DNA from: Jannaschia aquimarina | GTDB taxonomy: Bacteria > Pseudomonadota > Alphaproteobacteria > Rhodobacterales > Rhodobacteraceae | Reading direction: 5' to 3' | NCBI RefSeq assembly: GCF_000877395.1 | Contig: NZ_JYFE01000027.1 | Coordinates: forward strand, 1-64,000 | DNA: 64,000 nucleotides | Shown: piece by piece, positions 1 to 64,000 of the stretch | How positions within the stretch are numbered: the stretch's first letter is position 1 | Layout: each line of letters starts with the position of its first letter | Program-made: the position numbers and the translations under genes | Notes under the pieces: generated by a model | Databases searched by the model: none | The model's input: the letters and a program-made list of their open reading frames with translations, nothing else | What the model was told of the DNA's origin: nothing

Positions 1-25
1 CGGGGGGGGGCGAGCAGGCTCCCCG

Positions 26-88
26 GGATCGCTCCGGTGGAGCGATCCGCCTGCGAGCGGGCGGAGCCCTGGGCACCGGACCGGTGCC
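26..88. other. Two inverted repeats at the left edge
   Basis: Bases 26-34 and 40-48 form a perfect 9-bp stem (GGATCGCTC / GAGCGATCC) around a 5-base loop. Bases 72-88 are a perfect 17-bp palindrome, GGCACCGG-A-CCGGTGCC, whose single central base is too short for a normal hairpin loop, so it looks more like a protein site. The right end of the palindrome overlaps the first register of the GTGCAC array. The gene upstream lies outside the window, so no role can be assigned. Confidence 0.4.
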
Positions 89-133
89 GCTTGTGCAGAC
101 GGGGGGTGCACAGGGGGTGCACAGGGGGTGCAC
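84..133 (+). repeat. GTGCAC 11-bp phased array, copy A
   Basis: Exact GTGCAC palindromes start at 106, 117 and 128, 11 bp apart. A degenerate GTGCCG sits in phase at 84 and GCAGAC at 95, giving five registers over exactly 50 bp. Copy B (19358-19407) and copy C (46844-46893), both read on the minus strand, have the same length, phase and GGGGG spacers; copy B has the same GCAGAC in register 2. Copy A lies 25 bp beyond the 3' end of the converging DMT transporter gene. Eleven bp is about one helical turn, which would place the palindromes on one DNA face. Confidence 0.8.
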
Positions 134-158
134 AGCGGATTTCCGCCGATCGGCCCCT

Positions 159-1022
159 TCAGCGCAGTCGTGAAACCTGCACGGCGAGGATTCCCCCGGC
201 CACGATCGCGACGCCGACCACGTCCACCGGACCCAGCTTCTCGCCCAGCAGGGCCCAGGCGATCACCACGCCGAAGAACGGGTTCAGGAAGTGGAAGGTC
301 GCCGCGGGCGTCGCTCCGATCCGCGCCACAAGCAGGAACCAGACCCAGGTCGCCAACAGCCCTGGAACCAACGTAGTATAGGCGAAAGCCGCTGTCAGCC
401 GCAGGCTCCAGGTCACGTCCCAGACCTCCGTCGCCAGCCCGACTGGCAAGAGGGCGAGTGCGCCGACCAGCATCTGCAACCCCACCACCGTCAACAGGTT
501 GCCCCCGCCCGAGGCGCCCCGAACGGACAGGGTGGCAACCGTCAAAGCGACCACCCCGATCAGGCACAACGCGATCCCCCAGACCGGCGCCCCCCCGGAC
601 ACCCGCGTCCCCATGATCAGGACCACCCCAAGCGTTCCGGCGAAAAGGCCAATGACGCCAATGGGTTTCGTGGGTTCCGAGAAGAGGATCCAGTTCGCCA
701 ATGCGACGCAGAGCGGCAGCGCCGACGCGATGATCGCCGCCAGCGATGCCTCCACCTCCTGCATCGCGACGAAGTTCAGCCCCAGATACAAGGCGTTCTG
801 GCAAATCCCGAACGCAATCACCGCCCGCCATTGCGCCTTGTCGAGTCGCAGCCGCTCTCCGGTCGCCAAGGCCAGCATCAGCCCCAGCACGCCCGATATC
901 GCGAAACGCAGCGACAGCGACAGGATGGGCGGGGCCTCGGCGACGATGATGCGCGCCGACGTAAAGGCCGACGACCACATCAGGGCGAAGAGAAGCCCCA
1001 GCACGAGGGCGCGGAGATCCAT
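159..1022 (-). CDS. DMT-superfamily (EamA) transporter
   Basis: A 287-residue inner-membrane protein with about ten hydrophobic segments, arranged as two tandem EamA halves. It opens with LLFALMWSSAFTSARIIV, typical of drug/metabolite transporters of the RhaT/YdcZ/EamA type, which usually export small metabolites or amino acids. A conserved helix near the C-terminus (PAATFHFLNPFFGVVIAWALLGE) matches the second EamA repeat. The length is normal for the family. Nothing in the sequence fixes the substrate. It is a single gene, on the same strand as the HU gene but separated from it by a terminator, and has no strong ribosome binding site. Confidence 0.85.
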   Translation of the reverse strand: MDLRALVLGLLFALMWSSAFTSARIIVAEAPPILSLSLRFAISGVLGLMLALATGERLRLDKAQWRAVIAFGICQNALYLGLNFVAMQEVEASLAAIIASALPLCVALANWILFSEPTKPIGVIGLFAGTLGVVLIMGTRVSGGAPVWGIALCLIGVVALTVATLSVRGASGGGNLLTVVGLQMLVGALALLPVGLATEVWDVTWSLRLTAAFAYTTLVPGLLATWVWFLLVARIGATPAATFHFLNPFFGVVIAWALLGEKLGPVDVVGVAIVAGGILAVQVSRLR

Positions 1023-1039
1023 CGCGATGCCGTCCGGTC

Positions 1040-1068
1040 AAAAGAAAAGGCCGCCCCGAAGGACGGCC
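1040..1068 (-). terminator. Rho-independent terminator of the HU gene
   Basis: On the minus strand the stem GGCCGTCC / GGGCGGCC (8 pairs, one G-U) closes a UUCG tetraloop and is followed directly by TTTTCTTTT. It lies 25 bp past the stop codon of the HU gene, a textbook intrinsic terminator that separates HU from the DMT transporter. Confidence 0.9.
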
Positions 1069-1092
1069 GGTTCTTGTCCGGATCCGGCGCCC

Positions 1093-1383
1093 TTACGAGT
1101 TGACGCTTTCCTTCAGGGCCTTCGCGATGGTCATCTTGACCACCTTGTCGGCCTCTTTCTTGAACTGCTCGCCCGTGGCGGGATTGCGGACCATCCGCTC
1201 GGGCCGTTCACGGCAGGCGATCTTGCCCACGCCCGGGAGGGTGACGGCGCCGCCGTTGGATACCTCCTCGGTGATGACCTCAACGATCGCGTCGAGCGCG
1301 GACGTCGCCGTCTTCTTGTCCGAATCCATCTTCTCGGCCAGTGCGGCGACAAGCTGCGTCTTGGTCATCGGTTTGGTAGCCAT
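1093..1383 (-). CDS. HU-family DNA-binding protein
   Basis: A 96-residue histone-like protein of the HU/IHF family, which binds and bends DNA as a dimer and compacts the nucleoid. The N-terminal helices (residues 7-40) are followed by the beta-arm region with the family motif RNPATG at 66-71 and a basic C-terminal helix. The start at 1383 (MATKPMTKTQ) is chosen over an upstream in-frame codon because GGAGAG lies 8-9 bases before it and the 96-residue length fits the family. It appears monocistronic, with its own promoter and terminator. It resembles HU rather than IHF, but the exact paralogue cannot be fixed. Confidence 0.92.
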   Translation of the reverse strand: MATKPMTKTQLVAALAEKMDSDKKTATSALDAIVEVITEEVSNGGAVTLPGVGKIACRERPERMVRNPATGEQFKKEADKVVKMTIAKALKESVNS

Positions 1384-1423
1384 GCGGGTCTCTCCTCTCC
1401 CCCAGGGTGTTCTGATTGGCGGG

Positions 1424-1452
1424 ACACTAGACACGCGTTTCCGCGTTCACAA
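1424..1452 (-). promoter_or_regulatory. Putative sigma-70-type promoter of the HU gene
   Basis: On the minus strand TTGTGA (1452-1447) and TAGTGT (1429-1424) are separated by 17 bp, a plausible -35/-10 pair. Transcription would start near 1417, leaving a leader of about 34 nt before the HU start codon. Visual match only. Confidence 0.4.
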
Positions 1453-1496
1453 CAGTTTGAATGGGCCAGAACCCGCTCAAAGCGCCTTATTTTCAC

Positions 1497-2984
1497 TCAC
1501 AGGAAGGCGGTTTCCTCGAAGGAACGCAGCTTCCGGCTGTGGAGTCGCTCCAACGGCATGTCCCTGAGACGCTCCATCGCGCGGACCCCGATCAGGAGAT
1601 GGCGGGCGACCTGTGTCTTGTAGAACTCGCTTGCCATGCCCGGCAGCTTGAGTTCGCCATGCAGCGGCTTGTCGCTCACGCACAGGAGGGTTCCGTAGGG
1701 GACGCGAAAGCGAAACCCGTTGGCGGCGATCGTCGCGGATTCCATGTCCAGGGCGATGGCGCGGCTCTGCGACAGGCGTTGAACGGGACCGGCCTGCTCC
1801 CGCAACTCCCAGTTGCGGTTGTCGATGGTCGCCACGGTTCCGGTGCGCATGATCCGCTTGAGCTCGTATCCTTCGAGGGCGGTGACCTCGGCCACCGCCT
1901 GCTCGAGGCTGACCTGCACTTCCGCCAGGGCCGGGATCGGGACCCAGACCGGCAGGTCGTCGTCCAGCACGTGATCCTCGCGCAGATAGGCATGAGCGAG
2001 GACGAAATCGCCCAGCGACTGGCTGTTCCGCAGGCCCGCGCAATGGCCGACCATCAGCCAGACATGGGGGCGAAGCACCGCGATATGGTCCGTGGCCGTC
2101 TTGGCGTTCGACGGGCCGACGCCGATATTGACCAGCGAGATCCCCTGGTTGTCCTTTCGGGTCAGGTGATAGGTCGGCATCTGGGGCATCTTGGCCGGCT
2201 CTGTGATCGGTGCATCCGGATTGGCCGACGTCACCATCTGGTTCAGCGGCCCGACCAGGGCTTCGTAGCCCGAGTCCGGATCACGCAATGCGTCCCGCGC
2301 ATAGGCGATGAATTCGTCGATGTAGAATTGGTAGTTCGTGAAGAGGACGTGGTTCTGGAAATGCGCCGGATCCGTCGCCGTGTAATGCGCCAACCGGGCG
2401 AGAGAGTAGTCGACCCGCTGTGCCGTGAACGGCGCCAGCGCGCGGGAGCCGTCTTCGAACGTGAAGCCAGTGCCGTTGACGATGTCGTCGTTCGTCGTCT
2501 CGAGGTCGGGCACGTCGAAGACGTCGCGCATCAGGAACGGCAGCACTCCGTCCTGCGGCACCGTCAGGTCGCTGTCGCCAAGCATCGCGAAATGGATCGG
2601 GATCGGCGTACGTGACCACCCCACGGTCACCGGCTCGTCGTGAGACTTCAGGAGCAGGCCGATCTGCTGGGTCAGATACCCGGCGAAAAGGTCTGGCCGG
2701 GTGATCGTCGCCGCGTAGTAACCTGGTTCGGCGACGTGGCCGAAGCTCAACCGGCTGTCGGTCCGCCCGAAGGTCGCGGTGAAGAAACGGACCTCGGGGT
2801 AGAACGCCCGGTAGCGACATTCCGGGCGGCCTTCCTCGACGGCCTGCGCGAAGTTGCTGCGCAGGTAGTCGATGGCCTGCTCATAGAGACGCTGCAACTC
2901 GGCCACCGCCTCTGCGGCGTCGGTAAAGGATTTCGGATCGGTGTCGTCGGGCGAGCAGACGGGGATCAGCCTTGGGTCGGTCAT
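1497..2984 (-). CDS. amn: AMP nucleosidase
   Basis: A 495-residue cytosolic enzyme that hydrolyses AMP to adenine and ribose 5-phosphate, a purine salvage and adenylate-control step. The N-terminal half (to about residue 180) matches the Amn-specific regulatory domain. The C-terminal half is a nucleoside-phosphorylase-type fold with VNIGVGPSNAKT, the DMES motif at 413-416 and an SD pair near 437-438 (CVSDKPLHGE) supplying the catalytic Asp. The length agrees with other bacterial Amn proteins. Its ATG overlaps the adenine deaminase stop by 4 bases (ATGA), so the two are translationally coupled and act in sequence. Confidence 0.95.
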   Translation of the reverse strand: MTDPRLIPVCSPDDTDPKSFTDAAEAVAELQRLYEQAIDYLRSNFAQAVEEGRPECRYRAFYPEVRFFTATFGRTDSRLSFGHVAEPGYYAATITRPDLFAGYLTQQIGLLLKSHDEPVTVGWSRTPIPIHFAMLGDSDLTVPQDGVLPFLMRDVFDVPDLETTNDDIVNGTGFTFEDGSRALAPFTAQRVDYSLARLAHYTATDPAHFQNHVLFTNYQFYIDEFIAYARDALRDPDSGYEALVGPLNQMVTSANPDAPITEPAKMPQMPTYHLTRKDNQGISLVNIGVGPSNAKTATDHIAVLRPHVWLMVGHCAGLRNSQSLGDFVLAHAYLREDHVLDDDLPVWVPIPALAEVQVSLEQAVAEVTALEGYELKRIMRTGTVATIDNRNWELREQAGPVQRLSQSRAIALDMESATIAANGFRFRVPYGTLLCVSDKPLHGELKLPGMASEFYKTQVARHLLIGVRAMERLRDMPLERLHSRKLRSFEETAFL

Positions 2985-4774
2985 GCGGTCTCGATAAGGT
3001 CGGTCAGTTCGAATTTCGTGACGTCCACCAGCCCCAGATCACTGATCCGAAGTTCTGGAATCACCACGAGTGCAAGCAGCGAGTGCTGCATGTAGGCATT
3101 GTTCAGAGTGCAGCCCGCCTCGCGCATCGCGGCCATCAGGTTCCCCGCCTTCGCGGCGACCTCGGCGGCGGGACGGTCCGACATGAGACCCGCGATCGGC
3201 AGTTCGACGAGCGCACGCTCGGATCCGTCTGCCCAGAGCGTCACGCCGCCCCCTACTTCGGCCAGCCGGTTCGCGGCGGCGGCCATCATCGCCCGATCGG
3301 TGCCGACGACGATCATGTGGTGACTGTCGTGTGCAACGGTCGACGCCATCGCCATCGGGCCGCGATAGCCAAACCCCGCGACGAACCCGTTGGTGACGCC
3401 GCCGGTCGCACGGTGCCGCTCGACCAGCGCGATCTGACACGTGTCGCCCTCCCCCTCGACCAACCCGTCCCGGACAGGGAGATCGCGGCTCAGCGCCTTG
3501 GTCGGCGCCTGGTTCTCGACCACCCCGATGACACGCGTGGTGACGGTATTGGCCCCGCTCGGCGCGGGAATTTCGAAGGCGGACGCGTCGAGCGTGTGTT
3601 TCAGGCGAACGGTCGCGCGCGCTTCCTCGGGCCAGTCCAGATGGGGACACTCGACCAGAAGCTCGCCGTCGCGCGCGACCTCTTGGCCCAGAGCCCAGAC
3701 CCTCTCGATGGGTAGGTCGGTCAGCGATGAGGTCAGGATGCAATCCGCCCGCCGGCCCGGCGCGATGCTGCCCAAATCGCGACCCAGACCGAAATGCTCG
3801 GCTGTGTTGATCGTGGCCATCTGCAGGGCGATCAGCGGATCGCAGCCGCAGGCGATGGCATGGCGGACCACGCGGTCCATGTGCCCCTCGTGGACAAGGG
3901 TCGCCGCCATGCAATCGTCGGTGCAGAGGATCGCGCCGCGCGGATCGAGCCCCTTGTCGGTGATCGCGGTGATCTGGCTTTCGACGTCATACCAGGCGCT
4001 GCCTAGCCGCATCATCGCGCGCATCCCCTGCCGCATCCGCGCGATCGCATCCTCCTCGCTGGTGCCTTCGTGGTCGTCGGCGGGGCCGCCGGCGGCATAG
4101 GCGTGGAAGGCGGGCCCCAGATCGGGCGAGGCATAATGCCCGCCGATCGTCTTGCGCGCCTCCGCGGTCGCTGCCATCTCGGCCAGCATCTTGGCGTCGC
4201 CCGCGATCACGCCGGGGAAGTTCATCATCTCGCCCAAGCCGATCACGCCCGGCCAGGTCATCGCCTCGGCCACGTCGTCCGGACCGATCTCGTGGCCCGT
4301 CGTTTCCAGTCCCGGCGCGCTCGGGGCGCAGGACGGCATCTGGACGAACATGCTGCAGGGCAGGCCTCGCGCCTCGTCGTGCATCAAGCGCACCCCGCGC
4401 AATCCGAGCACGTTGGCGATCTCGTGCGGGTCGGTGAACATGGCGGTGGTGCCATGGGGGATCACGGCGGCCGCGAATTCCGCTGGCGTCAGCATGCCCG
4501 ACTCGACATGCATATGCGCGTCGCACAAGCCCGGGACCAGATAGCCCTCGACCTCTTCCACACGCGTATCCGGACCGATGCAATGGGACGCATCGGGGCC
4601 GACATAGGCAAAACGTCCACGGGCGATCGCGACGTCCCACTCAACGGTTTCGCGCGTCTGTACGAGCACGACCTTCGCGCCCCTTATGACGGTGTCCGCC
4701 GGGGCGCGTCCGGCTGCGATGGCGATGAGATCAGGAGCGGCGTCGGGCCAGGAAGGAAGGGTCTCGGGCGACAT
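2981..4774 (-). CDS. ade: Adenine deaminase
   Basis: A 597-residue metal-dependent amidohydrolase that converts adenine to hypoxanthine and ammonia. The metal-binding HMH pair is at residues 87-89 (LCDAHMHVESG). Further ligands appear in VIGLGEMMNFPGV and GGHYASPDLG, and the Asp in LCTDDC. The large C-terminal region with LNNAYMQHSLLALVVIPELRISD is characteristic of adenine deaminases rather than other amidohydrolases. The start at 4774 (MSPETLP) is the only Met near the beginning of the conserved region; an open frame continues upstream but is not protein-like. It is the first gene of the operon with amn and is divergent from the topoisomerase gene. Confidence 0.95.
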   Translation of the reverse strand: MSPETLPSWPDAAPDLIAIAAGRAPADTVIRGAKVVLVQTRETVEWDVAIARGRFAYVGPDASHCIGPDTRVEEVEGYLVPGLCDAHMHVESGMLTPAEFAAAVIPHGTTAMFTDPHEIANVLGLRGVRLMHDEARGLPCSMFVQMPSCAPSAPGLETTGHEIGPDDVAEAMTWPGVIGLGEMMNFPGVIAGDAKMLAEMAATAEARKTIGGHYASPDLGPAFHAYAAGGPADDHEGTSEEDAIARMRQGMRAMMRLGSAWYDVESQITAITDKGLDPRGAILCTDDCMAATLVHEGHMDRVVRHAIACGCDPLIALQMATINTAEHFGLGRDLGSIAPGRRADCILTSSLTDLPIERVWALGQEVARDGELLVECPHLDWPEEARATVRLKHTLDASAFEIPAPSGANTVTTRVIGVVENQAPTKALSRDLPVRDGLVEGEGDTCQIALVERHRATGGVTNGFVAGFGYRGPMAMASTVAHDSHHMIVVGTDRAMMAAAANRLAEVGGGVTLWADGSERALVELPIAGLMSDRPAAEVAAKAGNLMAAMREAGCTLNNAYMQHSLLALVVIPELRISDLGLVDVTKFELTDLIETA

Positions 4775-4831
4775 GGCGCACGGTGTCACGGGGCACACGC
4801 AACCGCAAGGCACCCTGCGCGTTGCCTGTGC

Positions 4832-5791
4832 ATGACGCCCGATCTCATCTACTACCCGGACGATCAGCCCGGCATCACCCGCCGGCGCGCGGGGCGCGGC
4901 TGGTCCTATCGGGCCCCCGATGGCACGACCATAGACGACGCGCGGGAGCGTGCGCGGATCGACGCGCTCGCCGTTCCTCCCGCCTATAGCGACGTGTGGA
5001 TCAGCCCCAAGCCGCTTGGACACCTCCAGGCGACCGGCAAGGATGCGCGAACGCGGAAGCAATATCGCTACCATCCCGAGTTCCGGGCCTGGCAGGAGCG
5101 GCGCAAGTTCGACCAGCTTCCCGCCTTCGGAGAGGCGCTGCCGCGCCTGCGCCGCCGTGTCGCCGATGCGCTCAAGGGTGAAGCGGGCGAGCGCGATTTC
5201 GCAATCGCCGCCGTGTTGCGGTTGATCGACCGCTCCAGCATCCGGATCGGGTCGGAAGCCTACCGCGCCGAAAACGGGACAGAGGGCGCCACGACGCTTC
5301 GGGCCGGGAACATTCGGCTCGACGGAAATGGGGTCCGGGTCGCCTGGCGGGCGAAAGGCGGCCAGCGGGTTCGCAAGCAGGTCTCGGATCGGACCCTCGC
5401 GCGCGCGCTCGACAGATTGTCTGAATTGCCGGGCGCGCCGCTTTTCGAATGGATCGACGGGGACGAAAGATACCGCGTGCAGGCCGTGCAGGTGAACGAC
5501 TGGCTGGCCGAGGCGGGCGCGCCGGACGGGTCGACCGCCAAGACGTTTCGAACCTGGAACGGCTCCGTTGCGGCCCTCGCGGCGGCGCGGAAGGCGGGCG
5601 AGGGCGTCACGATCAAGGAAATGTCCGAGGCCGCCGCGGAGCGGCTGCACAACACGCCGACCATCGCCCGGAATTCCTACATTCATCCCGCGGTCATCGA
5701 CCTCGCCTCCGACTGGAGCGAGATAGAAGTCCCGGACGCGCCTACCGGCCTGAAGATGGACGAACGCGCGCTGCTGGGGCTGATCCTCTGA
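4832..5791 (+). CDS. DNA topoisomerase IB
   Basis: A 319-residue type IB topoisomerase of the poxvirus-like bacterial family. It nicks one strand through a 3'-phosphotyrosine and relaxes supercoils without ATP. The N-terminal domain runs to about residue 80. The catalytic domain carries the Arg/Lys residues (RLIDRSSIRIGSEAY, FRTWNG) and the nucleophile Tyr283 in ARNSYIHP. The start at 4832 (MTPDLIYYP) matches the family start; the open frame extends upstream but that part is antisense to ade. No clear Shine-Dalgarno sequence is seen before this ATG. Confidence 0.92.
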   Translation: MTPDLIYYPDDQPGITRRRAGRGWSYRAPDGTTIDDARERARIDALAVPPAYSDVWISPKPLGHLQATGKDARTRKQYRYHPEFRAWQERRKFDQLPAFGEALPRLRRRVADALKGEAGERDFAIAAVLRLIDRSSIRIGSEAYRAENGTEGATTLRAGNIRLDGNGVRVAWRAKGGQRVRKQVSDRTLARALDRLSELPGAPLFEWIDGDERYRVQAVQVNDWLAEAGAPDGSTAKTFRTWNGSVAALAAARKAGEGVTIKEMSEAAAERLHNTPTIARNSYIHPAVIDLASDWSEIEVPDAPTGLKMDERALLGLIL

Positions 5792-5800
5792 ATGGCAGCG

Positions 5801-6700
5801 TTACTTGGCGCCTTCGACCGCATCGAGGATGTAGCGTGCGCAGATCAGGTCGAGATGGGCGCCGCCACCGTTCTTGAAGACCGTGATATCGTCGTCGCTT
5901 CGATCAAAGCGGTCGAGGTCGTAGAAATCGGCGATGACGTCATCGCGGTCTATGGCTCCGGTCGAAAGCGGGATCTTGAGTTCCCCGATATGATCGAATG
6001 TTGTCTCTCGGCTATCCACGAAAATGCGGCCACGGCGGAGGGCGGCATCGTCCGCCTCTCGCATGTCTGGGCGGTATGCTCCGATCAGATCGAGGTGTTG
6101 GCCCGGTTTGAGCCACTCGCCTTCGATCACCGGTTCGGTCGCCATGGTGGCGCAGGTCACGATATCGGCTGCGCCAACGGCCCCCGCCAGATCCGTGACA
6201 GCTTCACAATTCCGGCCATCCGCAAAGGCGCGGGCATTCTCTGTTGCTCGCGACCAGACGAGGAAGCGCGCCTCGGGGAAGGCGGCGCCATAGGCCGCCC
6301 GCAACGAGGCCGCGACGGTGCCGGAGCCGACGATCAGGATCGTCCGCGCATCCCGCCGTGCCAGACGCCGCGCGGCGAGAAGGCTGTCCCCTGCCGTCTT
6401 CCATTTCGTCAGCAGGTGAAAGTCCAGCATCGCGGCCAACGTGCCGTCGGTATCGGAGAACAGGCTGACCGCCCCGTTGATCGTGGGGCCCACGTTTTCG
6501 GGGAAGATCGTCGCCGTCTTCACCAGACTTCCCAATCCGTCGATCCAGGCTGCCCGGCTGAGGAGCGTGTCGGGATCGCGGTAGAGGAACGTGTCCCCGA
6601 TCTCGGCGCGCGGGAGCGAGTGCCCTGCTGCGAGGGCATCGGTCAGCGCGATCCAGTCCAGATGGCGTTCGGCGGAGGCGTCGATGAAAGGCGGCATCAT
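5801..6700 (-). CDS. Ornithine cyclodeaminase/mu-crystallin family protein
   Basis: A 299-residue NAD(P)-dependent protein of the ornithine cyclodeaminase/alanine dehydrogenase/mu-crystallin family. The substrate lobe carries KTATIFPEN with the family Lys. The Rossmann core has ILIVGSGTVAASL, then DIVTCATMATEPVI, and a C-terminal FKNGGGAHLDL close to the family's FKSxGxAxxDL. Members act on ornithine, proline analogues, ketimines or amino acids; the substrate cannot be read from this sequence. It lies 18 bp after the HAD gene on the same strand, so the two are probably co-transcribed. Convergent with topoisomerase IB. Confidence 0.88.
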   Translation of the reverse strand: MMPPFIDASAERHLDWIALTDALAAGHSLPRAEIGDTFLYRDPDTLLSRAAWIDGLGSLVKTATIFPENVGPTINGAVSLFSDTDGTLAAMLDFHLLTKWKTAGDSLLAARRLARRDARTILIVGSGTVAASLRAAYGAAFPEARFLVWSRATENARAFADGRNCEAVTDLAGAVGAADIVTCATMATEPVIEGEWLKPGQHLDLIGAYRPDMREADDAALRRGRIFVDSRETTFDHIGELKIPLSTGAIDRDDVIADFYDLDRFDRSDDDITVFKNGGGAHLDLICARYILDAVEGAK

Positions 6701-6718
6701 GTCTCCATCCCGAATATG

Positions 6719-7342
6719 TCAGGCAGCTTCTGCCTCGGTCAGTAGGCCTTCGCGCACCAGCCGGTCCGCCCAGCCGTCCGCACCCTCGAAGAGATGCGTG
6801 CGCCATCCTCGCCCTTCCGCGACGGTGATGTTATCCGGCCTGTCATCCGCGAAGAGATGCGCGGGGCCGGGCCGTCCCGTCGCGGCTTCGACGGCCGCGT
6901 AGATCTCGGGCGCCGGCTTGATGACGCCCAGCCGTCCGGAGACATGGGCCGCGTCGAATTCATCGAGGAATTCGTAGTGCCGCTTGGCGAGTTCGAAACT
7001 CTCGTCGCTGAAATTGGTCAAGGCATGGACGGGAATGCCCTTGGCGCGCAGCGCGCGCATCAGGCGCACGGATCTGTCGATCGCAGGGCTGGCGAGGGCG
7101 AGCCAGTCATCGTGCCAGAGCCGGATCTCGTCGCGCCATTCGGGATGCGCGTCGGCGGTCTCGTAGATCACGTCGCGGAACCCTTCGCCGCGATCGAGCC
7201 GAAGATTCATTTCAGGCAGGTCCACCGCCGCGAACAACGCGCGGCGGCGGACCGGTCCGATCCGGGCGTCGTAGTAGCGCTCGGGTTGCCACTCGATGAG
7301 GACATTGCCTACGTCCAGCACGACGACCGTCTCGTCCGTCAT
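6719..7342 (-). CDS. HAD-family hydrolase (HAD-IA, YihX-like)
   Basis: A 207-residue haloacid-dehalogenase-like phosphatase. Motif I is LDVGNVLIEW with the nucleophile Asp10; as in YihX-type enzymes the second Asp of the usual DxD is Gly. Motif II is ALTNFS, the Lys is in GVIKPAPEIY, and motif IV is LFADDRPDNI. Family members dephosphorylate sugar phosphates or similar small molecules. The substrate here is unknown. It is the first gene of a probable two-gene unit with the ornithine cyclodeaminase-like gene. Confidence 0.88.
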   Translation of the reverse strand: MTDETVVVLDVGNVLIEWQPERYYDARIGPVRRRALFAAVDLPEMNLRLDRGEGFRDVIYETADAHPEWRDEIRLWHDDWLALASPAIDRSVRLMRALRAKGIPVHALTNFSDESFELAKRHYEFLDEFDAAHVSGRLGVIKPAPEIYAAVEAATGRPGPAHLFADDRPDNITVAEGRGWRTHLFEGADGWADRLVREGLLTEAEAA

Positions 7343-7394
7343 GTCGTTTGTCTGCCGCGATGCGGGACTTGGCAGAGACTTCCGGGTCTTTCCT

Positions 7395-8327
7395 TCATGT
7401 ACCCCCCGTGAGGATGCCGACCACGGCAGAGACCGTGAGAATCGAAATGGCAGTCGAGACCAAGATAGCCGCGGAAACGCGTTGTGGAGCTACCCCATAG
7501 TGTTGTGCGAGCATGTAGACGTTACCGGCAACCGGCATCGCTGCCGCCGAGATCATCACGGTCGCGGCGTAGGGATCGGAAACCGGAAAGAAGTAAAATG
7601 CCGACACCGCTACCGCGAGCGGGTGAAGCACGAGTTTCGCAAAGCTCAGCCAGCCGGCGACCGAAAGGCGTTCCGCCGATTTTCCGGCTAGGCTGGCGCC
7701 AATGGCGAACAAGGCGCCCGGCGTGGCGGCGGCCCCCAATATGTCGACGAACTCGGCGACGGGGACCCAGAGGTCGCGGCCGGTCGCCGACCACGCGATC
7801 CCGAGGGCGATCGATACGATCATGGGGTTCTTCAGAAGGCCCAGCCCCACCGTCCGTAGGGTCGCCCATCCGGCCTCGCCCCGCGATCCGGTGATCAGGA
7901 TCACGATCAGGGACGAGAACACGATCAGGTCCGTGGCCAGGATCATCAGCATCGGACCCGCCGATTGCGGTCCGAGCAGCAGGGCGAGCATCGGAATGCC
8001 CATGAAGCCGACATTGCCGATCACCGCGCACTGCGCCTCGACCGCCGACTCGGCCACGGACAGGCCGCGCAGGAACCCGACCGCTGTCGCGATCAGGTAG
8101 ACGAATGTCGTTCCCCAGAGATAAGCGGCGATGAAGCGCAGATCGAGGATCTCCGCCAATGTCAGATTGGCCGCAAAGTCGAACAGCATCGCCGACAGGG
8201 CGAAGAAGAAGACGAACTTGGTCAGATAGGCCGTCGCTTCGGCTGTGAAGAAGCGGGTTCGCCCCGCCAAGTAGCCCAACCCGATCAGGGCGAAGAAGGG
8301 CAGCGTCTTCAGAAAAATCGCGAGCAC
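7395..8327 (-). CDS. AEC-family permease
   Basis: A 310-residue inner-membrane protein of the auxin efflux carrier family (AEC). It has about ten hydrophobic segments in two halves; the N-terminal FFALIGLGYLAGR and the mid-protein NVGFMGIPMLALLLG are typical of the family. Bacterial members carry organic acids such as malate or malonate, or export amino acids; the substrate is undetermined. The length is normal. It stands alone on the minus strand with no obvious terminator. Confidence 0.9.
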   Translation of the reverse strand: MLAIFLKTLPFFALIGLGYLAGRTRFFTAEATAYLTKFVFFFALSAMLFDFAANLTLAEILDLRFIAAYLWGTTFVYLIATAVGFLRGLSVAESAVEAQCAVIGNVGFMGIPMLALLLGPQSAGPMLMILATDLIVFSSLIVILITGSRGEAGWATLRTVGLGLLKNPMIVSIALGIAWSATGRDLWVPVAEFVDILGAAATPGALFAIGASLAGKSAERLSVAGWLSFAKLVLHPLAVAVSAFYFFPVSDPYAATVMISAAAMPVAGNVYMLAQHYGVAPQRVSAAILVSTAISILTVSAVVGILTGGT

Positions 8328-8385
8328 GCCGAACCGCTAGCGGCGGCGTCGCCGTGTGTCTATCACCAAGCGGGCCGCGCGCGGA

Positions 8386-8622
8386 TCAGAATGCCTTGAA
8401 CGTCAGCGTCGTCAGCGTGCGCTCGATCCCGTCGATGTCGAGCAGATGCTCGTTGATCCAGTGACCGATATCCTCGTCCCGGGGGATGTAGAGCTTTACC
8501 AGCAGGTCGTATTCACCCGAGGTCGAGTAGAGTTCGGAGTGGACTTCGCGCAGGGCGATCGCATCGGCGACTGCGTAGGTGGTTCCAGGGCGGCAGCGGA
8601 TCTGCACGAAGACGCATTGCAT
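8386..8622 (-). CDS. Stand-alone RAM-domain (Lrp/AsnC C-terminal) protein
   Basis: A 78-residue protein consisting only of the ligand-binding RAM domain of Lrp/AsnC regulators: strand VFVQIRCRPG, helix, then YSTSGEYDLLVKLYIP and a final strand IERTLTTLTFKAF. The DNA-binding helix-turn-helix of full Lrp proteins is absent and the start is a normal ATG, so this is not a truncation at the window edge. Such short proteins form ring-like oligomers and may bind amino acids, but their function is poorly known. Confidence 0.85.
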   Translation of the reverse strand: MQCVFVQIRCRPGTTYAVADAIALREVHSELYSTSGEYDLLVKLYIPRDEDIGHWINEHLLDIDGIERTLTTLTFKAF

Positions 8623-8777
8623 GGTTGGGGCCTGACGTTCCGACGATTTCCCCGCAGAGCTATCGACAGGTCGTTCGCCTGTCTATCGTTGGAGCCCTAC
8701 CCCGCAGACACAGATGTTGTAACTCCCTTCAGCCGGCCGCCCATCCCACACCGCCGCATAGGCGGTTGTGCGCAGGT

Positions 8778-8796
8778 GAACTGAACGGTTCACTTT
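8778..8796. promoter_or_regulatory. Operator-like palindrome O1
   Basis: GAACTGAAC-G-GTTCACTTT: the left half equals that of O2, and 7 of 9 bases of the right half fit the symmetric consensus GTTCRGTTC. It lies about 65 bp (six helical turns) upstream of O2 and 99 bp before the DIDDDGWS-repeat gene. Probably a second binding site for the neighbouring TetR-type regulator. Confidence 0.6.
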
Positions 8797-8811
8797 TCCC
8801 CTTGTATCCGA

Positions 8812-8840
8812 TGTCAACCGATCTCTAGGGATGGAATTAT
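8812..8840 (+). promoter_or_regulatory. Putative promoter of the DIDDDGWS-repeat gene
   Basis: TGTCAA (8812-8817) and AATTAT (8835-8840) are 17 bp apart, a weak -35/-10 pair. The expected start near 8847 falls inside palindrome O2, a suitable position for repression. Visual match only. Confidence 0.35.
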
Positions 8841-8859
8841 GAACTGAACTGTTCGGTTC
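8841..8859. promoter_or_regulatory. Operator-like palindrome O2 (TetR-type)
   Basis: GAACTGAAC-T-GTTCGGTTC is a 19-bp near-perfect palindrome, symmetric except for the Y/R pair at position 5 of each half. The same half-site occurs at O1 and in front of the TetR-family gene (O3). It lies between the putative promoter and the ribosome binding site of the repeat-protein gene. Confidence 0.75.
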
Positions 8860-8894
8860 TGTTAGCAGTGACTTTCAGATTTGAGGAGCTCCCC

Positions 8895-9203
8895 ATGATC
8901 CGCTTTATCACCGCACTTGGTGCTGGCCTTCTGACAGCGCAGGCAGCGATGGCCGACCGCGTGGATATCGACGATGACGGTTGGTCGATGCAGCCCGATC
9001 CCAGCTCGGTCGGCTTCACGGTCGATATCGACGACGATGGTTGGTCCAGAGAGGAACTCGGCCGCGCGGACGGCATGATGATCGACATCGACGACGATGG
9101 CTGGAGCCGCGTCGACGGCGTCCAGGTGGATCGGACGCAGAATGCCCCCGACTGCGTCGGAACGACAGTTATCGCTGACGGAACGGTTGTTCCGAACTGC
9201 TGA
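8895..9203 (+). CDS. Small secreted protein with three DIDDDGWS repeats
   Basis: No family was recognised. The 102-residue product has a signal peptide (residues 1-20, cleaved after AMA). Three near-identical blocks follow: RVDIDDDGWS at 22-31, TVDIDDDGWS at 42-51 and MIDIDDDGWS at 62-71, exactly 20 residues (60 bases) apart. The D-x-D-x-D-G core matches the calcium-binding loop of EF-hand and dockerin proteins, but the flanking helices are not obvious. Two Cys (87 and 102, the last residue) could form a disulfide. The start at 8895 is fixed by GAGGAG nine bases upstream and by the signal peptide. A terminator follows, so it is monocistronic, and operators suggest control by the adjacent TetR-type gene. 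Calcium binding is inferred from the motif only. Confidence 0.85.
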   Translation: MIRFITALGAGLLTAQAAMADRVDIDDDGWSMQPDPSSVGFTVDIDDDGWSREELGRADGMMIDIDDDGWSRVDGVQVDRTQNAPDCVGTTVIADGTVVPNC

Positions 9204-9224
9204 GATCCCATGTGACGCTTCGGA

Positions 9225-9250
9225 AGCGGGGGCCGTCGGCCCCCGCTTTT
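9225..9250 (+). terminator. Rho-independent terminator after the DIDDDGWS-repeat gene
   Basis: Stem AGCGGGGGCC / GGCCCCCGCT (10 perfect pairs) with a 3-base loop, followed by TTTTGCTT, 22 bp after the stop codon. It separates the repeat-protein transcript from the TetR-type gene, which has its own promoter just downstream. Confidence 0.9.
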
Positions 9251-9252
9251 GC

Positions 9253-9280
9253 TTGTGCGCTGAACCGAACGGTTTATAAC
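9253..9280 (+). promoter_or_regulatory. Putative promoter of the TetR-type gene
   Basis: TTGTGC (9253-9258) and TATAAC (9275-9280), 16 bp apart. The spacer and -10 element are occupied by palindrome O3, as expected for an autorepressed regulator. Visual match only. Confidence 0.5.
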
Positions 9281-9284
9281 CGTT
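9262..9284. promoter_or_regulatory. Operator-like palindrome O3 before the TetR-type gene
   Basis: GAACCGAAC-G-GTT (from 9262) repeats the half-site of O1/O2. Overlapping it, AACGGTT-TAT-AACCGTT (9268-9284) is a perfect inverted repeat. It covers the putative core promoter of the regulator gene and ends 19 bp before its ATG, so autoregulation is likely. Confidence 0.7.
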
Positions 9285-9303
9285 GGTGTAATTGGGAGGG
9301 GTC

Positions 9304-9933
9304 ATGAACGAGGCGACGCCGATCGATACGGGCGTGGTGAAACGCGGCCGCAAGTTCGATCAGGTCCTCGAAGGTGCGAGAGCAGTCTTCCTGGCCGACG
9401 GGTTCGAAGGAGCGAGTGTGGATGCCATCGCGCGTGCCGCAGGTGTCTCGAAAGCGACCCTTTACAGTTATTTCCCCGACAAGCAGCACCTCTTCATGGA
9501 GGTGGCGAAATCCGAGTGCGGCGCTCAGATCGATCAGGCCGGAGAGCTCCTGTTCATGGAATGCGCGCCTCGGGTCGCGCTTGGACGGGCGGCCCGCCAG
9601 ATCGTGGGCTTCGTCATCTCGGAATTCGGTCAGAGCATCTTCCGGATGTGCGTCGCCGAAAGCGAGCGCTTTCCCGAACTCGGACGAGAGTTCTTCAGGA
9701 CGGGTCCGGCGCGCTTCCGCGCCCAGATGGCCGAGTACCTGACCCGCGCCGTAGAGCGTGGCGAACTCAAGATCGACGACATCGACCTTGCCGGTGACCA
9801 GTTCGTCGAACTGTGCCACGCCACGCTTTTCGTCGAGATGGTCTTCAATGTCCGGACATCCGCCACGCAAGCCGAAATCGACCGTGTGATCGACGGAGCG
9901 GTCGAGACGTTCATGGCCCGCTACGGGCCGTGA
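9304..9933 (+). CDS. TetR/AcrR-family transcriptional regulator
   Basis: A 209-residue one-component regulator. The N-terminal helix-turn-helix (about residues 15-62) contains ARAVFLADGFEGASVDAIARAAGVSKATLYSYF in typical TetR form. The rest is a helical ligand-binding domain with FFRTGPARFRAQMAEYL. The start at 9304 follows GGGAGGGG by a few bases and is preferred to an in-frame TTG twelve bases upstream. Related palindromes in front of this gene and of the DIDDDGWS-repeat gene suggest it represses both; the ligand is unknown. Its 3' end is only 3 bases from the convergent ubiG stop. Confidence 0.92.
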   Translation: MNEATPIDTGVVKRGRKFDQVLEGARAVFLADGFEGASVDAIARAAGVSKATLYSYFPDKQHLFMEVAKSECGAQIDQAGELLFMECAPRVALGRAARQIVGFVISEFGQSIFRMCVAESERFPELGREFFRTGPARFRAQMAEYLTRAVERGELKIDDIDLAGDQFVELCHATLFVEMVFNVRTSATQAEIDRVIDGAVETFMARYGP

Positions 9934-9936
9934 AGA

Positions 9937-10674
9937 TCAGCCCGGCCGAATGCTCGTCGTCACGTAGTTGACCGACAAGTCCCGGTTGGAAAGCGACCAC
10001 GTCCACGAAACCGGATTGAAGACGAATCCGGTACGGTCGACCGGCTCCAGGCCAGCTTTCGACAGAAGACCGTAAAGCTCGTCCGGGGTGAGGAACTTCG
10101 ACCAGTCATGCGTCCCTGCGGGCAGCCAGCGCATCACCCGTTCGGCGCCCACGATGGCAACGAGATACGATTTCGGGTTCCGGTTGATCGTCGAGCAGAT
10201 CATCACCCCGCCGGGGCGCAGCAGGTCGGCACAGGCTGTCAGGAAGCTTTGTGGATCGGCGACATGCTCGACGACTTCCATGTTCAGGATCGCGTCGAAG
10301 GGCGCTTCGCCAGCGGCGACCAGATCCTCTGCGCTGGCCTGCCGGAAGTCGATCCGCAGGCCGGACGTTTCGGCATGCTGTCGGGCGACCGGAATGCTGC
10401 TGCCCGAGGCATCCACGCCGACGACGCTGGCGCCGAGGCGGGCCATCGGTTCGCAGAGGAGACCGCCGCCGCAGCCGATATCCAGGATGCGCAGGCCTTC
10501 GAAGGGGCGTGCCGCGCTTAGATCCCGACCGAACTGGGAGGCGATTTGGGCGACGATATAATCCAGTCGGCAGGGGTTGAGCATGTGCAGCGGCTTGAAC
10601 TTGCCGTTCGGATCCCACCACTCCGCGGCCATCGCCTCGAACTTCCCGACTTCGCTGGCGTCCACGGTGCTCAT
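9937..10674 (-). CDS. ubiG: Ubiquinone biosynthesis O-methyltransferase
   Basis: A 245-residue S-adenosylmethionine-dependent methyltransferase that carries out both O-methylations of the ubiquinone ring. It begins with the UbiG signature around [26 protein letters not shown] motif I is ILDIGCGGG at about 63-71, followed by [11 protein letters not shown] and [15 protein letters not shown]. The UbiG C-terminal [13 protein letters not shown] is present. The length is normal. It is a single gene, convergent with the TetR-type gene and divergent from pip. Confidence 0.96.
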
Positions 10675-10741
10675 CGGGTCCTCCTACTTATTCTTCCGCG
10701 GGCCATGGTGACTGATCCGCACCGGTCTATATAGGCGCGGT

Positions 10742-11722
10742 ATGGATCGAAGCATCGGACAATCCAGCGCCGCCGCTCTCTACCCGCCGATCGACCCGTT
10801 CGACCAGCGGATGATGGATGTCGGCGACGGGCACCAGATCTATGTCGAGCAATGCGGCAATCCCGACGGAGTCCCGGTCATCGTTCTGCATGGCGGGCCT
10901 GGCGGCGGCTGCAGCCCGATGATGCGCCGCTTCTTCGACCCTGCGAAATGGCGCGTGATCCTCTTCGACCAAAGGGGCTGCGGACGCTCTCGTCCCCACG
11001 CATCGGTCCGCGCGAATACGACCTGGCACCTGGTGCGAGACATGGAGACGATCCGCACCGTGCTCGGGATCGACCGTTGGGCGCTGTTCGGCGGCTCTTG
11101 GGGCGCGACGCTGGCCTTGATCTACGCGATCACCCACCCGGACCGCGCGCTGCATCTTTCGCTGCGCGGCGTCTTCCTGATGGAGCAGCGCGAACTCGAC
11201 TGGTTCTACGGCGGCGGCGCGGGGCAGTTCTGGCCGGATCAATGGCGGAAGTTCTGCGCCATGGTTCCAAGCTCCGAACGGGGCGACATGATCGCGGCGT
11301 ATAACGCCCGCCTGTTCGACTCGACCCCGCATGACCAGGTCCGCTTTGCCCGCGCCTGGGCTGCGTGGGAAAACGCCCTCGCTTCGATGGGCAGCCAAGG
11401 GCGCGGAGGCGAGGCGAATGCCGAATATGCCCGCGCCTTCGCCCGCCTCGAGAACCATTACTTCACGAACCTCGGCTTTCTCGACGGGGATTGCTGGATC
11501 CGGCGCAATGCCGAGGCGCTTGCGCCTATCCCGGGGCTGATCGTGCAGGGCCGCTACGACATGATCTGCCCGCCGCTCTCTGCCCGGTTGCTGTCCGATG
11601 CCTGGCCGTCGGCCAAACTTCATCTCGTGCCGTTCGCGGGACACGCCTTGTCAGAGCCAGGCATCGCCGAGCAGTTGGTCAAGGGCACCGATGCCGCGTT
11701 GCGAGAGATCGGCGTCGCCTGA
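10742..11722 (+). CDS. pip: Proline iminopeptidase (prolyl aminopeptidase)
   Basis: A 326-residue alpha/beta-hydrolase of peptidase family S33 that removes N-terminal proline from peptides in the cytosol. It starts with YPPIDPFDQRMMDVGDGHQIYVEQCGNP. The oxyanion-hole motif HGGPGGGC is at 50-57 and the nucleophile Ser119 in GGSWGATLAL; the final catalytic His lies in VPFAGHALSE. The family length is 310-330. The start is the first Met of the conserved region. A perfect hairpin begins one base after its stop. Confidence 0.95.
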   Translation: MDRSIGQSSAAALYPPIDPFDQRMMDVGDGHQIYVEQCGNPDGVPVIVLHGGPGGGCSPMMRRFFDPAKWRVILFDQRGCGRSRPHASVRANTTWHLVRDMETIRTVLGIDRWALFGGSWGATLALIYAITHPDRALHLSLRGVFLMEQRELDWFYGGGAGQFWPDQWRKFCAMVPSSERGDMIAAYNARLFDSTPHDQVRFARAWAAWENALASMGSQGRGGEANAEYARAFARLENHYFTNLGFLDGDCWIRRNAEALAPIPGLIVQGRYDMICPPLSARLLSDAWPSAKLHLVPFAGHALSEPGIAEQLVKGTDAALREIGVA

Positions 11723-11746
11723 GGCAGGTCTACTGTGAGACCTGCC
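11723..11746. terminator. Hairpin shared by the convergent pip and wza-like genes
   Basis: GGCAGGTCT / AGACCTGCC forms a perfect 9-bp stem with a 6-base loop. It begins directly after the pip stop and runs through the stop codon of the opposing polysaccharide export gene. There is no T-tract on either side, so it may slow polymerase or stabilise mRNA ends in both directions rather than act as a full terminator. Confidence 0.5.
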
Positions 11747-12833
11747 GTGCCAGACCGAACGTCGTGCCAATCAGGCCGAACACGGTGCGCACTCCGCCAA
11801 TCGGGCTTTCGGTGACATAGATCACGTCGCCGGAATAGATCGGGAAGTTCCGCGCCGAGAACAGGCCGTCCGCTTCGGTCAGGTCGAGGGTGAAGACCAC
11901 ACGTTGCTTGAGAGGCCCGCGTTGGCCCGCGCTCAAGGCCGCGCGCGGGTATTCGCGCAAAATCAGGACACCGGCGGGATCGGCACTTGCGTCGTTCACG
12001 CCGCCGATGATCGCGACTGCGTCCATCGCGCTGACGGTATCCTTGGTAAACGGATGCAGGCTCTCACGGCCTGCGGCTCCGACCGACAGGAAATATCGCT
12101 CATCGGCCTCGACGATGACCTTGTCGCCACCCTGAAGCCGGGTGTCGAGGCGCGGTTCCTCGAATAGACGGTTCACCGATGTGCCGTAGATGCTTCCGCC
12201 TCTGACCAACCGGATCTGAGGGTTCGCCAAGCCGGCCGCCACACCTCCGCCCTGCGCGATCAGGGAGAGAACGGTATAGTTGCGGTCGGGCATGGGATAA
12301 CTTCCCGGAGCGCCCACGCCCCCGACGAGATCGACGGAATTCCCCCGTCCTTCGGTCAGGGCAAGCTGGACCTGCGCGGACGGGGCGACGGCGCTCATCG
12401 CGTCCTGAACGCGTTCCCGCGCCGTCTCGGGGGTATTCCCGGCGACCTGGACGTTGCCCACATAAGGGAGGAAGACCGAACCGGCCGGAGAGACGCGCAT
12501 CTGCGGCAGCGAAAGCTGGCGCTGCTCGGGCGCGACCAGCAGCGAGTTCTCGCTCGCGTCCCAGACGATGATGTCGATCACGTCGCCCGCGCGGATGATC
12601 CGGCTGCTCGATCCGGCGCTCGCGGTGATCCAGCCGTAATGCTTCGCGCCGGTGACGGGCCAATGCGCAATCGTGGGCAGCAGGGCGCGCGTCACGGGAT
12701 AGACGGAGAAGTCCGCGGATTCCGCATCGGCGGCGTTCACGACCTCCGATTCGATCGCCGCGCCGCGCGGAAGAGCGCAGGCGGACAAGAGGCAGGCGAC
12801 GACAAGACATGCCGCCCGAAGCGAGCCATTCAT
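11730..12833 (-). CDS. Polysaccharide export lipoprotein (Wza-like)
   Basis: A 367-residue outer-membrane lipoprotein of the polysaccharide biosynthesis/export family. The signal peptide ends in the lipobox LSAC with Cys19. A Poly_export region follows (IIRAGDVIDIIVWDASENSLL) and then SLBB-type segments (VDLVGGVGAPGSYPMPDRN, YFLSVGAAG). It should form the outer-membrane channel for capsule or exopolysaccharide. The start at 12833 is chosen because the signal peptide begins there; an in-frame ATG 11 codons upstream would spoil it. It is divergent from the CapD-like gene, with which it shares a 211-bp promoter region. Confidence 0.92.
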   Translation of the reverse strand: MNGSLRAACLVVACLLSACALPRGAAIESEVVNAADAESADFSVYPVTRALLPTIAHWPVTGAKHYGWITASAGSSSRIIRAGDVIDIIVWDASENSLLVAPEQRQLSLPQMRVSPAGSVFLPYVGNVQVAGNTPETARERVQDAMSAVAPSAQVQLALTEGRGNSVDLVGGVGAPGSYPMPDRNYTVLSLIAQGGGVAAGLANPQIRLVRGGSIYGTSVNRLFEEPRLDTRLQGGDKVIVEADERYFLSVGAAGRESLHPFTKDTVSAMDAVAIIGGVNDASADPAGVLILREYPRAALSAGQRGPLKQRVVFTLDLTEADGLFSARNFPIYSGDVIYVTESPIGGVRTVFGLIGTTFGLARQVSQ

Positions 12834-13044
12834 GTTCGCGCACTCCCCCAAGCGGCAGAATCGCATCCCTTTTGGGGGGACATCTGCGCAATTGCAACAA
12901 GTCGTCTCGCCAAGGTTGCATCGCGTGCGGAGCGGTGCGAAGGCTCTTTGCGCGGGGGGCGTATCCTATGCGATGTGCCCTTGAACAAAAGAAAAACGCG
13001 AGCGTCCGGGCGGGTCGCATCGGGTTTGGGAATGGGGCGACGAC

Positions 13045-14964
13045 TTGAAGTCTGATGATCTGGCGCGTTGGATCCGCAGCCTGAGCCGTGGCCGCAAGGC
13101 GGTCATCTTCTGGACGATCGACACGGTCGCCGCGCCGCTGGGCGGCCTCGCGATGCTTCCGATCCTGCCGCTCTACAAGTCCCTCGGAATCTCGCTGTTT
13201 CCATGGCTCGCCGCGCTCGCCGTGTCCGCGGGTTTCCTGAGCCTCGTGCTGCGCCTGCCGTGGCTCTCGCTGTTCGAACATCACGCAGCGTCGCAGGTGC
13301 GCCGCGCCGCGATGGTCGGCGGGGTCGCCTTGGCGTCCGGGCTCGTGGCGCCACTGGCCGGTCTCGTGGTCACGCCGCTGTTCCACATCGCCGTCGGCGC
13401 GGCGATGTTCACGCTGATTTCGCTGGTTCGCGCAGGGTTGCTGAGGACCGTGAAGACCCTGAACGCCCATTCGGGCGACCGCGCTCGCGTTCTGATCTAC
13501 GGGGCGGGGACGACGGGGCGCCAACTGGCTCAGGCGCTCCAGACCGATCCGGAGATCGAGGTCGTCGCGATGATCGACGACAACACTACCCTCCAGAAGG
13601 TTACCGTCGCGGGCCTGTCCGTCTATCCGCCTGCGCGGATCGCCGACCTGGTGAACCGGTACAGCATCGACCGGGTCTGTCTTGCGATGCCTTCGGTCAG
13701 CCCGCCGAAGCAGGCGCAGATGGCGCGCCGCCTCGTTGCGCTGGGGCTTGAAGTCCAGTCGGTGCCGTCCTTCTCGCAACTCGTCGGTGAAGGCCGGCTG
13801 GAGGATCGGCTGCGTCCCCTCGACCCGATGGCGTTCCTGGCGCGGGACGAGATCGACCATTCCCCAGACGGGACGGAAGAAACCTATGAGGGCCGGGTCG
13901 TGATGGTGACCGGGGCGGGCGGCTCGATCGGGTCCGAGCTCTGCCGTCAGGTGCTGTCGTGCCGCCCCGCGAAGCTGATCCTCATGGATGTGAGCGAGTT
14001 CGCCCTGTTCACCATCGCCGGTGAACTCGGTGGTATCGCGCGCCGGGCCGGCGTCGATCTGGTCCCGGTTCTCGGCTCTGTCTGCGATGCGCGCCTCGTC
14101 TCGCGGGCGATCAAGCGGAACGGCGTGCAGATCGTGATGCATGCGGCTGCCTACAAACACGTTCACCTCGTCGAGACCAATGTCGAGGCGGGCCTCTGGA
14201 ACAACGTGCAGGGAACACGGATCGCCGCGCGGGCCGCGCGGGATGCCGGGGTCGAGCGGTTCATCCTTGTCTCCTCCGACAAAGCCGTGCGGCCGCGCAG
14301 CGTAATGGGGGCGTCCAAGCGTCTCGCCGAATTGATCCTGTTGGACCTGGCGGCCCGCGCGCAGCCGGGCGGGACGATCTTCGCCATGGTGCGCTTCGGT
14401 AACGTGCTGGGCTCTTCGGGTTCGGTGGTGCCGCTGTTCCAGGACCAAATCCGACGGGGCGGACCGGTCACCGTGACACATAGCCAGGTCTGCCGTTACT
14501 TCATGACGATCCCAGAGGCCGGACGCCTGGTCTTGACTGCCGGCGCCATGGCGCTTGGTGGCGAGGTGTTCGTTCTGGATATGGGGCGGCCGGTCATGAT
14601 CGCCCAGCTCGCCCGCCAATCCATCGAGGCCGCTGGATACACCGTCCGCGACCGCGCGAACCCGGAGGGGGATATCGAGATCGTCTTCACCGGTCTGCGC
14701 CGGGGCGAGAAGCTGTTCGAGGAATTGTCCTATGACGGCAACCTGATCGCGACGGCGCATCCAAAGATCAGCTGCGCGCGCGAGGACGGGATGCCTGAAT
14801 TGCAGCTCGCGGCCTTGCAGCGCGACCTCTTCGCGGCGCTGGACGAAGGAGATATCGGACAGCTGCGCAGCATTCTCGCGGCAGGGCTCGAGGGGTTCCC
14901 GCAGGAAGCCGCAGAGGCGACGCGCCCGCCACTGACCGCGATCGAGGTCGAAGGGCGCGCGTGA
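13045..14964 (+). CDS. CapD/WbpM-type nucleotide-sugar dehydratase/epimerase
   Basis: A 639-residue membrane-anchored enzyme of the FlaA1/CapD/WbpM family, which modifies UDP-GlcNAc-type sugars for surface polysaccharide. Four hydrophobic segments fill residues 20-130. A first Rossmann domain (VLIYGAGTTGRQ, about 149-160) and the catalytic SDR domain (GAGGSIG at 290-296) follow. The active-site region has SDKAVRP and VMGASKR, with Met in place of the SDR Tyr, as is usual for this family. No ATG lies at the right place: TTG at 13045 follows GGGGCGA and is the likely start. The membrane-bound form suggests a step close to the inner-membrane assembly machinery. Confidence 0.9.
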   Translation: MKSDDLARWIRSLSRGRKAVIFWTIDTVAAPLGGLAMLPILPLYKSLGISLFPWLAALAVSAGFLSLVLRLPWLSLFEHHAASQVRRAAMVGGVALASGLVAPLAGLVVTPLFHIAVGAAMFTLISLVRAGLLRTVKTLNAHSGDRARVLIYGAGTTGRQLAQALQTDPEIEVVAMIDDNTTLQKVTVAGLSVYPPARIADLVNRYSIDRVCLAMPSVSPPKQAQMARRLVALGLEVQSVPSFSQLVGEGRLEDRLRPLDPMAFLARDEIDHSPDGTEETYEGRVVMVTGAGGSIGSELCRQVLSCRPAKLILMDVSEFALFTIAGELGGIARRAGVDLVPVLGSVCDARLVSRAIKRNGVQIVMHAAAYKHVHLVETNVEAGLWNNVQGTRIAARAARDAGVERFILVSSDKAVRPRSVMGASKRLAELILLDLAARAQPGGTIFAMVRFGNVLGSSGSVVPLFQDQIRRGGPVTVTHSQVCRYFMTIPEAGRLVLTAGAMALGGEVFVLDMGRPVMIAQLARQSIEAAGYTVRDRANPEGDIEIVFTGLRRGEKLFEELSYDGNLIATAHPKISCAREDGMPELQLAALQRDLFAALDEGDIGQLRSILAAGLEGFPQEAAEATRPPLTAIEVEGRA

Positions 14965-15046
14965 GGCGCTCCGGCTTGCGGTTCGCGGCGATTGTCGGAA
15001 TGTTGCGCGCGGGGCGCGACGGTTCGGGTGACAAGGAAGTTCTCAG

Positions 15047-16366
15047 ATGCGCATCGCGATGATTGGGACGGGCTATGTGGGCCTCGTGTCCGGTGTGTGC
15101 TTTTCGGATTTCGGACATGACGTCGTCTGCGTGGACAAGTCCGAGGGCAAGATCGCGCGGCTCGAGCGCGGAGAAATCCCCATTTACGAGCCGGGCCTGG
15201 ACCTCCTGCTGACGCGCAACGTCGAGGCCGGACGCCTTTCCTTCACGACCGATCTGACCGGCGCGGTCGACGGTGCGGATGCGGTCTTCATCGCAGTCGG
15301 GACCCCGACTCGCCGCGGCGATGGCCATGCGGACCTCACCTATGTGATGGCCGCCGCAGAAGAGATCGGTCGCGCCCTGACCGGCTACGCGGTCATCGTC
15401 ACCAAGAGTACCGTGCCCGTCGGGACGAACAGGAAGGTGCGCGAAGCGGTCGCTGCCGCAGCCCCCGAAGCGGAGTTCGACGTCGCCTCCAACCCCGAAT
15501 TCCTGCGCGAAGGGGCGGCGATAGACGATTTCATGCGCCCGGATCGCGTCGTTGTCGGCGTCGAGACTCCGCGTGCGGCCGAAGTGATGGAGGCGATCTA
15601 CCGCCCACTCTACCTGCGCGACTTTCCGATCGTGACCACCAATTTGGAGTCGGCCGAGATGATCAAGTACGCGGCCAACGCCTTTCTCGCGACGAAGATC
15701 ACATTCATCAACGAAATCGCCGCCCTGTGCGAGCGTGTCGGTGCCGATATCAAGCAGGTCTCCAAGGGGATCGGCATGGACGGGCGTATCGGGAACAAGT
15801 TCCTGCATGCCGGGCCAGGCTACGGCGGCTCGTGTTTTCCGAAGGACACGTCTGCGCTCGCCCGGATCGGGCAGGATCACGCCATGCCGATGCGGATCAC
15901 CGAGACGGTCATGCAGGTCAACGAGGGCACCAAGGCCCGTATGGTTGAAAAGTTGCGCGACCTGTGTGACGGCAGCTTCAATGGACGAACCGTCGCGGTC
16001 CTCGGCGTGACCTTCAAGCCTAATACCGACGACATGCGCGAAGCGCCCAGCCTGACGATCGTGCCCGCGCTGGTCGGCGGGGGCGCGCGTGTCCGGGTGG
16101 TGGACCCCCAAGGTAGGCGAGAGGGCGAGGCGCTGCTGCCCGGTGTGGCGTGGCACGACGATCCCTACGAGGCGGCGCAGGACGCCGATCTGCTGGTCGT
16201 CCTCACCGAATGGAACGAGTTCCGCGCCTTGGACCTTGGGCGGATCGCGTCGGCCATGGCGACCCCGCGCCTAGCCGATCTGCGCAACGTCTACAGCCCG
16301 GAGGATGCCGCCTCGGCCGGGTTCCGGTCGGCGACCTTCGTCGGACGCGCGGGGTTCGAGGCATGA
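15047..16366 (+). CDS. ugd: UDP-glucose 6-dehydrogenase
   Basis: A 439-residue NAD-dependent enzyme that oxidises UDP-glucose twice to UDP-glucuronate, a precursor for acidic polysaccharides. The N-terminal Rossmann motif MIGTGYVGLVSG is at 5-16. EPGLD and STVPVGT are conserved, and the catalytic Cys263 is in GGSCFPKDTSA. The C-terminal UDP-binding domain has GVTFKPNTDDMREAPS. The length is typical. Its stop overlaps the glycosyltransferase start by four bases (ATGA), indicating a shared transcript for polysaccharide synthesis. Confidence 0.97.
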   Translation: MRIAMIGTGYVGLVSGVCFSDFGHDVVCVDKSEGKIARLERGEIPIYEPGLDLLLTRNVEAGRLSFTTDLTGAVDGADAVFIAVGTPTRRGDGHADLTYVMAAAEEIGRALTGYAVIVTKSTVPVGTNRKVREAVAAAAPEAEFDVASNPEFLREGAAIDDFMRPDRVVVGVETPRAAEVMEAIYRPLYLRDFPIVTTNLESAEMIKYAANAFLATKITFINEIAALCERVGADIKQVSKGIGMDGRIGNKFLHAGPGYGGSCFPKDTSALARIGQDHAMPMRITETVMQVNEGTKARMVEKLRDLCDGSFNGRTVAVLGVTFKPNTDDMREAPSLTIVPALVGGGARVRVVDPQGRREGEALLPGVAWHDDPYEAAQDADLLVVLTEWNEFRALDLGRIASAMATPRLADLRNVYSPEDAASAGFRSATFVGRAGFEA

Positions 16367-17607
16367 CCAAGCTCCTGATCGTGCACCAGAACATGCCCGG
16401 CCAATACCGGGAGTTGCTGGAAGTGCTCCGGGAAACCGGCGAGCATGAGATCGTCTTTCTCACCCAGCGAGAGGACTTCCCCGAGCCGAAGGGCGTGCGC
16501 AAGGTCGTGTATCGCTCGCACAACCGCCCGACCAAGGAATCCTATGGCCTGTCCAAGATCTGGGAGGAGGCGACGGGCAATGGGTACGGGGCCGCCCTTG
16601 CCTGCGACAAGCTGAAGGCGGACGGCTTCGAACCGGACATCATCCTGGGCCATACCGGTTGGGGTGAGCTTCTGTTCCTCAAGCATGTCTGGCCCGCGGC
16701 CCCGATCCTGGGCTTCTTCGAATACTACTACCTGCTCCATGGCGGTCCAGTGAATTTCGACCCCGAGGATCCGCCAGCCGAAACGGCGCCGTACCTGCTT
16801 CAGGCCCGCAACGCCGTTCCGAACACGAACATCCATGCCGTCGATCGGGGGACCTGCCCGACCTGGTGGCAACGGAACACATTCCCCAAGATGTTCCACC
16901 CCAAGCTCTACGTCTGCCACGACGGGATCCGAGCGGATCGCCTGCGACCGGATCCGAACGTGTCGCTTTCGCTGGGCCGCATCGGCAAGATCACTCGCAA
17001 GGACGAGGTGTTCACCTACATGGCCCGCAACATGGAGCGGACCCGGGGCTTCCACGTCTTCATGCGCGCCCTGCCCAAAATCCTCCAAGCGCGTCCCGAG
17101 GCGCGGGTCCTGATCGTCGGCGGCAACGCGTCGAGCTACGGTAAGGCTTCGGACGTGGAGGGCGGCTTCCGCGCCGAGATGGAGGCCGAGGTCGGCCATC
17201 TGGTGGATTGGGATCGCGTGCATTTCTTGGGCCGCGTCCCCTATGACGCCTTCCAGAAGGTCATCCAGATCAGCCGCTGCCACATCTACCTGACGATGCC
17301 TTTCGTGCTCTCGTGGTCCCTGCTCGAATCCATGTCGATGGAGGCGACCATCGTCGCCTCCGACACGGCGCCGGTCCGCGAAGCGATCACGCACGGCAAG
17401 ACGGGCCTGCTGGTCGATTTCTTCCGTCCGGATCTGCTGGCCCAGCAGGTCGTGGACGTTCTGGCCGCGCCACAGGACTTCGCGCATCTCGGCCCGGCAG
17501 CGAGGCGGCATGTCGAGCGTGAGTACGATTTTCTCAAGGTCTGCCTGCCGCGGCATCTCGAAGAGATGAACGCGCTCCTTCCGCTCGAAAAGCAGATCCA
17601 CGTTTGA
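16363..17607 (+). CDS. GT4-type glycosyltransferase
   Basis: A 414-residue cytosolic or membrane-associated glycosyltransferase with a GT-B fold. The N-terminus LLIVHQNMPGQYREL is typical of a GT4 subgroup. The acceptor domain contains ILGHTGWGELLFLK and EYYYLLHGGPVNFDPE. The donor domain carries VLIVGGN, RVHFLGRVPYDAF and a helix SWSLLESMSMEATIVASDTAPVRE with the EX7E-type acidic pair. Donor and acceptor are unknown; the adjacent ugd suggests use of UDP-sugars in an acidic exopolysaccharide or capsule. Confidence 0.88.
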   Translation: MTKLLIVHQNMPGQYRELLEVLRETGEHEIVFLTQREDFPEPKGVRKVVYRSHNRPTKESYGLSKIWEEATGNGYGAALACDKLKADGFEPDIILGHTGWGELLFLKHVWPAAPILGFFEYYYLLHGGPVNFDPEDPPAETAPYLLQARNAVPNTNIHAVDRGTCPTWWQRNTFPKMFHPKLYVCHDGIRADRLRPDPNVSLSLGRIGKITRKDEVFTYMARNMERTRGFHVFMRALPKILQARPEARVLIVGGNASSYGKASDVEGGFRAEMEAEVGHLVDWDRVHFLGRVPYDAFQKVIQISRCHIYLTMPFVLSWSLLESMSMEATIVASDTAPVREAITHGKTGLLVDFFRPDLLAQQVVDVLAAPQDFAHLGPAARRHVEREYDFLKVCLPRHLEEMNALLPLEKQIHV

Positions 17608-17695
17608 TCTGGCCCGCGTTGCCGCCGGTTGCGTCCATCGGGTGGCGCGCCTATTCCCGTGACATGCTGAGCATGTCACAGGCCGGGTCCATCTC

Positions 17696-18472
17696 ATGAG
17701 CGTCGCGATCGTCATTCCAGCGCGCTACGCCTCGACCCGCTATCCCGGAAAACCGCTCGTCGAATTGACCCTGCCCGATGGCAGCAGGAAATCCCTGATC
17801 CGAATGACCTGGGACGCCGCGCAGCAGGTCGGGGGCGTCGATCATATTCACGTCGCCACCGACGATGACCGCATCCGCGACCACTGCGAAGCCTTCGGAG
17901 CGTCCGTGGTCATGACCTCCGAGGCGGCGCGCAACGGCACCGAGCGGTGCGCCGAGGCGGCCGAGGCCGTTGGCGCGGACCTCATTGTGAACCTTCAGGG
18001 CGACGCGCCGTTGACGCCACCCTGGTTCGTCGAGGCGCTGATAGACGGGATCGGACAAGCCGACGTCGCGACGCCCGTCCTGCGCTGCGATCGCAAGACC
18101 TACGACATGTTCGTCGAGGACCGCCGGGCCGGGCGGGTCGGAGGAACGACAGCCGTCTTCGACCGGGCGATGCGGGGCCTCTACTTTTCCAAGGAGGTCA
18201 TTCCCTGGATCGACCCCACCAAGGTCCCGGACCCGGTCCCCGTCTTCCACCATGTCGGCGCCTATGCCTACACGCCAGCCGCGCTGAGATCCTATGCCAG
18301 CTGGCCCGAGGGGGAGCTGGAGCGGCGGGAAGGCCTTGAACAGCTTCGCTTTCTCGAGAACGGCGCCCATGTCGCCTGCGTCGAGGTCGAAGCGCGGGGC
18401 CGCACGTTCTGGGAACTCAACAACCCTGCCGATGTCGCCCGCATCGAGACCGCCCTGAAGGAGAATGGCTGA
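17696..18472 (+). CDS. kdsB: 3-deoxy-manno-octulosonate cytidylyltransferase
   Basis: A 258-residue enzyme that activates KDO with CTP to CMP-KDO for LPS or capsule synthesis. It opens with [19 protein letters not shown], the nucleotide-binding signature of KdsB/Kps[14 protein letters not shown] and [18 protein letters not shown] are conserved. The metal motif reads LQGDAPLT, where most KdsB proteins have [21 protein letters not shown] is also typical. The stop overlaps the kdsA start by one base (TGATG). It may be the capsule-type (KpsU) paralogue, given the neighbouring polysaccharide genes. Confidence 0.92.
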
Positions 18473-19308
18473 TGGATCCGATCCAGTCCCGCGTGGTCGA
18501 TGTCTCCGGTATTCCCTGCGGCGGGTCCGAGCCGTTCATGCTCATCACCGGGCCGTGCCAGCTCGAAAGCCTGGACCACGCGCGGATGATGGCGGAGCGC
18601 ATCGCCGCCGCCTGCGCGCCGACCGGCACACGGTTCGTCTTCAAGGCGAGCTACGACAAGGCGAACCGCTCCTCGCTTTCGGGCACCCGTGGGTTGGGAA
18701 TGGAGAAGGGGCTGGAAATCCTTGGGAAAATCAAGGCGGAGTTCGGCTGTCCCGTTCTCACCGACGTGCATGAGACCGGCCATTGCGCGCCCGCGGCGGA
18801 GGTGTGCGACATCCTTCAGATCCCCGCCTTTCTGTCGCGGCAGACCGATCTCCTGCTTGCGGCGGGCGAGACCGGTGCCGTGATCAACATCAAGAAGGGG
18901 CAGTTCCTCGCCCCGTGGGACATGCCAAATGTCGCGGCCAAGGTGGCCAGCACCGGCAACGAGAAAATCCTGCTCTGTGAACGAGGAACCTCGTTTGGTT
19001 ACAATACCTTGGTGACGGATTTCCGTGGGCTGCCGCAGATGGAGGCGACAGGATATCCAGTGGTGTTCGACGCAACGCATTCGGTGCAGCAGCCGGGGGG
19101 GTTGGGTGGCTCGTCAGGGGGACAGAGGGAGTTTGCGCCGGTGCTCGCCCGGGCAGCCTGTTCGGTGGGGGTCTCGGCGCTCTTCATCGAGACGCATCAG
19201 GATCCGGACAATGCCCCGTCGGATGGGCCCAACATGATCCCCATCGAGCGGATGGAAGCCCTGATCGGTGATCTGAGACGCTTCGACGATCTGCGCAAAG
19301 GTCGCTGA
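18472..19308 (+). CDS. kdsA: 3-deoxy-8-phosphooctulonate synthase (KDO-8-P synthase)
   Basis: A 278-residue TIM-barrel enzyme that condenses phosphoenolpyruvate with arabinose 5-phosphate to KDO-8-phosphate, the committed step toward KDO. It shows [68 protein letters not shown] and [16 protein letters not shown], all family signatures. The length is normal. It follows kdsB directly; with waaA at 27-28 kb the window holds synthesis, activation and transfer of KDO. Confidence 0.97.
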
Positions 19309-19357
19309 TAGACGCACGAAATTGGCATCCGCTCGGGATATCGGTGCGAGAATGCCG

Positions 19358-19407
19358 ATGCACCCCCTGTGCACCATCTGTGCACCCCCCGTCTGCACAA
19401 TGTGCAC
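19358..19407 (-). repeat. GTGCAC 11-bp phased array, copy B
   Basis: Read on the minus strand, the five registers are GTGCAC (19402), GCAGAC (19391), GTGCAC (19380), GTGCAC (19369) and GTGCAT (19358), each 11 bp apart, over exactly 50 bp. Register 2 equals that of copy A and register 5 equals that of copy C. It starts 50 bp after the kdsA stop, oriented antisense to it. Confidence 0.8.
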
Positions 19408-19693
19408 CGCGCAGGGCCGGACCGCTGGATCGGGTCCGGCTGCGATCTCACCAGGGTGATGGTCGGGTGACTTTGCCGCCCCACCGATCCGCGCCCGGAA
19501 CAGGTCGGCCGGAGCGCCTCCGGGTCCGGTCGCCGGCGTAGCCGAGTGCGTGACCGCGGTCAGGAACGCCAGAGGGCGGATCGGCGCGGCCTTCTGCATT
19601 GGTCGCTCGCACGGGCACTCTTCTTCCCCCCTCCCGGTCTAAAGCCTTGCCATGCGGGGGTGGATTCGCGCACGGCCTCCCTAGATACTTCCC
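19408..19693. other. Gene-free region between the array and the DedA gene
   Basis: With copy B it forms a 385-bp gap between kdsA and the DedA gene. It holds one perfect 8-bp stem, GCCGGACC (19416-19423) / GGTCCGGC (19433-19440), with no T-tract. Open frames here lack protein-like composition. A promoter for the DedA gene must lie here but no convincing -35/-10 pair was seen. Confidence 0.5.
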
Positions 19694-20293
19694 ATGTTCG
19701 AATGGGTCCTATCCGTCATGGCGCGGGCCGGGTACGGGGGGCTCGCCTTCCTGATGCTGGCCGAGAACGTCTTCCCTCCGATCCCGTCCGAGGTCGTCAT
19801 GCCGCTGGCCGGCTTCCTGTCGGCACGCGGAGATTTCTGGTTGCCTTGGGCGATCCTTGCCGGGCTGGTCGGGACGGTGCTGGGCGCGCTCTTCTGGTAT
19901 TGGGTCGGGATGGCGATCGGCACCGCCCGGCTGAGGCGCGTGACGGAGCGTCATGGCCGATGGCTGACCCTCTCTCCGACGGATGTCGAAAAGGCCGAGA
20001 TCTACTTCCGGGAACGCGGCCTGATGGCCGTCTTCGCGGGGCGGATGCTGCCGGGGCTGCGCACGCTGATCTCGGTGCCTGCGGGTATGGCGCGGATGCC
20101 GATGGGCCCGTTTCTGCTGGCGACGACGGCCGGGAGCCTGATCTGGATCGGGGGGCTGGCGATCCTGGGCTACATCCTCGAGTCGCAATACGATCGGATC
20201 CACGCCTGGCTCGACCCTGCGATCTGGGTGGTCGTGGGCGCTGTGGCGGGTGTCTATTTCTGGCGGCTCTTCAGGCAGGAGTCGCGGCGTTGA
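19694..20293 (+). CDS. DedA-family membrane protein
   Basis: A 199-residue polytopic inner-membrane protein. The DedA/SNARE-associated signature ENVFPPIPSEVVMPLAG occurs at 24-40 and the second conserved segment FAGRMLPGLRTLISVPAGMARM around 112-135. DedA proteins are polyprenyl-phosphate or phospholipid flippase-like transporters needed for envelope integrity. The key acidic residues (Glu24, Glu33) and the Arg in GRMLPGLR are kept. The length is slightly short but within range. A stand-alone gene between two unrelated loci. Confidence 0.92.
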   Translation: MFEWVLSVMARAGYGGLAFLMLAENVFPPIPSEVVMPLAGFLSARGDFWLPWAILAGLVGTVLGALFWYWVGMAIGTARLRRVTERHGRWLTLSPTDVEKAEIYFRERGLMAVFAGRMLPGLRTLISVPAGMARMPMGPFLLATTAGSLIWIGGLAILGYILESQYDRIHAWLDPAIWVVVGAVAGVYFWRLFRQESRR

Positions 20294-20380
20294 GCGGGCG
20301 GCCCGCCTGATCGACGTGAAACGTTCGGCCGCTGCGCGCTCCCTGCTTCTTCTCGGCTCAAATGCTCCCGCCGGAGGCCC

Positions 20381-20414
20381 GGATCCGGACGGGGCTCGAT
20401 GCCCCGTCCGATCC
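20381..20414 (-). repeat. Composite hairpin repeat, copy 1
   Basis: On the minus strand GGATCGGACGGGGC pairs with GCCCCGTCCGGATCC (one bulged C) around a 5-base loop. A second GC-rich segment and ATTTGAGCCGAGAAGAAG follow. The element at 63161-63236 has the same hairpin, the same order and a similar ATTTGGAAAGCAGAGAAG tail. This copy sits between the ends of the convergent DedA and alkB genes, where a bidirectional terminator would be expected. Confidence 0.6.
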
Positions 20415-20421
20415 GTCCGCT

Positions 20422-21567
20422 TCAGCGCGGCATCGGGTTCGAGGCGGTCTTGTAGGCGGACCAATCCTCGATGTCGGGATAATGCTGCCTGCGCCATTCG
20501 CGCACGCGGGGGTTCATCATCCGTCGCCAGAGTGGAGGGAACATCGCCGCCGCCGTCATCACCGGATAGCCCGCGGGAAGTTGCGGCGCCTCATCCGCCT
20601 CGTAGGTCTGCAACAACGGAAAGGGGCGGTCGGGCTTGAAGTGGTGGTCGGAATGGCGTTGCAGGTTGATCAGCAGCCAGTTCGACGCCTTCTGCGCGCT
20701 GTTCCAGGAATGATGCGGCTTGACCGGTTCATACTTGCCGTCGCCCAGATGACGACGCGTCAGGCCGTAATGCTCGATGTAGTTGACGAGTTCGAGCTGC
20801 CAGATCGCGACGCCTGCCTGCAGCAGGAACAGCGCCAGCCCCGCCCAACCGCCGATCAGCGCGGCCAGCGTCAGCATCGCCGCCTGCAACGCGGCAAATC
20901 GCCAGAACGGGTTGGAGCGGTGCCACCACGGCAGGCCCTTGCGGGCCAGCATCGCCGCTTCGGCCTGCCACGCGGAGGTCAGGCATTGCCACAGCACGCG
21001 GGGATAGAAGCGGTGGAACCCTTCGTTGTAGCGGGCCGTCACCGGATCGCGGGGCGTGGCGACATAGCGATGGTGGACCAGCAGGTGTTCGGACCGGAAA
21101 TGCGAATAGAGCACCATCGACAGCAGGATATCCCCGAGCCAGCGTTCCAGCCGCGTACGCTGGTGCATCAGTTCGTGGCTGTAATTGATCCCGATCGTTC
21201 CGCCGATCACGCCGACCCCGAAGAACAGGCCCGCCAGTTCCCAGCCGCCCAGATGCGGTGCCCGGGTCGCGTAGAAGATCAGGCCGAAGAGCGTGACGAA
21301 CTGCACCGGCGCCCAGATCAGGGTGATCGCGCGATACCAGCCCAAGGCCCGGCGATCCGTCATGGGATCGGCATTGCCCTCTTCCAGCCCGGCGAGAACA
21401 TCCAGAAGCGAATAGGCCCCCCAGGCATAGGCGGGCACGGCCAGCACCCACCATCCGCCCAGATAGGCGGCCGCCCAGGTGATCGGCACCATGGTCAGCG
21501 ATGCCCAGAAGGGCAGGGCGCGCAGCGGATTTCGAAGCTGGCTCTCGGAGACGGCGGTGATGGTCAT
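20422..21567 (-). CDS. alkB: Alkane 1-monooxygenase
   Basis: A 381-residue integral-membrane non-haem di-iron hydroxylase that oxidises the terminal carbon of medium-chain alkanes using electrons from rubredoxin. The histidine boxes are HELMH (131-135), HLLVHH (161-166) and HSDHH (305-309), and the AlkB motif NYIEHYGL is at 262-269. Six or so hydrophobic segments fill the first 250 residues. The length is near the family norm. No rubredoxin or rubredoxin reductase gene is next to it, so electron partners must be elsewhere. It is transcribed away from mutY's start region. Confidence 0.93.
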   Translation of the reverse strand: MTITAVSESQLRNPLRALPFWASLTMVPITWAAAYLGGWWVLAVPAYAWGAYSLLDVLAGLEEGNADPMTDRRALGWYRAITLIWAPVQFVTLFGLIFYATRAPHLGGWELAGLFFGVGVIGGTIGINYSHELMHQRTRLERWLGDILLSMVLYSHFRSEHLLVHHRYVATPRDPVTARYNEGFHRFYPRVLWQCLTSAWQAEAAMLARKGLPWWHRSNPFWRFAALQAAMLTLAALIGGWAGLALFLLQAGVAIWQLELVNYIEHYGLTRRHLGDGKYEPVKPHHSWNSAQKASNWLLINLQRHSDHHFKPDRPFPLLQTYEADEAPQLPAGYPVMTAAAMFPPLWRRMMNPRVREWRRQHYPDIEDWSAYKTASNPMPR

Positions 21568-21625
21568 TCTTTCGTCCTCCCATCCGGATGTTAACGCCCC
21601 GTTTCCGACGACGCAAAACGCGACG

Positions 21626-22642
21626 CTACGTCACGGCAAGGGCGTGCGCCTTGCGGAAAAGAGTCGGGAGCGCGGCCGGATCCAGCGGCGTCCATTGGCC
21701 CCGGTCGGGGTTTCCGGTGGCCTCGGCCACGCGCACCGTCAGAATCAGGTGAAAATGCGTGAAGGTGTGGCGCACCTCGCCCGCATCGCGCCAGGGCGCG
21801 TCGAAGGGCGGGGCCTCGGCCGGGGCCTCGGACCAGTCGGAGGTCGGGAAGGCCGCCATGCCGCCCAAGAGGCCCTTGTCCGGGCGCCGCTCGGTCAGCC
21901 AGTCGGAGCCGCGCCGCGCCAGATAGACATAGCCCCTCCGCGTGGGCTTGGCCTTCTTCGGGGCCTTGGCGGGCAGCGTCGCGGCGATCCCGGCGGCGTG
22001 GCCCGCGCAATCCGGCTTGAGCGGGCAGAGCAGGCAGGACGGGGATTTCGCGGTGCAGATCGTCGCGCCCAGATCCATCACCGCCTGAGCGTGGTCGCCG
22101 GGGCGCCGCTCGGGCGTCAGAGCCGCGGCCGCATCGCGAATCGCGGGTTTGGCGGCGGGCAGAGGCGTCCGAATGGCGAAAAGGCGGGCCATCACGCGTT
22201 CTACATTGCCGTCGACGACCACGGCGGGACGGTCGAAGGCGATGGCCGCAATGGCGGCGGCCGTATAGGGCCCGATGCCGGGCAGGGCTCGCAGGCCGTC
22301 TTCGGTGTCGGGGAAGGTGCCGTCCAGATCGCGGCTCACGACGCGGGCGCAGGCCAACAGGTTCCGGGCGCGGGCGTAATAGCCGAGCCCCGCCCAGGCG
22401 GCCATGACATCCGGATCCTCCGCCGCGGCGAGGGCATGCACGTCGGGCCAGATCCGCGTGAACCGGTGGAAGTACTCGCGCACGGCCGCCACAGTAGTTT
22501 GCTGAAGCATCACCTCTGATAGCCACACGCGGTAGGGGTCGGGACGTGCTGCCGCGCCGGGGGGCACGCGCCAGGGCAGGTCGCGCGCGTGGGCGTCATA
22601 CCAGCCCATCAGCCGGTCGGCCGCCTGTCGCGAATCACGCAT
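21626..22642 (-). CDS. mutY: A/G-specific adenine DNA glycosylase
   Basis: A 338-residue base-excision repair enzyme that removes adenine opposite 8-oxoguanine. The catalytic Glu43 is in SEVMLQQTTV. The helix-hairpin-helix LPGIGPYTAAAI and the Asp in VVVDGNVERVMAR are present. The 4Fe-4S cluster ligands have the expected spacing (CTAKSPSCLLCPLKPDC). The C-terminal NUDIX-like domain that recognises 8-oxoG begins near RRGYVYLARR and includes HTFTHFHL. The start at 22642 (MRDSRQAADR) matches the family; an open frame continues upstream across the divergent gene but is not conserved in character. Confidence 0.96.
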   Translation of the reverse strand: MRDSRQAADRLMGWYDAHARDLPWRVPPGAAARPDPYRVWLSEVMLQQTTVAAVREYFHRFTRIWPDVHALAAAEDPDVMAAWAGLGYYARARNLLACARVVSRDLDGTFPDTEDGLRALPGIGPYTAAAIAAIAFDRPAVVVDGNVERVMARLFAIRTPLPAAKPAIRDAAAALTPERRPGDHAQAVMDLGATICTAKSPSCLLCPLKPDCAGHAAGIAATLPAKAPKKAKPTRRGYVYLARRGSDWLTERRPDKGLLGGMAAFPTSDWSEAPAEAPPFDAPWRDAGEVRHTFTHFHLILTVRVAEATGNPDRGQWTPLDPAALPTLFRKAHALAVT

Positions 22643-22694
22643 CGGTGATGAGCCCCCTATCCCTTCCGGCGGGGGATCATGTAATCGTCTCGCC

Positions 22695-23237
22695 ATGGCA
22701 GCGAAAGGGCCCAACAGGACGCGCAAGGGCGGCGTCCGCACCGTTGGTGCGCTGGTCGAGCGGCAGATCCGCCGCTCGGGCGAGACGCGCGGATTCTCCG
22801 AATCGCGGCTGCTGACCCATTGGGCCGAAGTGGCGGGCGCTGACGTAGCGCGGATCTGCCGGCCGGTGAAGGTAAGCTGGTCGCGCCGGGAGCAGGGATC
22901 CGTCCTGACGCTGCTGACCACCGGCGCGCAGGCCCCGATGCTGCAGATGCGCCTGCCGCAGCTGCGCGATCGGGTGAATGCCTGCTACGGCTACAGGGCC
23001 ATTGCCGGGATCAACATCACCCAGACCGCCCCAACCGGATTTGCCGAAGGACAGGCGAGCTTCGACGCGGGGCCACCCCGGCGAAAGCCTGCGCCGAGCC
23101 CGGAAACGCGAGAAAAGGCGCGCGCTCAGGTCGGCGGGATCGCCGATCCGGCGTTGAAGGACGCGCTTGAACGGCTGGGGGCCAACATCATATCGAAAGC
23201 GGGCCGCGAAGACGGCCCCGACAGGAGCAGACGATGA
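22695..23237 (+). CDS. DUF721 (DciA-like) protein
   Basis: A 180-residue protein with the DUF721 domain in its first 110 residues (WAEVAGADVARICRPVKVSW, then LTLLTTGAQAPMLQMRLPQLRDRVNACYGY). DciA proteins of this family load the replicative helicase in bacteria lacking DnaC/DnaI, which fits an alphaproteobacterium. The C-terminal 60 residues are basic and low in order. Divergent from mutY with a 52-bp gap. Its stop overlaps the DsbA-like gene start (ATGA). Confidence 0.85.
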   Translation: MAAKGPNRTRKGGVRTVGALVERQIRRSGETRGFSESRLLTHWAEVAGADVARICRPVKVSWSRREQGSVLTLLTTGAQAPMLQMRLPQLRDRVNACYGYRAIAGINITQTAPTGFAEGQASFDAGPPRRKPAPSPETREKARAQVGGIADPALKDALERLGANIISKAGREDGPDRSRR

Positions 23238-23896
23238 TCAACCGACGGAACCTGATGATGATCGGCGGCGGGGCCGCCTTGGGCGCGGCCTGGGCATTCT
23301 GGCCCAGCGGGCGGGACGGTCTGCCCCTGTTGCCGGGAGGCGACGGCTCGGCCCGCGCGCAGGATGCGGGATCGATCGCGGAAATGACGCTGGGCGATCC
23401 GGATGCGCCGGTGAAGGTGGTAGAATACGCCTCGTTCACTTGCCCCCATTGCGCGAACTTCCACCTCGACACGTTCAAGGCGTTCCGGGAGGAATACATC
23501 GACACCGGCCGGGTGCATTTCACCTACCGGGAGGTCTATTTCGACCGCTACGGCCTGTGGGCGTCGATGATCGCGCGTTGCGCCGACCCGATGCGCTATT
23601 TCGGGATCGTGGAACTGCTTTACGACAGCCAGTCGGAATGGTCGCGGCAGGAGGACCCCGCCGCGGTCGCCGAGAGTCTCAAGCGGATCGGCGCGCAAGC
23701 CGGGATGGATCGCGAGACGCTGGATGCCTGCCTGCAGGACGGTGAGAAGGCGCAGTCGCTCGTCGCCTGGTACGAGCAGAACGCCGCGTCCGACGGCGTC
23801 CGGTCGACCCCGTCCTTCCTGATCAACGGCGAGATGCATGCGGGCAATATGAGCCTGTCGCAACTGGGCCGTCTGGTGGACGAAGCCGCCTCCTGA
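23234..23896 (+). CDS. DsbA-like periplasmic thiol oxidoreductase
   Basis: A 220-residue thioredoxin-fold protein. The N-terminus RRNLMMIGGGAALGAAWAF looks like a Tat-type or uncleaved signal segment, so it should act in the periplasm. The redox motif C70-P-H-C73 (FTCPHCANFH) is the classic DsbA motif. A cis-Pro loop occurs in VRSTPSFLINGE. It resembles the alphaproteobacterial thioredoxin-domain DsbA family used for disulfide formation in envelope proteins. Translationally coupled to the DciA-like gene by a 4-base overlap, although no functional link is evident. Confidence 0.92.
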   Translation: MINRRNLMMIGGGAALGAAWAFWPSGRDGLPLLPGGDGSARAQDAGSIAEMTLGDPDAPVKVVEYASFTCPHCANFHLDTFKAFREEYIDTGRVHFTYREVYFDRYGLWASMIARCADPMRYFGIVELLYDSQSEWSRQEDPAAVAESLKRIGAQAGMDRETLDACLQDGEKAQSLVAWYEQNAASDGVRSTPSFLINGEMHAGNMSLSQLGRLVDEAAS

Positions 23897-23970
23897 AAAG
23901 GCGCGGAGCGTCGCCGCTGGATCGCATCGGGCGGATCGGCGGCGATCGAAGATCGGCTCCGTCCCGATCC

Positions 23971-25029
23971 TTAGCGAGCGTTGGCCGTTTCCACCGTGAC
24001 GTCGAGGATCGCCGCCCGCCCTGCGGCAATCGAACGGGCAAGCGCGCGGGCGGTTCTGTTATCGAGGATCGGTCGCGCGGGCGTCATCTCTGCCGGGGAC
24101 AGGTCGCATGTCGCCCGTAGCAATGCGGAGGGGCCCAAACCTGCGGCCTCGCGGCTGTAGGGCGTGACCAGAAGCGTTTCGCTGGGCAGCCCATTCGATA
24201 TGAGGATGGCATGGCGTTCGGTCAGAATGTGAAGGTAGTCGAGTCCCGCCGCCGGACACACCTCCCGGATGCCGGGAAGCGCGGTCAGGGTATGAGCGGG
24301 GACCAGGACCTCCCGTGCCTTGGTGAAGGATGGACCGGGACCGCATGTCCTCAGAAGGATGCGATGCTGGCGTGAGAGGCTCGTGTCTGCCCGGGGGCGA
24401 CCCTCTCCCAATGCGTGCGCCCGGATGGAGATCGGTCGGAAGCCTTTCTGCTGCCGCATCCGCCAGGACGGAACCCGCGTCCGTCCGATCCAGAGGATCG
24501 GCTGCGGGCCGTCGTCCAACGTCTCGATCAGGGCGCCCGGTTGGAGACGTTCGATCGCAACAGGGCCGGCTGGTGTCTGGATGCGGGTTCCAGCCGCCAG
24601 ACAGGTCACCCCCTGCTGCGACAACTCGGAATAGTTGGTCGAGTTCGGGTTGCTGACATTGGTGACCGTGTAGGTCGTGCCAAGCTGCGGGGCCGGTTCG
24701 TGGAAGATGTAGTAGGTGGAATTCGTGGACGCGATGAAGACCTCGGTGACGTAATAGGTGTTCGTGCCATCGCTCAGCGTGATTTCGTCTCTCGGCTGGA
24801 CTTGCCCCGACGTTTCCACATTGCCGAACTCGTCGTAGACGATGGCGGTCTGGCTACTGTCCTCGTCGTCGCGGTCGTCCGTTCCGTCCTGAAGGCGGCT
24901 GTCGTTGTCCGTGATTGAGATCACGTGATCCGCCGGGAAATCGAACGAGATCGTGTCGCCGACCGTCGGACTGCCCCCCGGCCATGTCAGTTGATCGTCG
25001 TCGTAACCAGGAAAATCATACGTCGCCAT
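23971..25029 (-). CDS. Hint-domain protein, copy 1
   Basis: A 352-residue protein. The N-terminal 140 residues are an acidic, Ser/Thr/Asn-rich domain of beta character. A Hedgehog/intein (Hint) domain starts at Cys143 (VTCLAAGTRIQTPAGP) and includes ARADTSLSRQHRILL with His222 and TERHAILISNG with His273. The Cys nucleophile and the His of the Hint fold are kept, so self-cleavage before Cys143 is possible, but intein C-terminal splice residues are absent. There is no classical signal peptide. A paralogue with the same layout lies at 36030. Function unknown; proteins of this kind are common in roseobacters and may be secreted. Confidence 0.88.
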   Translation of the reverse strand: MATYDFPGYDDDQLTWPGGSPTVGDTISFDFPADHVISITDNDSRLQDGTDDRDDEDSSQTAIVYDEFGNVETSGQVQPRDEITLSDGTNTYYVTEVFIASTNSTYYIFHEPAPQLGTTYTVTNVSNPNSTNYSELSQQGVTCLAAGTRIQTPAGPVAIERLQPGALIETLDDGPQPILWIGRTRVPSWRMRQQKGFRPISIRAHALGEGRPRADTSLSRQHRILLRTCGPGPSFTKAREVLVPAHTLTALPGIREVCPAAGLDYLHILTERHAILISNGLPSETLLVTPYSREAAGLGPSALLRATCDLSPAEMTPARPILDNRTARALARSIAAGRAAILDVTVETANAR

Positions 25030-25129
25030 GCGCCCGCTATGCGCAAAATGGCTTAGGAATATGTGAATCGCGACCGGTCCGAACCTTCGCCGTCCTGCGA
25101 TCGCGGCAAGAGATGCGGCTTGGGCTGGG

Positions 25130-25915
25130 TCAGCCCTCTGGGTTCTGCGATCTGCGTGTCGACAGCAGCGAGCCTACGCCGGCCAGTATGTTGCCTTTTG
25201 TCAGCCAGGCGATGGCAAAGGCCAGCACACCCAGCGTCTCGAGCCAGAAGACGATGTTTCGCTCTGCCAATGCCTGTCCCAGATCCGTGTCGGCGATGAA
25301 GAAGAATATCGCCAGACCGACGATGGACGCGATCAGGGCAATGCCGCAGGCGAGATAGGTCGCGTTCCCCGGCTCGTCGAAATAACGCACCTCGCCCGCC
25401 GCGTTCTTCGGGAACAGGAACAGGCAGATGAGTGCCATCGCCAGGAAGAACACCGCCGCGCTGATGAAGTGGAGCGCGCCGAGGGGCGTGCACCAATGGC
25501 CCACGAAGCCCTGAACCACCTCGGGCGGCGGAAAGGCGTCGCAATCCGTGCCCGCCGGCAGGGCGGGGATCAGCGCCACGCCGATGGCGCCCACGCCCGC
25601 GACGGTCGAGACCCACCAGTCGGTCAGCTTGTCACCCTTTTGCGGGCGGTGGCCCACATAGGCGATGAGAAAGAGGCCGATCGCCACCAGCACCCCCACG
25701 AGGATGTCGCCCATCACCGTGTGGTAGAATTCGGAGATCGACGGCTGCATCTGGCCGCCGGGCCAGAAACGCGCGTGTCCGTAAAGCAGGATCGGAAGGC
25801 TGAGCCCCGCAAGCCCGAGGGCGCGGCGGACGGCGAGGAACGACGACACCAGCTCGTCGTGATCGGCGGAGCTGGAGACCGGTTTGGCATTGAAGGGCAT
25901 CGGGGCACTCGTCAC
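25130..25915 (-). CDS. Uncharacterised multi-pass membrane protein
   Basis: A 261-residue protein with about six hydrophobic segments (near residues 36-48, 68-90, 102-122, 148-168, 190-210 and 228-248). The conserved-looking parts are SISEFYHTVMGDILVGVLVAIG, early in the protein, and HFISAAVFFLAMALICLFLF in the middle. No catalytic motif or known transporter signature was recognised. The DNA composition matches its neighbours. It stands alone between the Hint gene and lpxK, all on the minus strand but with gaps near 100 bp. Confidence 0.75.
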   Translation of the reverse strand: MTSAPMPFNAKPVSSSADHDELVSSFLAVRRALGLAGLSLPILLYGHARFWPGGQMQPSISEFYHTVMGDILVGVLVAIGLFLIAYVGHRPQKGDKLTDWWVSTVAGVGAIGVALIPALPAGTDCDAFPPPEVVQGFVGHWCTPLGALHFISAAVFFLAMALICLFLFPKNAAGEVRYFDEPGNATYLACGIALIASIVGLAIFFFIADTDLGQALAERNIVFWLETLGVLAFAIAWLTKGNILAGVGSLLSTRRSQNPEG

Positions 25916-26012
25916 GATTTACGGATCGGGGCAGCTTGACGTAGCGTGAGCCTAACATAGATCCCGCGCGGTATCGGGGCATGGAAACCTGCCTTGTGCG
26001 TGACCCTCGGGG

Positions 26013-26954
26013 TCAGGTCAGCGCCGCCAGAGCCGATTCGAGGGGGGCGGGGTCTTCGATGCGCAGGCGAACCGGCAGGACGAGAACGCGGCCACGCAGG
26101 GACGGGGGCAGGCGGACCGCGTCCTTTTCGGTCGTGATCGGCTGGGCGGAGAGCTTGGCCGCCCGCTCGCCGAGGCGATGCAGAAGGGTGGGCGTCAGCG
26201 GCTGGTGATCGCCGAGGGCCTCGGTGCCCCGGACATCCGTGCCGAGGTCGCGCAGGGTCTGGAAGAACTTCTCGGGCCGCCCGATCCCCGCGAAGGCGAA
26301 GACGGGCAGGCCCTCCCACGGCATGCCGGTTTCAAGTGGTTCGAGGGTGCCGCGCAGAACCGGCGGCGCCGAGGCGGGCAAGGTGACGTCTCCCTTGCCG
26401 ATCAGCAGGACCAGGTCGGCGCGGGCGAGACCTGTTTCGACAGGTTCGCGCAGCGGGCCGGCGGGAAGGACCCGGCCATTGCCGAAGCCCACCCCGGCAT
26501 CGACGACGACGATGGAGAGGTCCTTTTCCAGCGCCGGGTTCTGGAAGCCGTCATCCAGCACGATCGCGCGAGCCCCTGCCTCGACCGCGGCGCGGGCCCC
26601 GGCGGCGCGGTCGCGCGCCACCCAGGTGGGCGCGAAGGCCGAAAGCAGGAGCGGCTCGTCCCCCACGGCTGTGGCATCGTGGCGGGCGGGGTCGACGCGG
26701 ACCGGGCCCTCGAGCTTGCCGCCATAGCCTCGGCTGACCACGTGCGCGCCGTCCAGCCGTTCGAGCAGGGCGATGACGGTGGGCGTCTTGCCCGCCCCAC
26801 CGGCCGTCAGGTTGCCGACGCAGATCACCGGCACGTCGAGCCTGACCCCCGGCCGGGCCACGCGCCGCGCGGTCGCCGCCGCATAGAGCCACCCGATCGG
26901 CGTCAGCATGGTGGAGATCGGGCCGCGCCCGGACCAGAAACCGGGCGCGCGCAT
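26013..26954 (-). CDS. lpxK: Tetraacyldisaccharide 4'-kinase
   Basis: A 313-residue inner-membrane-associated kinase that phosphorylates the 4' position of tetraacyldisaccharide-1-phosphate to give lipid IVA. The N-terminal segment APGFWSGRGPISTMLTPIGWLY anchors it. The P-loop is at 51-58 (VGNLTAGGAGKTPTV), followed by SRGYGGKLEGPVRV, GDEPLLLS and LDDGFQNPALEKDL, all LpxK signatures. The start at 26954 shares a base with the waaA stop (TGATG), tying it to the LPS operon. Confidence 0.96.
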   Translation of the reverse strand: MRAPGFWSGRGPISTMLTPIGWLYAAATARRVARPGVRLDVPVICVGNLTAGGAGKTPTVIALLERLDGAHVVSRGYGGKLEGPVRVDPARHDATAVGDEPLLLSAFAPTWVARDRAAGARAAVEAGARAIVLDDGFQNPALEKDLSIVVVDAGVGFGNGRVLPAGPLREPVETGLARADLVLLIGKGDVTLPASAPPVLRGTLEPLETGMPWEGLPVFAFAGIGRPEKFFQTLRDLGTDVRGTEALGDHQPLTPTLLHRLGERAAKLSAQPITTEKDAVRLPPSLRGRVLVLPVRLRIEDPAPLESALAALT

Positions 26955-28246
26955 CAATCCACCCCGTCGAGCATGGCGAAGAGCAGATCCAGCGCCTTGT
27001 CGGTCACTTCGGCGCCCTGACTGCAGACTTCCCATGCTGCGTGGGCCATGCGTGCCGCCTCGTCGGGTTCCAGGGCGGCTGTCAGGGCCTGACCGAGGCC
27101 GCTTTCATCCGGGACGAGTCGCGCGCCACCGGCCTTGGCCAGCCGGTCGTAGATGTCGGCAAAGTTGAAAACGTGGGGACCGTGCAGGATCGCGCTGCCC
27201 AGGGCGGCGGGCTCGAACGGGTTATGACCGCCCACTTTCACGAGGGAGCCGCCCATGAAGCTGACGGGACACAGGCGAAACCACAGCCCCATCTCGCCCA
27301 GCGTATCGGCGAGGTAGACCTGGGTGGAGGGCTGGATTTCCTCCTGCTTGGATCGCCGCGCGACCTTCCAGCCGCCTTCGCGCAGGGCGGCCTCGATCCC
27401 GTCCGCGCGGTCCGGATGGCGGGGCACGAGGACACAGAGAAGCCGTTGCCAGGAGCGCAGGGCATGGGCCTGGGCGCCCATCGCGGCCGCCTCTTCCCCG
27501 TCATGGGTCGAGGCGGCGAGCCAGAGCGGCCGACCCTGGATCGCGGCGGCCATCCGCGCGCGTTCGCGTTCGTCGACGGGCAAGGCCGAGGAGCCTTCCT
27601 TCAGGGTGCCCGTCACTTCGAGGCGGGCGGAGGGAAGGCCCAGTTCGCGCAGGCGTTCGGCGGTCGCCGGGTCCTGGGCCTGAACCTGATCGATCCGCGC
27701 CAAAAGGGCGGCGGCGGCCCCCCGACCCCACCTGCTCCAACGCTGAAAGCTGGCGGCGGTCATGCGGGCGTTGATGAGCGCGATGTTGGTGTCGCGTTCG
27801 TGGCATTCGACGATGAGCGAGGGCCAGAGCTCCGACTCGGCCAGGACGGCGAGATCCGGACGCCAGTGGGCCATGAACCGTTTGACCCAAGGGCGGACGT
27901 CCAGCGGCGCATATTGGTGGACGGTGCGGGGCGGCAGGCGGGACGACAGGATCTCGGCGGAGGTGACGGTGCCGGTGGTCAGCAGGAACGACAGGTCCGG
28001 CCGTTCCTCTCCCATCTTGCGGATCATCTCGAGCAACGAGAGACCCTCGCCGACGCTGGCGCCATGGAGCCAGATCAGCGGCCCGTCCTCGCGCGGGGCG
28101 GAGGGGTGGCCGCGCCGTTCCGCGATGCGCTGCGGATCCTCCTTGCCTTCCTGGAGACGTCGGCGCAGCGCGCGCTCCGCCAGCGGCTTGGCTTGCGCCG
28201 ATGCCGCCAGATAGGCTTGCAGCAGCTTGGAGCGCGGCGGGGTCAG
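26954..28246 (-). CDS. waaA: 3-deoxy-D-manno-octulosonic acid transferase (CTG start)
   Basis: A GT30-family glycosyltransferase, 430 residues from the proposed start, that adds KDO to lipid IVA. Signatures are LIWLHGASVGEG, LLTTGTVTSAEIL, QYAPLDVRPWVKRFM, AESELWPSLI, the donor-site motif SFMGGSLVKVGGHNPFEPA and PHVFNFADIY. No ATG, GTG or TTG lies in frame near the expected N-terminus. CTG at 28246 overlaps the upstream stop (CTGA) and is preceded by GAGGAA with a 5-base gap, so it is the best start. The next upstream in-frame codons run through the DUF4170 gene without a start signal. Downstream it overlaps lpxK. Confidence 0.9.
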   Translation of the reverse strand: MTPPRSKLLQAYLAASAQAKPLAERALRRRLQEGKEDPQRIAERRGHPSAPREDGPLIWLHGASVGEGLSLLEMIRKMGEERPDLSFLLTTGTVTSAEILSSRLPPRTVHQYAPLDVRPWVKRFMAHWRPDLAVLAESELWPSLIVECHERDTNIALINARMTAASFQRWSRWGRGAAAALLARIDQVQAQDPATAERLRELGLPSARLEVTGTLKEGSSALPVDERERARMAAAIQGRPLWLAASTHDGEEAAAMGAQAHALRSWQRLLCVLVPRHPDRADGIEAALREGGWKVARRSKQEEIQPSTQVYLADTLGEMGLWFRLCPVSFMGGSLVKVGGHNPFEPAALGSAILHGPHVFNFADIYDRLAKAGGARLVPDESGLGQALTAALEPDEAARMAHAAWEVCSQGAEVTDKALDLLFAMLDGVD

Positions 28247-28488
28247 CCCAGTTCCTCGGTCGGAGAGGCTTCGCGCTCCTCGTCGCGAAGCCGGTGAATG
28301 TGCGCGATGAAGTAGCGCATGTGCGCGTCGTCCACGGTGCGCTGGGCGGCCGATTTCCAGGCGTCGTAGGCGCTGGCATAGTCGGGATACATGCCGACGA
28401 TGTCGATCGCGTCCATATCGGCGAACTGCGTCGATTGGGGGTTCACGAGCTCGCCGCCGAAGACGAGGTGCAGGCGTTGCTGGGACAT
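28243..28488 (-). CDS. DUF4170 protein
   Basis: An 81-residue soluble protein of the alphaproteobacterial DUF4170 family (LHLVFGGELVNPQSTQFADMDAIDIVGMYP, then a helix AYDAWKSAAQRTVDDAHMRYFIAHIHRL). No catalytic residues are evident. It occurs here, as in relatives, directly before waaA, with a 4-base overlap to that gene's proposed CTG start. This placement suggests a link with KDO/lipid A assembly, but its role is unknown. Confidence 0.88.
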   Translation of the reverse strand: MSQQRLHLVFGGELVNPQSTQFADMDAIDIVGMYPDYASAYDAWKSAAQRTVDDAHMRYFIAHIHRLRDEEREASPTEELG

Positions 28489-28518
28489 GGGGCCTCCGGG
28501 TTGGTGTTCGCCCCTCGC

Positions 28519-29292
28519 CTAACCCGGTGTCGCGACACGGTCCAGAAGGCCCGCATGGACGGCGGGACTGCCCGCGATGACACCGACGACTTTTGGGATG
28601 CCGGTTCCGTAATGCAGCGGACTGCCGAAGCGGTCCGTGCAGGACGCGCCGGCCTCGGTGCAGATCAGATCCCCCGCCGCGATGTCCCAGTGCCAGCAAT
28701 CCCGAAGCGTGACCATCGCGTCGAACCGGCCCTGCGCCACCAGCGCCAACCTGTAGGCCAGCGAGGAGCGGAACGTGCGGCGGACATCCGGCATCCGTTC
28801 CCAGTTCTGTGCGCGGAAGGTCGGCTTTGCGGCGAGAACCGTCGCCTCTTCCAGCCCAGCCCGCCCGCTGGGGGCGATGGGCACCCCGTTCAGGCTCGCC
28901 CCACCGCCGGCATGGGCCGACCAGAGACGGTCGCGCATCGGCTGGTAGATCGCGGCGGCGACCGTCCGGCCGTCCTCGACCACGGCGAGCGAGTGGGTGA
29001 AGGCGCCGTTCCCTTCGATGAAGGCGCGGGTGCCGTCGATCGGGTCGATCACGAAGGTGCGCTGTCCGGTCCGCCGGTCGGTCTGGTAGCTTTCCTCGCT
29101 GAGCCAGCCGTAGTCGGGGCGCGTCCCGAGAAGTCGGTCATGGAGCATGGCGTCCACTTCGAGATCGGCCTCGGTCACGGGACCCTGATCGCCCTTCTGC
29201 CAGACCTTCGGATCGCGCTTGAAATGTCTCCGCGCGATCTCTCCGGCGGATCGCGCCGCGCTTTCGAGGAGCGCGCGATCAGCTTCCGGCAA
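28519..29292 (-). CDS. Inositol-monophosphatase-family enzyme (CysQ-like)
   Basis: A 257-residue magnesium-dependent phosphatase. Metal ligands are visible as Glu67 in WLSEESYQ, the motif DPIDGT at 83-88 and the C-terminal CWHWDIAAGDLICTEAGA. The family includes inositol monophosphatase and 3'(2'),5'-bisphosphate nucleotidase (CysQ), which removes the by-product PAP of sulfate assimilation. The sequence TRAFIEGNGAFTHSLAVVEDGRTVAAAI resembles the CysQ side, but substrate assignment is not certain. Its first 14 bases overlap the end of pmbA, so the two are coupled. Confidence 0.85.
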   Translation of the reverse strand: MPEADRALLESAARSAGEIARRHFKRDPKVWQKGDQGPVTEADLEVDAMLHDRLLGTRPDYGWLSEESYQTDRRTGQRTFVIDPIDGTRAFIEGNGAFTHSLAVVEDGRTVAAAIYQPMRDRLWSAHAGGGASLNGVPIAPSGRAGLEEATVLAAKPTFRAQNWERMPDVRRTFRSSLAYRLALVAQGRFDAMVTLRDCWHWDIAAGDLICTEAGASCTDRFGSPLHYGTGIPKVVGVIAGSPAVHAGLLDRVATPG

Positions 29293-30637
29293 CCGTCAGG
29301 CCCTCGACGCGTAGGGACGGGATGGCGCGCGACAGGTGCGGGCGCGCGTCGTTCGCGGGCGTCAGCGTCCGCAACATGTCCCGCAGATTGCCCGCGACGG
29401 TGCATTCGTTGACCGGATAGGAAATCTGACCGTTCTCGACCCAGAAGCCGGAGGCGCCGCGAGAATAGTCACCCGTGGTCGCGTTCACGGAGGATCCGAT
29501 CAGCGATGTGATCAGGAGGCCGGTCCCCATCTCGGCCAGCAGCGCGTCGCGCCCGATCGCCCCTTCCGTCATGCGGATGTTCGTCACTCCCGGCGAAGGC
29601 GGTGACGACGTGCCCCGCGTCGCGTTCGCAGTACTGTCGAGGCCGAGCTTACGTGCCGTGGCCAAGTCCAGCACCCAGCCTTGCAGGACGCCGTCGGCCA
29701 CCAGATCGCGCCGCGCCGTCGCCAGCCCCTCGGCGTCGAACGGTTTGGACGAACCCAGGCGGGGCAGGTGCGGATCCTCCCAGACCGAAAGCCCTGCGGG
29801 CAGGACGTCTTGTCCCATCGCGTCGCGCAGGAAGCTGGAGCCACGCGCGACCGAGCTGCCGTTGATCGCCCCGAGGAGATGGCCGATCAGGGTCGATGCC
29901 ACGCGCTCGTCATAGACGACGGGAAATGCGCCGGTGGGCGGCTTGCGCGATCCGGCGCGGGCGACGGCCCGCTCTCCGGCGAGGCGGCCGACCTTTGCGG
30001 GGTCGTCCAGATCGGCGGCGTGGGTGCGGCTGTCGCCGTAATAGTCGCGTTCCATCGACAGGCCCTCGCCCGAAATGGCGACGCAGGAGAGGGACGTGCC
30101 GGTGCGGGCATAGCCGCCGGAAAAGCCATTGGTCGCCGCCAGATGGATGCGGCGCTCGCCCCAGCCGGCGCCCGCCGCGCTGACCTGGGCGACGCCGTCC
30201 ACCGCGAGGGCGGCCGCTTCCGCCGCCAGTGCCATGTCCTGAAGGTCCGCCGGGCTGGGGGCGGGAGCCGTGTCCACGAGGTCGAGGGACGCCGCGTCCG
30301 TTCTTTCGGCCAGCGCGTCGGCCGGGGCGAGGCCCACATGCGGATCTTCGGGCGCCTCGCGGGCCATGGCGACGGCACGCTCGGCCATGGTGGCCATCGT
30401 CTCGGGCCGGATGTCGGACGCGGAGATGCAGGCCTGCCGCTTGCCGATCAGCACTCGAAGGCCGAGTTCGACGCCTTCGGAGCGCTCGGCATGTTCGAGC
30501 TTGCCCTTGAGCACGTCGACCGAAACCGACGTCCCCTCGACCGCGAGCGCATCCGCCGCCTCGGCCCCGGCCTTTCGGGCGGCGTCGAGCAGGGCGTCGC
30601 ACAGGCGGGGAAGATCGCTTTGGGGCGTGTCGGACAT
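29279..30637 (-). CDS. pmbA: TldD/PmbA-family protein (PmbA-like)
   Basis: A 452-residue member of the TldD/TldE (PmbA) family. The TldD-TldE complex is a metalloprotease that degrades unfolded peptides and matures microcin B17 and some other modified peptides. This protein lacks the HExxxH zinc motif of TldD, as expected for the PmbA/TldE partner. Conserved segments include FPVVYDERVASTLIGHLLGAINGS, RGTSSPPSPGVTNIRM and TGDYSRGASGFWVENG. The start at 30637 (MSDTPQSDLP) is preferred to an in-frame Met 19 codons upstream that lacks conserved character. It is the first gene of the pmbA-cysQ-DUF4170-waaA-lpxK operon; no tldD is present in the window. Confidence 0.9.
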   Translation of the reverse strand: MSDTPQSDLPRLCDALLDAARKAGAEAADALAVEGTSVSVDVLKGKLEHAERSEGVELGLRVLIGKRQACISASDIRPETMATMAERAVAMAREAPEDPHVGLAPADALAERTDAASLDLVDTAPAPSPADLQDMALAAEAAALAVDGVAQVSAAGAGWGERRIHLAATNGFSGGYARTGTSLSCVAISGEGLSMERDYYGDSRTHAADLDDPAKVGRLAGERAVARAGSRKPPTGAFPVVYDERVASTLIGHLLGAINGSSVARGSSFLRDAMGQDVLPAGLSVWEDPHLPRLGSSKPFDAEGLATARRDLVADGVLQGWVLDLATARKLGLDSTANATRGTSSPPSPGVTNIRMTEGAIGRDALLAEMGTGLLITSLIGSSVNATTGDYSRGASGFWVENGQISYPVNECTVAGNLRDMLRTLTPANDARPHLSRAIPSLRVEGLTVAGS

Positions 30638-30947
30638 CGGGCGGCCTCGGTCTTGCGGGTTCAGGGGGAGGTAGAGCGCCGGCCTGCCGGGCACAAGCTG
30701 GTGCGTCCCGGCGGCGCGGGCCGCTTCGAATAAACCGTCGGTGTAGGGGTGGCTATCGCATAACTCGGCGAAACGCGGCCGGTTTCCGCCAAATGGGCCG
30801 AGCGGTCATAGGATAACGCCAACACGATCCCATAGATGCCCCGTGACGGCGTGGATGGAGCCTTTTCATCCGCGACGCAGGATGCGCGCCGAGGCGTGCG
30901 AGATTCATTCGAGCCGGCCGCCGTGCCGGTGCCATTGGAGAAAGACC
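30638..30947. other. Divergent intergenic region, pmbA / small lipoprotein
   Basis: A 310-bp gap between two divergent genes, so it must hold promoters for both. No clear -35/-10 pair, palindrome over 7 bp or conserved small frame was recognised. The only evident signal is GGAG eight bases before the lipoprotein ATG. Confidence 0.45.
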
Positions 30948-31166
30948 ATGAAGTCCATCCTTCCCTTCGCCCTGATCGCCGCGACCCTGACCGCATGCGG
31001 ACCCGGCGGCGTCATCGACAGCGATGTCGAGCGTGGCCTTGTCGGCGCGGCAGTTGGCTACGGCGCCGCGCGGGCCGTGGACGGCAACGGGGACCGCGGC
31101 GCCATCGCGGGCGGCTTGGCCGGTATCTTCTGCGACGACGTGGGCGTCTGCTCGCGCGCCCGCTGA
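30948..31166 (+). CDS. Small glycine-rich lipoprotein
   Basis: A 72-residue predicted lipoprotein. The signal peptide MKSILPFALIAATLTAC ends in a lipobox with Cys17. The mature part has a Gly/Ala-rich stretch (GLVGAAVGYGAARAVDGNGDRGAIAGGLAGIF) that looks like a glycine zipper, then two Cys (CDDVGVC) near the end. The start is fixed by GGAG eight bases upstream and by the signal peptide. A GC hairpin follows its stop. Homologues of this size are often annotated as hypothetical; function unknown. Confidence 0.8.
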   Translation: MKSILPFALIAATLTACGPGGVIDSDVERGLVGAAVGYGAARAVDGNGDRGAIAGGLAGIFCDDVGVCSRAR

Positions 31167-31187
31167 GCCGACCGTTTCGGATCTGAG

Positions 31188-31212
31188 CGCCCGCCCCGTC
31201 ACGGGGCGGGCG
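31188..31212 (+). terminator. Strong hairpin after the small lipoprotein gene
   Basis: CGCCCGCCCCG / CGGGGCGGGCG forms an 11-bp perfect stem around a TCA loop, 22 bp past the stop codon. The following TTCGCATG is only weakly T-rich, so it is a probable but not ideal terminator. Confidence 0.65.
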
Positions 31213-31250
31213 TTCGCATGTCCGGGCTCGGCAGGCCAAGCAGGCAGAAC

Positions 31251-31279
31251 GAAAAGGCCCCCGAGCGGAACTCGGGGGC
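31251..31279 (-). terminator. Rho-independent terminator of the DUF2125 gene
   Basis: On the minus strand the 9-bp stem GCCCCCGAG / CTCGGGGGC with a 5-base loop is followed by CTTTTCGTT. It lies 88 bp past the stop of the DUF2125 gene, and faces the lipoprotein terminator back to back. Confidence 0.75.
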
Positions 31280-31366
31280 AATGGCCGCAGCAATGGTATC
31301 GCTGTCAGCGAGTCATCTTCGGTCCGACGCCGCCGCGCGGTTCCGTCCGCAGTCCGGGCACGCGGA

Positions 31367-32842
31367 TCATTGCAGCGGAAGGCCGTTGGCCAGGATGCCG
31401 CCGCCTTCGGTGAACTCGATCTCCGACTCGAGGCGGTTCTCGCCGACCGGACGGGCGACCATGCCGGCCATGCCGCGTACGAAGGTGGCCTGCTGCGCCG
31501 GGACGAGGCCCATCGCGACCAGCTTGTCCAGAAGCGCCATGCCGCCGTCGAGAGCGAGGTTCAGGCGCCCGACCGGCATGGGGAACGGAGCGGGCGTTTC
31601 CGGGAAAGTCAGCGCACCGGTGCCGGTCAGTTCGGCCCCCGCGACCGAGAAGCGCAGCTCACTCAGATCAAGGCTTTCGGGACGGATCGGGGGGCCCTCC
31701 AGAGCGGTAACGGCCTCGGGGTCGCCCAGGAAGTCGGCCAGGACCTCGGCCTCGCCCGTGATCGTGAGGACCAGCGTCGCCGGATCGCGCGGCAACTGGC
31801 CCGTCGGGTCGAAGAGCGCCCAGAGCTGCTCGTCCAGGGCGAGATCGCGATAGGCGAGGTCGAGCGCCCAGGGACTGCCGCCCTCCGAGACAGCGTAGGG
31901 GAAGGTAACCCCCGTCCGTGCCTCGGCCATGGTGACGTTGATCGGTAACGGCATCGCGGGCGGAACGACCGTCATCTGCGCGTCGTTCGAAGTCAGCAGG
32001 TAGGTGATGCTCTGCTCGTCCAGTCCGAGCTCGATCCCGCCGGATGCGGCCTGGCCGTTGACCTGCAATTGTCCTTCGGGCGTGTCCGATACCAGGGCCA
32101 GCGTGCTGCCCGAATGGGTAATTTCGCCCTCATAGGTGATGCCCATCATCGCGAAGATGTTCGAGCCGTCCGGCGCGGCCTCGGATGGGTATGTGCCGTC
32201 GATCCGGCCGCCGAGGCCGGACATCGCGTAGGACAGATCGAACGTCTCCCCGGTGGCGGAGGCGCCCGCGGCCGAAAAGTCGACCGCGCTCGCGGCGTAG
32301 GTCTGCGAAAAGCCGATCTCCTCGCCGTCCAGATCCGACTGATAGGTCGAGTCGAGATTGCGGAGGGTCATCGTCGCCGGAAAGGATTCCGCCACCTCGT
32401 CGCCGGTGATGTCGCCCATCTCGTAAGTCAGGCTGTCGGCGCGAATGTCGTAGATGCGCTGATCGCCCTCGTCGCGGGCGATGATGGACAGGCCCTCGTG
32501 GCGTATTTCTGCGCTGATCGTGACGGTTTCGCCTTCGAGCGTGCTGGTCGAACTCGCGTCGGATACCGGCGGAATCTCGATCCGCACCGAGCCGTCATTC
32601 TGCTCGACGAATGTGAGAGTGCCGTAGTTGCTGGTCGAGGCGCCGCCGCCGAAATCCATCACCGCCTGGACGTCTTCGAGGACGAGCCTGCCGACTGAAT
32701 AGTCCTCGGAGCCGACCTGAAGCTCCATCCCGAGACGGGCGCCCATCTCCTGCCAGTCCTCCCACAATTCGGGGGCGGTCAGGGACCAGGCGGGGCTTGC
32801 CGCCAGCAGGGCGAGTGGCAGGGCGGCGTAGTATTTCGACAT
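31367..32842 (-). CDS. DUF2125 domain protein
   Basis: A 491-residue protein with a cleavable signal peptide (MSKYYAALPLALLAASPAWS), so it is probably periplasmic. The rest is largely beta-strand with repeated patterns such as VTISAEIRHEGLSIIARDEG and MTLRNLDSTYQSDLDGEE, matching the alphaproteobacterial DUF2125 family. No catalytic motif is seen. The start at 32842 is chosen because the signal peptide begins there. Its role is unknown; the large periplasmic beta domain suggests an envelope function. Divergent from the SDR gene. Confidence 0.85.
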   Translation of the reverse strand: MSKYYAALPLALLAASPAWSLTAPELWEDWQEMGARLGMELQVGSEDYSVGRLVLEDVQAVMDFGGGASTSNYGTLTFVEQNDGSVRIEIPPVSDASSTSTLEGETVTISAEIRHEGLSIIARDEGDQRIYDIRADSLTYEMGDITGDEVAESFPATMTLRNLDSTYQSDLDGEEIGFSQTYAASAVDFSAAGASATGETFDLSYAMSGLGGRIDGTYPSEAAPDGSNIFAMMGITYEGEITHSGSTLALVSDTPEGQLQVNGQAASGGIELGLDEQSITYLLTSNDAQMTVVPPAMPLPINVTMAEARTGVTFPYAVSEGGSPWALDLAYRDLALDEQLWALFDPTGQLPRDPATLVLTITGEAEVLADFLGDPEAVTALEGPPIRPESLDLSELRFSVAGAELTGTGALTFPETPAPFPMPVGRLNLALDGGMALLDKLVAMGLVPAQQATFVRGMAGMVARPVGENRLESEIEFTEGGGILANGLPLQ

Positions 32843-32919
32843 CGGAAGGCCTCTGGGATAAACGACGGTCGACGAAGCATTTCGCACCCCGCCGCTGGGG
32901 TCAACCGAAGGAGGGCGCC

Positions 32920-33654
32920 ATGCAGGGTCGCACCGTCATGATTACCGGAGCCAGCCGCGGGATCGGCGCGGCCGCCGCCCGCGCCTTCGCCGCCGAAGGG
33001 GCGAATGTCGCGCTTCTGGCTCGCTCGACCGAGGCCATCGCCGATCTGGCCGGCGAGATCGGAGAGACGGCATTGGCCATCCCCTGCGACGTCACGCGCT
33101 ATCACGAGATGGCGCTGGCCGTGGGCGCCGCGCGCGACAGATTTGGCGGGCTGGACGTGATGATCCTGAATGCGGGCGTTATCGACCCCATCGCGCCCCT
33201 GGGCCGGGCCGATCCCGATGCCTGGGATCGCGGGATCGACGTGAACCTGAAGGGCGTCCACAACGGAATGCATGCCGCGATTCCGGTTTTGCCCGAGGGC
33301 GGGACGCTGATCACGGTGTCTTCCGGAGCCGCGCATCGCCCTGTCGAGGGCTGGTCGCAATACTGCGCCGCCAAGGCGGGGGCCTGGATGCTGACCCGGC
33401 AGGCCCATCACGAATTGGGGCGGCGCCTGCGGGTCTTCGGCCTGTCACCGGGCACGGTCGCCACGCAGATGCAGCGCGACATCAAGCAGAGCGGGATCGG
33501 CCCCGTGGCGCAACTCGATTGGGGGGACCACATCCCGCCGGACTGGCCTGCCAAGGCGCTCGTCTGGATGTGCTCGCCCGATGCGGACGACCTGCGCGGC
33601 ACGGAGATCAGCCTGCGCGAGGACGAGATCCGCAAGCGCATCGGTCTGGCGTGA
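32920..33654 (+). CDS. SDR-family oxidoreductase
   Basis: A 244-residue short-chain dehydrogenase/reductase with an NAD(P)-binding TGASRGIG at 9-16, NAGVIDP in the middle, and the catalytic Ser134/135, Tyr148 and Lys152 (YCAAK). The classical fold is complete. The start at 32920 follows GAAGGAGGG closely. The substrate is unknown. The stop overlaps the GTG start of the crotonase-like gene (GTGA), so the pair is co-translated and may act on an acyl or hydroxyacyl intermediate. Confidence 0.9.
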   Translation: MQGRTVMITGASRGIGAAAARAFAAEGANVALLARSTEAIADLAGEIGETALAIPCDVTRYHEMALAVGAARDRFGGLDVMILNAGVIDPIAPLGRADPDAWDRGIDVNLKGVHNGMHAAIPVLPEGGTLITVSSGAAHRPVEGWSQYCAAKAGAWMLTRQAHHELGRRLRVFGLSPGTVATQMQRDIKQSGIGPVAQLDWGDHIPPDWPAKALVWMCSPDADDLRGTEISLREDEIRKRIGLA

Positions 33655-34238
33655 TCCGGGTCGAGCAGGACGGGCCGGTCACCGCGCTGACCCTGGACCG
33701 GACGAACAAGCGGAATGCCCTCACGGGCGGCATGCTGGAGGACCTGATCGCTGGCGTCGAGGCGGCGCCCGGGCCACTCGTTATGACTGGGGCCGGAGGT
33801 GTCTTCAGCGCCGGGGCCGATCTGGAGGCCGCGCGGGCGGGGCTCGCCACCTCGCCATTATGGGAGCGGCTGTCGGGCACGATCGCGGCGCATCCCCATC
33901 TGACGGTCGCCGCGCTGAACGGAACCTGCGCCGGCGGGGCACTCGGCATGGTTCTGGCCTGCGACATCCGCCTGTCGGTGCCCGAGGCGACGTTCTTCTA
34001 CCCGGTGGCGAAGCTGGGCTTTCTTCCCCAGCCGTCCGACCCGGTGCGGCTGGCGGGCCTGACCGGCTCGTCCCGCGCCAAGCTGATGCTGGCCGGAGGG
34101 GCGCGATGGGATGCCTTCGAGGCGCTGACCTTCGGGCTGGTGGATCGGGTCGTCCCCGATCCGGTCGCCGCTGCGCGGGAACTCGTTTCCGCCGGTGAGC
34201 CGGGCCATGTCGCCGCGATCAAGGCAATGGTGCCCTGA
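33651..34238 (+). CDS. Enoyl-CoA hydratase/isomerase-family protein (short, atypical)
   Basis: A 195-residue crotonase-fold protein, about 60 residues shorter than usual. The oxyanion-hole parts FSAGADLEAA and NGTCAGGALGMVLACDIRLS are recognisable. However, the two Glu residues used by enoyl-CoA hydratases are both missing: the GGGCELAM position reads GGALGM, and the PEILLG position reads PVAKLG. It is therefore unlikely to be a standard hydratase and may catalyse another acyl-CoA reaction or be inactive. Starts with GTG at 33651, overlapping the SDR stop. Confidence 0.85.
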   Translation: MIRVEQDGPVTALTLDRTNKRNALTGGMLEDLIAGVEAAPGPLVMTGAGGVFSAGADLEAARAGLATSPLWERLSGTIAAHPHLTVAALNGTCAGGALGMVLACDIRLSVPEATFFYPVAKLGFLPQPSDPVRLAGLTGSSRAKLMLAGGARWDAFEALTFGLVDRVVPDPVAAARELVSAGEPGHVAAIKAMVP

Positions 34239-34263
34239 GCGAGCCCATCGCCCGGCCCGTTCG

Positions 34264-34860
34264 CTACTCCGTCAGGCCGCGCTGGCGCATCTCGAGCGGG
34301 ATGTTGAAGAGGGAGGTCCCGAGGTTCACGTCGGTGCGCATGTCGCCCAGAACGACGGTGGTCTGCTGACCGGACTCGTCGGTGATGACCCATTGCCGCA
34401 ACGTGACCGGGTTCGGCGTGAAGACGAGCTGGATGTTTCCGTATTGCGGATTCTCCGGATCCTGCAGCGTCACCTGCGTCTGGTTCGCATCCCCCGAATG
34501 CCGGACCAGCATGCCCGAGCGGCCCAAATTCACGTTGTCCTCCAGGATCAGGCTGAGGGGCGTCTGGCTGAGAGGGTATTGTTCGGGCGTGGTATTCGAG
34601 ACCGGATCGAAGACGGCCACCTGCCCGCCCCCGGCGATGACGAGGCCGCGGTTCGGCGCATCGTAGTCGAACCGCGCCCGGCCGGGCCGCCGGAGCGACA
34701 GATCGCCGGTAGAGATCGTTCCATCCGCGTTGATCTGCGTGAATTCGGCCTGCGCCGTGCGGAAGCCGTTGAGATACTGGCTGATCGCGTTGACCGGGAT
34801 CTGGGCCTGCGCGGGCAGGGCGGTCAGCGCGGCCAGGGCGGCGGCGAGAAGGATGCGCAT
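34264..34860 (-). CDS. lolA: Outer-membrane lipoprotein carrier protein LolA
   Basis: A 198-residue periplasmic chaperone that carries lipoproteins from the LolCDE transporter to the outer membrane. The signal peptide MRILLAAALAALTALPAQAQ is followed by QYLNGFRTAQAEFTQINADGTISTGDLSLRRPGRARFDYD, the typical LolA strand pattern. The length fits the family. The start at 34860 is fixed by the signal peptide; an open frame continues upstream without conserved content. It is next to the ppk2 gene on the same strand with a 149-bp gap. Confidence 0.93.
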   Translation of the reverse strand: MRILLAAALAALTALPAQAQIPVNAISQYLNGFRTAQAEFTQINADGTISTGDLSLRRPGRARFDYDAPNRGLVIAGGGQVAVFDPVSNTTPEQYPLSQTPLSLILEDNVNLGRSGMLVRHSGDANQTQVTLQDPENPQYGNIQLVFTPNPVTLRQWVITDESGQQTTVVLGDMRTDVNLGTSLFNIPLEMRQRGLTE

Positions 34861-34992
34861 CGGAATGCTCCGTGGTCTTCGATGGTCAGGTCGATATGGG
34901 GCAGACCCGCCAGGAAACCCAGAGATATGCGATGACAGCCGCGCGAGATGACGAAACACCGCCGGTCCCACAAGGGCGCGAAGCCCTGCGGG

Positions 34993-35011
34993 GAGCCGGC
35001 GATGCCGGCTC
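34993..35011 (-). terminator. Hairpin at the ppk2 stop codon
   Basis: GAGCCGGC / GCCGGCTC forms a perfect 8-bp stem with a 3-base loop and overlaps the last two bases of the ppk2 stop codon. No T-tract follows. It could be a 3' stability hairpin or a factor-dependent stop signal. Confidence 0.4.
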
Positions 35012-35888
35012 AGCCCTTGCGCGTGTCGGGATGCAGCGACGACGCGAGGATGTGATCCGACTGGTGGATGATGCGCTGGGCCTGATGCACGATCAGCGGG
35101 TCGGGCATCGTCGCGACTTCGGGATCCTTTCCGGGATAGTCCAGCGAGGACAGGAAGTGGCGCATGCAATTGAGGCGCGCGCGCTTCTTGTCGTCCGACA
35201 GGATGACCGTCCAGGGCGCATCGGCAGTGTCGGTATAGAAGAACATAGCCTCTTTCGCCTCGGTGTAGTCCGACCACTTGTCCAGCGAGGCGCGGTCGAT
35301 CGGAGACAGCTTCCATTGTTTCAGCGGATCGGTTTCGCGCGATTTGAATCGGCGGCGCTGTTCCTGCTGGGTGACCGAAAACCAATATTTGAACAGGTGG
35401 ATCCCGGACCGCACCAGCATCCGCTCGAACTCGGGCGTCTGGCGCATGAATTCGAGGTACTCGGTCGGCTCGCAGAAGTTCATCACCCGTTCGACGCCGG
35501 CGCGATTGTACCAGGACCGGTCATAGAGCACGATCTCGCCGGAGGTGGGCAGGTGCTTGACGTAGCGCTGGAAGTACCACTGGCCGCGTTCCTCGTCGGT
35601 CGGCTTGTTCAGGGCGACGACGCGCGCGGCCCGGGGATTGAGATGTTCGGTGAAGCGCTTGATCGTGCCGCCCTTGCCGGCGGCATCGCGCCCTTCGAAC
35701 AGCATGACGACCCGCTGGCCCGTGTCCTGTAACCAGAGTTGGGCCTTCAGCAACTCGACCTGAAGCGCGGCTTTCTCGGCCTCGTACTTCGCGCGCGCGA
35801 TCTTGCGCGGATAGGGATATTTCCGGGCATCGGCGGCCTTGCTCAGGGCCTTCCTGGCCCCTGTGGTCGAGATCTGCGGCGCGTTCAT
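35010..35888 (-). CDS. ppk2: Polyphosphate kinase 2
   Basis: A 292-residue cytosolic kinase of the PPK2 family, which moves phosphate between inorganic polyphosphate and nucleotides. The Walker A motif FEGRDAAGKGG is at 65-74. The lid and Walker B parts are GQWYFQRYVKHLPTSGEIVLYDRSWYNRAGVE. VERVMNFCEPTEYLEFMRQTPEFERML and LSPIDRASLDKW are highly conserved in the family. Single-domain size indicates a one-domain PPK2. The start at 35888 follows GGAGG. Likely role: phosphate storage or nucleotide regeneration under stress. Confidence 0.96.
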   Translation of the reverse strand: MNAPQISTTGARKALSKAADARKYPYPRKIARAKYEAEKAALQVELLKAQLWLQDTGQRVVMLFEGRDAAGKGGTIKRFTEHLNPRAARVVALNKPTDEERGQWYFQRYVKHLPTSGEIVLYDRSWYNRAGVERVMNFCEPTEYLEFMRQTPEFERMLVRSGIHLFKYWFSVTQQEQRRRFKSRETDPLKQWKLSPIDRASLDKWSDYTEAKEAMFFYTDTADAPWTVILSDDKKRARLNCMRHFLSSLDYPGKDPEVATMPDPLIVHQAQRIIHQSDHILASSLHPDTRKG

Positions 35889-36029
35889 CGTGCATCCTCC
35901 GTCCTGTGGCAGGTCACTCGATTGGCAGGTCCCGGCGGCCATTTCCCTGACCCAGATCAGGCGGCCGCTCCGTTCACTCTTCGTCCACCAATTTCGGGCA
36001 TCCGTAGCAGACGGACGCGAAAGGCAAGC

Positions 36030-37067
36030 ATGGCGACATTCACGATTCCCGTCCTGTTGGAGCAGGACATGCACGCCGCCGGCGGCACCGTCGGATCGAA
36101 CGGAACCTATGCCACGAATGGCAGCACGTTCACCTACTCGGCTTCGGATATGCCGACATATTCAGTGACGATCACTGATAACGGCGCGGATCAGACGACC
36201 TTGTCCGCGGATACGGACGGGGTGAACTCGGATGGCGGGGCGAATACCGACAACGAGGGGGCGGACGGAGAAACCGCGACCGTGCGCGACCCGAACGGGA
36301 ACGTCGTCGGAACACCTGATGGCCGCGTCGCCGCCGACCGCTCCGCCGTACTGGAGGGGAGCGATGGCAGCACGATCACGATCTACGAGATCGAGGTTTT
36401 CGACGATCTCGACATGTACGCCTTCAGCGCGCCCCTGCAGGAAGGGGTGACCTATACGGTGGTCTCGACGAACACCCGGGATCAGCCGATCCAATACTCG
36501 GAAATGGTGTGCCTCGCCCGAGGGACGCCGATCGCTACCCAGAATGGCGAGCGACCCGTCCAGACGCTGCGCACTGGGTGCAAGGTCACGGTGCTCGACG
36601 GGCCGCCGGCGACACTCGTGCTGGCCGTCCAAGACACCTATCGGCCGGGCCGCGACGCCGTCCCCGTCCGGATCGGTGCGGGGGCCCTGGGCAACGCGCG
36701 CGATCTCATTGTCTCGGCACAGCATCGTGTCCTGTGGGACGGGGGGCTGGTGGCAGCCGGTCTGCTGGCAGACGAACTGGGCGGCCAATTCCGCCGTGCG
36801 ACCGGCCTGCGGGCGACGACGTTTCACAACCTTTTACTTGACCGGCATCACGTCATCTTCGCAGGCGGCGCACCCGTCGAAAGCCTTTATCCGGGGCCAC
36901 GCGCGCTGTGCCGCCTCGCTTTGGGTCGCGGGACGCTCCTGACGGCCCGGCTTCGATGGCCCGGTCTCTGGGAGGCTGCCAGCCACGCCGAGGTCCGGCG
37001 CATTTACGGCCCGCCCGCGCGGCCGATCCTGCGGAGGTCGGACCTGCGCGCGATGGCGTTGGCTTGA
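36030..37067 (+). CDS. Hint-domain protein, copy 2
   Basis: A 345-residue paralogue of the protein at 23971. The N-terminal 160 residues are acidic and rich in Thr, Asp, Gly and Asn. The linker EGVTYTVVSTNTRDQPIQYSE matches GTTYTVTNVSNPNSTNYSE of copy 1. The Hint domain begins at Cys161 (VCLARGTPIATQNGERPV) and includes IVSAQHRVLWDGG (His232) and LDRHHVIFAGGAPVES. The probable nucleophile and His are kept. The start at 36030 follows GAAAGG. No signal peptide is evident. Function unknown. Confidence 0.88.
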   Translation: MATFTIPVLLEQDMHAAGGTVGSNGTYATNGSTFTYSASDMPTYSVTITDNGADQTTLSADTDGVNSDGGANTDNEGADGETATVRDPNGNVVGTPDGRVAADRSAVLEGSDGSTITIYEIEVFDDLDMYAFSAPLQEGVTYTVVSTNTRDQPIQYSEMVCLARGTPIATQNGERPVQTLRTGCKVTVLDGPPATLVLAVQDTYRPGRDAVPVRIGAGALGNARDLIVSAQHRVLWDGGLVAAGLLADELGGQFRRATGLRATTFHNLLLDRHHVIFAGGAPVESLYPGPRALCRLALGRGTLLTARLRWPGLWEAASHAEVRRIYGPPARPILRRSDLRAMALA

Positions 37068-37507
37068 GGGCGGGATCGCCGCCAGATCTTCGCTCCCGAC
37101 ACAATGAAAACTGCCGAGCAAGCGACCGAAACGGACTGCACCCCCGGGTTGGATGAGCCGCCGCCGGTTCAGGAGCTCCCCGACCCGTGAAGACAGCAAG
37201 CCATCGCGGCCTTATGACATGGACAGGATGGCCTGACACCGGACGCGCCTAATCCGTAGCAGCCCGCCATTTTGCAGTCGATCCCATGGTTGCAAATACC
37301 TCGGAGCCGGTTGCATCCGCGAGCAGTCATGGGCGCGAAGAGTGAAGAGGTCGACCAGAGCTTCCCGCACGACCCGCACGCGACCATGCCGCGCGTCACC
37401 GGCGTCCCCACCGGCCGGTCGCAAAAGCATCCAGATCTGAATTTACGGGAGGGTGTCCGCCGGATCGCGAGCGCGACACCTGATCCGGCAACGCGGTACG
37501 TGTCCGC
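37068..37507. other. 440-bp gene-free region between the Hint protein gene and ftsK
   Basis: Several short frames cross it, including a Cys-rich one on the minus strand, but none has a good start signal or family look. A perfect 8-bp inverted repeat GCCGGATC (37459-37466) / GATCCGGC (37482-37489) lies just past the ftsK stop and could help end that transcript. The composition is slightly less GC-rich than the genes. No tRNA, riboswitch or other RNA fold was recognised. Confidence 0.5.
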
Positions 37508-40201
37508 CTACGCCTCCGGGATCAGGATCTCGCGCTTGCCGACATGGTTCGAGGCGCTGACGACGCCTTCATCCTCCATCTGCTCCACGAGGCGGGCGGC
37601 CTTGTTGTAGCCGATGCCCAGCTTGCGCTGGATGTAGCTGGTAGAGCACTTGCGGTCCTTCGCCACGATCTGCACCGCCTGATCGTAGAGCGCGTCCTCG
37701 CCGCCGGTATTCCCGCCCGTATTCAGACCGAGCACCGCATCTATGTCGGAGGCACTGTCCTCGGACGGTCCGTCCAGCACGCTGGACGCGTATTCCGGCG
37801 GGCCGAAGGATTTCAGGTGGTTCACGATCTCCTCGACCTCCTCGTCCGAGCAGAAGGGACCGTGGACGCGGGTGATCTTGGAGCCGCCAGCCATGTAGAG
37901 CATGTCCCCCATGCCCAGAAGTTGCTCGGCGCCCATTTCGCCCAGGATCGTGCGGCTGTCGATCTTCGACGTCACGTGGAAACTGATCCGGGTGGGGAAG
38001 TTCGCCTTGACCGTACCGGTGATGACATCGACCGAGGGACGCTGCGTTGCCATGACGAGGTGGATGCCCGAGGCACGCGCCATCTGTGCGAGGCGCTGGA
38101 TGCAGGCCTCGATCTCCTTGCCGGCGACCATCATGAGGTCGGCCATCTCGTCCACGACGACGACGATGTAGGGCAGCTTGACGGGTTCGGTCTCTTCGGT
38201 CTCGAAGATCGGATCGCCCGTCTCTTCGTCGAAGCCGGTCTGGACGGTGCGGCTGAACATCTCGCCCTTGGACAGCGCGTCGGCCACGCGGCCGTTGTAG
38301 CCGTCGATGTTCCGCACGCCCATGCGGGACATCTTGCGATAGCGCTCCTCCATCTCGCCCACGACCCATTTGAGTGCGACGACCGCCTTCTTGGGGTCGG
38401 TGACGACCGGGGACAGCAGGTGCGGGATGCCATCGTAGACGCTGAGTTCCAGCATCTTGGGGTCGATCATGATCAGGCGGCATTCCTCGGGTGTCAGCCG
38501 ATAGAGCAGCGACAGGATCATCGTGTTGATCGCCACCGACTTGCCCGAGCCGGTCGTCCCCGCGATCAAGAGGTGTGGCATCCGCGCGAGGTCTGCCACG
38601 ACGGGGGCGCCGCCGATATCCTTGCCGAGCGCGAGCGCGAGCTTCTGGTTCGAGTCGCCGAAATCGCGGGCCGAGAAGATTTCGCGCAGGACGACCTTCT
38701 CGCGCCGCTCGTTCGGCAGTTCGATCCCGATCACGCTGCGGCCCGGTACGGTCGAGACGCGCGCCGAGAGCGCCGACATGGACCGCGCGATATCGTCGGC
38801 CAGACCGATCACACGGCTGGCCTTCAGGCCGGGCGCGGGCTCCAGCTCGTACATGGTGACGACGGGGCCGGGACGGACGCTGACGATCTCTCCCTTGACG
38901 CCGTAATCGTCGAGCACGTTCTCCAGCAGGCGGGCGTTCTGCTCCAGCGCCTCGTCCGAGAGGACGTGGCGTTCGACCGTGGACGGATCGGCCAGCAGGG
39001 CCAGCGGCGGCTTTTCGTATTCGTCGGCCTTGTCTTCGAAGGCGAGGGCGGGCTGCGCCTCGGCGCGGGCCTGCCGCGAGGGGGCGGCGGCCTTCTTGAC
39101 GGGTTGGACGACGCGTGGCGCGTGGGGCTGCGCGGTCACCGGGACGGTCTCGGCGGCCGGCACGGGCGTGTCGGCGGACAGGTCGGGCAGATCGTGGATG
39201 CCCGTCGTCTCGGTCACGGCCGGGGCGGGCGGGATGCGCGAAAGCTGCGGCTCCTGCCGGGGGGCCTCGGACGGCGGTGCGCTGAGCGCTTCGGCGATAT
39301 GGGCGCGGCGCACGCGCGACCGCACGGCGCTGGCGATGCGATTGCGGATGCGGTCCTCGTCATCGGCGGGCGCATCGTCATCCGCGGCGGCCGGGGCGGG
39401 GTCGCGCGACAGGAACGACAGGAAGCCGCTGCGCGGGGCGTCCGTTTCCTCGTCATCGTCTTCAAACAGGATTTCGTCCCCATCGTCACCGCGCGCTGTG
39501 CGCGAGGCCGCGATCCCGGCGCCGGCGCGACGCGTTCCCCTGGCCGCGGCACGCCCGGCGCCGCCGGTGGCCAGGCGCAACAGGTAGAGCCCGTTGCCGA
39601 AACCTTCGAGGAACAGGACCCAGCCCTTCTTCATCTCGTCGCGGGTGAAGCCCAGAACCCAGGCCCCGCTGACGAAGACCGCCGCCGTCAGGACCAGCGT
39701 CAGGATCTTCAGCCCGGCCGTCGCGGTGATCGGCAACAGGACGAGCAGCATGCCCAGTACCTGGTCTCCCAGCAGGCCGCCCTGCCCGAAATCATGCGTC
39801 CAGGCGGGCGACGGCACCGAGGTCGCGAACCAGGTGGCACAGACCGGGATCCACGCGGCCACGAAGAGCGCACGCGGGAAGGCCCGTTCGGACCCCCAAT
39901 GGAACGTGTAGCGCGCGCCCCACACCATCAGACCGAGCGCGAGGGCCAGCGCCCCCTTGCCCACGATCAGCATCAGCGGCGCCGCAAGCGTTGCGCCGAA
40001 GCCGCCCAGCCAGTTGCGCGGTGCCGCATCCGTCGCCGACAGGAGCGACGGGTCGGATGGGTGATACGTCAGAAGCATCACCGCCAGAACGAGGCCCAGC
40101 AGGGCGAGGATGACGCCCAGCCCTTCGCGCCCGCGCCGCGCGAGCGTGATCTGCACCGAGCTATCGAGAAGGGGATCGCGCTGCCTGACCTGATAAGCCA
40201 T
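37508..40201 (-). CDS. ftsK: DNA translocase FtsK
   Basis: An 897-residue cell-division protein. Four hydrophobic segments occupy about residues 28-180. A Pro/Ala/acid-rich linker (about 215-400) leads to the RecA-like motor, with Walker A GTTGSGKS at 548-555 and Walker [14 protein letters not shown]. The C-terminal gamma domain ([37 protein letters not shown]) reads the polar KOPS signals. It pumps DNA at the septum and activates XerCD at dif. Length and order are normal. It follows the aminotransferase gene by 9 bp on the same strand. Confidence 0.97.
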
Positions 40202-40210
40202 TGTTCTTCC

Positions 40211-41398
40211 TTATTCGTAGATGCAGGCGCGCAGCCGGGTCAGCCCGCGCGCCACCTCGTCGCGCGGGGCGACCAATGCCGCCCGAATGAAAGCCTGGCC
40301 CGGATTGCCGTCCTCGGTCTCGCGGGCGAGATAGGCGCCGGGCAGGACCTTTACCCCCGCCTCGCGCCACAATTTCACGGTCGTCGCCTCGCCGTTGCCG
40401 CCCGGCGCGGGCAGCCACAGGAAGAAACCCGCCTCCGGGATCGTCACGCCGGGCACGTTGCCCAGGATGCGCGCGGCCTCTTCGAACTTCTCGGCGTAAA
40501 GGCGGCGGTTCTCTTCGACATGGGCCTCGTCGGCCCAGGCGGCGGCGGCGGCCATCTGCAACGGGAGGGGCAGAGGGGCCCCCGCATAGGCGCGCAACTG
40601 GCGCATCCGGGCGATATTGCCCGGCCCGGTCACCGCAAATCCGGAGCGGAGTCCGGCGAGGTTCGACCGCTTGGACAGCGAGTGGAAGGCGACCACGCGG
40701 TCCGGGTCGGCGCCCGTCGCGGCGACGGCCTGCAGCACGCCCGTGGGCGGGGTGCCGCGATAGATCTCGGAATAGCACTCGTCCGCGAAGATCAGGAAGT
40801 CGTGCCGCTCCGCCAGTTCCAGAAGGCGGGACCAGTAGACCATGTCCGCCACCGCGCCCTGCGGATTGGCGGGGGAGCAGATATAAGCGGCTGCGACCCG
40901 GTCCAGCAAAGCCGGATCCAGCGACGCGATGTCGGGAAGGTTGCCCGTTGCCTCCGTCGCGTTGACGTAGTGCGGGGTGGCATTCACCGACAGCGAGGCG
41001 ACGGCATAGACCTGATAGAACGGGTTCGGCGTCAGGATGACGGGGCATTCGCCGTTCTTCGTCTCGGGGACCAGCGCCATGCAGGCGTTGTAAAGCCCCT
41101 CACGCGTGCCGTTCAGCGCCAGCAGGTGGTCGGGTGACGCCTCGTAGCCGTAGCGGCGCGACAGCCAGGCGGCGCAGGCCTCCAGCAATTCGGGCGCGCC
41201 GTCATTGGGTGGATAGGACATGAAGGCCGCCTGATGGCGTGCGATCACCTCTCCGATGAAAGCGGGAGGCGCGTGGCGAGGATCGCCGATGGTCATCTGC
41301 ACGGGATCGTTCGCTCCGGGCGGCATATCGCCCAAGAGCGTCCGCAGACGCGGGAATGCATAATCCGGCAGTGCGGAAAACCGCTCTGGTGCGTTCAT
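40211..41398 (-). CDS. Class I/II aminotransferase (DapC-like)
   Basis: A 395-residue PLP-dependent enzyme of fold type I. Substrate and cofactor motifs include LNGTREGLYNACMALVP, the CSPANPQGAV segment and FADECYSEIYRGTPP. The PLP Lys243 is in HSLSKRSNLAGLRSG. The C-terminal FLWLPAP and the Arg in FIRAALVAP complete the fold. It resembles succinyldiaminopimelate aminotransferase (DapC) of lysine and peptidoglycan synthesis, but aspartate-type substrates cannot be excluded. Nine bases upstream of ftsK, so likely co-transcribed with it. Confidence 0.9.
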   Translation of the reverse strand: MNAPERFSALPDYAFPRLRTLLGDMPPGANDPVQMTIGDPRHAPPAFIGEVIARHQAAFMSYPPNDGAPELLEACAAWLSRRYGYEASPDHLLALNGTREGLYNACMALVPETKNGECPVILTPNPFYQVYAVASLSVNATPHYVNATEATGNLPDIASLDPALLDRVAAAYICSPANPQGAVADMVYWSRLLELAERHDFLIFADECYSEIYRGTPPTGVLQAVAATGADPDRVVAFHSLSKRSNLAGLRSGFAVTGPGNIARMRQLRAYAGAPLPLPLQMAAAAAWADEAHVEENRRLYAEKFEEAARILGNVPGVTIPEAGFFLWLPAPGGNGEATTVKLWREAGVKVLPGAYLARETEDGNPGQAFIRAALVAPRDEVARGLTRLRACIYE

Positions 41399-41507
41399 TG
41401 CCTGGCCTCGATGCGGATGCTCTGACGGCGCCGCTTGAAGGAAGGCTAAGCCTCTGATGCGCCGGTGCCTAGATGGCGGTGTCGCTAAGCCCTTCCCCCT
41501 GTTGCAT

Positions 41508-42833
41508 TCAGGCCAGCGCCCGCTCTGCGGCGCTGCCCAGGCGCAGCAGCCGCTCCTCGGCCATCGGTGCGGCCATGAGCATGATCCCGCAGGACGGCAC
41601 GCCGGTCGGCAGCGTCAGCGCACAAAGCCCCATCAGATTGCCGATTCGGGTGTTGCGCAGGCAGGCGAGGTTTTCCTCGACGTAGAACTCCGTGTCCGAC
41701 AGCAGACGGTCGCGGTCGGGCGGCGTGGACATGACGCTGGGCACGATCACTGCGTCGTAGCCTGCCGTCTCGCGCGCGTAATCGGCGCGCAGGGCGCGCA
41801 GCTTGCGCCAGGCGCGCAGGACGTCGACCGCCGAAGCCTGGCGGCCTGCGCGGAAGCGTTCGCGTACGGGGGCGAACATCGCCTCGGGATCCGCCTCGAT
41901 CGTCTCGCCCCAGATGGCGTAGGCCTCGGGCGCGTAGAGCAGCGGCGAGAGCGCCATCGCCTCGTCCACGCAGGCGAGGGCCTTGCGCTCGATCGAGGCG
42001 CCGGCGTCGCGCAGACGGGCCTCTGCCGCCTCGAACGCCTTGCGCGGACCGTCGCGCGAACTGTCGGAATAATCGGCCAACGTCAGCAGGCGCGCGCCAT
42101 CCAGCGTCGCGTCCGCAAGATCGGCGGGGTGCGTGCCTTCCAGCAAGGCCAGTGCCAGGGCGCAATCCTCGACGTTCCGGGCCAGCGGGCCGATCGTGTC
42201 GAAGGTCTCGCAAAGGGGGACGACGCCATCATTCGGCAGGCGTCCATGGGTGGTCTTCAAGCCGACCAGGTCGTTCCAGGCGGCCGGCGTGCGGACGGAG
42301 CCGCCGGTATCCGATCCGATGGCAAGCGGCGCCAGCCCGAATGCCACCGACGCCGCCGCGCCGGAAGACGATCCGCCCGGCACCGCCTTCGGGTCATGAC
42401 GCCCGGGCGGCGTCGCGGTCACGGGGTTCAGGCCCAGACCGGCAAAGGCCAGTTCGGACATGTGCGTTTTGCCCAGACAGACCGATCCGCCCTGACTTGC
42501 GCGGGCGACGACTGGCGCGTCCAGATCGGGGGTGCGCCCCTTCAGGAGGGCAGACCCCGCCTCGGTCGCGATACCGGCGGTGTCGAAGAGGTCTTTCCAG
42601 CTGATCGGTACGCCGTCCAACACTCCCTTGCGGGTGCCGGAGCGGGCGCGGCGCGCGGCGGCCTCCGCCTCGGCGCGTGCGCGGACTTCGGTGGTGCGCG
42701 CATAGACCTGCCGATCGGGATCGCCCACCGCGATGGCCGACAGGTAGGTGTCGCACAGCGCCTCCGGGTCGATATCTCCGGCGGCGATGCCGCGTCCCAG
42801 ATCGCCCGCGCTCGCCCGAAGCCAGTCATCCAT
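41508..42833 (-). CDS. Amidase signature family protein
   Basis: A 441-residue hydrolase of the amidase signature family. The Ser-cisSer-Lys triad is visible: Lys80 in GVPISWKDLFD, the cis-Ser region GGSSSG at 153-158, and the nucleophile Ser179 in GSDTGGSVRTPA. The substrate is unknown; the family covers aliphatic and aryl amides, GatA and allophanate hydrolase. No gatB or gatC genes are near, which argues against the tRNA amidotransferase. The start at 42833 (MDDWLRASAG) fits the family; the open frame upstream overlaps the divergent UbiH-like gene. Confidence 0.92.
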   Translation of the reverse strand: MDDWLRASAGDLGRGIAAGDIDPEALCDTYLSAIAVGDPDRQVYARTTEVRARAEAEAAARRARSGTRKGVLDGVPISWKDLFDTAGIATEAGSALLKGRTPDLDAPVVARASQGGSVCLGKTHMSELAFAGLGLNPVTATPPGRHDPKAVPGGSSSGAAASVAFGLAPLAIGSDTGGSVRTPAAWNDLVGLKTTHGRLPNDGVVPLCETFDTIGPLARNVEDCALALALLEGTHPADLADATLDGARLLTLADYSDSSRDGPRKAFEAAEARLRDAGASIERKALACVDEAMALSPLLYAPEAYAIWGETIEADPEAMFAPVRERFRAGRQASAVDVLRAWRKLRALRADYARETAGYDAVIVPSVMSTPPDRDRLLSDTEFYVEENLACLRNTRIGNLMGLCALTLPTGVPSCGIMLMAAPMAEERLLRLGSAAERALA

Positions 42834-42915
42834 CTCCGCCCCCTTTCGTCGCAGCGTGACGCTAGAGCCGCCGGTCGCCTTGGACAACCGTGCGCGCAGG
42901 CGTAAGTGGCGGGGC

Positions 42916-44127
42916 ATGGATACGGACGTGATCATCGTCGGCGGCGGGCTGAGCGGCCCGCTGACCGCCCTGGCCCTGGCACGGGGCGGGATGTCGTCGG
43001 TCGTGCTGGACGCCGCGCCGCGCCCCGACCTGCCGGGGCCGTTCACCGGGCGGGCCTACGCCATCGCGCTGGCCGGGGTGCGCATGTTGCAGGCGTTGGA
43101 TCTGTGGGAGACGATCGAGGACGCGCAGCCGATAACCGGTATTCGCGCCTCCGACGGCCGCGTCGGCGAGGGGGCGTCGTCCCTGCATCTGCGTTTCGAC
43201 GCGGCGATGATCGGCGAGCGGTCGATGGGCCACATGGTCGAGGACCGGCACCTGCGCCATGCGCTGCTTCAGGCGTGCGTGGCCGACCCCTGCGTAGAGG
43301 TCCGGTTCGACAAACAGGTCGTGGCGCAGGATGTGGATGCGCGGGCGACGGTCACGTTGGCGGATGGCGGGACCCTTTCCGCCGCCTTGCTGGTCGGCTG
43401 CGACGGGCGCGGCAGCGGTGTGGCCGAGCGGGCGGGCCTGCGCCGCAACGTCAAGGATTACCGACAGACCGCGCTCACCTGCGCCGTCGCCCACGCGCGG
43501 CCCCATGACGGGGTGGCGCACCAGCTCTTCCTGCCGCCCGGCCCGCTGGCGATCCTGCCGCTGGCGGACAACCGGTCCTCTCTCGTCTGGACCGAGACCG
43601 CCGAGACCGCCGCCCAGATCGCAGCGATGGACGAGGATGCCTATCTCGACATCCTGCGTCCGCGCTTCGGCAGCTTTCTGGGCGAGATCGAACTGACGGG
43701 CGCGCGCGGCACCTACCCGCTGACCCTGACTTTGACGCAGGATCTGATCGCGCCCCGCGTGGCGCTTGCAGGCGATGCAGGGCACGGCATCCATCCGATT
43801 GCCGGACAGGGTCTGAACCTCGGCATCAAGGACGTGGCAGCCCTGGCGGAAGTCCTGACCGAGGCCCGGCGCCGAGGCGAGGATATCGGCAGCCTGCCGG
43901 TGCTGGAACGCTACGCCCGCTGGCGCCGGTTCGACAACGCGCAGATGGGCGTCGCCACGGACGCGGTGAACGCGCTGTTCTCCAACGACGATCCGATCCT
44001 GCGCGGGCTCAGACGGCTGGGTCTGGGTGCGGTGGACCATCTGGACGGGCTGAAGCGACGCTTCATCCGCGAGGCAGCGGGGCTGTCCGGGGACCTGCCT
44101 CGATTGCTACAGGGGCAACCGCTGTAG
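42916..44127 (+). CDS. UbiH/UbiF/COQ6-family FAD monooxygenase
   Basis: A 403-residue flavin hydroxylase that should add a hydroxyl to the ubiquinone ring. The N-terminal FAD motif VIIVGGGLSGPLTALALARGG is at 5-25. The NAD(P)H/FAD middle motif appears in LVGCDGRGSGVAERAGL. The C-terminal FAD motif ALAGDAGHGIHPIAGQGLNLGIKD is the classic family signature. Which ring position it hydroxylates (UbiH, UbiF, UbiI or UbiL type) cannot be told. It is convergent with the Trm112-like gene. ubiG, at 10 kb, belongs to the same pathway. Confidence 0.93.
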   Translation: MDTDVIIVGGGLSGPLTALALARGGMSSVVLDAAPRPDLPGPFTGRAYAIALAGVRMLQALDLWETIEDAQPITGIRASDGRVGEGASSLHLRFDAAMIGERSMGHMVEDRHLRHALLQACVADPCVEVRFDKQVVAQDVDARATVTLADGGTLSAALLVGCDGRGSGVAERAGLRRNVKDYRQTALTCAVAHARPHDGVAHQLFLPPGPLAILPLADNRSSLVWTETAETAAQIAAMDEDAYLDILRPRFGSFLGEIELTGARGTYPLTLTLTQDLIAPRVALAGDAGHGIHPIAGQGLNLGIKDVAALAEVLTEARRRGEDIGSLPVLERYARWRRFDNAQMGVATDAVNALFSNDDPILRGLRRLGLGAVDHLDGLKRRFIREAAGLSGDLPRLLQGQPL

Positions 44128-44162
44128 CATCGCGATGGTCCGTCCCGGAGACGGGCTGGCCC

Positions 44163-44372
44163 TCAGTCCAGCTTGCGCGCCTCGTCGACCAGCATGATCG
44201 GGATGCCGCCGCGGATCGGATAGGCGAGCCCGGCGGATCTCGACGCAAGTTCCTGTCGATCGGCATCGTAGGTCAGGGGGCCGTGGGTCTGAGGGCAGAC
44301 GAGGGCCTCCAGCATGCGGCGCTCGTGGTCCGGAGATTTGGGCGAGTCCTCGATCGTCGGCGCGTCGGTCAC
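44163..44372 (-). CDS. Trm112-family protein
   Basis: A 69-residue member of the Trm112/UPF0434 family ([32 protein letters not shown]). Eukaryotic Trm112 activates several methyltransferases; the role of bacterial proteins is not established. Only one Cys is present, so the zinc site of some relatives is lost. Its start overlaps the LON-domain gene stop by four bases (TCAT), and LON, Trm112 and the thioredoxin-like gene form a commonly seen cluster. Confidence 0.85.
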
Positions 44373-45019
44373 TGGATCGTCTCTCCGTCACCGGTCTCGC
44401 GCATCCCGAACTCCATCAGGGTGACCAACGTCTCGCGGCGCGTGGTCAGGCTGGGCGCTTCGAGAAGGGCCTGCTTCTCTTCGGGATCGAAGGGGCAGAG
44501 CATCGAGAGCGAGTTGACCAGCAGTTCCTCTTCGGCGTCCTGGAGACTGTCCCAGTCGGTCGAAAGGGACTGCGATTCGAAGTATTTCTGCAGCAGATTC
44601 AAAAAGGCTGGCCTGTCGAAATCGTGGTCCACCTCGGGCTTGCCCAAGTCACGCTCGAAGTCGCTCCAGCCTACATCGGCGCGCAGATAGGGCGTGAAGC
44701 CCGTAACCTCGTTCACGATCCGGAAGCGGGATGCCCCGGAAAGCGTTATCATGTAGCGCCCGTCTTCGGTCTCGGAGAACTGGGTCAGGCGCCCGGCACA
44801 GCCGATAGTCTGGAGCGTGCGCCCGTCCTTTCCCGCCTTCTCGCGTGGCTGGACCATCCCGATCAGGCGATGGGGCGTCTTGAGACAATCCTCGATCATC
44901 TGCAGGTAGCGCGGCTCGAAAATATGAAGCGGCAGGCGGGCGCGCGGCAACAGCAACGCCCCCGGCAGCGGGAAAACGGGGATCGTCTCGGGCAGGTCGG
45001 CCTTGCGGATCATAACCAT
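44369..45019 (-). CDS. LON substrate-binding-domain protein
   Basis: A 216-residue protein carrying only the N-terminal substrate-recognition domain of Lon protease ([30 protein letters not shown], then [28 protein letters not shown]). It lacks the ATPase and protease parts and is a normal-length member of the stand-alone LON domain family. Another Met occurs two codons inside the ATG at 45019 and could be used instead. Probable operon: thioredoxin-like gene, LON, Trm112. Confidence 0.9.
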
Positions 45020-45050
45020 CAGCTAGGTCGTGAAAGACCAGATGAAAGGG

Positions 45051-45965
45051 TCAGGCGAAGATCATCGACGACAGGCGCCGACGGCCTTTCAGAACGATCG
45101 GATCCTGGGGCTTCAGCGCATCGAAGATCGTGAAAAGCTGCGCGCGCGCGGCGCCGTCGTTCCACTCCCGGTCGCGGCGGAAGAGTTCGAGCAACTCGTC
45201 CACGGCGGCCTCTGTCTCTCCGTTCGCCTGCAACGCGGCGGCCAGATCGTAGCGGGCCTGATGATCGTCCGGGTTGGCCTCGACCGCAGCGCGCAGGTCT
45301 GCGACGGGTCCGGCATCCTGCGCCTGCCGGGCGAGCGCAAGCTGGGCGCGTGCGGCCTCCAGTTCGGGGGCGTCGATGATGGCATCGGGGGCGGTGTTGA
45401 GGATGCCCTCGGCGTGGTCCAACTCTCCGAGGGCGATATGGGCGCGGGCCAGTCCGCCGCAGGCCGCGGCGTTGGCGTTGTCCTCGCCCAGGATGGCGGC
45501 GAAAGTCTGCGCGGCGTCCACGGCGGCGCCGGCTTCCAGCATTTCTTCGGCCGCTGTGACCGCTTCGGCCAGGCCGTCGCCCTCTCCCTCGCCGGCGAGG
45601 TCGGCGACGCGGGTGACGAAGGCGTCGATCTCGGATTGCGGCACCGCACCCTGGAAGCCATCGACCGGCTGCCCCTTCCAGAAGGCATAGACCGTCGGGA
45701 TCGACTGGATGCGCAGTTGCGCGGCGACCTGCTGGTTGCGGTCGACGTCGACCTTGGCCATCCGCACGCGGCCCTTCTTGGCGGTCACCGCCGCTTCGAG
45801 CTGGGGGCCCAGTGTCTTGCAGGGGCCGCACCAGGTGGCCCAGAAATCCACGATGACCGGGACCTCCATCGAGGCCTCGACGACGTCGATCATGAAGGTT
45901 GCCTCGTCCACGTCCTTGATGACGTCGGCGGCGGGCTGCTGGGATTGCTGGCCGAATTCGAGCAT
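45051..45965 (-). CDS. Thioredoxin-TPR protein (CnoX/YbbN-like)
   Basis: A 304-residue protein with an N-terminal thioredoxin domain (residues 13-118), active-site motif C46-G-P-C49 (WATWCGPCK), followed by helical tetratricopeptide-like repeats to the end. This layout is that of the chaperedoxin YbbN/CnoX, which holds unfolded proteins and protects them from oxidation in the cytosol. Unlike Escherichia coli YbbN, it keeps the complete CGPC motif. The start at 45965 (MLEFGQQ) is the first Met next to the conserved N-terminus. Confidence 0.92.
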   Translation of the reverse strand: MLEFGQQSQQPAADVIKDVDEATFMIDVVEASMEVPVIVDFWATWCGPCKTLGPQLEAAVTAKKGRVRMAKVDVDRNQQVAAQLRIQSIPTVYAFWKGQPVDGFQGAVPQSEIDAFVTRVADLAGEGEGDGLAEAVTAAEEMLEAGAAVDAAQTFAAILGEDNANAAACGGLARAHIALGELDHAEGILNTAPDAIIDAPELEAARAQLALARQAQDAGPVADLRAAVEANPDDHQARYDLAAALQANGETEAAVDELLELFRRDREWNDGAARAQLFTIFDALKPQDPIVLKGRRRLSSMIFA

Positions 45966-46026
45966 GGGGGCCTCCTGAGCGGTTGGCTCCGATCTAGGCA
46001 GGGCGCGGCGCGGGGGCAAGCGGGCG

Positions 46027-46815
46027 TCAGAGATCGAACGTCGCGAAGACGGGGGCGTGATCGCTGGGCTTTTCCCAGCCGCGGACGTGGCGGAGAACGC
46101 GGGACGAGTGGGCGGCGCTCGCGATGTCGGGCGTGGCCCAGACGTGGTCGAGGCGGCGGCCCTTGTCGGCCTTGTCCCAGTCGGGCGAGCGGTAGGACCA
46201 CCAGGAATAGAGCTGGCCTTCGGGGATGTCGGCGCGGGTGACGTCGACCCAGGCGCCGGCATCCTGCGTCTGGCCCAGCGTCTCGACCTCGACCGGCGTG
46301 TGGCTGACGACCTTCAGAAGCTGCTTGTGGGACCAGACGTCGTCCTCGCGCGGGGCGATGTTGAGATCGCCCACCAGAATGGATTTCGCGGGCCGGTCGG
46401 CATGGAAGGCGTCGCGCATCGAGGTCAGGTAATCCAGCTTTTGTCCAAACTTGTCATTGACTTCCCGGTCCGGCACGTCGCCCCCGGCGGGGACGTAGAA
46501 GTTGTGGATCGTCACCCCGTTTTCGAGCCGGCCTGCGATGTGGCGGGCATGGCCCAGATCCGCGTGATCGTCGGCGCCGGCTTCCTCCAGAGGCAGCTTC
46601 GAGAAGATAGCGACGCCGTTATACCCCTTTTGCCCGCGGGCGACGCGCCAGCGGTAGCCGAGGGCCTCGAACGCTTCGGTGGGGATCTTGTCCACGGGGG
46701 ACTTGCACTCCTGGAGGCAGAGGATGTCGGGCGCTTCCTCCTCCATCAGCCGGGCGACCAGACCCTCCCGCAGGCGAACCGAGTTGATGTTCCATGTTGC
46801 GAGAGTGAAGGGCAT
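46027..46815 (-). CDS. xth: Exodeoxyribonuclease III
   Basis: A 262-residue AP endonuclease/3'-5' exonuclease that cuts at abasic sites and blocked 3' ends. Active-site parts are ATWNINSVRLR, the metal Glu36 in LQECKSP, GDLNIAPREDDVW and the C-terminal KPSDHAPVFATFDL. The start at 46815 (MPFTLATWN) matches the family and has GGAG seven bases upstream. The frame stays open further upstream only because it reads through the GTGCAC array. The array lies 28-78 bases before the ATG, where promoter or leader control would act. Confidence 0.96.
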   Translation of the reverse strand: MPFTLATWNINSVRLREGLVARLMEEEAPDILCLQECKSPVDKIPTEAFEALGYRWRVARGQKGYNGVAIFSKLPLEEAGADDHADLGHARHIAGRLENGVTIHNFYVPAGGDVPDREVNDKFGQKLDYLTSMRDAFHADRPAKSILVGDLNIAPREDDVWSHKQLLKVVSHTPVEVETLGQTQDAGAWVDVTRADIPEGQLYSWWSYRSPDWDKADKGRRLDHVWATPDIASAAHSSRVLRHVRGWEKPSDHAPVFATFDL

Positions 46816-46843
46816 GACGGCTCCGGTCTGTGCAAAAATGCGG

Positions 46844-46893
46844 ATGCACTCCCTGTGCACCCCCTGTGCACCCCCCGTGCAGACGATGTGCAC
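46844..46893 (-). repeat. GTGCAC 11-bp phased array, copy C (xth leader)
   Basis: Read on the minus strand, five hexamers start every 11 bp: GTGCAC (46888), CTGCAC (46877), GTGCAC (46866), GTGCAC (46855) and GTGCAT (46844), in total exactly 50 bp. It is the best-kept copy. The following bases CCGCATTTTTGCAC resemble GGCATTCTCGCAC after copy B, so similarity extends past the array. It sits between the DUF2461 gene end and the xth start, in the sense orientation for xth. Confidence 0.85.
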
Positions 46894-46906
46894 ATGGCGG
46901 GCTCAG

Positions 46907-47560
46907 TCAGGAGTCCCGTATCAGCACCTCCCGGACGGGAAGCAAGGCCTCGAACCGATCCGTGAGGGCCGCGACGAGGCCGTCTCCGGTCTCGCGCCAA
47001 CCCTCGGGCAGGGGGCCGCCCAGGGCGAAGGATTTGCGGCGCAGCAGGTCGCCGTGCGGGTGCTCGGGCGCATAGGGTTTGGGCACCCGCTTGAGCGGGT
47101 CGGGGCCGATCTCGGACAGGGACCCGCCAGAGGCTCCCATCGCCTCGGTCAGATCGTCGCCATGGCGGTCGATCAGAGCCCTGAACCGCGCGAGCCCGTC
47201 TTTGTCGAAGCCGGGCCAGCCGAGGCCCGCGAAGGTCGCCGCCGGCTCGATCCCGAAATAGAAGGAGGGGCCGGGATCGACCGGGGCCCAGAGCATCGCC
47301 AGCATCGTCTTGTAGGGGGACTTGTCCTTGGAGAAGCGAATGTCGCGGTTGATGCGGAACACCTTCGGGCGGTGCGGCGTGCGGGTCAGTCGGGCCAGAT
47401 CCTCGGCCACGAGATCGGCGAACAGCTTGGCCGGGGCTTCGATATCGCGTTTCCAAGCCGCCTTGCGCGGTTCGAACCAATCCCTGGAGTTGTTTTGCGC
47501 GAGGGCAGCGTAGAAGCGCTGGGCCCGGTCGAGCATCTTGGTAAACCCATCGTCGGACAT
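46907..47560 (-). CDS. DUF2461 (TIGR02453-type) protein
   Basis: A 217-residue protein of the DUF2461 family. Characteristic segments are FYAALAQNNSRDWFEPRKAAW, FRINRDIRFSKDKSPYKTMLAMLW, SFYFGIEPAATFAGLGWPGFD and KRVPKPYAPEHPHGDLLRRKSF. The basic KSPYKT region and conserved Trp/Arg residues suggest a ligand site, but no activity is established. The start at 47560 follows GGAGGG and is preferred to an upstream in-frame codon. Confidence 0.88.
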   Translation of the reverse strand: MSDDGFTKMLDRAQRFYAALAQNNSRDWFEPRKAAWKRDIEAPAKLFADLVAEDLARLTRTPHRPKVFRINRDIRFSKDKSPYKTMLAMLWAPVDPGPSFYFGIEPAATFAGLGWPGFDKDGLARFRALIDRHGDDLTEAMGASGGSLSEIGPDPLKRVPKPYAPEHPHGDLLRRKSFALGGPLPEGWRETGDGLVAALTDRFEALLPVREVLIRDS

Positions 47561-47667
47561 GAACCCTCCACCCCCGGATCGGTGCCGTGGTCGCGACCCC
47601 GCCGGGATCGTCGCGGACAGGTGTGGCAAAGATCAAGCGGCAAAGGGGCACGCCGTGTGCCGGACAG

Positions 47668-47694
47668 AAAAAAGGCCGGACGCGAGGTCCGGCC
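47668..47694 (-). terminator. Rho-independent terminator of the response regulator gene
   Basis: On the minus strand the 8-bp stem GGCCGGAC / GTCCGGCC with a 5-base loop is followed by TTTTTT. It lies about 130 bp past the stop of the response regulator gene and before the DUF2461 gene. Confidence 0.85.
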
Positions 47695-47825
47695 GAGTCC
47701 AACAGGGAGGTGCGGTCGATTGCCCGCGACCGCAGCGGGTATCTTTACTCTAACCCGAAAAATGTGGCTGCCGTTAGGTAAACGAAGGTCGGAGACGTGA
47801 AGATTTCCGGCCTGTTGCACCCGCA

Positions 47826-48512
47826 TCACGCCATCAGACGGTAGCCCCCGCTTTCGGTGACCAGCAGGCGCGCGTTCGACGGCTCGGGCTCGATCTTCTG
47901 GCGCAGGCGGTAAATGTGGGTCTCCAGCGTATGGGTCGTGACGCCCGCATTGTAGCCCCAGACCTCGTGCAGCAGCACATCGCGCGCCACCGTCCCATCG
48001 CCGGCGCGATAGAGGAACTTGAGGATGTTCGTCTCTTTCTCGGTAAGGCGGATCTTCTTGTCGTCCTCGGTCAGGAGCATCTTCTGAGCCGGCTTGAAGG
48101 TGTACGGCCCGAGGGTGAAGACCGCATCCTCGGATTGCTCGTGCTGGCGCAGCTGGGCGCGGATACGGGCCAGCAGGACCGGGAACTTGAAGGGCTTGGC
48201 GATGTAGTCGTTGGCGCCCGCATCCAGCCCCAGGATCGTGTCGGCATCGGTATCGTGACCCGTCAGCATCACGATGGGGCACTTGACGCCCTGCTTGCGC
48301 ATCAGGCGGCAAAGCTCGCGCCCATCGGTGTCGGGCAGGCCCACGTCGAGCACGATCAGGTCGTAGAGCTGTTCCTTGGCACGGGACATGCCGGTGGCGC
48401 CCGAATCGGCCTCGAAGACGTCGAATTCCTCGGTCATGACCAGTTGCTCGGCCAGGGCGTCGCGCAGGTCGTCGTCGTCGTCGACCAGGAGGATTTTCTT
48501 GAGGTTGGCCAT
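47826..48512 (-). CDS. OmpR/PhoB-type response regulator (CenR-like)
   Basis: A 228-residue two-component response regulator. The receiver domain has the acidic patch DDDD at 11-14, the phospho-acceptor Asp56 in VLDVGLPDTDG, the Thr in VMLTGHD and Lys in YIAKPF. The winged-helix domain (about 130-228) has LTEKETNILKFLYRAG and HIYRLRQKIEP. The opening NLKKILLVDDDDDLRDALAEQL resembles the alphaproteobacterial envelope regulator CenR, though the assignment is tentative. No sensor kinase is adjacent. Start at 48512 is supported by GGAG eight bases upstream; an alternative GTG lies three codons earlier. Confidence 0.92.
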   Translation of the reverse strand: MANLKKILLVDDDDDLRDALAEQLVMTEEFDVFEADSGATGMSRAKEQLYDLIVLDVGLPDTDGRELCRLMRKQGVKCPIVMLTGHDTDADTILGLDAGANDYIAKPFKFPVLLARIRAQLRQHEQSEDAVFTLGPYTFKPAQKMLLTEDDKKIRLTEKETNILKFLYRAGDGTVARDVLLHEVWGYNAGVTTHTLETHIYRLRQKIEPEPSNARLLVTESGGYRLMA

Positions 48513-48671
48513 CGTCACCACTCCGGATAAATGCTTTGGCCCGGAAAGTGACGCAGCGGAGGGCGCGCGCCAAGGCGTCTTCCGCCGCTCTCACGGACGC
48601 TTCACGGGGACGTGTCGCCAATGGGCGAAATGTTTCATATCTGTCGCGCCGGGGGCCGTCATGCCCCGTCC

Positions 48672-49721
48672 ATGTTTCAGGATCCCACCGTGCTGACCCC
48701 CACGCCGACCGAACTTGCCGCCCGCGCGCGCGCCGATCTGCGCTCCGGGTTGCCCGTCGCGACGCGTGGGATGCTGATGGCGGCCGCCGAGACGGTCTCG
48801 GCCGGGCGGCTGGCGGGGATGCGTGATCTGGGGCCTCTGGTGCTCGCGATCACGGACCGGCGGGCGGCGACGCTGAAGGCGCGGGCCTATGACGGCGATC
48901 TGGCGCGGGTGGTGGTGCCCGGCGATGCCGACGTGGCCTGGCTGCGCGCGGTGGCCGACCCGGCGGACGATCTGCGCGCGCCTATGAAGGGACCGCTGGC
49001 CACCCTGCGCGACGGGGATGCCGGCCCGTGGCGGACCGGGCTCGCGCTGGCCAAGGCGGCGCAACTGCTGCCCGCGATGGTCGGGGTGGAAACGCCGACC
49101 CTGCCCGAGGGGATCACCGTTCTGGACCGCGCGGCCGGGGCGGGGCCGCTGGCGGGCGTAGCCGCGGCGCGCCTTCCCATGGCCTTGGCGGGGGCCGGGC
49201 GGTTGCACGTCTTCCGCGAGGGCGGCGGAGAGGAGCATTACGCCGTCGAGGCGGGCACCGTGGACCGCGCCGCGCCGGTGCTGGTGCGCCTGCATTCGGC
49301 CTGCTTCACCGGCGACGTACTGGGCAGCCTGAAATGCGATTGCGGCCCCCAGCTTCATGCCGCGCTCGGGGCGATCCGCGACGGGGGTGTCGTGCTCTAC
49401 CTCAATCAGGAGGGCCGGGGGATCGGCCTGGCGAACAAGATGCGGGCCTACGACCTGCAGGACCAGGGCTTCGACACGGTCGAGGCGAACCACCGGCTGG
49501 GCTTCGAGGATGACGAGCGCGACTTCCGGCTGGGCGCGGGGTTGCTGCGGAAGTTAGGGATCGGGAAAATCAAGCTGATGACCAACAACCCCCGGAAGAT
49601 TCAGATGATGCAGGACCAGGGGATCGACGTTGTGGAGCGCGTGCCCCTGCATGTCGGGCGCGGACCAGAGAATGCCGGTTATCTCGATGTCAAGCGCACC
49701 AAGTCGGGGCATCTGGAGTGA
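48672..49721 (+). CDS. ribA: GTP cyclohydrolase II with extra N-terminal domain
   Basis: A 349-residue enzyme for the first step of riboflavin synthesis, opening GTP to 2,5-diamino-6-ribosylamino-pyrimidinone phosphate. The C-terminal 200 residues hold the Zn ligands (CFTGDVLGSLKCDCG), NQEGRGIGLANKMRAYDLQDQGFDTVEANH and LMTNNPRK. The first 140 residues replace the DHBP synthase domain of bifunctional RibBA with a domain lacking its catalytic motifs. The start is uncertain: ATG at 48672 or GTG at 48690, which has AGGA upstream. The stop overlaps the next gene (GTGA). Confidence 0.9.
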   Translation: MFQDPTVLTPTPTELAARARADLRSGLPVATRGMLMAAAETVSAGRLAGMRDLGPLVLAITDRRAATLKARAYDGDLARVVVPGDADVAWLRAVADPADDLRAPMKGPLATLRDGDAGPWRTGLALAKAAQLLPAMVGVETPTLPEGITVLDRAAGAGPLAGVAAARLPMALAGAGRLHVFREGGGEEHYAVEAGTVDRAAPVLVRLHSACFTGDVLGSLKCDCGPQLHAALGAIRDGGVVLYLNQEGRGIGLANKMRAYDLQDQGFDTVEANHRLGFEDDERDFRLGAGLLRKLGIGKIKLMTNNPRKIQMMQDQGIDVVERVPLHVGRGPENAGYLDVKRTKSGHLE

Positions 49722-50209
49722 CGCCCGACGATTTGGTCGTGACGCCCACGGGGCTGCGCTTCGGGGGCCGCCGCATCCCCTGCACCATCGGGCGCGGTGG
49801 CATCCGCGCCGACAAGCGCGAGGGGGACGGCGCCACGCCCCGGGGGGTGCACCGGATCGTGGGCATGCTCTACCGGCCGGACCGGATGGCGCGGCCCGCG
49901 CCCTGGGCCCTGCCCATCGGGCCGCGCGATCTCTGGTGCGATGATCCGGCCCATCCCGATTACAACCTGATGACCGGTGCGCCGTTCGACGCGTCGGCCG
50001 AGCGCCTGAGGCGGGCCGATCCGCTTTACGACCTGGTCATCCTGACGGATTGGAACTGGCCCTTCGCGCAGAAGGGGCGGGGCAGCGCGATCTTCCTGCA
50101 TCGCTGGCGCCGTCCGGGCTGCCCGACCGAAGGCTGCGTCGCCATGGCACCCGAAGACCTGCGCTGGATCGCCCCGCGGATCGGCTACGGGACGCGGGTG
50201 ATCGTCTGA
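49718..50209 (+). CDS. YkuD-type L,D-transpeptidase family protein
   Basis: A 163-residue protein with an L,D-transpeptidase catalytic motif: His128 in IFLHRW and the nucleophile Cys140 in GCPTEGCVAM. It lacks a signal peptide and a peptidoglycan-binding domain, and is shorter than enzymes that cross-link peptidoglycan. It belongs to the compact group of YkuD proteins and could act on peptidoglycan or another amide substrate. It begins with GTG overlapping the ribA stop. Its end overlaps the end of the convergent glycosyltransferase gene by 25 bp. Confidence 0.85.
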   Translation: MTPDDLVVTPTGLRFGGRRIPCTIGRGGIRADKREGDGATPRGVHRIVGMLYRPDRMARPAPWALPIGPRDLWCDDPAHPDYNLMTGAPFDASAERLRRADPLYDLVILTDWNWPFAQKGRGSAIFLHRWRRPGCPTEGCVAMAPEDLRWIAPRIGYGTRVIV

Positions 50210-52101
50210 GCCGGCAGGGTCGTGGCGGTCCGGGGTTGGCACGGGAGATGAAGGACCGGCGGGAGGTCTTCGAGTCGCAGATCGGCTGCCGGTCTCAATT
50301 CTGCGAGGTTCAGTCCCCCTTCGCCGGCAAGCCACTCTGAAATGAGGACACGGTATCCGGCCTTGCAGGCGCCCTCGACAAGTGTCGGGTCCGGGCCATG
50401 TGATGGGCGTTCCGGATGGGCGACGGCCATCATCGGGTCGCTGAAGGCGCCCGTGAAGGTCTCGGGCGCGCCGAAGTAGAGAACGGGCTCCGAAAGGTCG
50501 TCGAGCCGCGCCGACGCTTGAGCGGTGAAGCTCCGGTGGTCTTGCGCCTTGTCGAAATCGTCGTAGGCGAGCTTTGCGGCCGTACCGATCCCGATGCCGG
50601 TCGCCGCCAGAGCGACCATCGCCGTGGCCCGTCGTGGCAGCAGCGCCGCCACGAGCGCGCAGATCGCGATGAGCCCGAAGATGCGGGTCGACGCGATCTG
50701 GTGCAGCCGGGCGTCGCCCGAGGGCAGGGCGGAGCCGAGCAGGATCGTCATTGTGACGCCTAGCACGACCCCGGTCAGGAGGAGCGGGATCGCACGTCCC
50801 GGGACATGGCTCGCCAGCCGGGAAATCGCATAGGCGCCGAGAGCGGCCATCGCGGGCACTGTCGGGAGGAAGTACCGCATGTTGGAGCCGAGGCCGCCAT
50901 GCCAGGTCCGCATCACGAACGGGGCCAGCCAGACAAGGAGCAGAAGCAGGACGAAGATCAGGCTGCGTCGATGAGCCGTGTCATGGGTCACCAGCAGAAG
51001 GGCCGCGCATCCCAGCCACGGCAAGCTCTGAAGCAACGCCTTCTTGTGAAAGCCCCAGAACGACAGGGTCCCGTCCGGCTGCGGGACGATCCCCGCTCGT
51101 CGGTCGGGAATGGCCGTCGCATCGAGAAACAAGCCGTCGATCCCGGCCCAGAACTTCATCACGGTCTGGGGGGCCACCAGACCCGCCGCTGCGATGGCCA
51201 GGACGCCTAGAAGCGCCGTCCCTTGGACCGCCCTCCGGCTGAGCGGGCGCGCGATGCGCAGGACGACGAGACCGCCGAGGATCAGCAGGACCAGCGATCC
51301 GGCGGTCAGATGGGTGGTGAAATCCGTGCCCCCTCCCCCGCTGGATCCGTAGGATAGCGGGTTCCACGTCCCGAACTTGATCGCGTTTGTGTAGGACAGA
51401 AGCGCGATCGGGGCGGCGAGGCCCGCCGCGCCGCCCGCGAGCACCTGAACCGGGCGCGCGGCCCAGAGGATCGCGGCGGCGGCGATGACCGGCAGGATCA
51501 GGATGCCATCCAGACGAAACAGCATTCCCAGGCCGATCGCGAGGCCCGAAAGCAAGGCGAGGCGCCAGGCTCCATGCTCTGCACGTGCGGAGTCGAGATA
51601 CAGCACCAAGGCGAGCGTCGTCATAAATACGCTGACCGAATGCGGCCAGTGGCCGACGACATATTCCGCCCAGAAGGTCGCGAAGACCAGCAGCAGCACC
51701 GCGCCGGTCGCGACGGGCTCGCTCCCGAAGAGGCGCAGGGCCAGGCTGCGTGTCGCGAAGAGCGTCCCGATCCCGGCGGCGACGTTGAGGGCGATCAGGC
51801 TCGACTGGCCGAAGATCGGCGTCAGGAGGGCGCCGAAGATCGCCGTCCCGGCAGGGTATTGCGGAGCAAGGCCAGCTGGCCCGTCGATCAGCAGCATGAT
51901 GCGCAGATCCGGCGAAGTGACGCCCGCGACGCCGTTCTCGACGGTCAGGCTCCCGAGCCGCCAAAGCGCATCGGCGCCGATGAAGTAGACCACTTCATCG
52001 ACATTGAAGAAGCCCGGGGAGGCCAGCACTGAGATTGCGAGAATGGCGACGGAAAGGACTAGCAGGGGCGTCTGGCCTGTCAGCCGCTCGGGCAGGGTCA
52101 T
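50185..52101 (-). CDS. Polytopic GT39/ArnT-like glycosyltransferase
   Basis: A 638-residue membrane protein with about a dozen hydrophobic segments in its first 480 residues and a soluble C-terminal part. Near the N-terminus FFNVDEVVYFIGADALWRLG contains the DE pair typical of GT-C transferases of the PMT/ArnT/GT83 type. HWPHSVSVFMTTLALVLYLDSAR and LFRLDGILILP follow. Such enzymes use polyprenyl-phosphate-linked sugars made by a GT2 partner; the upstream GT2 gene overlaps it by four bases, which fits. Donor and acceptor are unknown. The start at 52101 (MTLPERLTG) is preferred over the much longer open frame. Confidence 0.85.
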   Translation of the reverse strand: MTLPERLTGQTPLLVLSVAILAISVLASPGFFNVDEVVYFIGADALWRLGSLTVENGVAGVTSPDLRIMLLIDGPAGLAPQYPAGTAIFGALLTPIFGQSSLIALNVAAGIGTLFATRSLALRLFGSEPVATGAVLLLVFATFWAEYVVGHWPHSVSVFMTTLALVLYLDSARAEHGAWRLALLSGLAIGLGMLFRLDGILILPVIAAAAILWAARPVQVLAGGAAGLAAPIALLSYTNAIKFGTWNPLSYGSSGGGGTDFTTHLTAGSLVLLILGGLVVLRIARPLSRRAVQGTALLGVLAIAAAGLVAPQTVMKFWAGIDGLFLDATAIPDRRAGIVPQPDGTLSFWGFHKKALLQSLPWLGCAALLLVTHDTAHRRSLIFVLLLLLVWLAPFVMRTWHGGLGSNMRYFLPTVPAMAALGAYAISRLASHVPGRAIPLLLTGVVLGVTMTILLGSALPSGDARLHQIASTRIFGLIAICALVAALLPRRATAMVALAATGIGIGTAAKLAYDDFDKAQDHRSFTAQASARLDDLSEPVLYFGAPETFTGAFSDPMMAVAHPERPSHGPDPTLVEGACKAGYRVLISEWLAGEGGLNLAELRPAADLRLEDLPPVLHLPCQPRTATTLPAQTITRVP

Positions 52102-53051
52102 CCGTTGCCGCCCCGCGCCAGTTCGGCCTTCAGAAGACGGCCGCGGATCTCGGCGGACAGGACCCGGTTCGCAGCGACGAGGTCCGCGATCAGACCTCCG
52201 ACGAAGGTGACGGCGGCAGCCGCGATCAGAGCGGTCCCGATCACGAGCGACTGCACGTGGCCGTCGCCCTCTCCGATGCTGTAGAGATAGAGAAAGCGCA
52301 CGAAGGCGAAGATGCCGGGTGTCGACAGGAAGACCGCCATCACCGTGAAGAACCGGAGCGGGCTGTAGAGCACGGCGATCCGCAGGATCGTCTGCATGGA
52401 CCGCATCACGTATTGCGGGATCGACCGGATGAGACGGGACTCCCGGGTGGGGTCGTTGACCTCGACCGGGACGGACATGACCGGCATCCCCATCCGACCG
52501 GCCTGGATGATCGTCTCGAGCGTATAGGTGTAGCGGTCGAAGACATAGAGCTGCATCGCAGCGTTCTTGTGGATCGCGCGGAACCCGCTGGGTGCGTCCT
52601 GTACGTCGGTCTGGCTGGCCATGCGGACGACCCAGCTTCCGAGCCGTTGAAGCGCGCGTTTGAAGATCGAGAAATGCGCGATGGTGGTGATGGGGCGCGC
52701 TCCAATCACGATCTGCGCCTTTCCCCTCAGGATCGGGGCGGTCAGGTCGGCGATGCAGGACGCCTTGTACTGGTTGTCCCCGTCGGTGTTCACGATCACG
52801 TCCGCGCCGGCACGGAGCGCCGCTTCGAGACCGGCCATGAAGGCCGAGGCAAGCCCGTGATTGTGGGACAGGCGGACGATGTGGTCCACGCCGTTCTCCC
52901 GTGCGACCTCGATGGTGCGGTCGGTCGAGCCATCGTCGATGATCAGCCATTCGACGGAATCGAAGCCCTGCACCTCTCGCGGGAGGTCGGCCAATGTGCC
53001 GGGAAGGGTCGCTTCCTCGTTGTAGCAAGGGATCTGGATGATCAGTTTCAT
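52098..53051 (-). CDS. GT2 glycosyltransferase (polyprenyl-phosphate sugar synthase type)
   Basis: A 317-residue GT-A glycosyltransferase. The N-terminus IIQIPCYNEEATL, WLIIDDGSTDRT and the DxD pair at 90-92 (NTDGDNQY) are standard GT2 motifs. The middle holds ARPITTIAHFSIFKRALQRLGSWVVR and the C-terminal 100 residues carry two hydrophobic segments (RFFTVMAVFLSTPGIFAFVRFLY, LVIGTALIAAAAVTFVGGLI). This resembles dolichol/undecaprenyl-phosphate sugar synthases. Coupled by ATGA overlap to the GT39-like gene, suggesting a donor-then-transferase pair for surface sugars. Confidence 0.9.
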   Translation of the reverse strand: MKLIIQIPCYNEEATLPGTLADLPREVQGFDSVEWLIIDDGSTDRTIEVARENGVDHIVRLSHNHGLASAFMAGLEAALRAGADVIVNTDGDNQYKASCIADLTAPILRGKAQIVIGARPITTIAHFSIFKRALQRLGSWVVRMASQTDVQDAPSGFRAIHKNAAMQLYVFDRYTYTLETIIQAGRMGMPVMSVPVEVNDPTRESRLIRSIPQYVMRSMQTILRIAVLYSPLRFFTVMAVFLSTPGIFAFVRFLYLYSIGEGDGHVQSLVIGTALIAAAAVTFVGGLIADLVAANRVLSAEIRGRLLKAELARGGNG

Positions 53052-53355
53052 GGGCGCCCCGGATCGCGTTCGGACCCCCGATAGATCCCTAATCTGGCGA
53101 CACTTGGGCCGATGGCTCTGGAACAGTGACGAAACGAGGACAACCGGCGAAGCTCGAACGCCTCGATGCGGCCCGCCGGGATCCTGTGCCAGCGGTGTCG
53201 GACGCGGATTTGGGGGTCGTGCCGCCGTCTGGAGGACTTAATGGCACGCGACTTTCATTCGAGGTTCGTCAGACCCTGACCGCCGATGGTCGAGCTGGAA
53301 GGTGAGCTTCGGGCGGGGGTCTCGGGAATGGCACCGACCCCGCCGGGACGGACGG
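53052..53355. other. 304-bp gene-free region before the GT2 gene
   Basis: It separates the GT2 start from the end of the YggS-like gene, both on the minus strand, so it should contain the glycosyltransferase promoter. No clear promoter, hairpin longer than 7 bp, repeat or small conserved frame was recognised. Confidence 0.4.
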
Positions 53356-54009
53356 TCAGCCCTTGACGCGTGCGCCGAAGATCGCCGAGCCGACGCGGAT
53401 ATGGGTGGCGCCGAAGGCGATGGCCTCTTGGAAATCCGCGGACATGCCCATCGAGAGCCCGTCGAGGCCGTTCCTCTCGGCGATCTTGGCGAGTAGCGCG
53501 AAATGGAGGCTGGGGGCCTCATGCTCGGGCGGAATGCACATCAGTCCGTCCAGCGACAAGTCAAGTTCCCGGACTTCGGCAACAAGCGCGTCCGCCTCGT
53601 CCGGAGCTACCCCGGCCTTCTGGGGTTCCTCACCGGTATTCACCTGGACGAAGAGTCGGGGGCGGCGCCCCTCCTGTGCGGCGATGTCGGCGATGCGGCG
53701 GGCCAGCTTGATGCTGTCGACGGTGTGGATCGCGTCGAACAACCGAACGGCCGGGCGGACCTTGTTGGATTGGAGCGGGCCGATCAGGTGCAGTTCCGTG
53801 TCGGGGAACCGGTCTTTCCAGGCGGGCCACTTGTCCTGGGCCTCCTGAACGCGGTTTTCTCCGAAGATGCGATGGCCTTCCCCGAGGACGGCCTCCACCC
53901 GTTCGGGGGGCTGGACCTTGGAGACGGCGATCAGCTTGACCGAAGCGGGATCGCGCCTGGCGCGGTCGCAGGCCCGGGTCAGGCGCTCGGTGATGTCGGA
54001 CAGGCTCAT
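53356..54009 (-). CDS. YggS-family PLP-binding protein
   Basis: A 217-residue PLP-binding TIM-barrel protein of the YggS/PROSC family, which controls free PLP levels and amino-acid/keto-acid balance. PLP Lys31 is in LIAVSKVQPPE. FGENRVQEAQDKW, LHLIGPLQSNK, VQVNTGEEPQKAG, LSMGMSADFQEAIAFGATHIRVGSAIFG are family signatures. The length is normal. It follows the porin terminator on the same strand, so it is expressed separately. Confidence 0.95.
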   Translation of the reverse strand: MSLSDITERLTRACDRARRDPASVKLIAVSKVQPPERVEAVLGEGHRIFGENRVQEAQDKWPAWKDRFPDTELHLIGPLQSNKVRPAVRLFDAIHTVDSIKLARRIADIAAQEGRRPRLFVQVNTGEEPQKAGVAPDEADALVAEVRELDLSLDGLMCIPPEHEAPSLHFALLAKIAERNGLDGLSMGMSADFQEAIAFGATHIRVGSAIFGARVKG

Positions 54010-54083
54010 GGCGCGGGTCTAGCGTGCCGGACCGGGAAGGTGAATCGCAAAGGCGGCCGGGACGCCGCGTATGTTTGTGGGTC

Positions 54084-54118
54084 AAAAAAAGAAGAGAGCG
54101 GGCGCAAGGCCCGCTCTC
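54084..54118 (-). terminator. Rho-independent terminator of the porin gene
   Basis: On the minus strand the 10-bp perfect stem GAGAGCGGGC / GCCCGCTCTC with a 5-base loop is followed by TTCTTTTTTT, 26 bp past the porin stop. A strong terminator suits a highly expressed gene. Confidence 0.95.
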
Positions 54119-54143
54119 CCTTGAACGAAGATCCTTGGAAGGA

Positions 54144-55220
54144 TCAGAAGCTCATCGCGACGCCGAGCGACACGGTGTCGATTTCGAAGTCCAGCGCGGT
54201 GCCGGCAACATCAACATCCGAGCGGCCGTAGCCGAACTGGATCTCGGCGCCACCGCCCAGATCGTAACCGGCGGTCAGGCCGATGCCGTCGACTTCGATG
54301 TCATCGTGGTCGTACTGGCCGTAGTTGGCCGAGACCGAGATGGCACCCGAGGAGTAGCCGATGCCGATGCCGACGTGGTCGGTGTCGTCGCCGTCCGTCA
54401 GGAAGCGGCCCGACTGGGCTTCGGGATCGCCGGCGATGGCCTGAGCGGCGCCCAGGTTGATCGACGGGATGTGGTTGCCGAAGCGCATGTAGCTGATGCC
54501 AGCCGAGAAGTCGCCGAAGGAGCCGGCAACCGACAGACCCCAGGTGTCGACGGAGACGTCGGCCAGTTCGGCTGCCTGGTAACCAGCGCCGAGAGCAACC
54601 GTGGTGCCGCCCAGGTCGAGGTCGTACTTGAAGCCGATGCCCAGGACGTCGTCGTTGTCGTCGCCGTCATCATCGTCAAGCTCGGCCGAAACCGCGACGC
54701 CGAAGGCGCCGAACGAGTAGTCGTAGCGCAGGATCTGGCCGTCATACAGACCGTCGAGGCCGGCATTGCCGTTGTAGCCCAGCGTCTCTTCGTCGTCCTG
54801 GATCGAGCCGTTCGAGAACAGCGTCTCGGTCAGGGCCCAGTCCAGCGCGCCGTCGGTGTCGCCCATCGTGATGGTGCCGAAGGCGCCCGACAGGAAGATG
54901 ACTTCGCCGCCCTGGTCGGTCGACGAGAAGGCGTCGCCGTCATCGGATTCATCGAGGTCGATCGACGCACCGAAGGTCAGGCCGCCGTCGGTTTCACCGG
55001 ACATGGTGAAGGTGACGTCGATGTCGGTGTGGAAGCTGGTCGAGTCGCTGGTGTCGAAGTCCGAAACGAACGGGTTCAGCGGATCGGTTTCGTCAATGAC
55101 AGCTTCCACGTTGTCGACGCGCGAAATGCCCATCTCGGCGGAGCCGGACAGGGTGATGTCCGCAGACGCGGCGCCAGCGAAGGCGACGAGCGCGGTCGAG
55201 GCGAAGAGTACGTTCTTCAT
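54144..55220 (-). CDS. Outer-membrane porin (acidic, Rhodobacter type)
   Basis: A 358-residue porin with a cleavable signal peptide (MKNVLFASTALVAFAGAASA). The mature part consists of amphipathic strands such as ITLSGSAEMGISRV, GGLTFGASIDLDE and SISVSANYGQYD-like repeats, and ends in the outer-membrane signal VSLGVAMSF with a C-terminal Phe. Runs of Asp (DDDDGDDNDD) occur in the putative extracellular loops, giving a strongly acidic protein. It forms a general diffusion pore. GAGGGAAC precedes the ATG and a strong terminator follows; it is a single gene. Confidence 0.93.
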   Translation of the reverse strand: MKNVLFASTALVAFAGAASADITLSGSAEMGISRVDNVEAVIDETDPLNPFVSDFDTSDSTSFHTDIDVTFTMSGETDGGLTFGASIDLDESDDGDAFSSTDQGGEVIFLSGAFGTITMGDTDGALDWALTETLFSNGSIQDDEETLGYNGNAGLDGLYDGQILRYDYSFGAFGVAVSAELDDDDGDDNDDVLGIGFKYDLDLGGTTVALGAGYQAAELADVSVDTWGLSVAGSFGDFSAGISYMRFGNHIPSINLGAAQAIAGDPEAQSGRFLTDGDDTDHVGIGIGYSSGAISVSANYGQYDHDDIEVDGIGLTAGYDLGGGAEIQFGYGRSDVDVAGTALDFEIDTVSLGVAMSF

Positions 55221-55481
55221 TTTGTTCCCTCGTGTTTCTCAAGGATCGTCCCCACCACGGGAATCGCGTTGGGCGTGATCGTCGTTTCGACCATCGGCGC
55301 GGCCCCCGCAAGCAAGGCCCCCCGGCGGTTCCGGTTTTCGCCCGGTCCTTGGTGCAGTCTTGCCACAGTGCCTCCGAAGCCCGCCCAACTCCCGCCACGC
55401 TGCGTCCGGTCGGCCACAGGCGCGCCCTTGGCAGCGGCGCGCGCGCGCGCTACGCAGGCGCGAGCCAAGAGGGATAGCGGA

Positions 55482-55988
55482 ATGCGGGCAGGCGCGATGT
55501 TCAGGGTGACGGGATGGGTCGCGGCCGCGGCGCTGCTGGCCGGTTGCGGCGGGGGCGACCTCTTCGGGCAAACCAACGAGGAGCGGATCGCCAATCAGGA
55601 GAATCCGCGCACGATCGCGCGCGAGGCACGGGCGAACCGGCGCACCTCCTCGGTGTTCGACCTGTTCGACAACCGCGACGACCCCAATGTCACGCTGGAA
55701 GTGAACAAGTATCTCTGGGCGGCCTCGCTGGACGTGCTGTCGTTCCTGCCGGTGCAGGCGGCCGATCCGTTCTCGGGCGTGATCCAGTTCGGTTACGGCA
55801 CCCCGCCGGGCGGCGGCCGCGCCTACCAGGCCACCGTCTACGTGCAGGACCCCGCGCTGGACGCGCGCAGCCTGAACGTCGCGTTGCGCACCCGCAGCGG
55901 TGCCGTCAGCCGGGAGACGCAGCGCGCCATCGAGGACGCCATCCTGACCCGCGCGCGTCAGCTTCGCATTCGCGACTCGCGCCTCTGA
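55482..55988 (+). CDS. DUF3576 lipoprotein
   Basis: A 168-residue predicted lipoprotein of the alphaproteobacterial DUF3576 family. The lipobox is in AALLAGCGGG. The conserved part holds NKYLWAASLDVLSFLPVQAADPFSGVIQFGYGTPPGGGRAYQATVYVQDPALDARSLN in several strands. The start at 55482 or an ATG five codons later (MFRVTGW) would both give a signal peptide. It lies 53 bp upstream of leuS in the same direction and probably belongs to that transcript. Likely outer-membrane anchored; role unknown. Confidence 0.88.
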   Translation: MRAGAMFRVTGWVAAAALLAGCGGGDLFGQTNEERIANQENPRTIAREARANRRTSSVFDLFDNRDDPNVTLEVNKYLWAASLDVLSFLPVQAADPFSGVIQFGYGTPPGGGRAYQATVYVQDPALDARSLNVALRTRSGAVSRETQRAIEDAILTRARQLRIRDSRL

Positions 55989-56041
55989 CACGATAATCCA
56001 TCCCGCGGGCGCGCCCGGCGGGACCCGCCGGAGTGACACCG

Positions 56042-58639
56042 ATGGACCGATACGACACCTCGCAGATCGAGCCGAAATGGCAGAAGGCGTGGGACGAGGC
56101 CGACCTCTTCCGCGCCGTGCGCGACGAGCGCCCCAAATACTACGTGCTGGAGATGTTCCCCTATCCGTCCGGGCGCATCCATATCGGGCATGTGCGCAAC
56201 TACACGATGGGCGACGTCATCGCGCGGTACAGATCGTCCTGCGGGTTCAGCGTTCTGCACCCGATGGGCTGGGATGCGTTCGGCATGCCGGCCGAGAATG
56301 CCGCGATGGCGTCAGGCGGCCACCCGAAGGACTGGACCTACTCCAACATCGACACGATGCGCGGCCAGATGAAGCCGCTGGGCCTGTCGATCGACTGGTC
56401 GCGCGAATTCGCCACCTGTGACCCGGAATATTACGGCCAGCAGCAGGCTCTGTTCCTCGACATGCTGGAGGCGGGGCTGGTCTACCGCAAGCCGGCGATC
56501 GTGAACTGGGACCCGGTCGACATGACCGTGCTGGCCAACGAGCAGGTGATCGACGGCAAGGGCTGGCGCTCCGGTGCGGAGGTGGAGCGGCGCGAGCTGG
56601 TCCAGTGGGCCTTCGCCATCTCGTCGATGGCCGAGGACCTGCTGGACAGCCTCGACCGGCTGGAGGATTGGCCCGAGAAGGTCCGCCTGATGCAGGAGAA
56701 CTGGATCGGGAGGTCGCGGGGTGCGCAATTCAGCTTCGAGGTGGAAACGGCGCCAGACGGTCACGGTGCGATCGAGGTCTACACGACGCGGCCGGACACG
56801 ATCTTCGGGGCGTCCTTCGTCGGAATCTCTCCCGATCATCCTCTCGCGAAGACGCTCGAGGCCGAGGATCCGGACGTCGCGTCGTTTTGCTCACGGTGCC
56901 GAAAGCTCGGAACGACGGCCGAGGCCGTGGAGAAGGCCGAGAAGCTAGGCTTCGACACGGGGCTGCGCGCGCGGCTGCCGGGCGGGTTCGTTGAAGACCT
57001 CCCGGTCTACATCGCGAACTTCATCCTGATGGATTATGGTACCGGCGCGATCTTCGGCTGCCCGGCGCACGACCAGCGGGACCACGATTTCGCGGTGAAG
57101 TACGGCCTGCGGATCGTCGAAGTCATGCGCCCGAAAGGCGCGGATCGTGACGACGGGATCGAGCTGCCTGCCATCCTGGAGGCGCCTTTCGTTCCGCCCA
57201 AGGATGAACTGGTTGAGTATATCCGCCCGGTGGCTGGCCCGGATCAGATGACGGGGCAGCAGGCGATCGACCATGCCGTGTCGTGGTTCGAGACGGTGCA
57301 TCGGAAGTCGGACAATGTGGATAGGCAGCTTGGCGTGGGCGTGACCAAGTATCGCCTGCGCGACTGGGGGCTGAGTCGCCAGCGCTACTGGGGCTGCCCG
57401 ATCCCGGTCGTGCATTGCGACACCTGCGGCGTGGTGCCCGAGAAGAAGGAGAATCTGCCGATCCGTCTGCCCGATGACGTGACCTTCGACGTGCCCGGCA
57501 ACCCGCTGGACCGGCACCCGACCTGGCGCGACGTGGCCTGCCCGAATTGCGGCGCCCCGGCGAAGCGCGAAACGGACACGATGGACACCTTCGTCGATTC
57601 GTCCTGGTACTTCGCCCGCTTCACCGCGCCCCGGGCCGAGACGCCGACCGATCTGGACGACGCCGCGTACTGGATGAATGTCGACCAGTATATCGGCGGG
57701 ATCGAGCATGCGATCCTGCACCTGCTCTATTCACGGTTCTTCGCCCGCGCGATGGTCCGGACCGGCCACCTGCCCCAGGGTACCGAAGAGCCGTTCGACG
57801 CGCTCTTCACGCAAGGCATGGTGACGCACCCGGCCTATGTGACCAAGGGCGACAAGGGGCAGCCCGTCTACCATCTGCCCGAAGACGTGGATGTCTCGGC
57901 CCGCAAGGTCGCCGCGACCGGAGAGGCCGTGGACGTCATCCCCGCGATCAAGATGTCCAAGTCGAAGAAGAACGTCGTCGACCCGATGGACATCATCGCC
58001 CGCTACGGGGCCGACACGGCCCGCTGGTTCGTCATCTCCGACAGTCCGCCCGAGCGGGATTTCGAATGGACACCCGAAGGCGCCGAGGCGGTGGCCAAGC
58101 ACCTCTCGCGGGTCCACAGGCTGGCCACCGACATCGCGCGTGCGGACCGGGATGCCAACGAGCATGACGCCGCATTGGAGAAGGCGACGGCGCGGGCCGT
58201 CCACGAGGTGACCGAGGGGATCGAGGGCTTCGGTTTCAACAAGGCGGTGGCCAAGCTCTACGAGTTCACCAACGCGATTTCCAAATCCGACGCGGGGGCC
58301 GAGGCACGGCGCGCGGCGATGCGGACGCTGGCCCAGCTCATGGCGCCGATGACCCCCCACCTGGCCGAGGAGGTCTGGCAGATGCTGGACGGTGAGGGCT
58401 TCGTGATGCGCGCGCCCTGGCCCAAGGCCGATCCCGCGCTGCTGGTGGACGACACGGTGACCCTGCCGATCCAGATCAACGGCAAGAAGAAGGCCGAGAT
58501 CGAGGTCGCCAAGGACGCCGACAAGGCCACGGTCGAGGCGCTGGTGTTGGATCAGCCCGCGGTCGTGAAGGCGCTGGACGGCGGCCAGCCGAAAAAGCTG
58601 ATCGTCGTGCCCGGCCGGATTGTGAACGTCGTGGTCTGA
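56042..58639 (+). CDS. leuS: Leucyl-tRNA synthetase
   Basis: An 865-residue class I aminoacyl-tRNA synthetase that charges tRNA-Leu. The HIGH motif is in [20 protein letters not shown] and the KMSKS motif in [16 protein letters not shown]. The CP1 editing domain carries the conserved [13 protein letters not shown], and the zinc-ribbon-like Cys pairs (CDTCG, CPNCG) are seen. The ATG at 56042 has GGAG nine bases upstream; a GTG nine bases earlier is the alternative. It is the first of leuS-lptE-holA, a familiar alphaproteobacterial order. Confidence 0.97.
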
Positions 58640-58746
58640 CGCGCTGCCGCTGCCGATCCGGCGCGCCAGCGCGTCCGGCCGGGTGTCCTCCGTCTTCGAT
58701 CCGTCCCCCATTGTCCCCCGCGCCCCTCAGCCCGTAGAACGGCGCC

Positions 58747-59277
58747 ATGAACCGCCGCGCGCTGCTCCTGCTTCCTCTTCTCGCCGCCTGCGGCTTCACG
58801 CCGGTTTACGGCCCCGGCGGGCAGGCCTCGGCCTTTCGCGGGGCCGTCCGGGCGGAGGACCCGCGGACAGACGAGGAATTCGCCTTCGTCGCCCGGATCG
58901 AGGAACGGTTGGGCCGCCCATCGGCGCCGACCTACGATCTCGCCTATACATTGACATCCGATGAGACCGGCCTCGCCATCGACGGGTCCAACAACATCAC
59001 CCGCTTTTCGGTCGAGGGCCGCCTGCGCTGGACCCTCACGCGGGCCGACCGGACGATCCTTTCGGGGACCGAGACCGGCTTCACCGCCTATTCTGCCACC
59101 GGTTCGCCGATCTCGACGCTGGAATCCGAGCGCGACGCCCATCGGCGCCTGTCGATCATCCTGGCGGACAAGGTGATCGCGCAGCTTCTGTCGGGGGCCG
59201 CGTCGGGCGCGCCGATGGACGTTCTGGATGACGCGATCGAAGCGGGTCCGTTTCCCGACGATCTGACGCCCGGATGA
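58747..59277 (+). CDS. lptE: LPS-assembly lipoprotein LptE-like
   Basis: A 176-residue lipoprotein that plugs and stabilises LptD in the outer-membrane LPS translocon. The signal peptide ends in a lipobox with Cys15 (LLAACGFTPVYG), and GFTPVYG is the classical LptE start. The rest has the expected strand pattern, including YTLTSDETGLAID and RFSVEGRLRWTLTRADRTILSG. Its stop overlaps the holA start (ATGA), and it follows leuS as in many Proteobacteria. Confidence 0.92.
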   Translation: MNRRALLLLPLLAACGFTPVYGPGGQASAFRGAVRAEDPRTDEEFAFVARIEERLGRPSAPTYDLAYTLTSDETGLAIDGSNNITRFSVEGRLRWTLTRADRTILSGTETGFTAYSATGSPISTLESERDAHRRLSIILADKVIAQLLSGAASGAPMDVLDDAIEAGPFPDDLTPG

Positions 59278-60257
59278 TCCTGCGGGGCGCGCAGGCCGAC
59301 GGCTTCTTTCGCAAGCCCCCCGCCGATCTGGCCGCCGCACTGGTCTACGGCACCGATGCGATGCGCGTGTCGCTCAAGCGGCAGGACCTGATCCGCAATT
59401 TCGCCGGAGCGGAGGCGGAGCAGGATATGCGCCTGACCCGGATGGAGGCGGGCGCCGCGCGGTCCGATCCGGCCTCGGTGATCGACGCGCTCAAGGCGGT
59501 GGGGTTCTTCCCCGGCCCCCGCGTGGTCTTCGTGGACGGCGCGACCGACCAGCACGCCGCGCCGCTTGTGGCCGCGCTCGATGCCTGGGCGCCGGGCGAC
59601 GCCGCGCTGATCGTTGCGGGGGGAAACCTCAAGAAGACCTCCAAGCTGCGCAAGGCGTTCGAGGCCGATCCCAAGGCCGTCGCCATCGGTCTCTACGACG
59701 ACCCCATGACCCGAGCCGAGATCGACGCCGCCATCGCCGCCGAGGGGCTGCGTCTCACCGACGAGGCGCGACGTGATGTCGAGTCGCTGGCGACCCGGCT
59801 CGATCCCGGAGACTTTCGCCAGACGCTGACCAAGATCGCGCTCTATGCCGGTCAGGAGGTCGCGGACGGGGACGCCGTCGCGCTGATGTCGCCGACCAGT
59901 CACGAGACGGCCACCGATGATGTGATCCACGCGGCCGCCGACGGCGATCATGGCGCGATCGGGCCGCTCATGTCCCGGCTGGCCGCGCAGGGGACGTCGC
60001 CGGTAACGCTGGCGATCTTCGCCACGCGGCATTTCCAGCAGCTTCACGGGCTGGCCGCGGGCACCGGTCAGGCCTGGGGGCCGCGCCGCGACGCGATGCA
60101 GCGCCAGGCCCGCGCCTGGGGGGCCACCCGGCTGGAAGGCGCGCTCGCCCTGCTGATGGAGACGGACCTGACCCTGCGCTCCTCCTCGGCCGCGCCGCAG
60201 ATGGCGGTGATCGAGCGCGCGCTGATCCGGCTCAGCCGGATGGCCGGGGCGCGCTGA
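59274..60257 (+). CDS. holA: DNA polymerase III delta subunit
   Basis: A 327-residue clamp-loader subunit that opens the beta sliding clamp. The order of AAA+-like domain (LIRNFAGAEAEQDMRLTRMEAGAA, VFVDGAT) and C-terminal helical collar (LLMETDLTLRSSSAAPQMAVIERALIRLSR) is normal, as is the length. HolA proteins are poorly conserved, so position after lptE adds weight. It starts with ATG overlapping the lptE stop. Confidence 0.94.
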   Translation: MILRGAQADGFFRKPPADLAAALVYGTDAMRVSLKRQDLIRNFAGAEAEQDMRLTRMEAGAARSDPASVIDALKAVGFFPGPRVVFVDGATDQHAAPLVAALDAWAPGDAALIVAGGNLKKTSKLRKAFEADPKAVAIGLYDDPMTRAEIDAAIAAEGLRLTDEARRDVESLATRLDPGDFRQTLTKIALYAGQEVADGDAVALMSPTSHETATDDVIHAAADGDHGAIGPLMSRLAAQGTSPVTLAIFATRHFQQLHGLAAGTGQAWGPRRDAMQRQARAWGATRLEGALALLMETDLTLRSSSAAPQMAVIERALIRLSRMAGAR

Positions 60258-60336
60258 GGGTTCTAGCGAAATGGGAAGACCGTGCGGGCCGGTACGTTCA
60301 TAATGCGATGAACACGACGGCAGGGGGACATCCGAG

Positions 60337-60930
60337 ATGCTGAGATTGCACGGCCGGGTCAGGTCGCGGACCATGCGCCCACTCTGGCTGCTGGAGGAAT
60401 TGAGCGCAGATTACGAGTATGTCTCGGTCATGCCCCGCTCTCCCGAGGCCGGGGCGATGTCGCCGCTGGCCAAGATCCCGATCCTTGAGGTGGATGGCGA
60501 GGTGATCCTCGACTCGGTGGCGCAGATGACGTTTCTCGCCGATCGTCATGGCGCCTTCACCCACCCTGCCGGCACCGTCGCACGCGCCCGTCAGGACGCC
60601 TTTTCGAACGCCGTCCTGGAGATGCTGGATGCGCCGCTCTGGGCCTATGCGCAGCATAGCTTCGGCCTGCCGGAGGAGTACCGCGTGGAAGGCGTGAAGC
60701 CCACGCTGACATGGCAGATGGAGACCTACTCGGCCAAGATCGCCGATCTCATGGATGGCGATTTCGCCGTGGGAGAGGCCCCGACGATCGCGGACATCCT
60801 GCTGGCCCATTGCGCCGGATGGGCGCGGGGCCTCAAGATGGATCTCGCGCCTCCGGTTCTGGAGCACATGCGCCGGATGCGCGCCCGACCCGCCTTCGAG
60901 CGGGCGTTGGCGAGGGGGGAAGACGAATGA
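60337..60930 (+). CDS. Glutathione S-transferase-like protein
   Basis: A 197-residue protein of the GST family. The N-terminal thioredoxin-like domain shows LHGRVRSRTMRPLWLLEEL, a cis-Pro segment LAKIPILEVDG and ILDSVAQMTFLA; the helical C-terminal domain has GEAPTIADILLAHCAGWARGL with the conserved Asp. It starts after AGGGGGA. Its stop overlaps the next gene (ATGA). The link with tetronate catabolism is positional only; it could help remove a reactive intermediate. Confidence 0.9.
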   Translation: MLRLHGRVRSRTMRPLWLLEELSADYEYVSVMPRSPEAGAMSPLAKIPILEVDGEVILDSVAQMTFLADRHGAFTHPAGTVARARQDAFSNAVLEMLDAPLWAYAQHSFGLPEEYRVEGVKPTLTWQMETYSAKIADLMDGDFAVGEAPTIADILLAHCAGWARGLKMDLAPPVLEHMRRMRARPAFERALARGEDE

Positions 60931-61781
60931 AGATCGGATTCTGGGGTCTCGGCTCCATGGGGATGGGCATGGCGCAATCGCTGGTGCGCGCCGGACATGA
61001 GGTAACGGGCCACGACCCGCGGGGCGTGACGCTCGAAGGGGGTGTCGACGTCGAACCGGGCGAGATGCGGGCGGCCGTGATCTGTGTGCTGAACGCTGCC
61101 CAGACAGAGGCGGTGATCGACGGGCTGCTGGGCGAGCTGCCTGCGGGCGCCGTGATCGTCGCCTGCGCCACGGTCCCGCCCGACTTCGCCCGCGCGCAGG
61201 CCGGGCGTGCCGAGGCGGCGTGGCTGCACTATCTCGACGCGCCGATCTCGGGCGGGGCCGCCCGGGCGGCCAAGGGGGATCTGGCGATCATGGCCTCCGG
61301 GCGGCCCGAGGCCTTCGACGCGGCCGCACCGGTGCTGGAGGCCTGTGCCTCGACCGTCCACCACATGGGAGACGCGGCCGGTCTGGGATCCGCGATGAAG
61401 GCGACGCACCAGATCCTGGCGGGTGTGAACATCGCCACGATGGCCGAGGCGATGGTCTTCGGCATGACGCAGGGCATCACTCCCGAGCGGTTCATGGAGA
61501 TCCTGCCCTCCTGCGGTGGCACGTCCTGGATGCTGGAGAATCGCGGCCCGCATATCCGCGACGGCGATTACACCCCGCATTCGGCCGTCGATATCTGGCC
61601 CAAGGATCTGGGTATCGTCGAGGACATCGCCGCAGCGACGGGGATGGAGTTACCTTTGGTCCGCGCGGCATTGGCGCAGTATCGGGCCGCCTCCGCCGCC
61701 GGCCACGGGGGTGAGGACGACGCGGCCGTCGCCAAGGCCTATGCCGCGCAGGCCGGCGTCAAGCTGCCGGGGCAGGCATGA
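60927..61781 (+). CDS. ltnD: L-threonate dehydrogenase-like (3-hydroxyisobutyrate dehydrogenase family)
   Basis: A 284-residue NAD(P)-dependent beta-hydroxyacid dehydrogenase. The Rossmann motif GLGSMGMGMA is at 7-16, the substrate motif DAPISGGAARAAKGDLAIMASG at 104-125 and the catalytic Lys158 in GSAMKATHQIL. The following genes (class II aldolase and hydroxypyruvate-isomerase types) match the OtnC/OtnI pair of acid-sugar pathways, which supports LtnD, oxidising L-threonate to 2-oxo-tetronate. D-erythronate or a related acid is also possible. Coupled to both neighbours by ATGA overlaps. Confidence 0.8.
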   Translation: MKIGFWGLGSMGMGMAQSLVRAGHEVTGHDPRGVTLEGGVDVEPGEMRAAVICVLNAAQTEAVIDGLLGELPAGAVIVACATVPPDFARAQAGRAEAAWLHYLDAPISGGAARAAKGDLAIMASGRPEAFDAAAPVLEACASTVHHMGDAAGLGSAMKATHQILAGVNIATMAEAMVFGMTQGITPERFMEILPSCGGTSWMLENRGPHIRDGDYTPHSAVDIWPKDLGIVEDIAAATGMELPLVRAALAQYRAASAAGHGGEDDAAVAKAYAAQAGVKLPGQA

Positions 61782-62422
61782 GCGAGGCCCGCCTGCGCGA
61801 AGAGCTGTGCGCCATCGCCGCCGACCTCTTCGGACGCGGGCTGACGCATGGCTCGACCGGCAATATCTCGGCCCGGACCGAGGATGGGGGGCTGCTGGTC
61901 TCGCCCACCGGATCGAGCTTCGGGCGGCTGGATCCCGCGCGGCTTGCGCGGTTCGACGCAGATGGTCGGCATGTGGATGGCGACGCGCCCACCAAGGAGA
62001 TGCCGCTACATGCCGCCTTCTACGAGACCCGCGCCGGGGCGGGCGCCGTGGTCCATCTGCATTCCTGTCATTCAGTGGCGCTGTCCCTGTTGCCCGCCGA
62101 GGACGAGGGCAACTGGCTGCCGCCGCTAACGCCCTACTCGGTCATGCAATTGGGGAAGGTGCGTCTGCTGCCCTATTTTCTGCCCGGCGATCCCGCGATG
62201 GGCGACGCGGTGCGCGGTCTGGCCGGGCGCCGCTCGGCCGTGATGCTGGCCAATCACGGCCCCGTGGTGGCGGGCAAGAATGCGCAATCGGCGGCCAACG
62301 CCATCGAGGAGTTGGAAGCGACCGCCCGGCTGGCGCTGCTGACGCGCGGGATGCCGGTCCGGGCGCTGGACGACGCGCAGGTCGCGCAGGTGGTGGAGAG
62401 GTTCGACGTGCAATGGGACTGA
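61778..62422 (+). CDS. otnC: Class II aldolase/adducin-family, 3-oxo-tetronate 4-phosphate decarboxylase-like
   Basis: A 214-residue zinc enzyme of the class II aldolase family. The catalytic Glu74 is in PTKEMPLHAAFYE, the zinc ligands His93 and His95 in VVHLHSCHSV and His160 in ANHGPVVAG. SPTGSSFGRLDP is also typical. Next to LtnD- and OtnI-like genes it should decarboxylate 3-oxo-tetronate 4-phosphate to dihydroxyacetone phosphate. Its substrate has to be made by a kinase (OtnK, DUF1537) that is not in this cluster. Confidence 0.85.
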   Translation: MSEARLREELCAIAADLFGRGLTHGSTGNISARTEDGGLLVSPTGSSFGRLDPARLARFDADGRHVDGDAPTKEMPLHAAFYETRAGAGAVVHLHSCHSVALSLLPAEDEGNWLPPLTPYSVMQLGKVRLLPYFLPGDPAMGDAVRGLAGRRSAVMLANHGPVVAGKNAQSAANAIEELEATARLALLTRGMPVRALDDAQVAQVVERFDVQWD

Positions 62423-63153
62423 GATTTTCGGCCAATCTGGGCTTCCTCTGGGCCGATCGGCCCCTGCCGGACGCGATCCGTGCGGCCAAAGCGGCAGGTT
62501 TCGACGCGGTCGAACTGCACTGGCCCTACGAGACGCCCGCGGACGAGGTGAAGGCCGCTCTGGACGAGACCGGCCTGCCGTGCCTGGGCCTCAACACTTT
62601 GCGCGGAGAGACGAATGGGCTGAGCGCGATCCCCGGACAGACGCGCGAGGCCCGTGCCGCCATCGACCGGGGCATCGCCTATGCACGCGAGATCGGGGCG
62701 GGCGCGCTGCACGTAATGGCGGGCTTCGCCGAGGGGCCGCAGGCCGAAGCCGCGTTCCGCGAGAACCTGGCCTATGCCTGCGAGGCCGCGCCGGACCTGA
62801 CCATCCTGATCGAGCCTCTGAACCGCTACGACGCGCCGGGTTACTTCCTGACGACGACCGGGCAGGCGGTCGTTCTGATCGACGCGCTGGAGCGGGAAAA
62901 CCTGAAGCTGATGTTCGACTGCTATCATGTGCAGATCATGGAGGGCGACCTGACCCGACGCTTCGGTGAGGTGCGACGCGCAGTCGGGCACGTGCAATTC
63001 GCAGGCGTGCCAGACCGCGGTCCGCCCGATGCGGGCGAGATCGCCTTCGACCGCCTGTTGCCCGCGCTGGACTGGGACGGACCGCTCGGGGCGGAGTACA
63101 AGCCGGGCGAGGATACCGACGTGACGCTGGGCTGGATGAGCGCGTTCCGCTGA
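62413..63153 (+). CDS. otnI: Hydroxypyruvate isomerase-family, 2-oxo-tetronate isomerase-like
   Basis: A 246-residue TIM-barrel sugar isomerase of the Hyi/OtnI family. The start MGLRFSANLGFLWADRPLPDAI is typical. Metal ligands appear to be Glu134 (LIEPLNRYDAPGYFL), Asp169 and His172 (MFDCYHVQIMEGDL) and Glu228 (GAEYKP). It would interconvert 2-oxo- and 3-oxo-tetronate. It overlaps otnC by 10 bases, so it is tightly coupled. Last gene of the operon; a hairpin element follows. Confidence 0.87.
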   Translation: MGLRFSANLGFLWADRPLPDAIRAAKAAGFDAVELHWPYETPADEVKAALDETGLPCLGLNTLRGETNGLSAIPGQTREARAAIDRGIAYAREIGAGALHVMAGFAEGPQAEAAFRENLAYACEAAPDLTILIEPLNRYDAPGYFLTTTGQAVVLIDALERENLKLMFDCYHVQIMEGDLTRRFGEVRRAVGHVQFAGVPDRGPPDAGEIAFDRLLPALDWDGPLGAEYKPGEDTDVTLGWMSAFR

Positions 63154-63160
63154 GCTGGAC

Positions 63161-63236
63161 GGATCGGACGGGGCCTCGAGCCCCCTCCGATCCGGCTGGG
63201 GGCTCTGCCCCCAGACCCCGGGATATTTGGAAAGCA
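63161..63236 (+). repeat. Composite hairpin repeat, copy 2
   Basis: GGATCGGACGGGGC (63161-63174) pairs with GCCCCCTCCGATCC (63180-63193) with one mismatch, then CTGGGGGC / GCCCCCAG (63196-63214) makes a second perfect stem. GGGATATTTGGAAAGCAGAG follows. The same first hairpin and a similar tail occur in reverse at 20340-20414. It lies between the convergent otnI and flavoprotein genes, where it probably also ends transcription. Confidence 0.6.
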
Positions 63237-63254
63237 GAGAAGGAGGCGATCGGC

Positions 63255-64000
63255 CTAGGACGACGTGCCGCAGGCTTTGATCCTCGCAGCGTGATCGGTG
63301 GCGTGGCGTCCCGCCCAGGCGCCCGTCGCGAGGCAGGCGGTGATGAGATAGCCCCCGGTCGGCGCTTCCCAGTCCAGCATCTCTCCGGCGGCGAAGGTGC
63401 CCGGCCGGTCGCGCAGCATCAGCGTCTCGTCCAGGGCGTCCCAGCGCAGGCCCCCGACGGTGGAGATCGCCTCGTCCATGTCGTGAAGGCCCGAGTGGCG
63501 GATCGGGAGGCGCTTGATCAGGCCGGGCAGGTCCACGAGGTCGCCGCCGAATTCCCGCAGGAGCGCGATTTGCGGTGGGGTCAGGCGCAGGGTCTTGCGA
63601 AGGTGGTTCGACAGGCTGGCCTTGCCGCGCGGCTTGGCAAGTCGCGCCGCCACGGTGTCTTCGGTCAGGTCGGGCTTCAGGTCCGCCGTCAGGGGCGGGT
63701 CCTCCCGCAGGGCGGGGGTCAGGGAGTAGAGGCCCCCGCCTTCCAGACCCTTGGCGGAAATGACGACCTCTCCGCGGCTATCCATGTCGCCCGCCCGCAG
63801 GGCGATGCTCTTTAGGGCGGCGCCGAAATGGCGGATCATCGGAGCAGACCAGTCGATCCGGAGGCCGACATTCGAGGGGGCGAAAGGTGCCGTCAGGGGC
63901 GCTAGACCGGGCAGGGCCGCCCAGGCCCCATCGGAGCCAAGCCGCCGCCAGGACGCGCCGCCCATCGCAAGGACGGTGGTGTCCGGTGTCGCGGTCGCCG
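63255..64000 (-). CDS. HI0933-like flavoprotein (partial, C-terminal part)
   Basis: C-terminal 247 residues or so of a FAD-dependent oxidoreductase of the HI0933/BaiN/RdsA group; the N-terminus lies beyond the right edge. Family motifs are TVLAMGGASWRRLGSDGAW at the window end, GGLRWDALDETLMLRDRPGTFAAGEMLDWEAPTGGYLITACLATGAWAGRHA at the C-terminus with the FAD-binding GEMLDW segment, and a helical insert in the middle. An ATG at 63965 is an internal Met, not the start, because the conserved TVLA lies before it. Function in the cell is not established for this group. Confidence 0.88.
   Translation of the reverse strand, partial: ATATPDTTVLAMGGASWRRLGSDGAWAALPGLAPLTAPFAPSNVGLRIDWSAPMIRHFGAALKSIALRAGDMDSRGEVVISAKGLEGGGLYSLTPALREDPPLTADLKPDLTEDTVAARLAKPRGKASLSNHLRKTLRLTPPQIALLREFGGDLVDLPGLIKRLPIRHSGLHDMDEAISTVGGLRWDALDETLMLRDRPGTFAAGEMLDWEAPTGGYLITACLATGAWAGRHATDHAARIKACGTSS

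Follow-up and report, generated by a model that had tools for sequence, protein, structure and literature searches.

Dispersed chromosomal sites recognized by one reader protein are represented by KOPS/FtsK, matS/MatP, and parS/ParB, and KOPS is additionally skewed with replication. MraZ binds as an oligomer to several direct repeats approximately one turn apart at the mra promoter. A review describes binding of the BrnA-BrnT complex to its own promoter (PMC5086665), and another article states that R1 ParR requires at least two 11-bp repeats and that ParR families are specific to their own parC (PMC9426499). Titles and abstract openings in the open PMC literature yielded nothing on the arrays described here or on dispersed sites of a BrnA-like protein. 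These arrays were found in a 64,000-nucleotide stretch (the window) of contig C27 of a Jannaschia genome (G000; 81 contigs, 4.10 Mb), and a stand-alone ribbon-helix-helix (RHH) protein encoded outside the window is the candidate for binding them.

Direct reading bore out the original prediction of three arrays with five registers 11 bp apart, and gene predictions confirmed that all three are intergenic (Table 1). Array A is oriented as the reverse complement of arrays B and C, and exact GTGCAC occupies three of the five registers in each. Read on A's strand, register 2 is GCAGAC in A and B and register 5 is GTGCAT in B and C, as had been claimed. The pattern GTGCACN5GTGCAC with up to two mismatches matched the window 11 times against 3.34 expected, a count reached by 1 of 100 shuffles. 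An array is also present at the G008 site orthologous to array C; the exo/endonuclease-family gene of the window is, judging by eye, presumably xth. Additionally, Rfam gave a single match in the window, SorX (singlet oxygen resistance sRNA, 78.2 bits), located directly upstream of the DUF2461 gene that adjoins array C and away from any array; a known RNA family was dropped as an identity for the arrays.

Table 1. Positions of the arrays, their neighbours, and related features (window numbering unless a contig is given)
Feature	Position	Strand	Details
Array A	84..133	- (C-rich strand)	five registers, 11-bp step; + strand at 84, 95, 106, 117, 128: GTGCCG, GCAGAC, GTGCAC, GTGCAC, GTGCAC
EamA transporter gene	159-1022	-	array A ~26 bp past its stop
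DAHP synthase I gene	18472-19308	+	array B ~50 bp past its stop
Array B	19358..19407	+ (C-rich strand)	five registers, 11-bp step; + strand: ATGCAC, GTGCAC, GTGCAC, GTCTGC, GTGCAC
VTT-domain gene	19694-20293	+	array B ~285-310 bp ahead of gene
Exo/endonuclease-family gene	46027-46815	-	array C 29 bp upstream of its start
Array C	46844..46893	+ (C-rich strand)	five registers, 11-bp step; + strand: ATGCAC, GTGCAC, GTGCAC, GTGCAG, GTGCAC
DUF2461 gene	46907-47560	-	array C 14 bp past its stop
SorX match	47668-47740	-	
RHH gene	G000:C6:35732-36100		outside window
G000 contig-end arrays	C12:140, C13:53533, C20:219448, C22:49346, C27:107, C33:78, C41:259768, C42:112, C55:63060, C72:95, C73:74		

The genome-wide scan proposed with the prediction gave 54 exact matches to the phased triple TGCACN5GTGCACN5GTGCA in G000 (both strands give the same 54); the reversed pattern had none. 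These matches correspond to 43 distinct arrays, and a looser two-register pattern yielded 44 sites among the loci examined. Aligned on the C-rich strand, the arrays mostly read TGCACCCCCYGTGCACCCCCYGTGCACCCCCCGTCTGCAC and have pieces of flank in common. In addition, 11 arrays lie within approximately 140 bp of contig ends, and several of these adjoin a longer common sequence (ccggttgcgcgccgccttgcgcggc...). In G000, arrays seem to have a second repeat family attached to them, which may break the assembly. The common flanks and the contig-end arrays beside longer shared sequence would suit an intergenic repeat of a selfish or mobile kind that multiplies by copying, with the RHH protein as a host factor or the repeat's helper. 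The strand polarity described below would suit it too, as single-strand transposition is known to insert with strand polarity. We consider this reading unlikely in view of the relatives and the protein described below.

Among 246 Rhodobacteraceae genomes (one per genus), GTGCACN5GTGCAC pairs were found in 29 and at least four of them in 12, against 0-2 for the reversed control. The 11-bp phasing, whose absence from related genomes would have refuted the original prediction, was kept in them; in other genera the spacers vary between and within genomes, and the hexamer and the step are constant. Different genera had arrays next to the same genes, including lpdA, a thiolase, chorismate mutase, and an exonuclease (lpdA, ttcA, prfC, xth, and other names beyond Pfam matches are presumed, having been recognized by eye). 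In several species that lack GTGCAC upstream of lpdA, 11-bp arrays of GATCACCC, GAGTTACGAAA, and others occupy this region. When 29 of 30 lpdA upstream regions were used (one locus was unparsed), a z of 2.5 was passed at lag 11 in 10 and at lag 22 in 9, and at other lags in 0-2. Within the genus, GATCACN5GATCAC had 43, 34, 22, 21, and 14 matches in five congeners and 1 in G000, with a reversed control of 0 apart from 1 match in G001. Eight of the 24 GATCAC sites of G015 share a flanking gene with a G000 GTGCAC site, 7 of them clearly, against a roughly estimated chance expectation of ~0.4; these counts take in a pair inside a predicted reading frame (L003/L183) and a thiolase pair of 45.6% identity that is possibly paralogous. 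The mean array spacing in the relatives measured was ~60-140 kb. Free variation of the spacers in other genomes while hexamer and step hold, and persistence of an array at orthologous sites although the motif changes, both argue against a mobile repeat. Shared descent, which had been predicted for the window copies, fits many copies within G000, which have common flanks, but across species resemblance tracks a protein-dependent motif that changes; common descent alone was dropped because spacers vary and the motif changes.

Many G000 arrays lie 15-50 bp past a stop codon with the C-rich strand as the sense strand, and GTGCACN5GTGCAC, read from the sequence, is able to pair as a hairpin. Both features would be expected of an RNA-level element, namely a C-rich rut-like site or a hairpin terminator near the 3' end of the transcript. 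Such an element is nevertheless highly improbable: the spacers in other genera are not C-rich, it is the GTGCAC sequence and not the pairing potential that is conserved, and arrays of GATCACCC, GTCTTCC, and the like would not form an identical hairpin. Moreover, 9 of the 25 codirectional G000 arrays are antisense, and array C lies upstream of the nearest gene start. The terminator or structural role named as the main alternative in the original prediction is unsupported because the C-rich spacer varies between genera and the phased GTGCAC is kept. At least three G5 runs occur on the G-rich strand; a G-quadruplex was dropped together with a Rho rut site and a hairpin terminator, since other genera keep the 11-bp GTGCAC with other spacers.

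The candidate protein of G000 is a stand-alone RHH protein of 138 aa with the strand TRVTLRVD. Its gene has its own GTGCAC array ~80-100 bp upstream, which makes it very probable that the protein controls its own gene. Two other genera (G131 and G241) have an array between prfC and a small gene, and in G037 one lies beside a similar gene. When that small gene served as the query, many congeners proved to have a relative of it, usually with an upstream array in the species' own motif; one search kept the best 80 of 172 relatives. The RHH set comprised 108 distinct proteins after duplicate removal, 107 of them with enough upstream DNA. The C-terminal RHH domain matched Pfam BrnA_antitoxin (PF14384) above the gathering score of 26.1 bits in five of six proteins, including that of G000 (39.0 bits, E 1e-9); the G015 protein fell below it with 21.5 bits. 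RHH matches were found in 16 of the 20 genomes of the genus, and the four congeners without one, at the limit of the search, had no GTGCAC triples, 0-1 GATCAC pairs, and no GTGTTAC. G294 encodes three RHH paralogs, with the strands TRVTLRLD, TRITLCVE, and EKVTLYLD. All three genes are preceded by an array (that of EKVTLYLD seen by eye), and genome-wide G294 has 26 GTGCAC pairs and 39 ATGCAC pairs. In many Jannaschia genes, we also noted by eye a GTTAACCGCTC...GCCCGAG-like block between the array and the RHH start, which is perhaps a promoter or a CtrA-like site.

Our codon-usage script predicted a gene within 60 bp upstream of the RHH gene in 0 of 107 cases; on the downstream side, 5 of 89 had a same-strand gene no more than 60 bp away. 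What we take by eye to be ordinary brnT-brnA pairs occur at L362 (G037) and L242 (G004), separate from the stand-alone RHH genes. At L061 (G037), a protein that by eye appears to resemble RAYT (REP-associated tyrosine transposase) directly adjoins the RHH gene, which would favour a mobile repeat. Against such a repeat, the G000 protein had no match at 1e-5 among 72,556 plasmid records, where distant relatives could escape, or in a phage collection. The predicted model of the relative L275 had a pLDDT of 88-92 over residues 51-80 (mean 68), with helices at 62-70 and 75-91 and no strand assigned in the monomer. Foldseek with the RHH monomer model returned one meaningless match and no solved RHH structure, and a PDB profile search with the RHH protein returned none. 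NCBIfam gave no meaningful match for four proteins. PADLOC had no match for two proteins, and a defence system was dropped.

Upstream of the 107 RHH genes, z exceeded 2.5 at lag 11 in 80, at lag 22 in 56, at lag 12 in 12, and at other lags in 0-4. The repeated word followed residues 55, 57, and 59 of the protein. Members with R.T.R had GT[A/G]CAC (lag-11 words GTACA in 12 and GTGCA in 10 of 33), those with R.T.small had ATGCAC (ATGCA in 12 of 14), and those with N at 57 had GTCTT (9 of 12). K.T.x was accompanied by GTCTGG or GTATGG (GTCTG in 5 and TATGG in 4 of 16), K.S.Y/W by GATCACCC (TGATC in 4 and GTGAT in 3 of 9), and H.T.R by GTGTTAC (GTGTT in 2 of 2); none of the four R.A.R members had a recognisable class motif. 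An unbiased scan of 117 alignment columns (94 genes with a lag-11 5-mer, pairs <45% identical) ranked R55, T57, T54, and R59, on the DNA-facing strand, as the best predictors of motif sharing. At lag 11, a word was common to 220 of 704 pairs with the same residues 55 and 57 and to 51 of 2449 pairs otherwise, and among pairs <35% identical outside the strand, a lag-11 5-mer was in common in 57 of 151 with the same triple versus 66 of 1001 with different triples. By residues 55 and 57, sharing was also seen with fewer pairs at lag 10 (17/220 vs 2/224) and lag 12 (18/131 vs 3/711), and it was at or near 0 at lags 9 and 13. Therefore, the 11-bp step is not absolute. The array of the L219 (G010) RHH gene, read by eye, has a step of 12 bp instead of 11 (GTCGTGAnnnnn).

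The protein also predicted the genome-wide distribution of the words; the array upstream of the RHH gene itself is counted wherever it fits the pattern. ATGCAC pairs, predicted from R.T.small, were found in 7 of 7 genomes (93, 52, 39, 31, 27, 4, and 2 matches) versus 0 of 16 others (p 4e-6). GTGTTAC pairs, predicted from HVTAR proteins, were present in 2 of 2 genomes versus 0 of 18 other congeners: G017 had 11 matches and G012 had 7, two of the latter at the RHH gene itself, and each genome had one directly upstream of lpdA. Where the strand is KVSLY/W or KISLY, 7 of 7 genomes had at least three GATCAC matches, versus 1 of 13 others, where G010 (K.S.W, QKLSFWVD) is counted with the others; regrouped, the figures are 7/8 versus 1/12. 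Family-wide, the link was moderate, with any RHH match in 9 of 12 genomes that had at least four GTGCAC pairs versus 74 of 234. This correspondence between protein and motif is a further point against a mobile repeat.

The pairing has exceptions. G190 has 10 GTGCAC pairs and no RHH match, and G109 has a weak one. The RHH matches L356 (G308) and L359 (G273) contain internal stops in genomes that still have GTGCAC arrays, and they are possible relics of a lost reader. G001 has 21 GATCAC pairs and paralogs with R.S.W and R.T.R, none with K.S.Y/W. G010 has K.S.W, yet a different motif and 1 GATCAC pair. The lag-11 threshold was missed by 27 of the 107 RHH genes.

As for function, the main rival takes the same RHH protein for a global regulator of a large regulon, with the arrays serving as its ordinary promoter operators. 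It concerns function alone and is compatible with the binding proposed here. The array usually present upstream of the RHH gene itself and the arrays beside lpdA, the thiolase, chorismate mutase, and the exonuclease in several genera agree with it. Counts in codirectional, divergent, and convergent gaps were 25/2/3 in G000, 11/4/7 in G015, and 11/6/2 in G011 (71 arrays classified; another 13 at the edge of a locus and 2 within a predicted frame were left out). The arrays are therefore not confined to promoters; 12 of the 71 lie between convergent genes, where a promoter is not expected, and the neighbours are unrelated housekeeping genes. In addition, orientation tracks GC skew far more than coding direction (40 vs 2 against 27 vs 16 in G000). 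A regulon appears less likely than not.

Array orientation was polar with respect to local GC skew, which was calculated from flanks of 10 kb for the window arrays, at most 2 kb at other G000 loci, and ~1 kb in G008, G015, and G011. The C-rich strand was on the positive-skew side in G000 (40 vs 2) and G008 (10 vs 0), and GATCACCC was on the negative-skew side in G015 (22 vs 1) and G011 (17 vs 2). The split by coding direction was 27/16 in G000, 5/5 in G008, 13/11 in G015, and 14/5 in G011, where it is also uneven. Arrays B and C obey the skew rule, and array A, one of two G000 exceptions, breaks it weakly (-0.004 on the C-rich strand). The skew is present on both flanks, and in G000 it fades past 1.5 kb on the left side. 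At larger scale, polarity was weaker in G015 with skew from 20-kb pieces (16 vs 5), and 24 of 30 testable arrays agreed in G267, the 30 being those of 55 arrays for which a sample of clear skew was no more than 60 kb away. On G267 contigs C1-C3 (L384-L403), the sign of the skew flips several times and array orientation tends to flip too, which suggests that the skew switches are inversions or assembly joins. Spacing was more regular than random jointly over six contigs (p 0.002) and on three contigs singly, and regular spacing was absent in G015, G011:C11, and G267:C3. This test left out two G015 matches and one G011:C11 match, whose spacers do not start with CC and which were judged to be chance, as well as G011:C5 and three G267:C4 arrays.

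Taken together, the arrays are likely to be cooperative binding sites of an autoregulated RHH protein that may mark the chromosome, which is the best explanation of the sequence patterns. Each array would offer an operator at every helical turn along a single face of the DNA, and dimers of the stand-alone BrnA-type RHH protein would sit on it side by side, probably one dimer per turn, with beta-strand residues 55, 57, and 59 reading the hexamer. Comparative sequence evidence strongly supports binding of the RHH protein to the arrays, and the original prediction, in which a protein binds cooperatively to sites in helical phase, gains the same support, now with a candidate protein named. The dispersed polar arrays may mark or organise the chromosome as loop or segregation landmarks and not serve a metabolic regulon; that they organise the chromosome is a tentative proposal, with the chances close to balanced. 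An unexplained class of intergenic repeats is now tied to a named protein family, and the putative amino-acid-to-base code for an RHH protein is testable with few point changes. The Jannaschia species and their relatives also offer a natural series in which the protein and dozens of chromosomal sites appear to have changed specificity together.

Compared with the BrnT/BrnA type II toxin-antitoxin system, the protein described here has a C-terminal RHH domain of the BrnA_antitoxin family, but the toxin position upstream of its gene is without a predicted gene and the arrays are scattered along the chromosome. The ParR/parC system of plasmid partition likewise combines an RHH protein with tandem direct repeats; it has a single centromere on a plasmid, however, whereas the short arrays described here number in the dozens and are chromosomal, and the G000 protein is unmatched among plasmid records at the threshold given above. 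MraZ shares the direct repeats approximately one turn apart, but it has another fold and a single promoter. KOPS, matS, and parS are similar in being dispersed chromosomal sites, with KOPS skewed with replication and the present arrays oriented with local GC skew, whereas the present sites are phased arrays with an RHH reader and a motif that differs between congeners. An antitoxin-derived RHH protein and polar arrays could form a chromosome-marking system of the Rhodobacteraceae in which protein and word co-evolve between sister species, a somewhat more speculative suggestion. If true, these would be co-evolving bacterial landmark sequences with fast turnover, partly at the same genomic places and with a three-residue code. 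If the arrays organise the chromosome, a landmark system that arose from an orphan antitoxin relative would stand beside ParB/parS, MatP/matS, and FtsK/KOPS.
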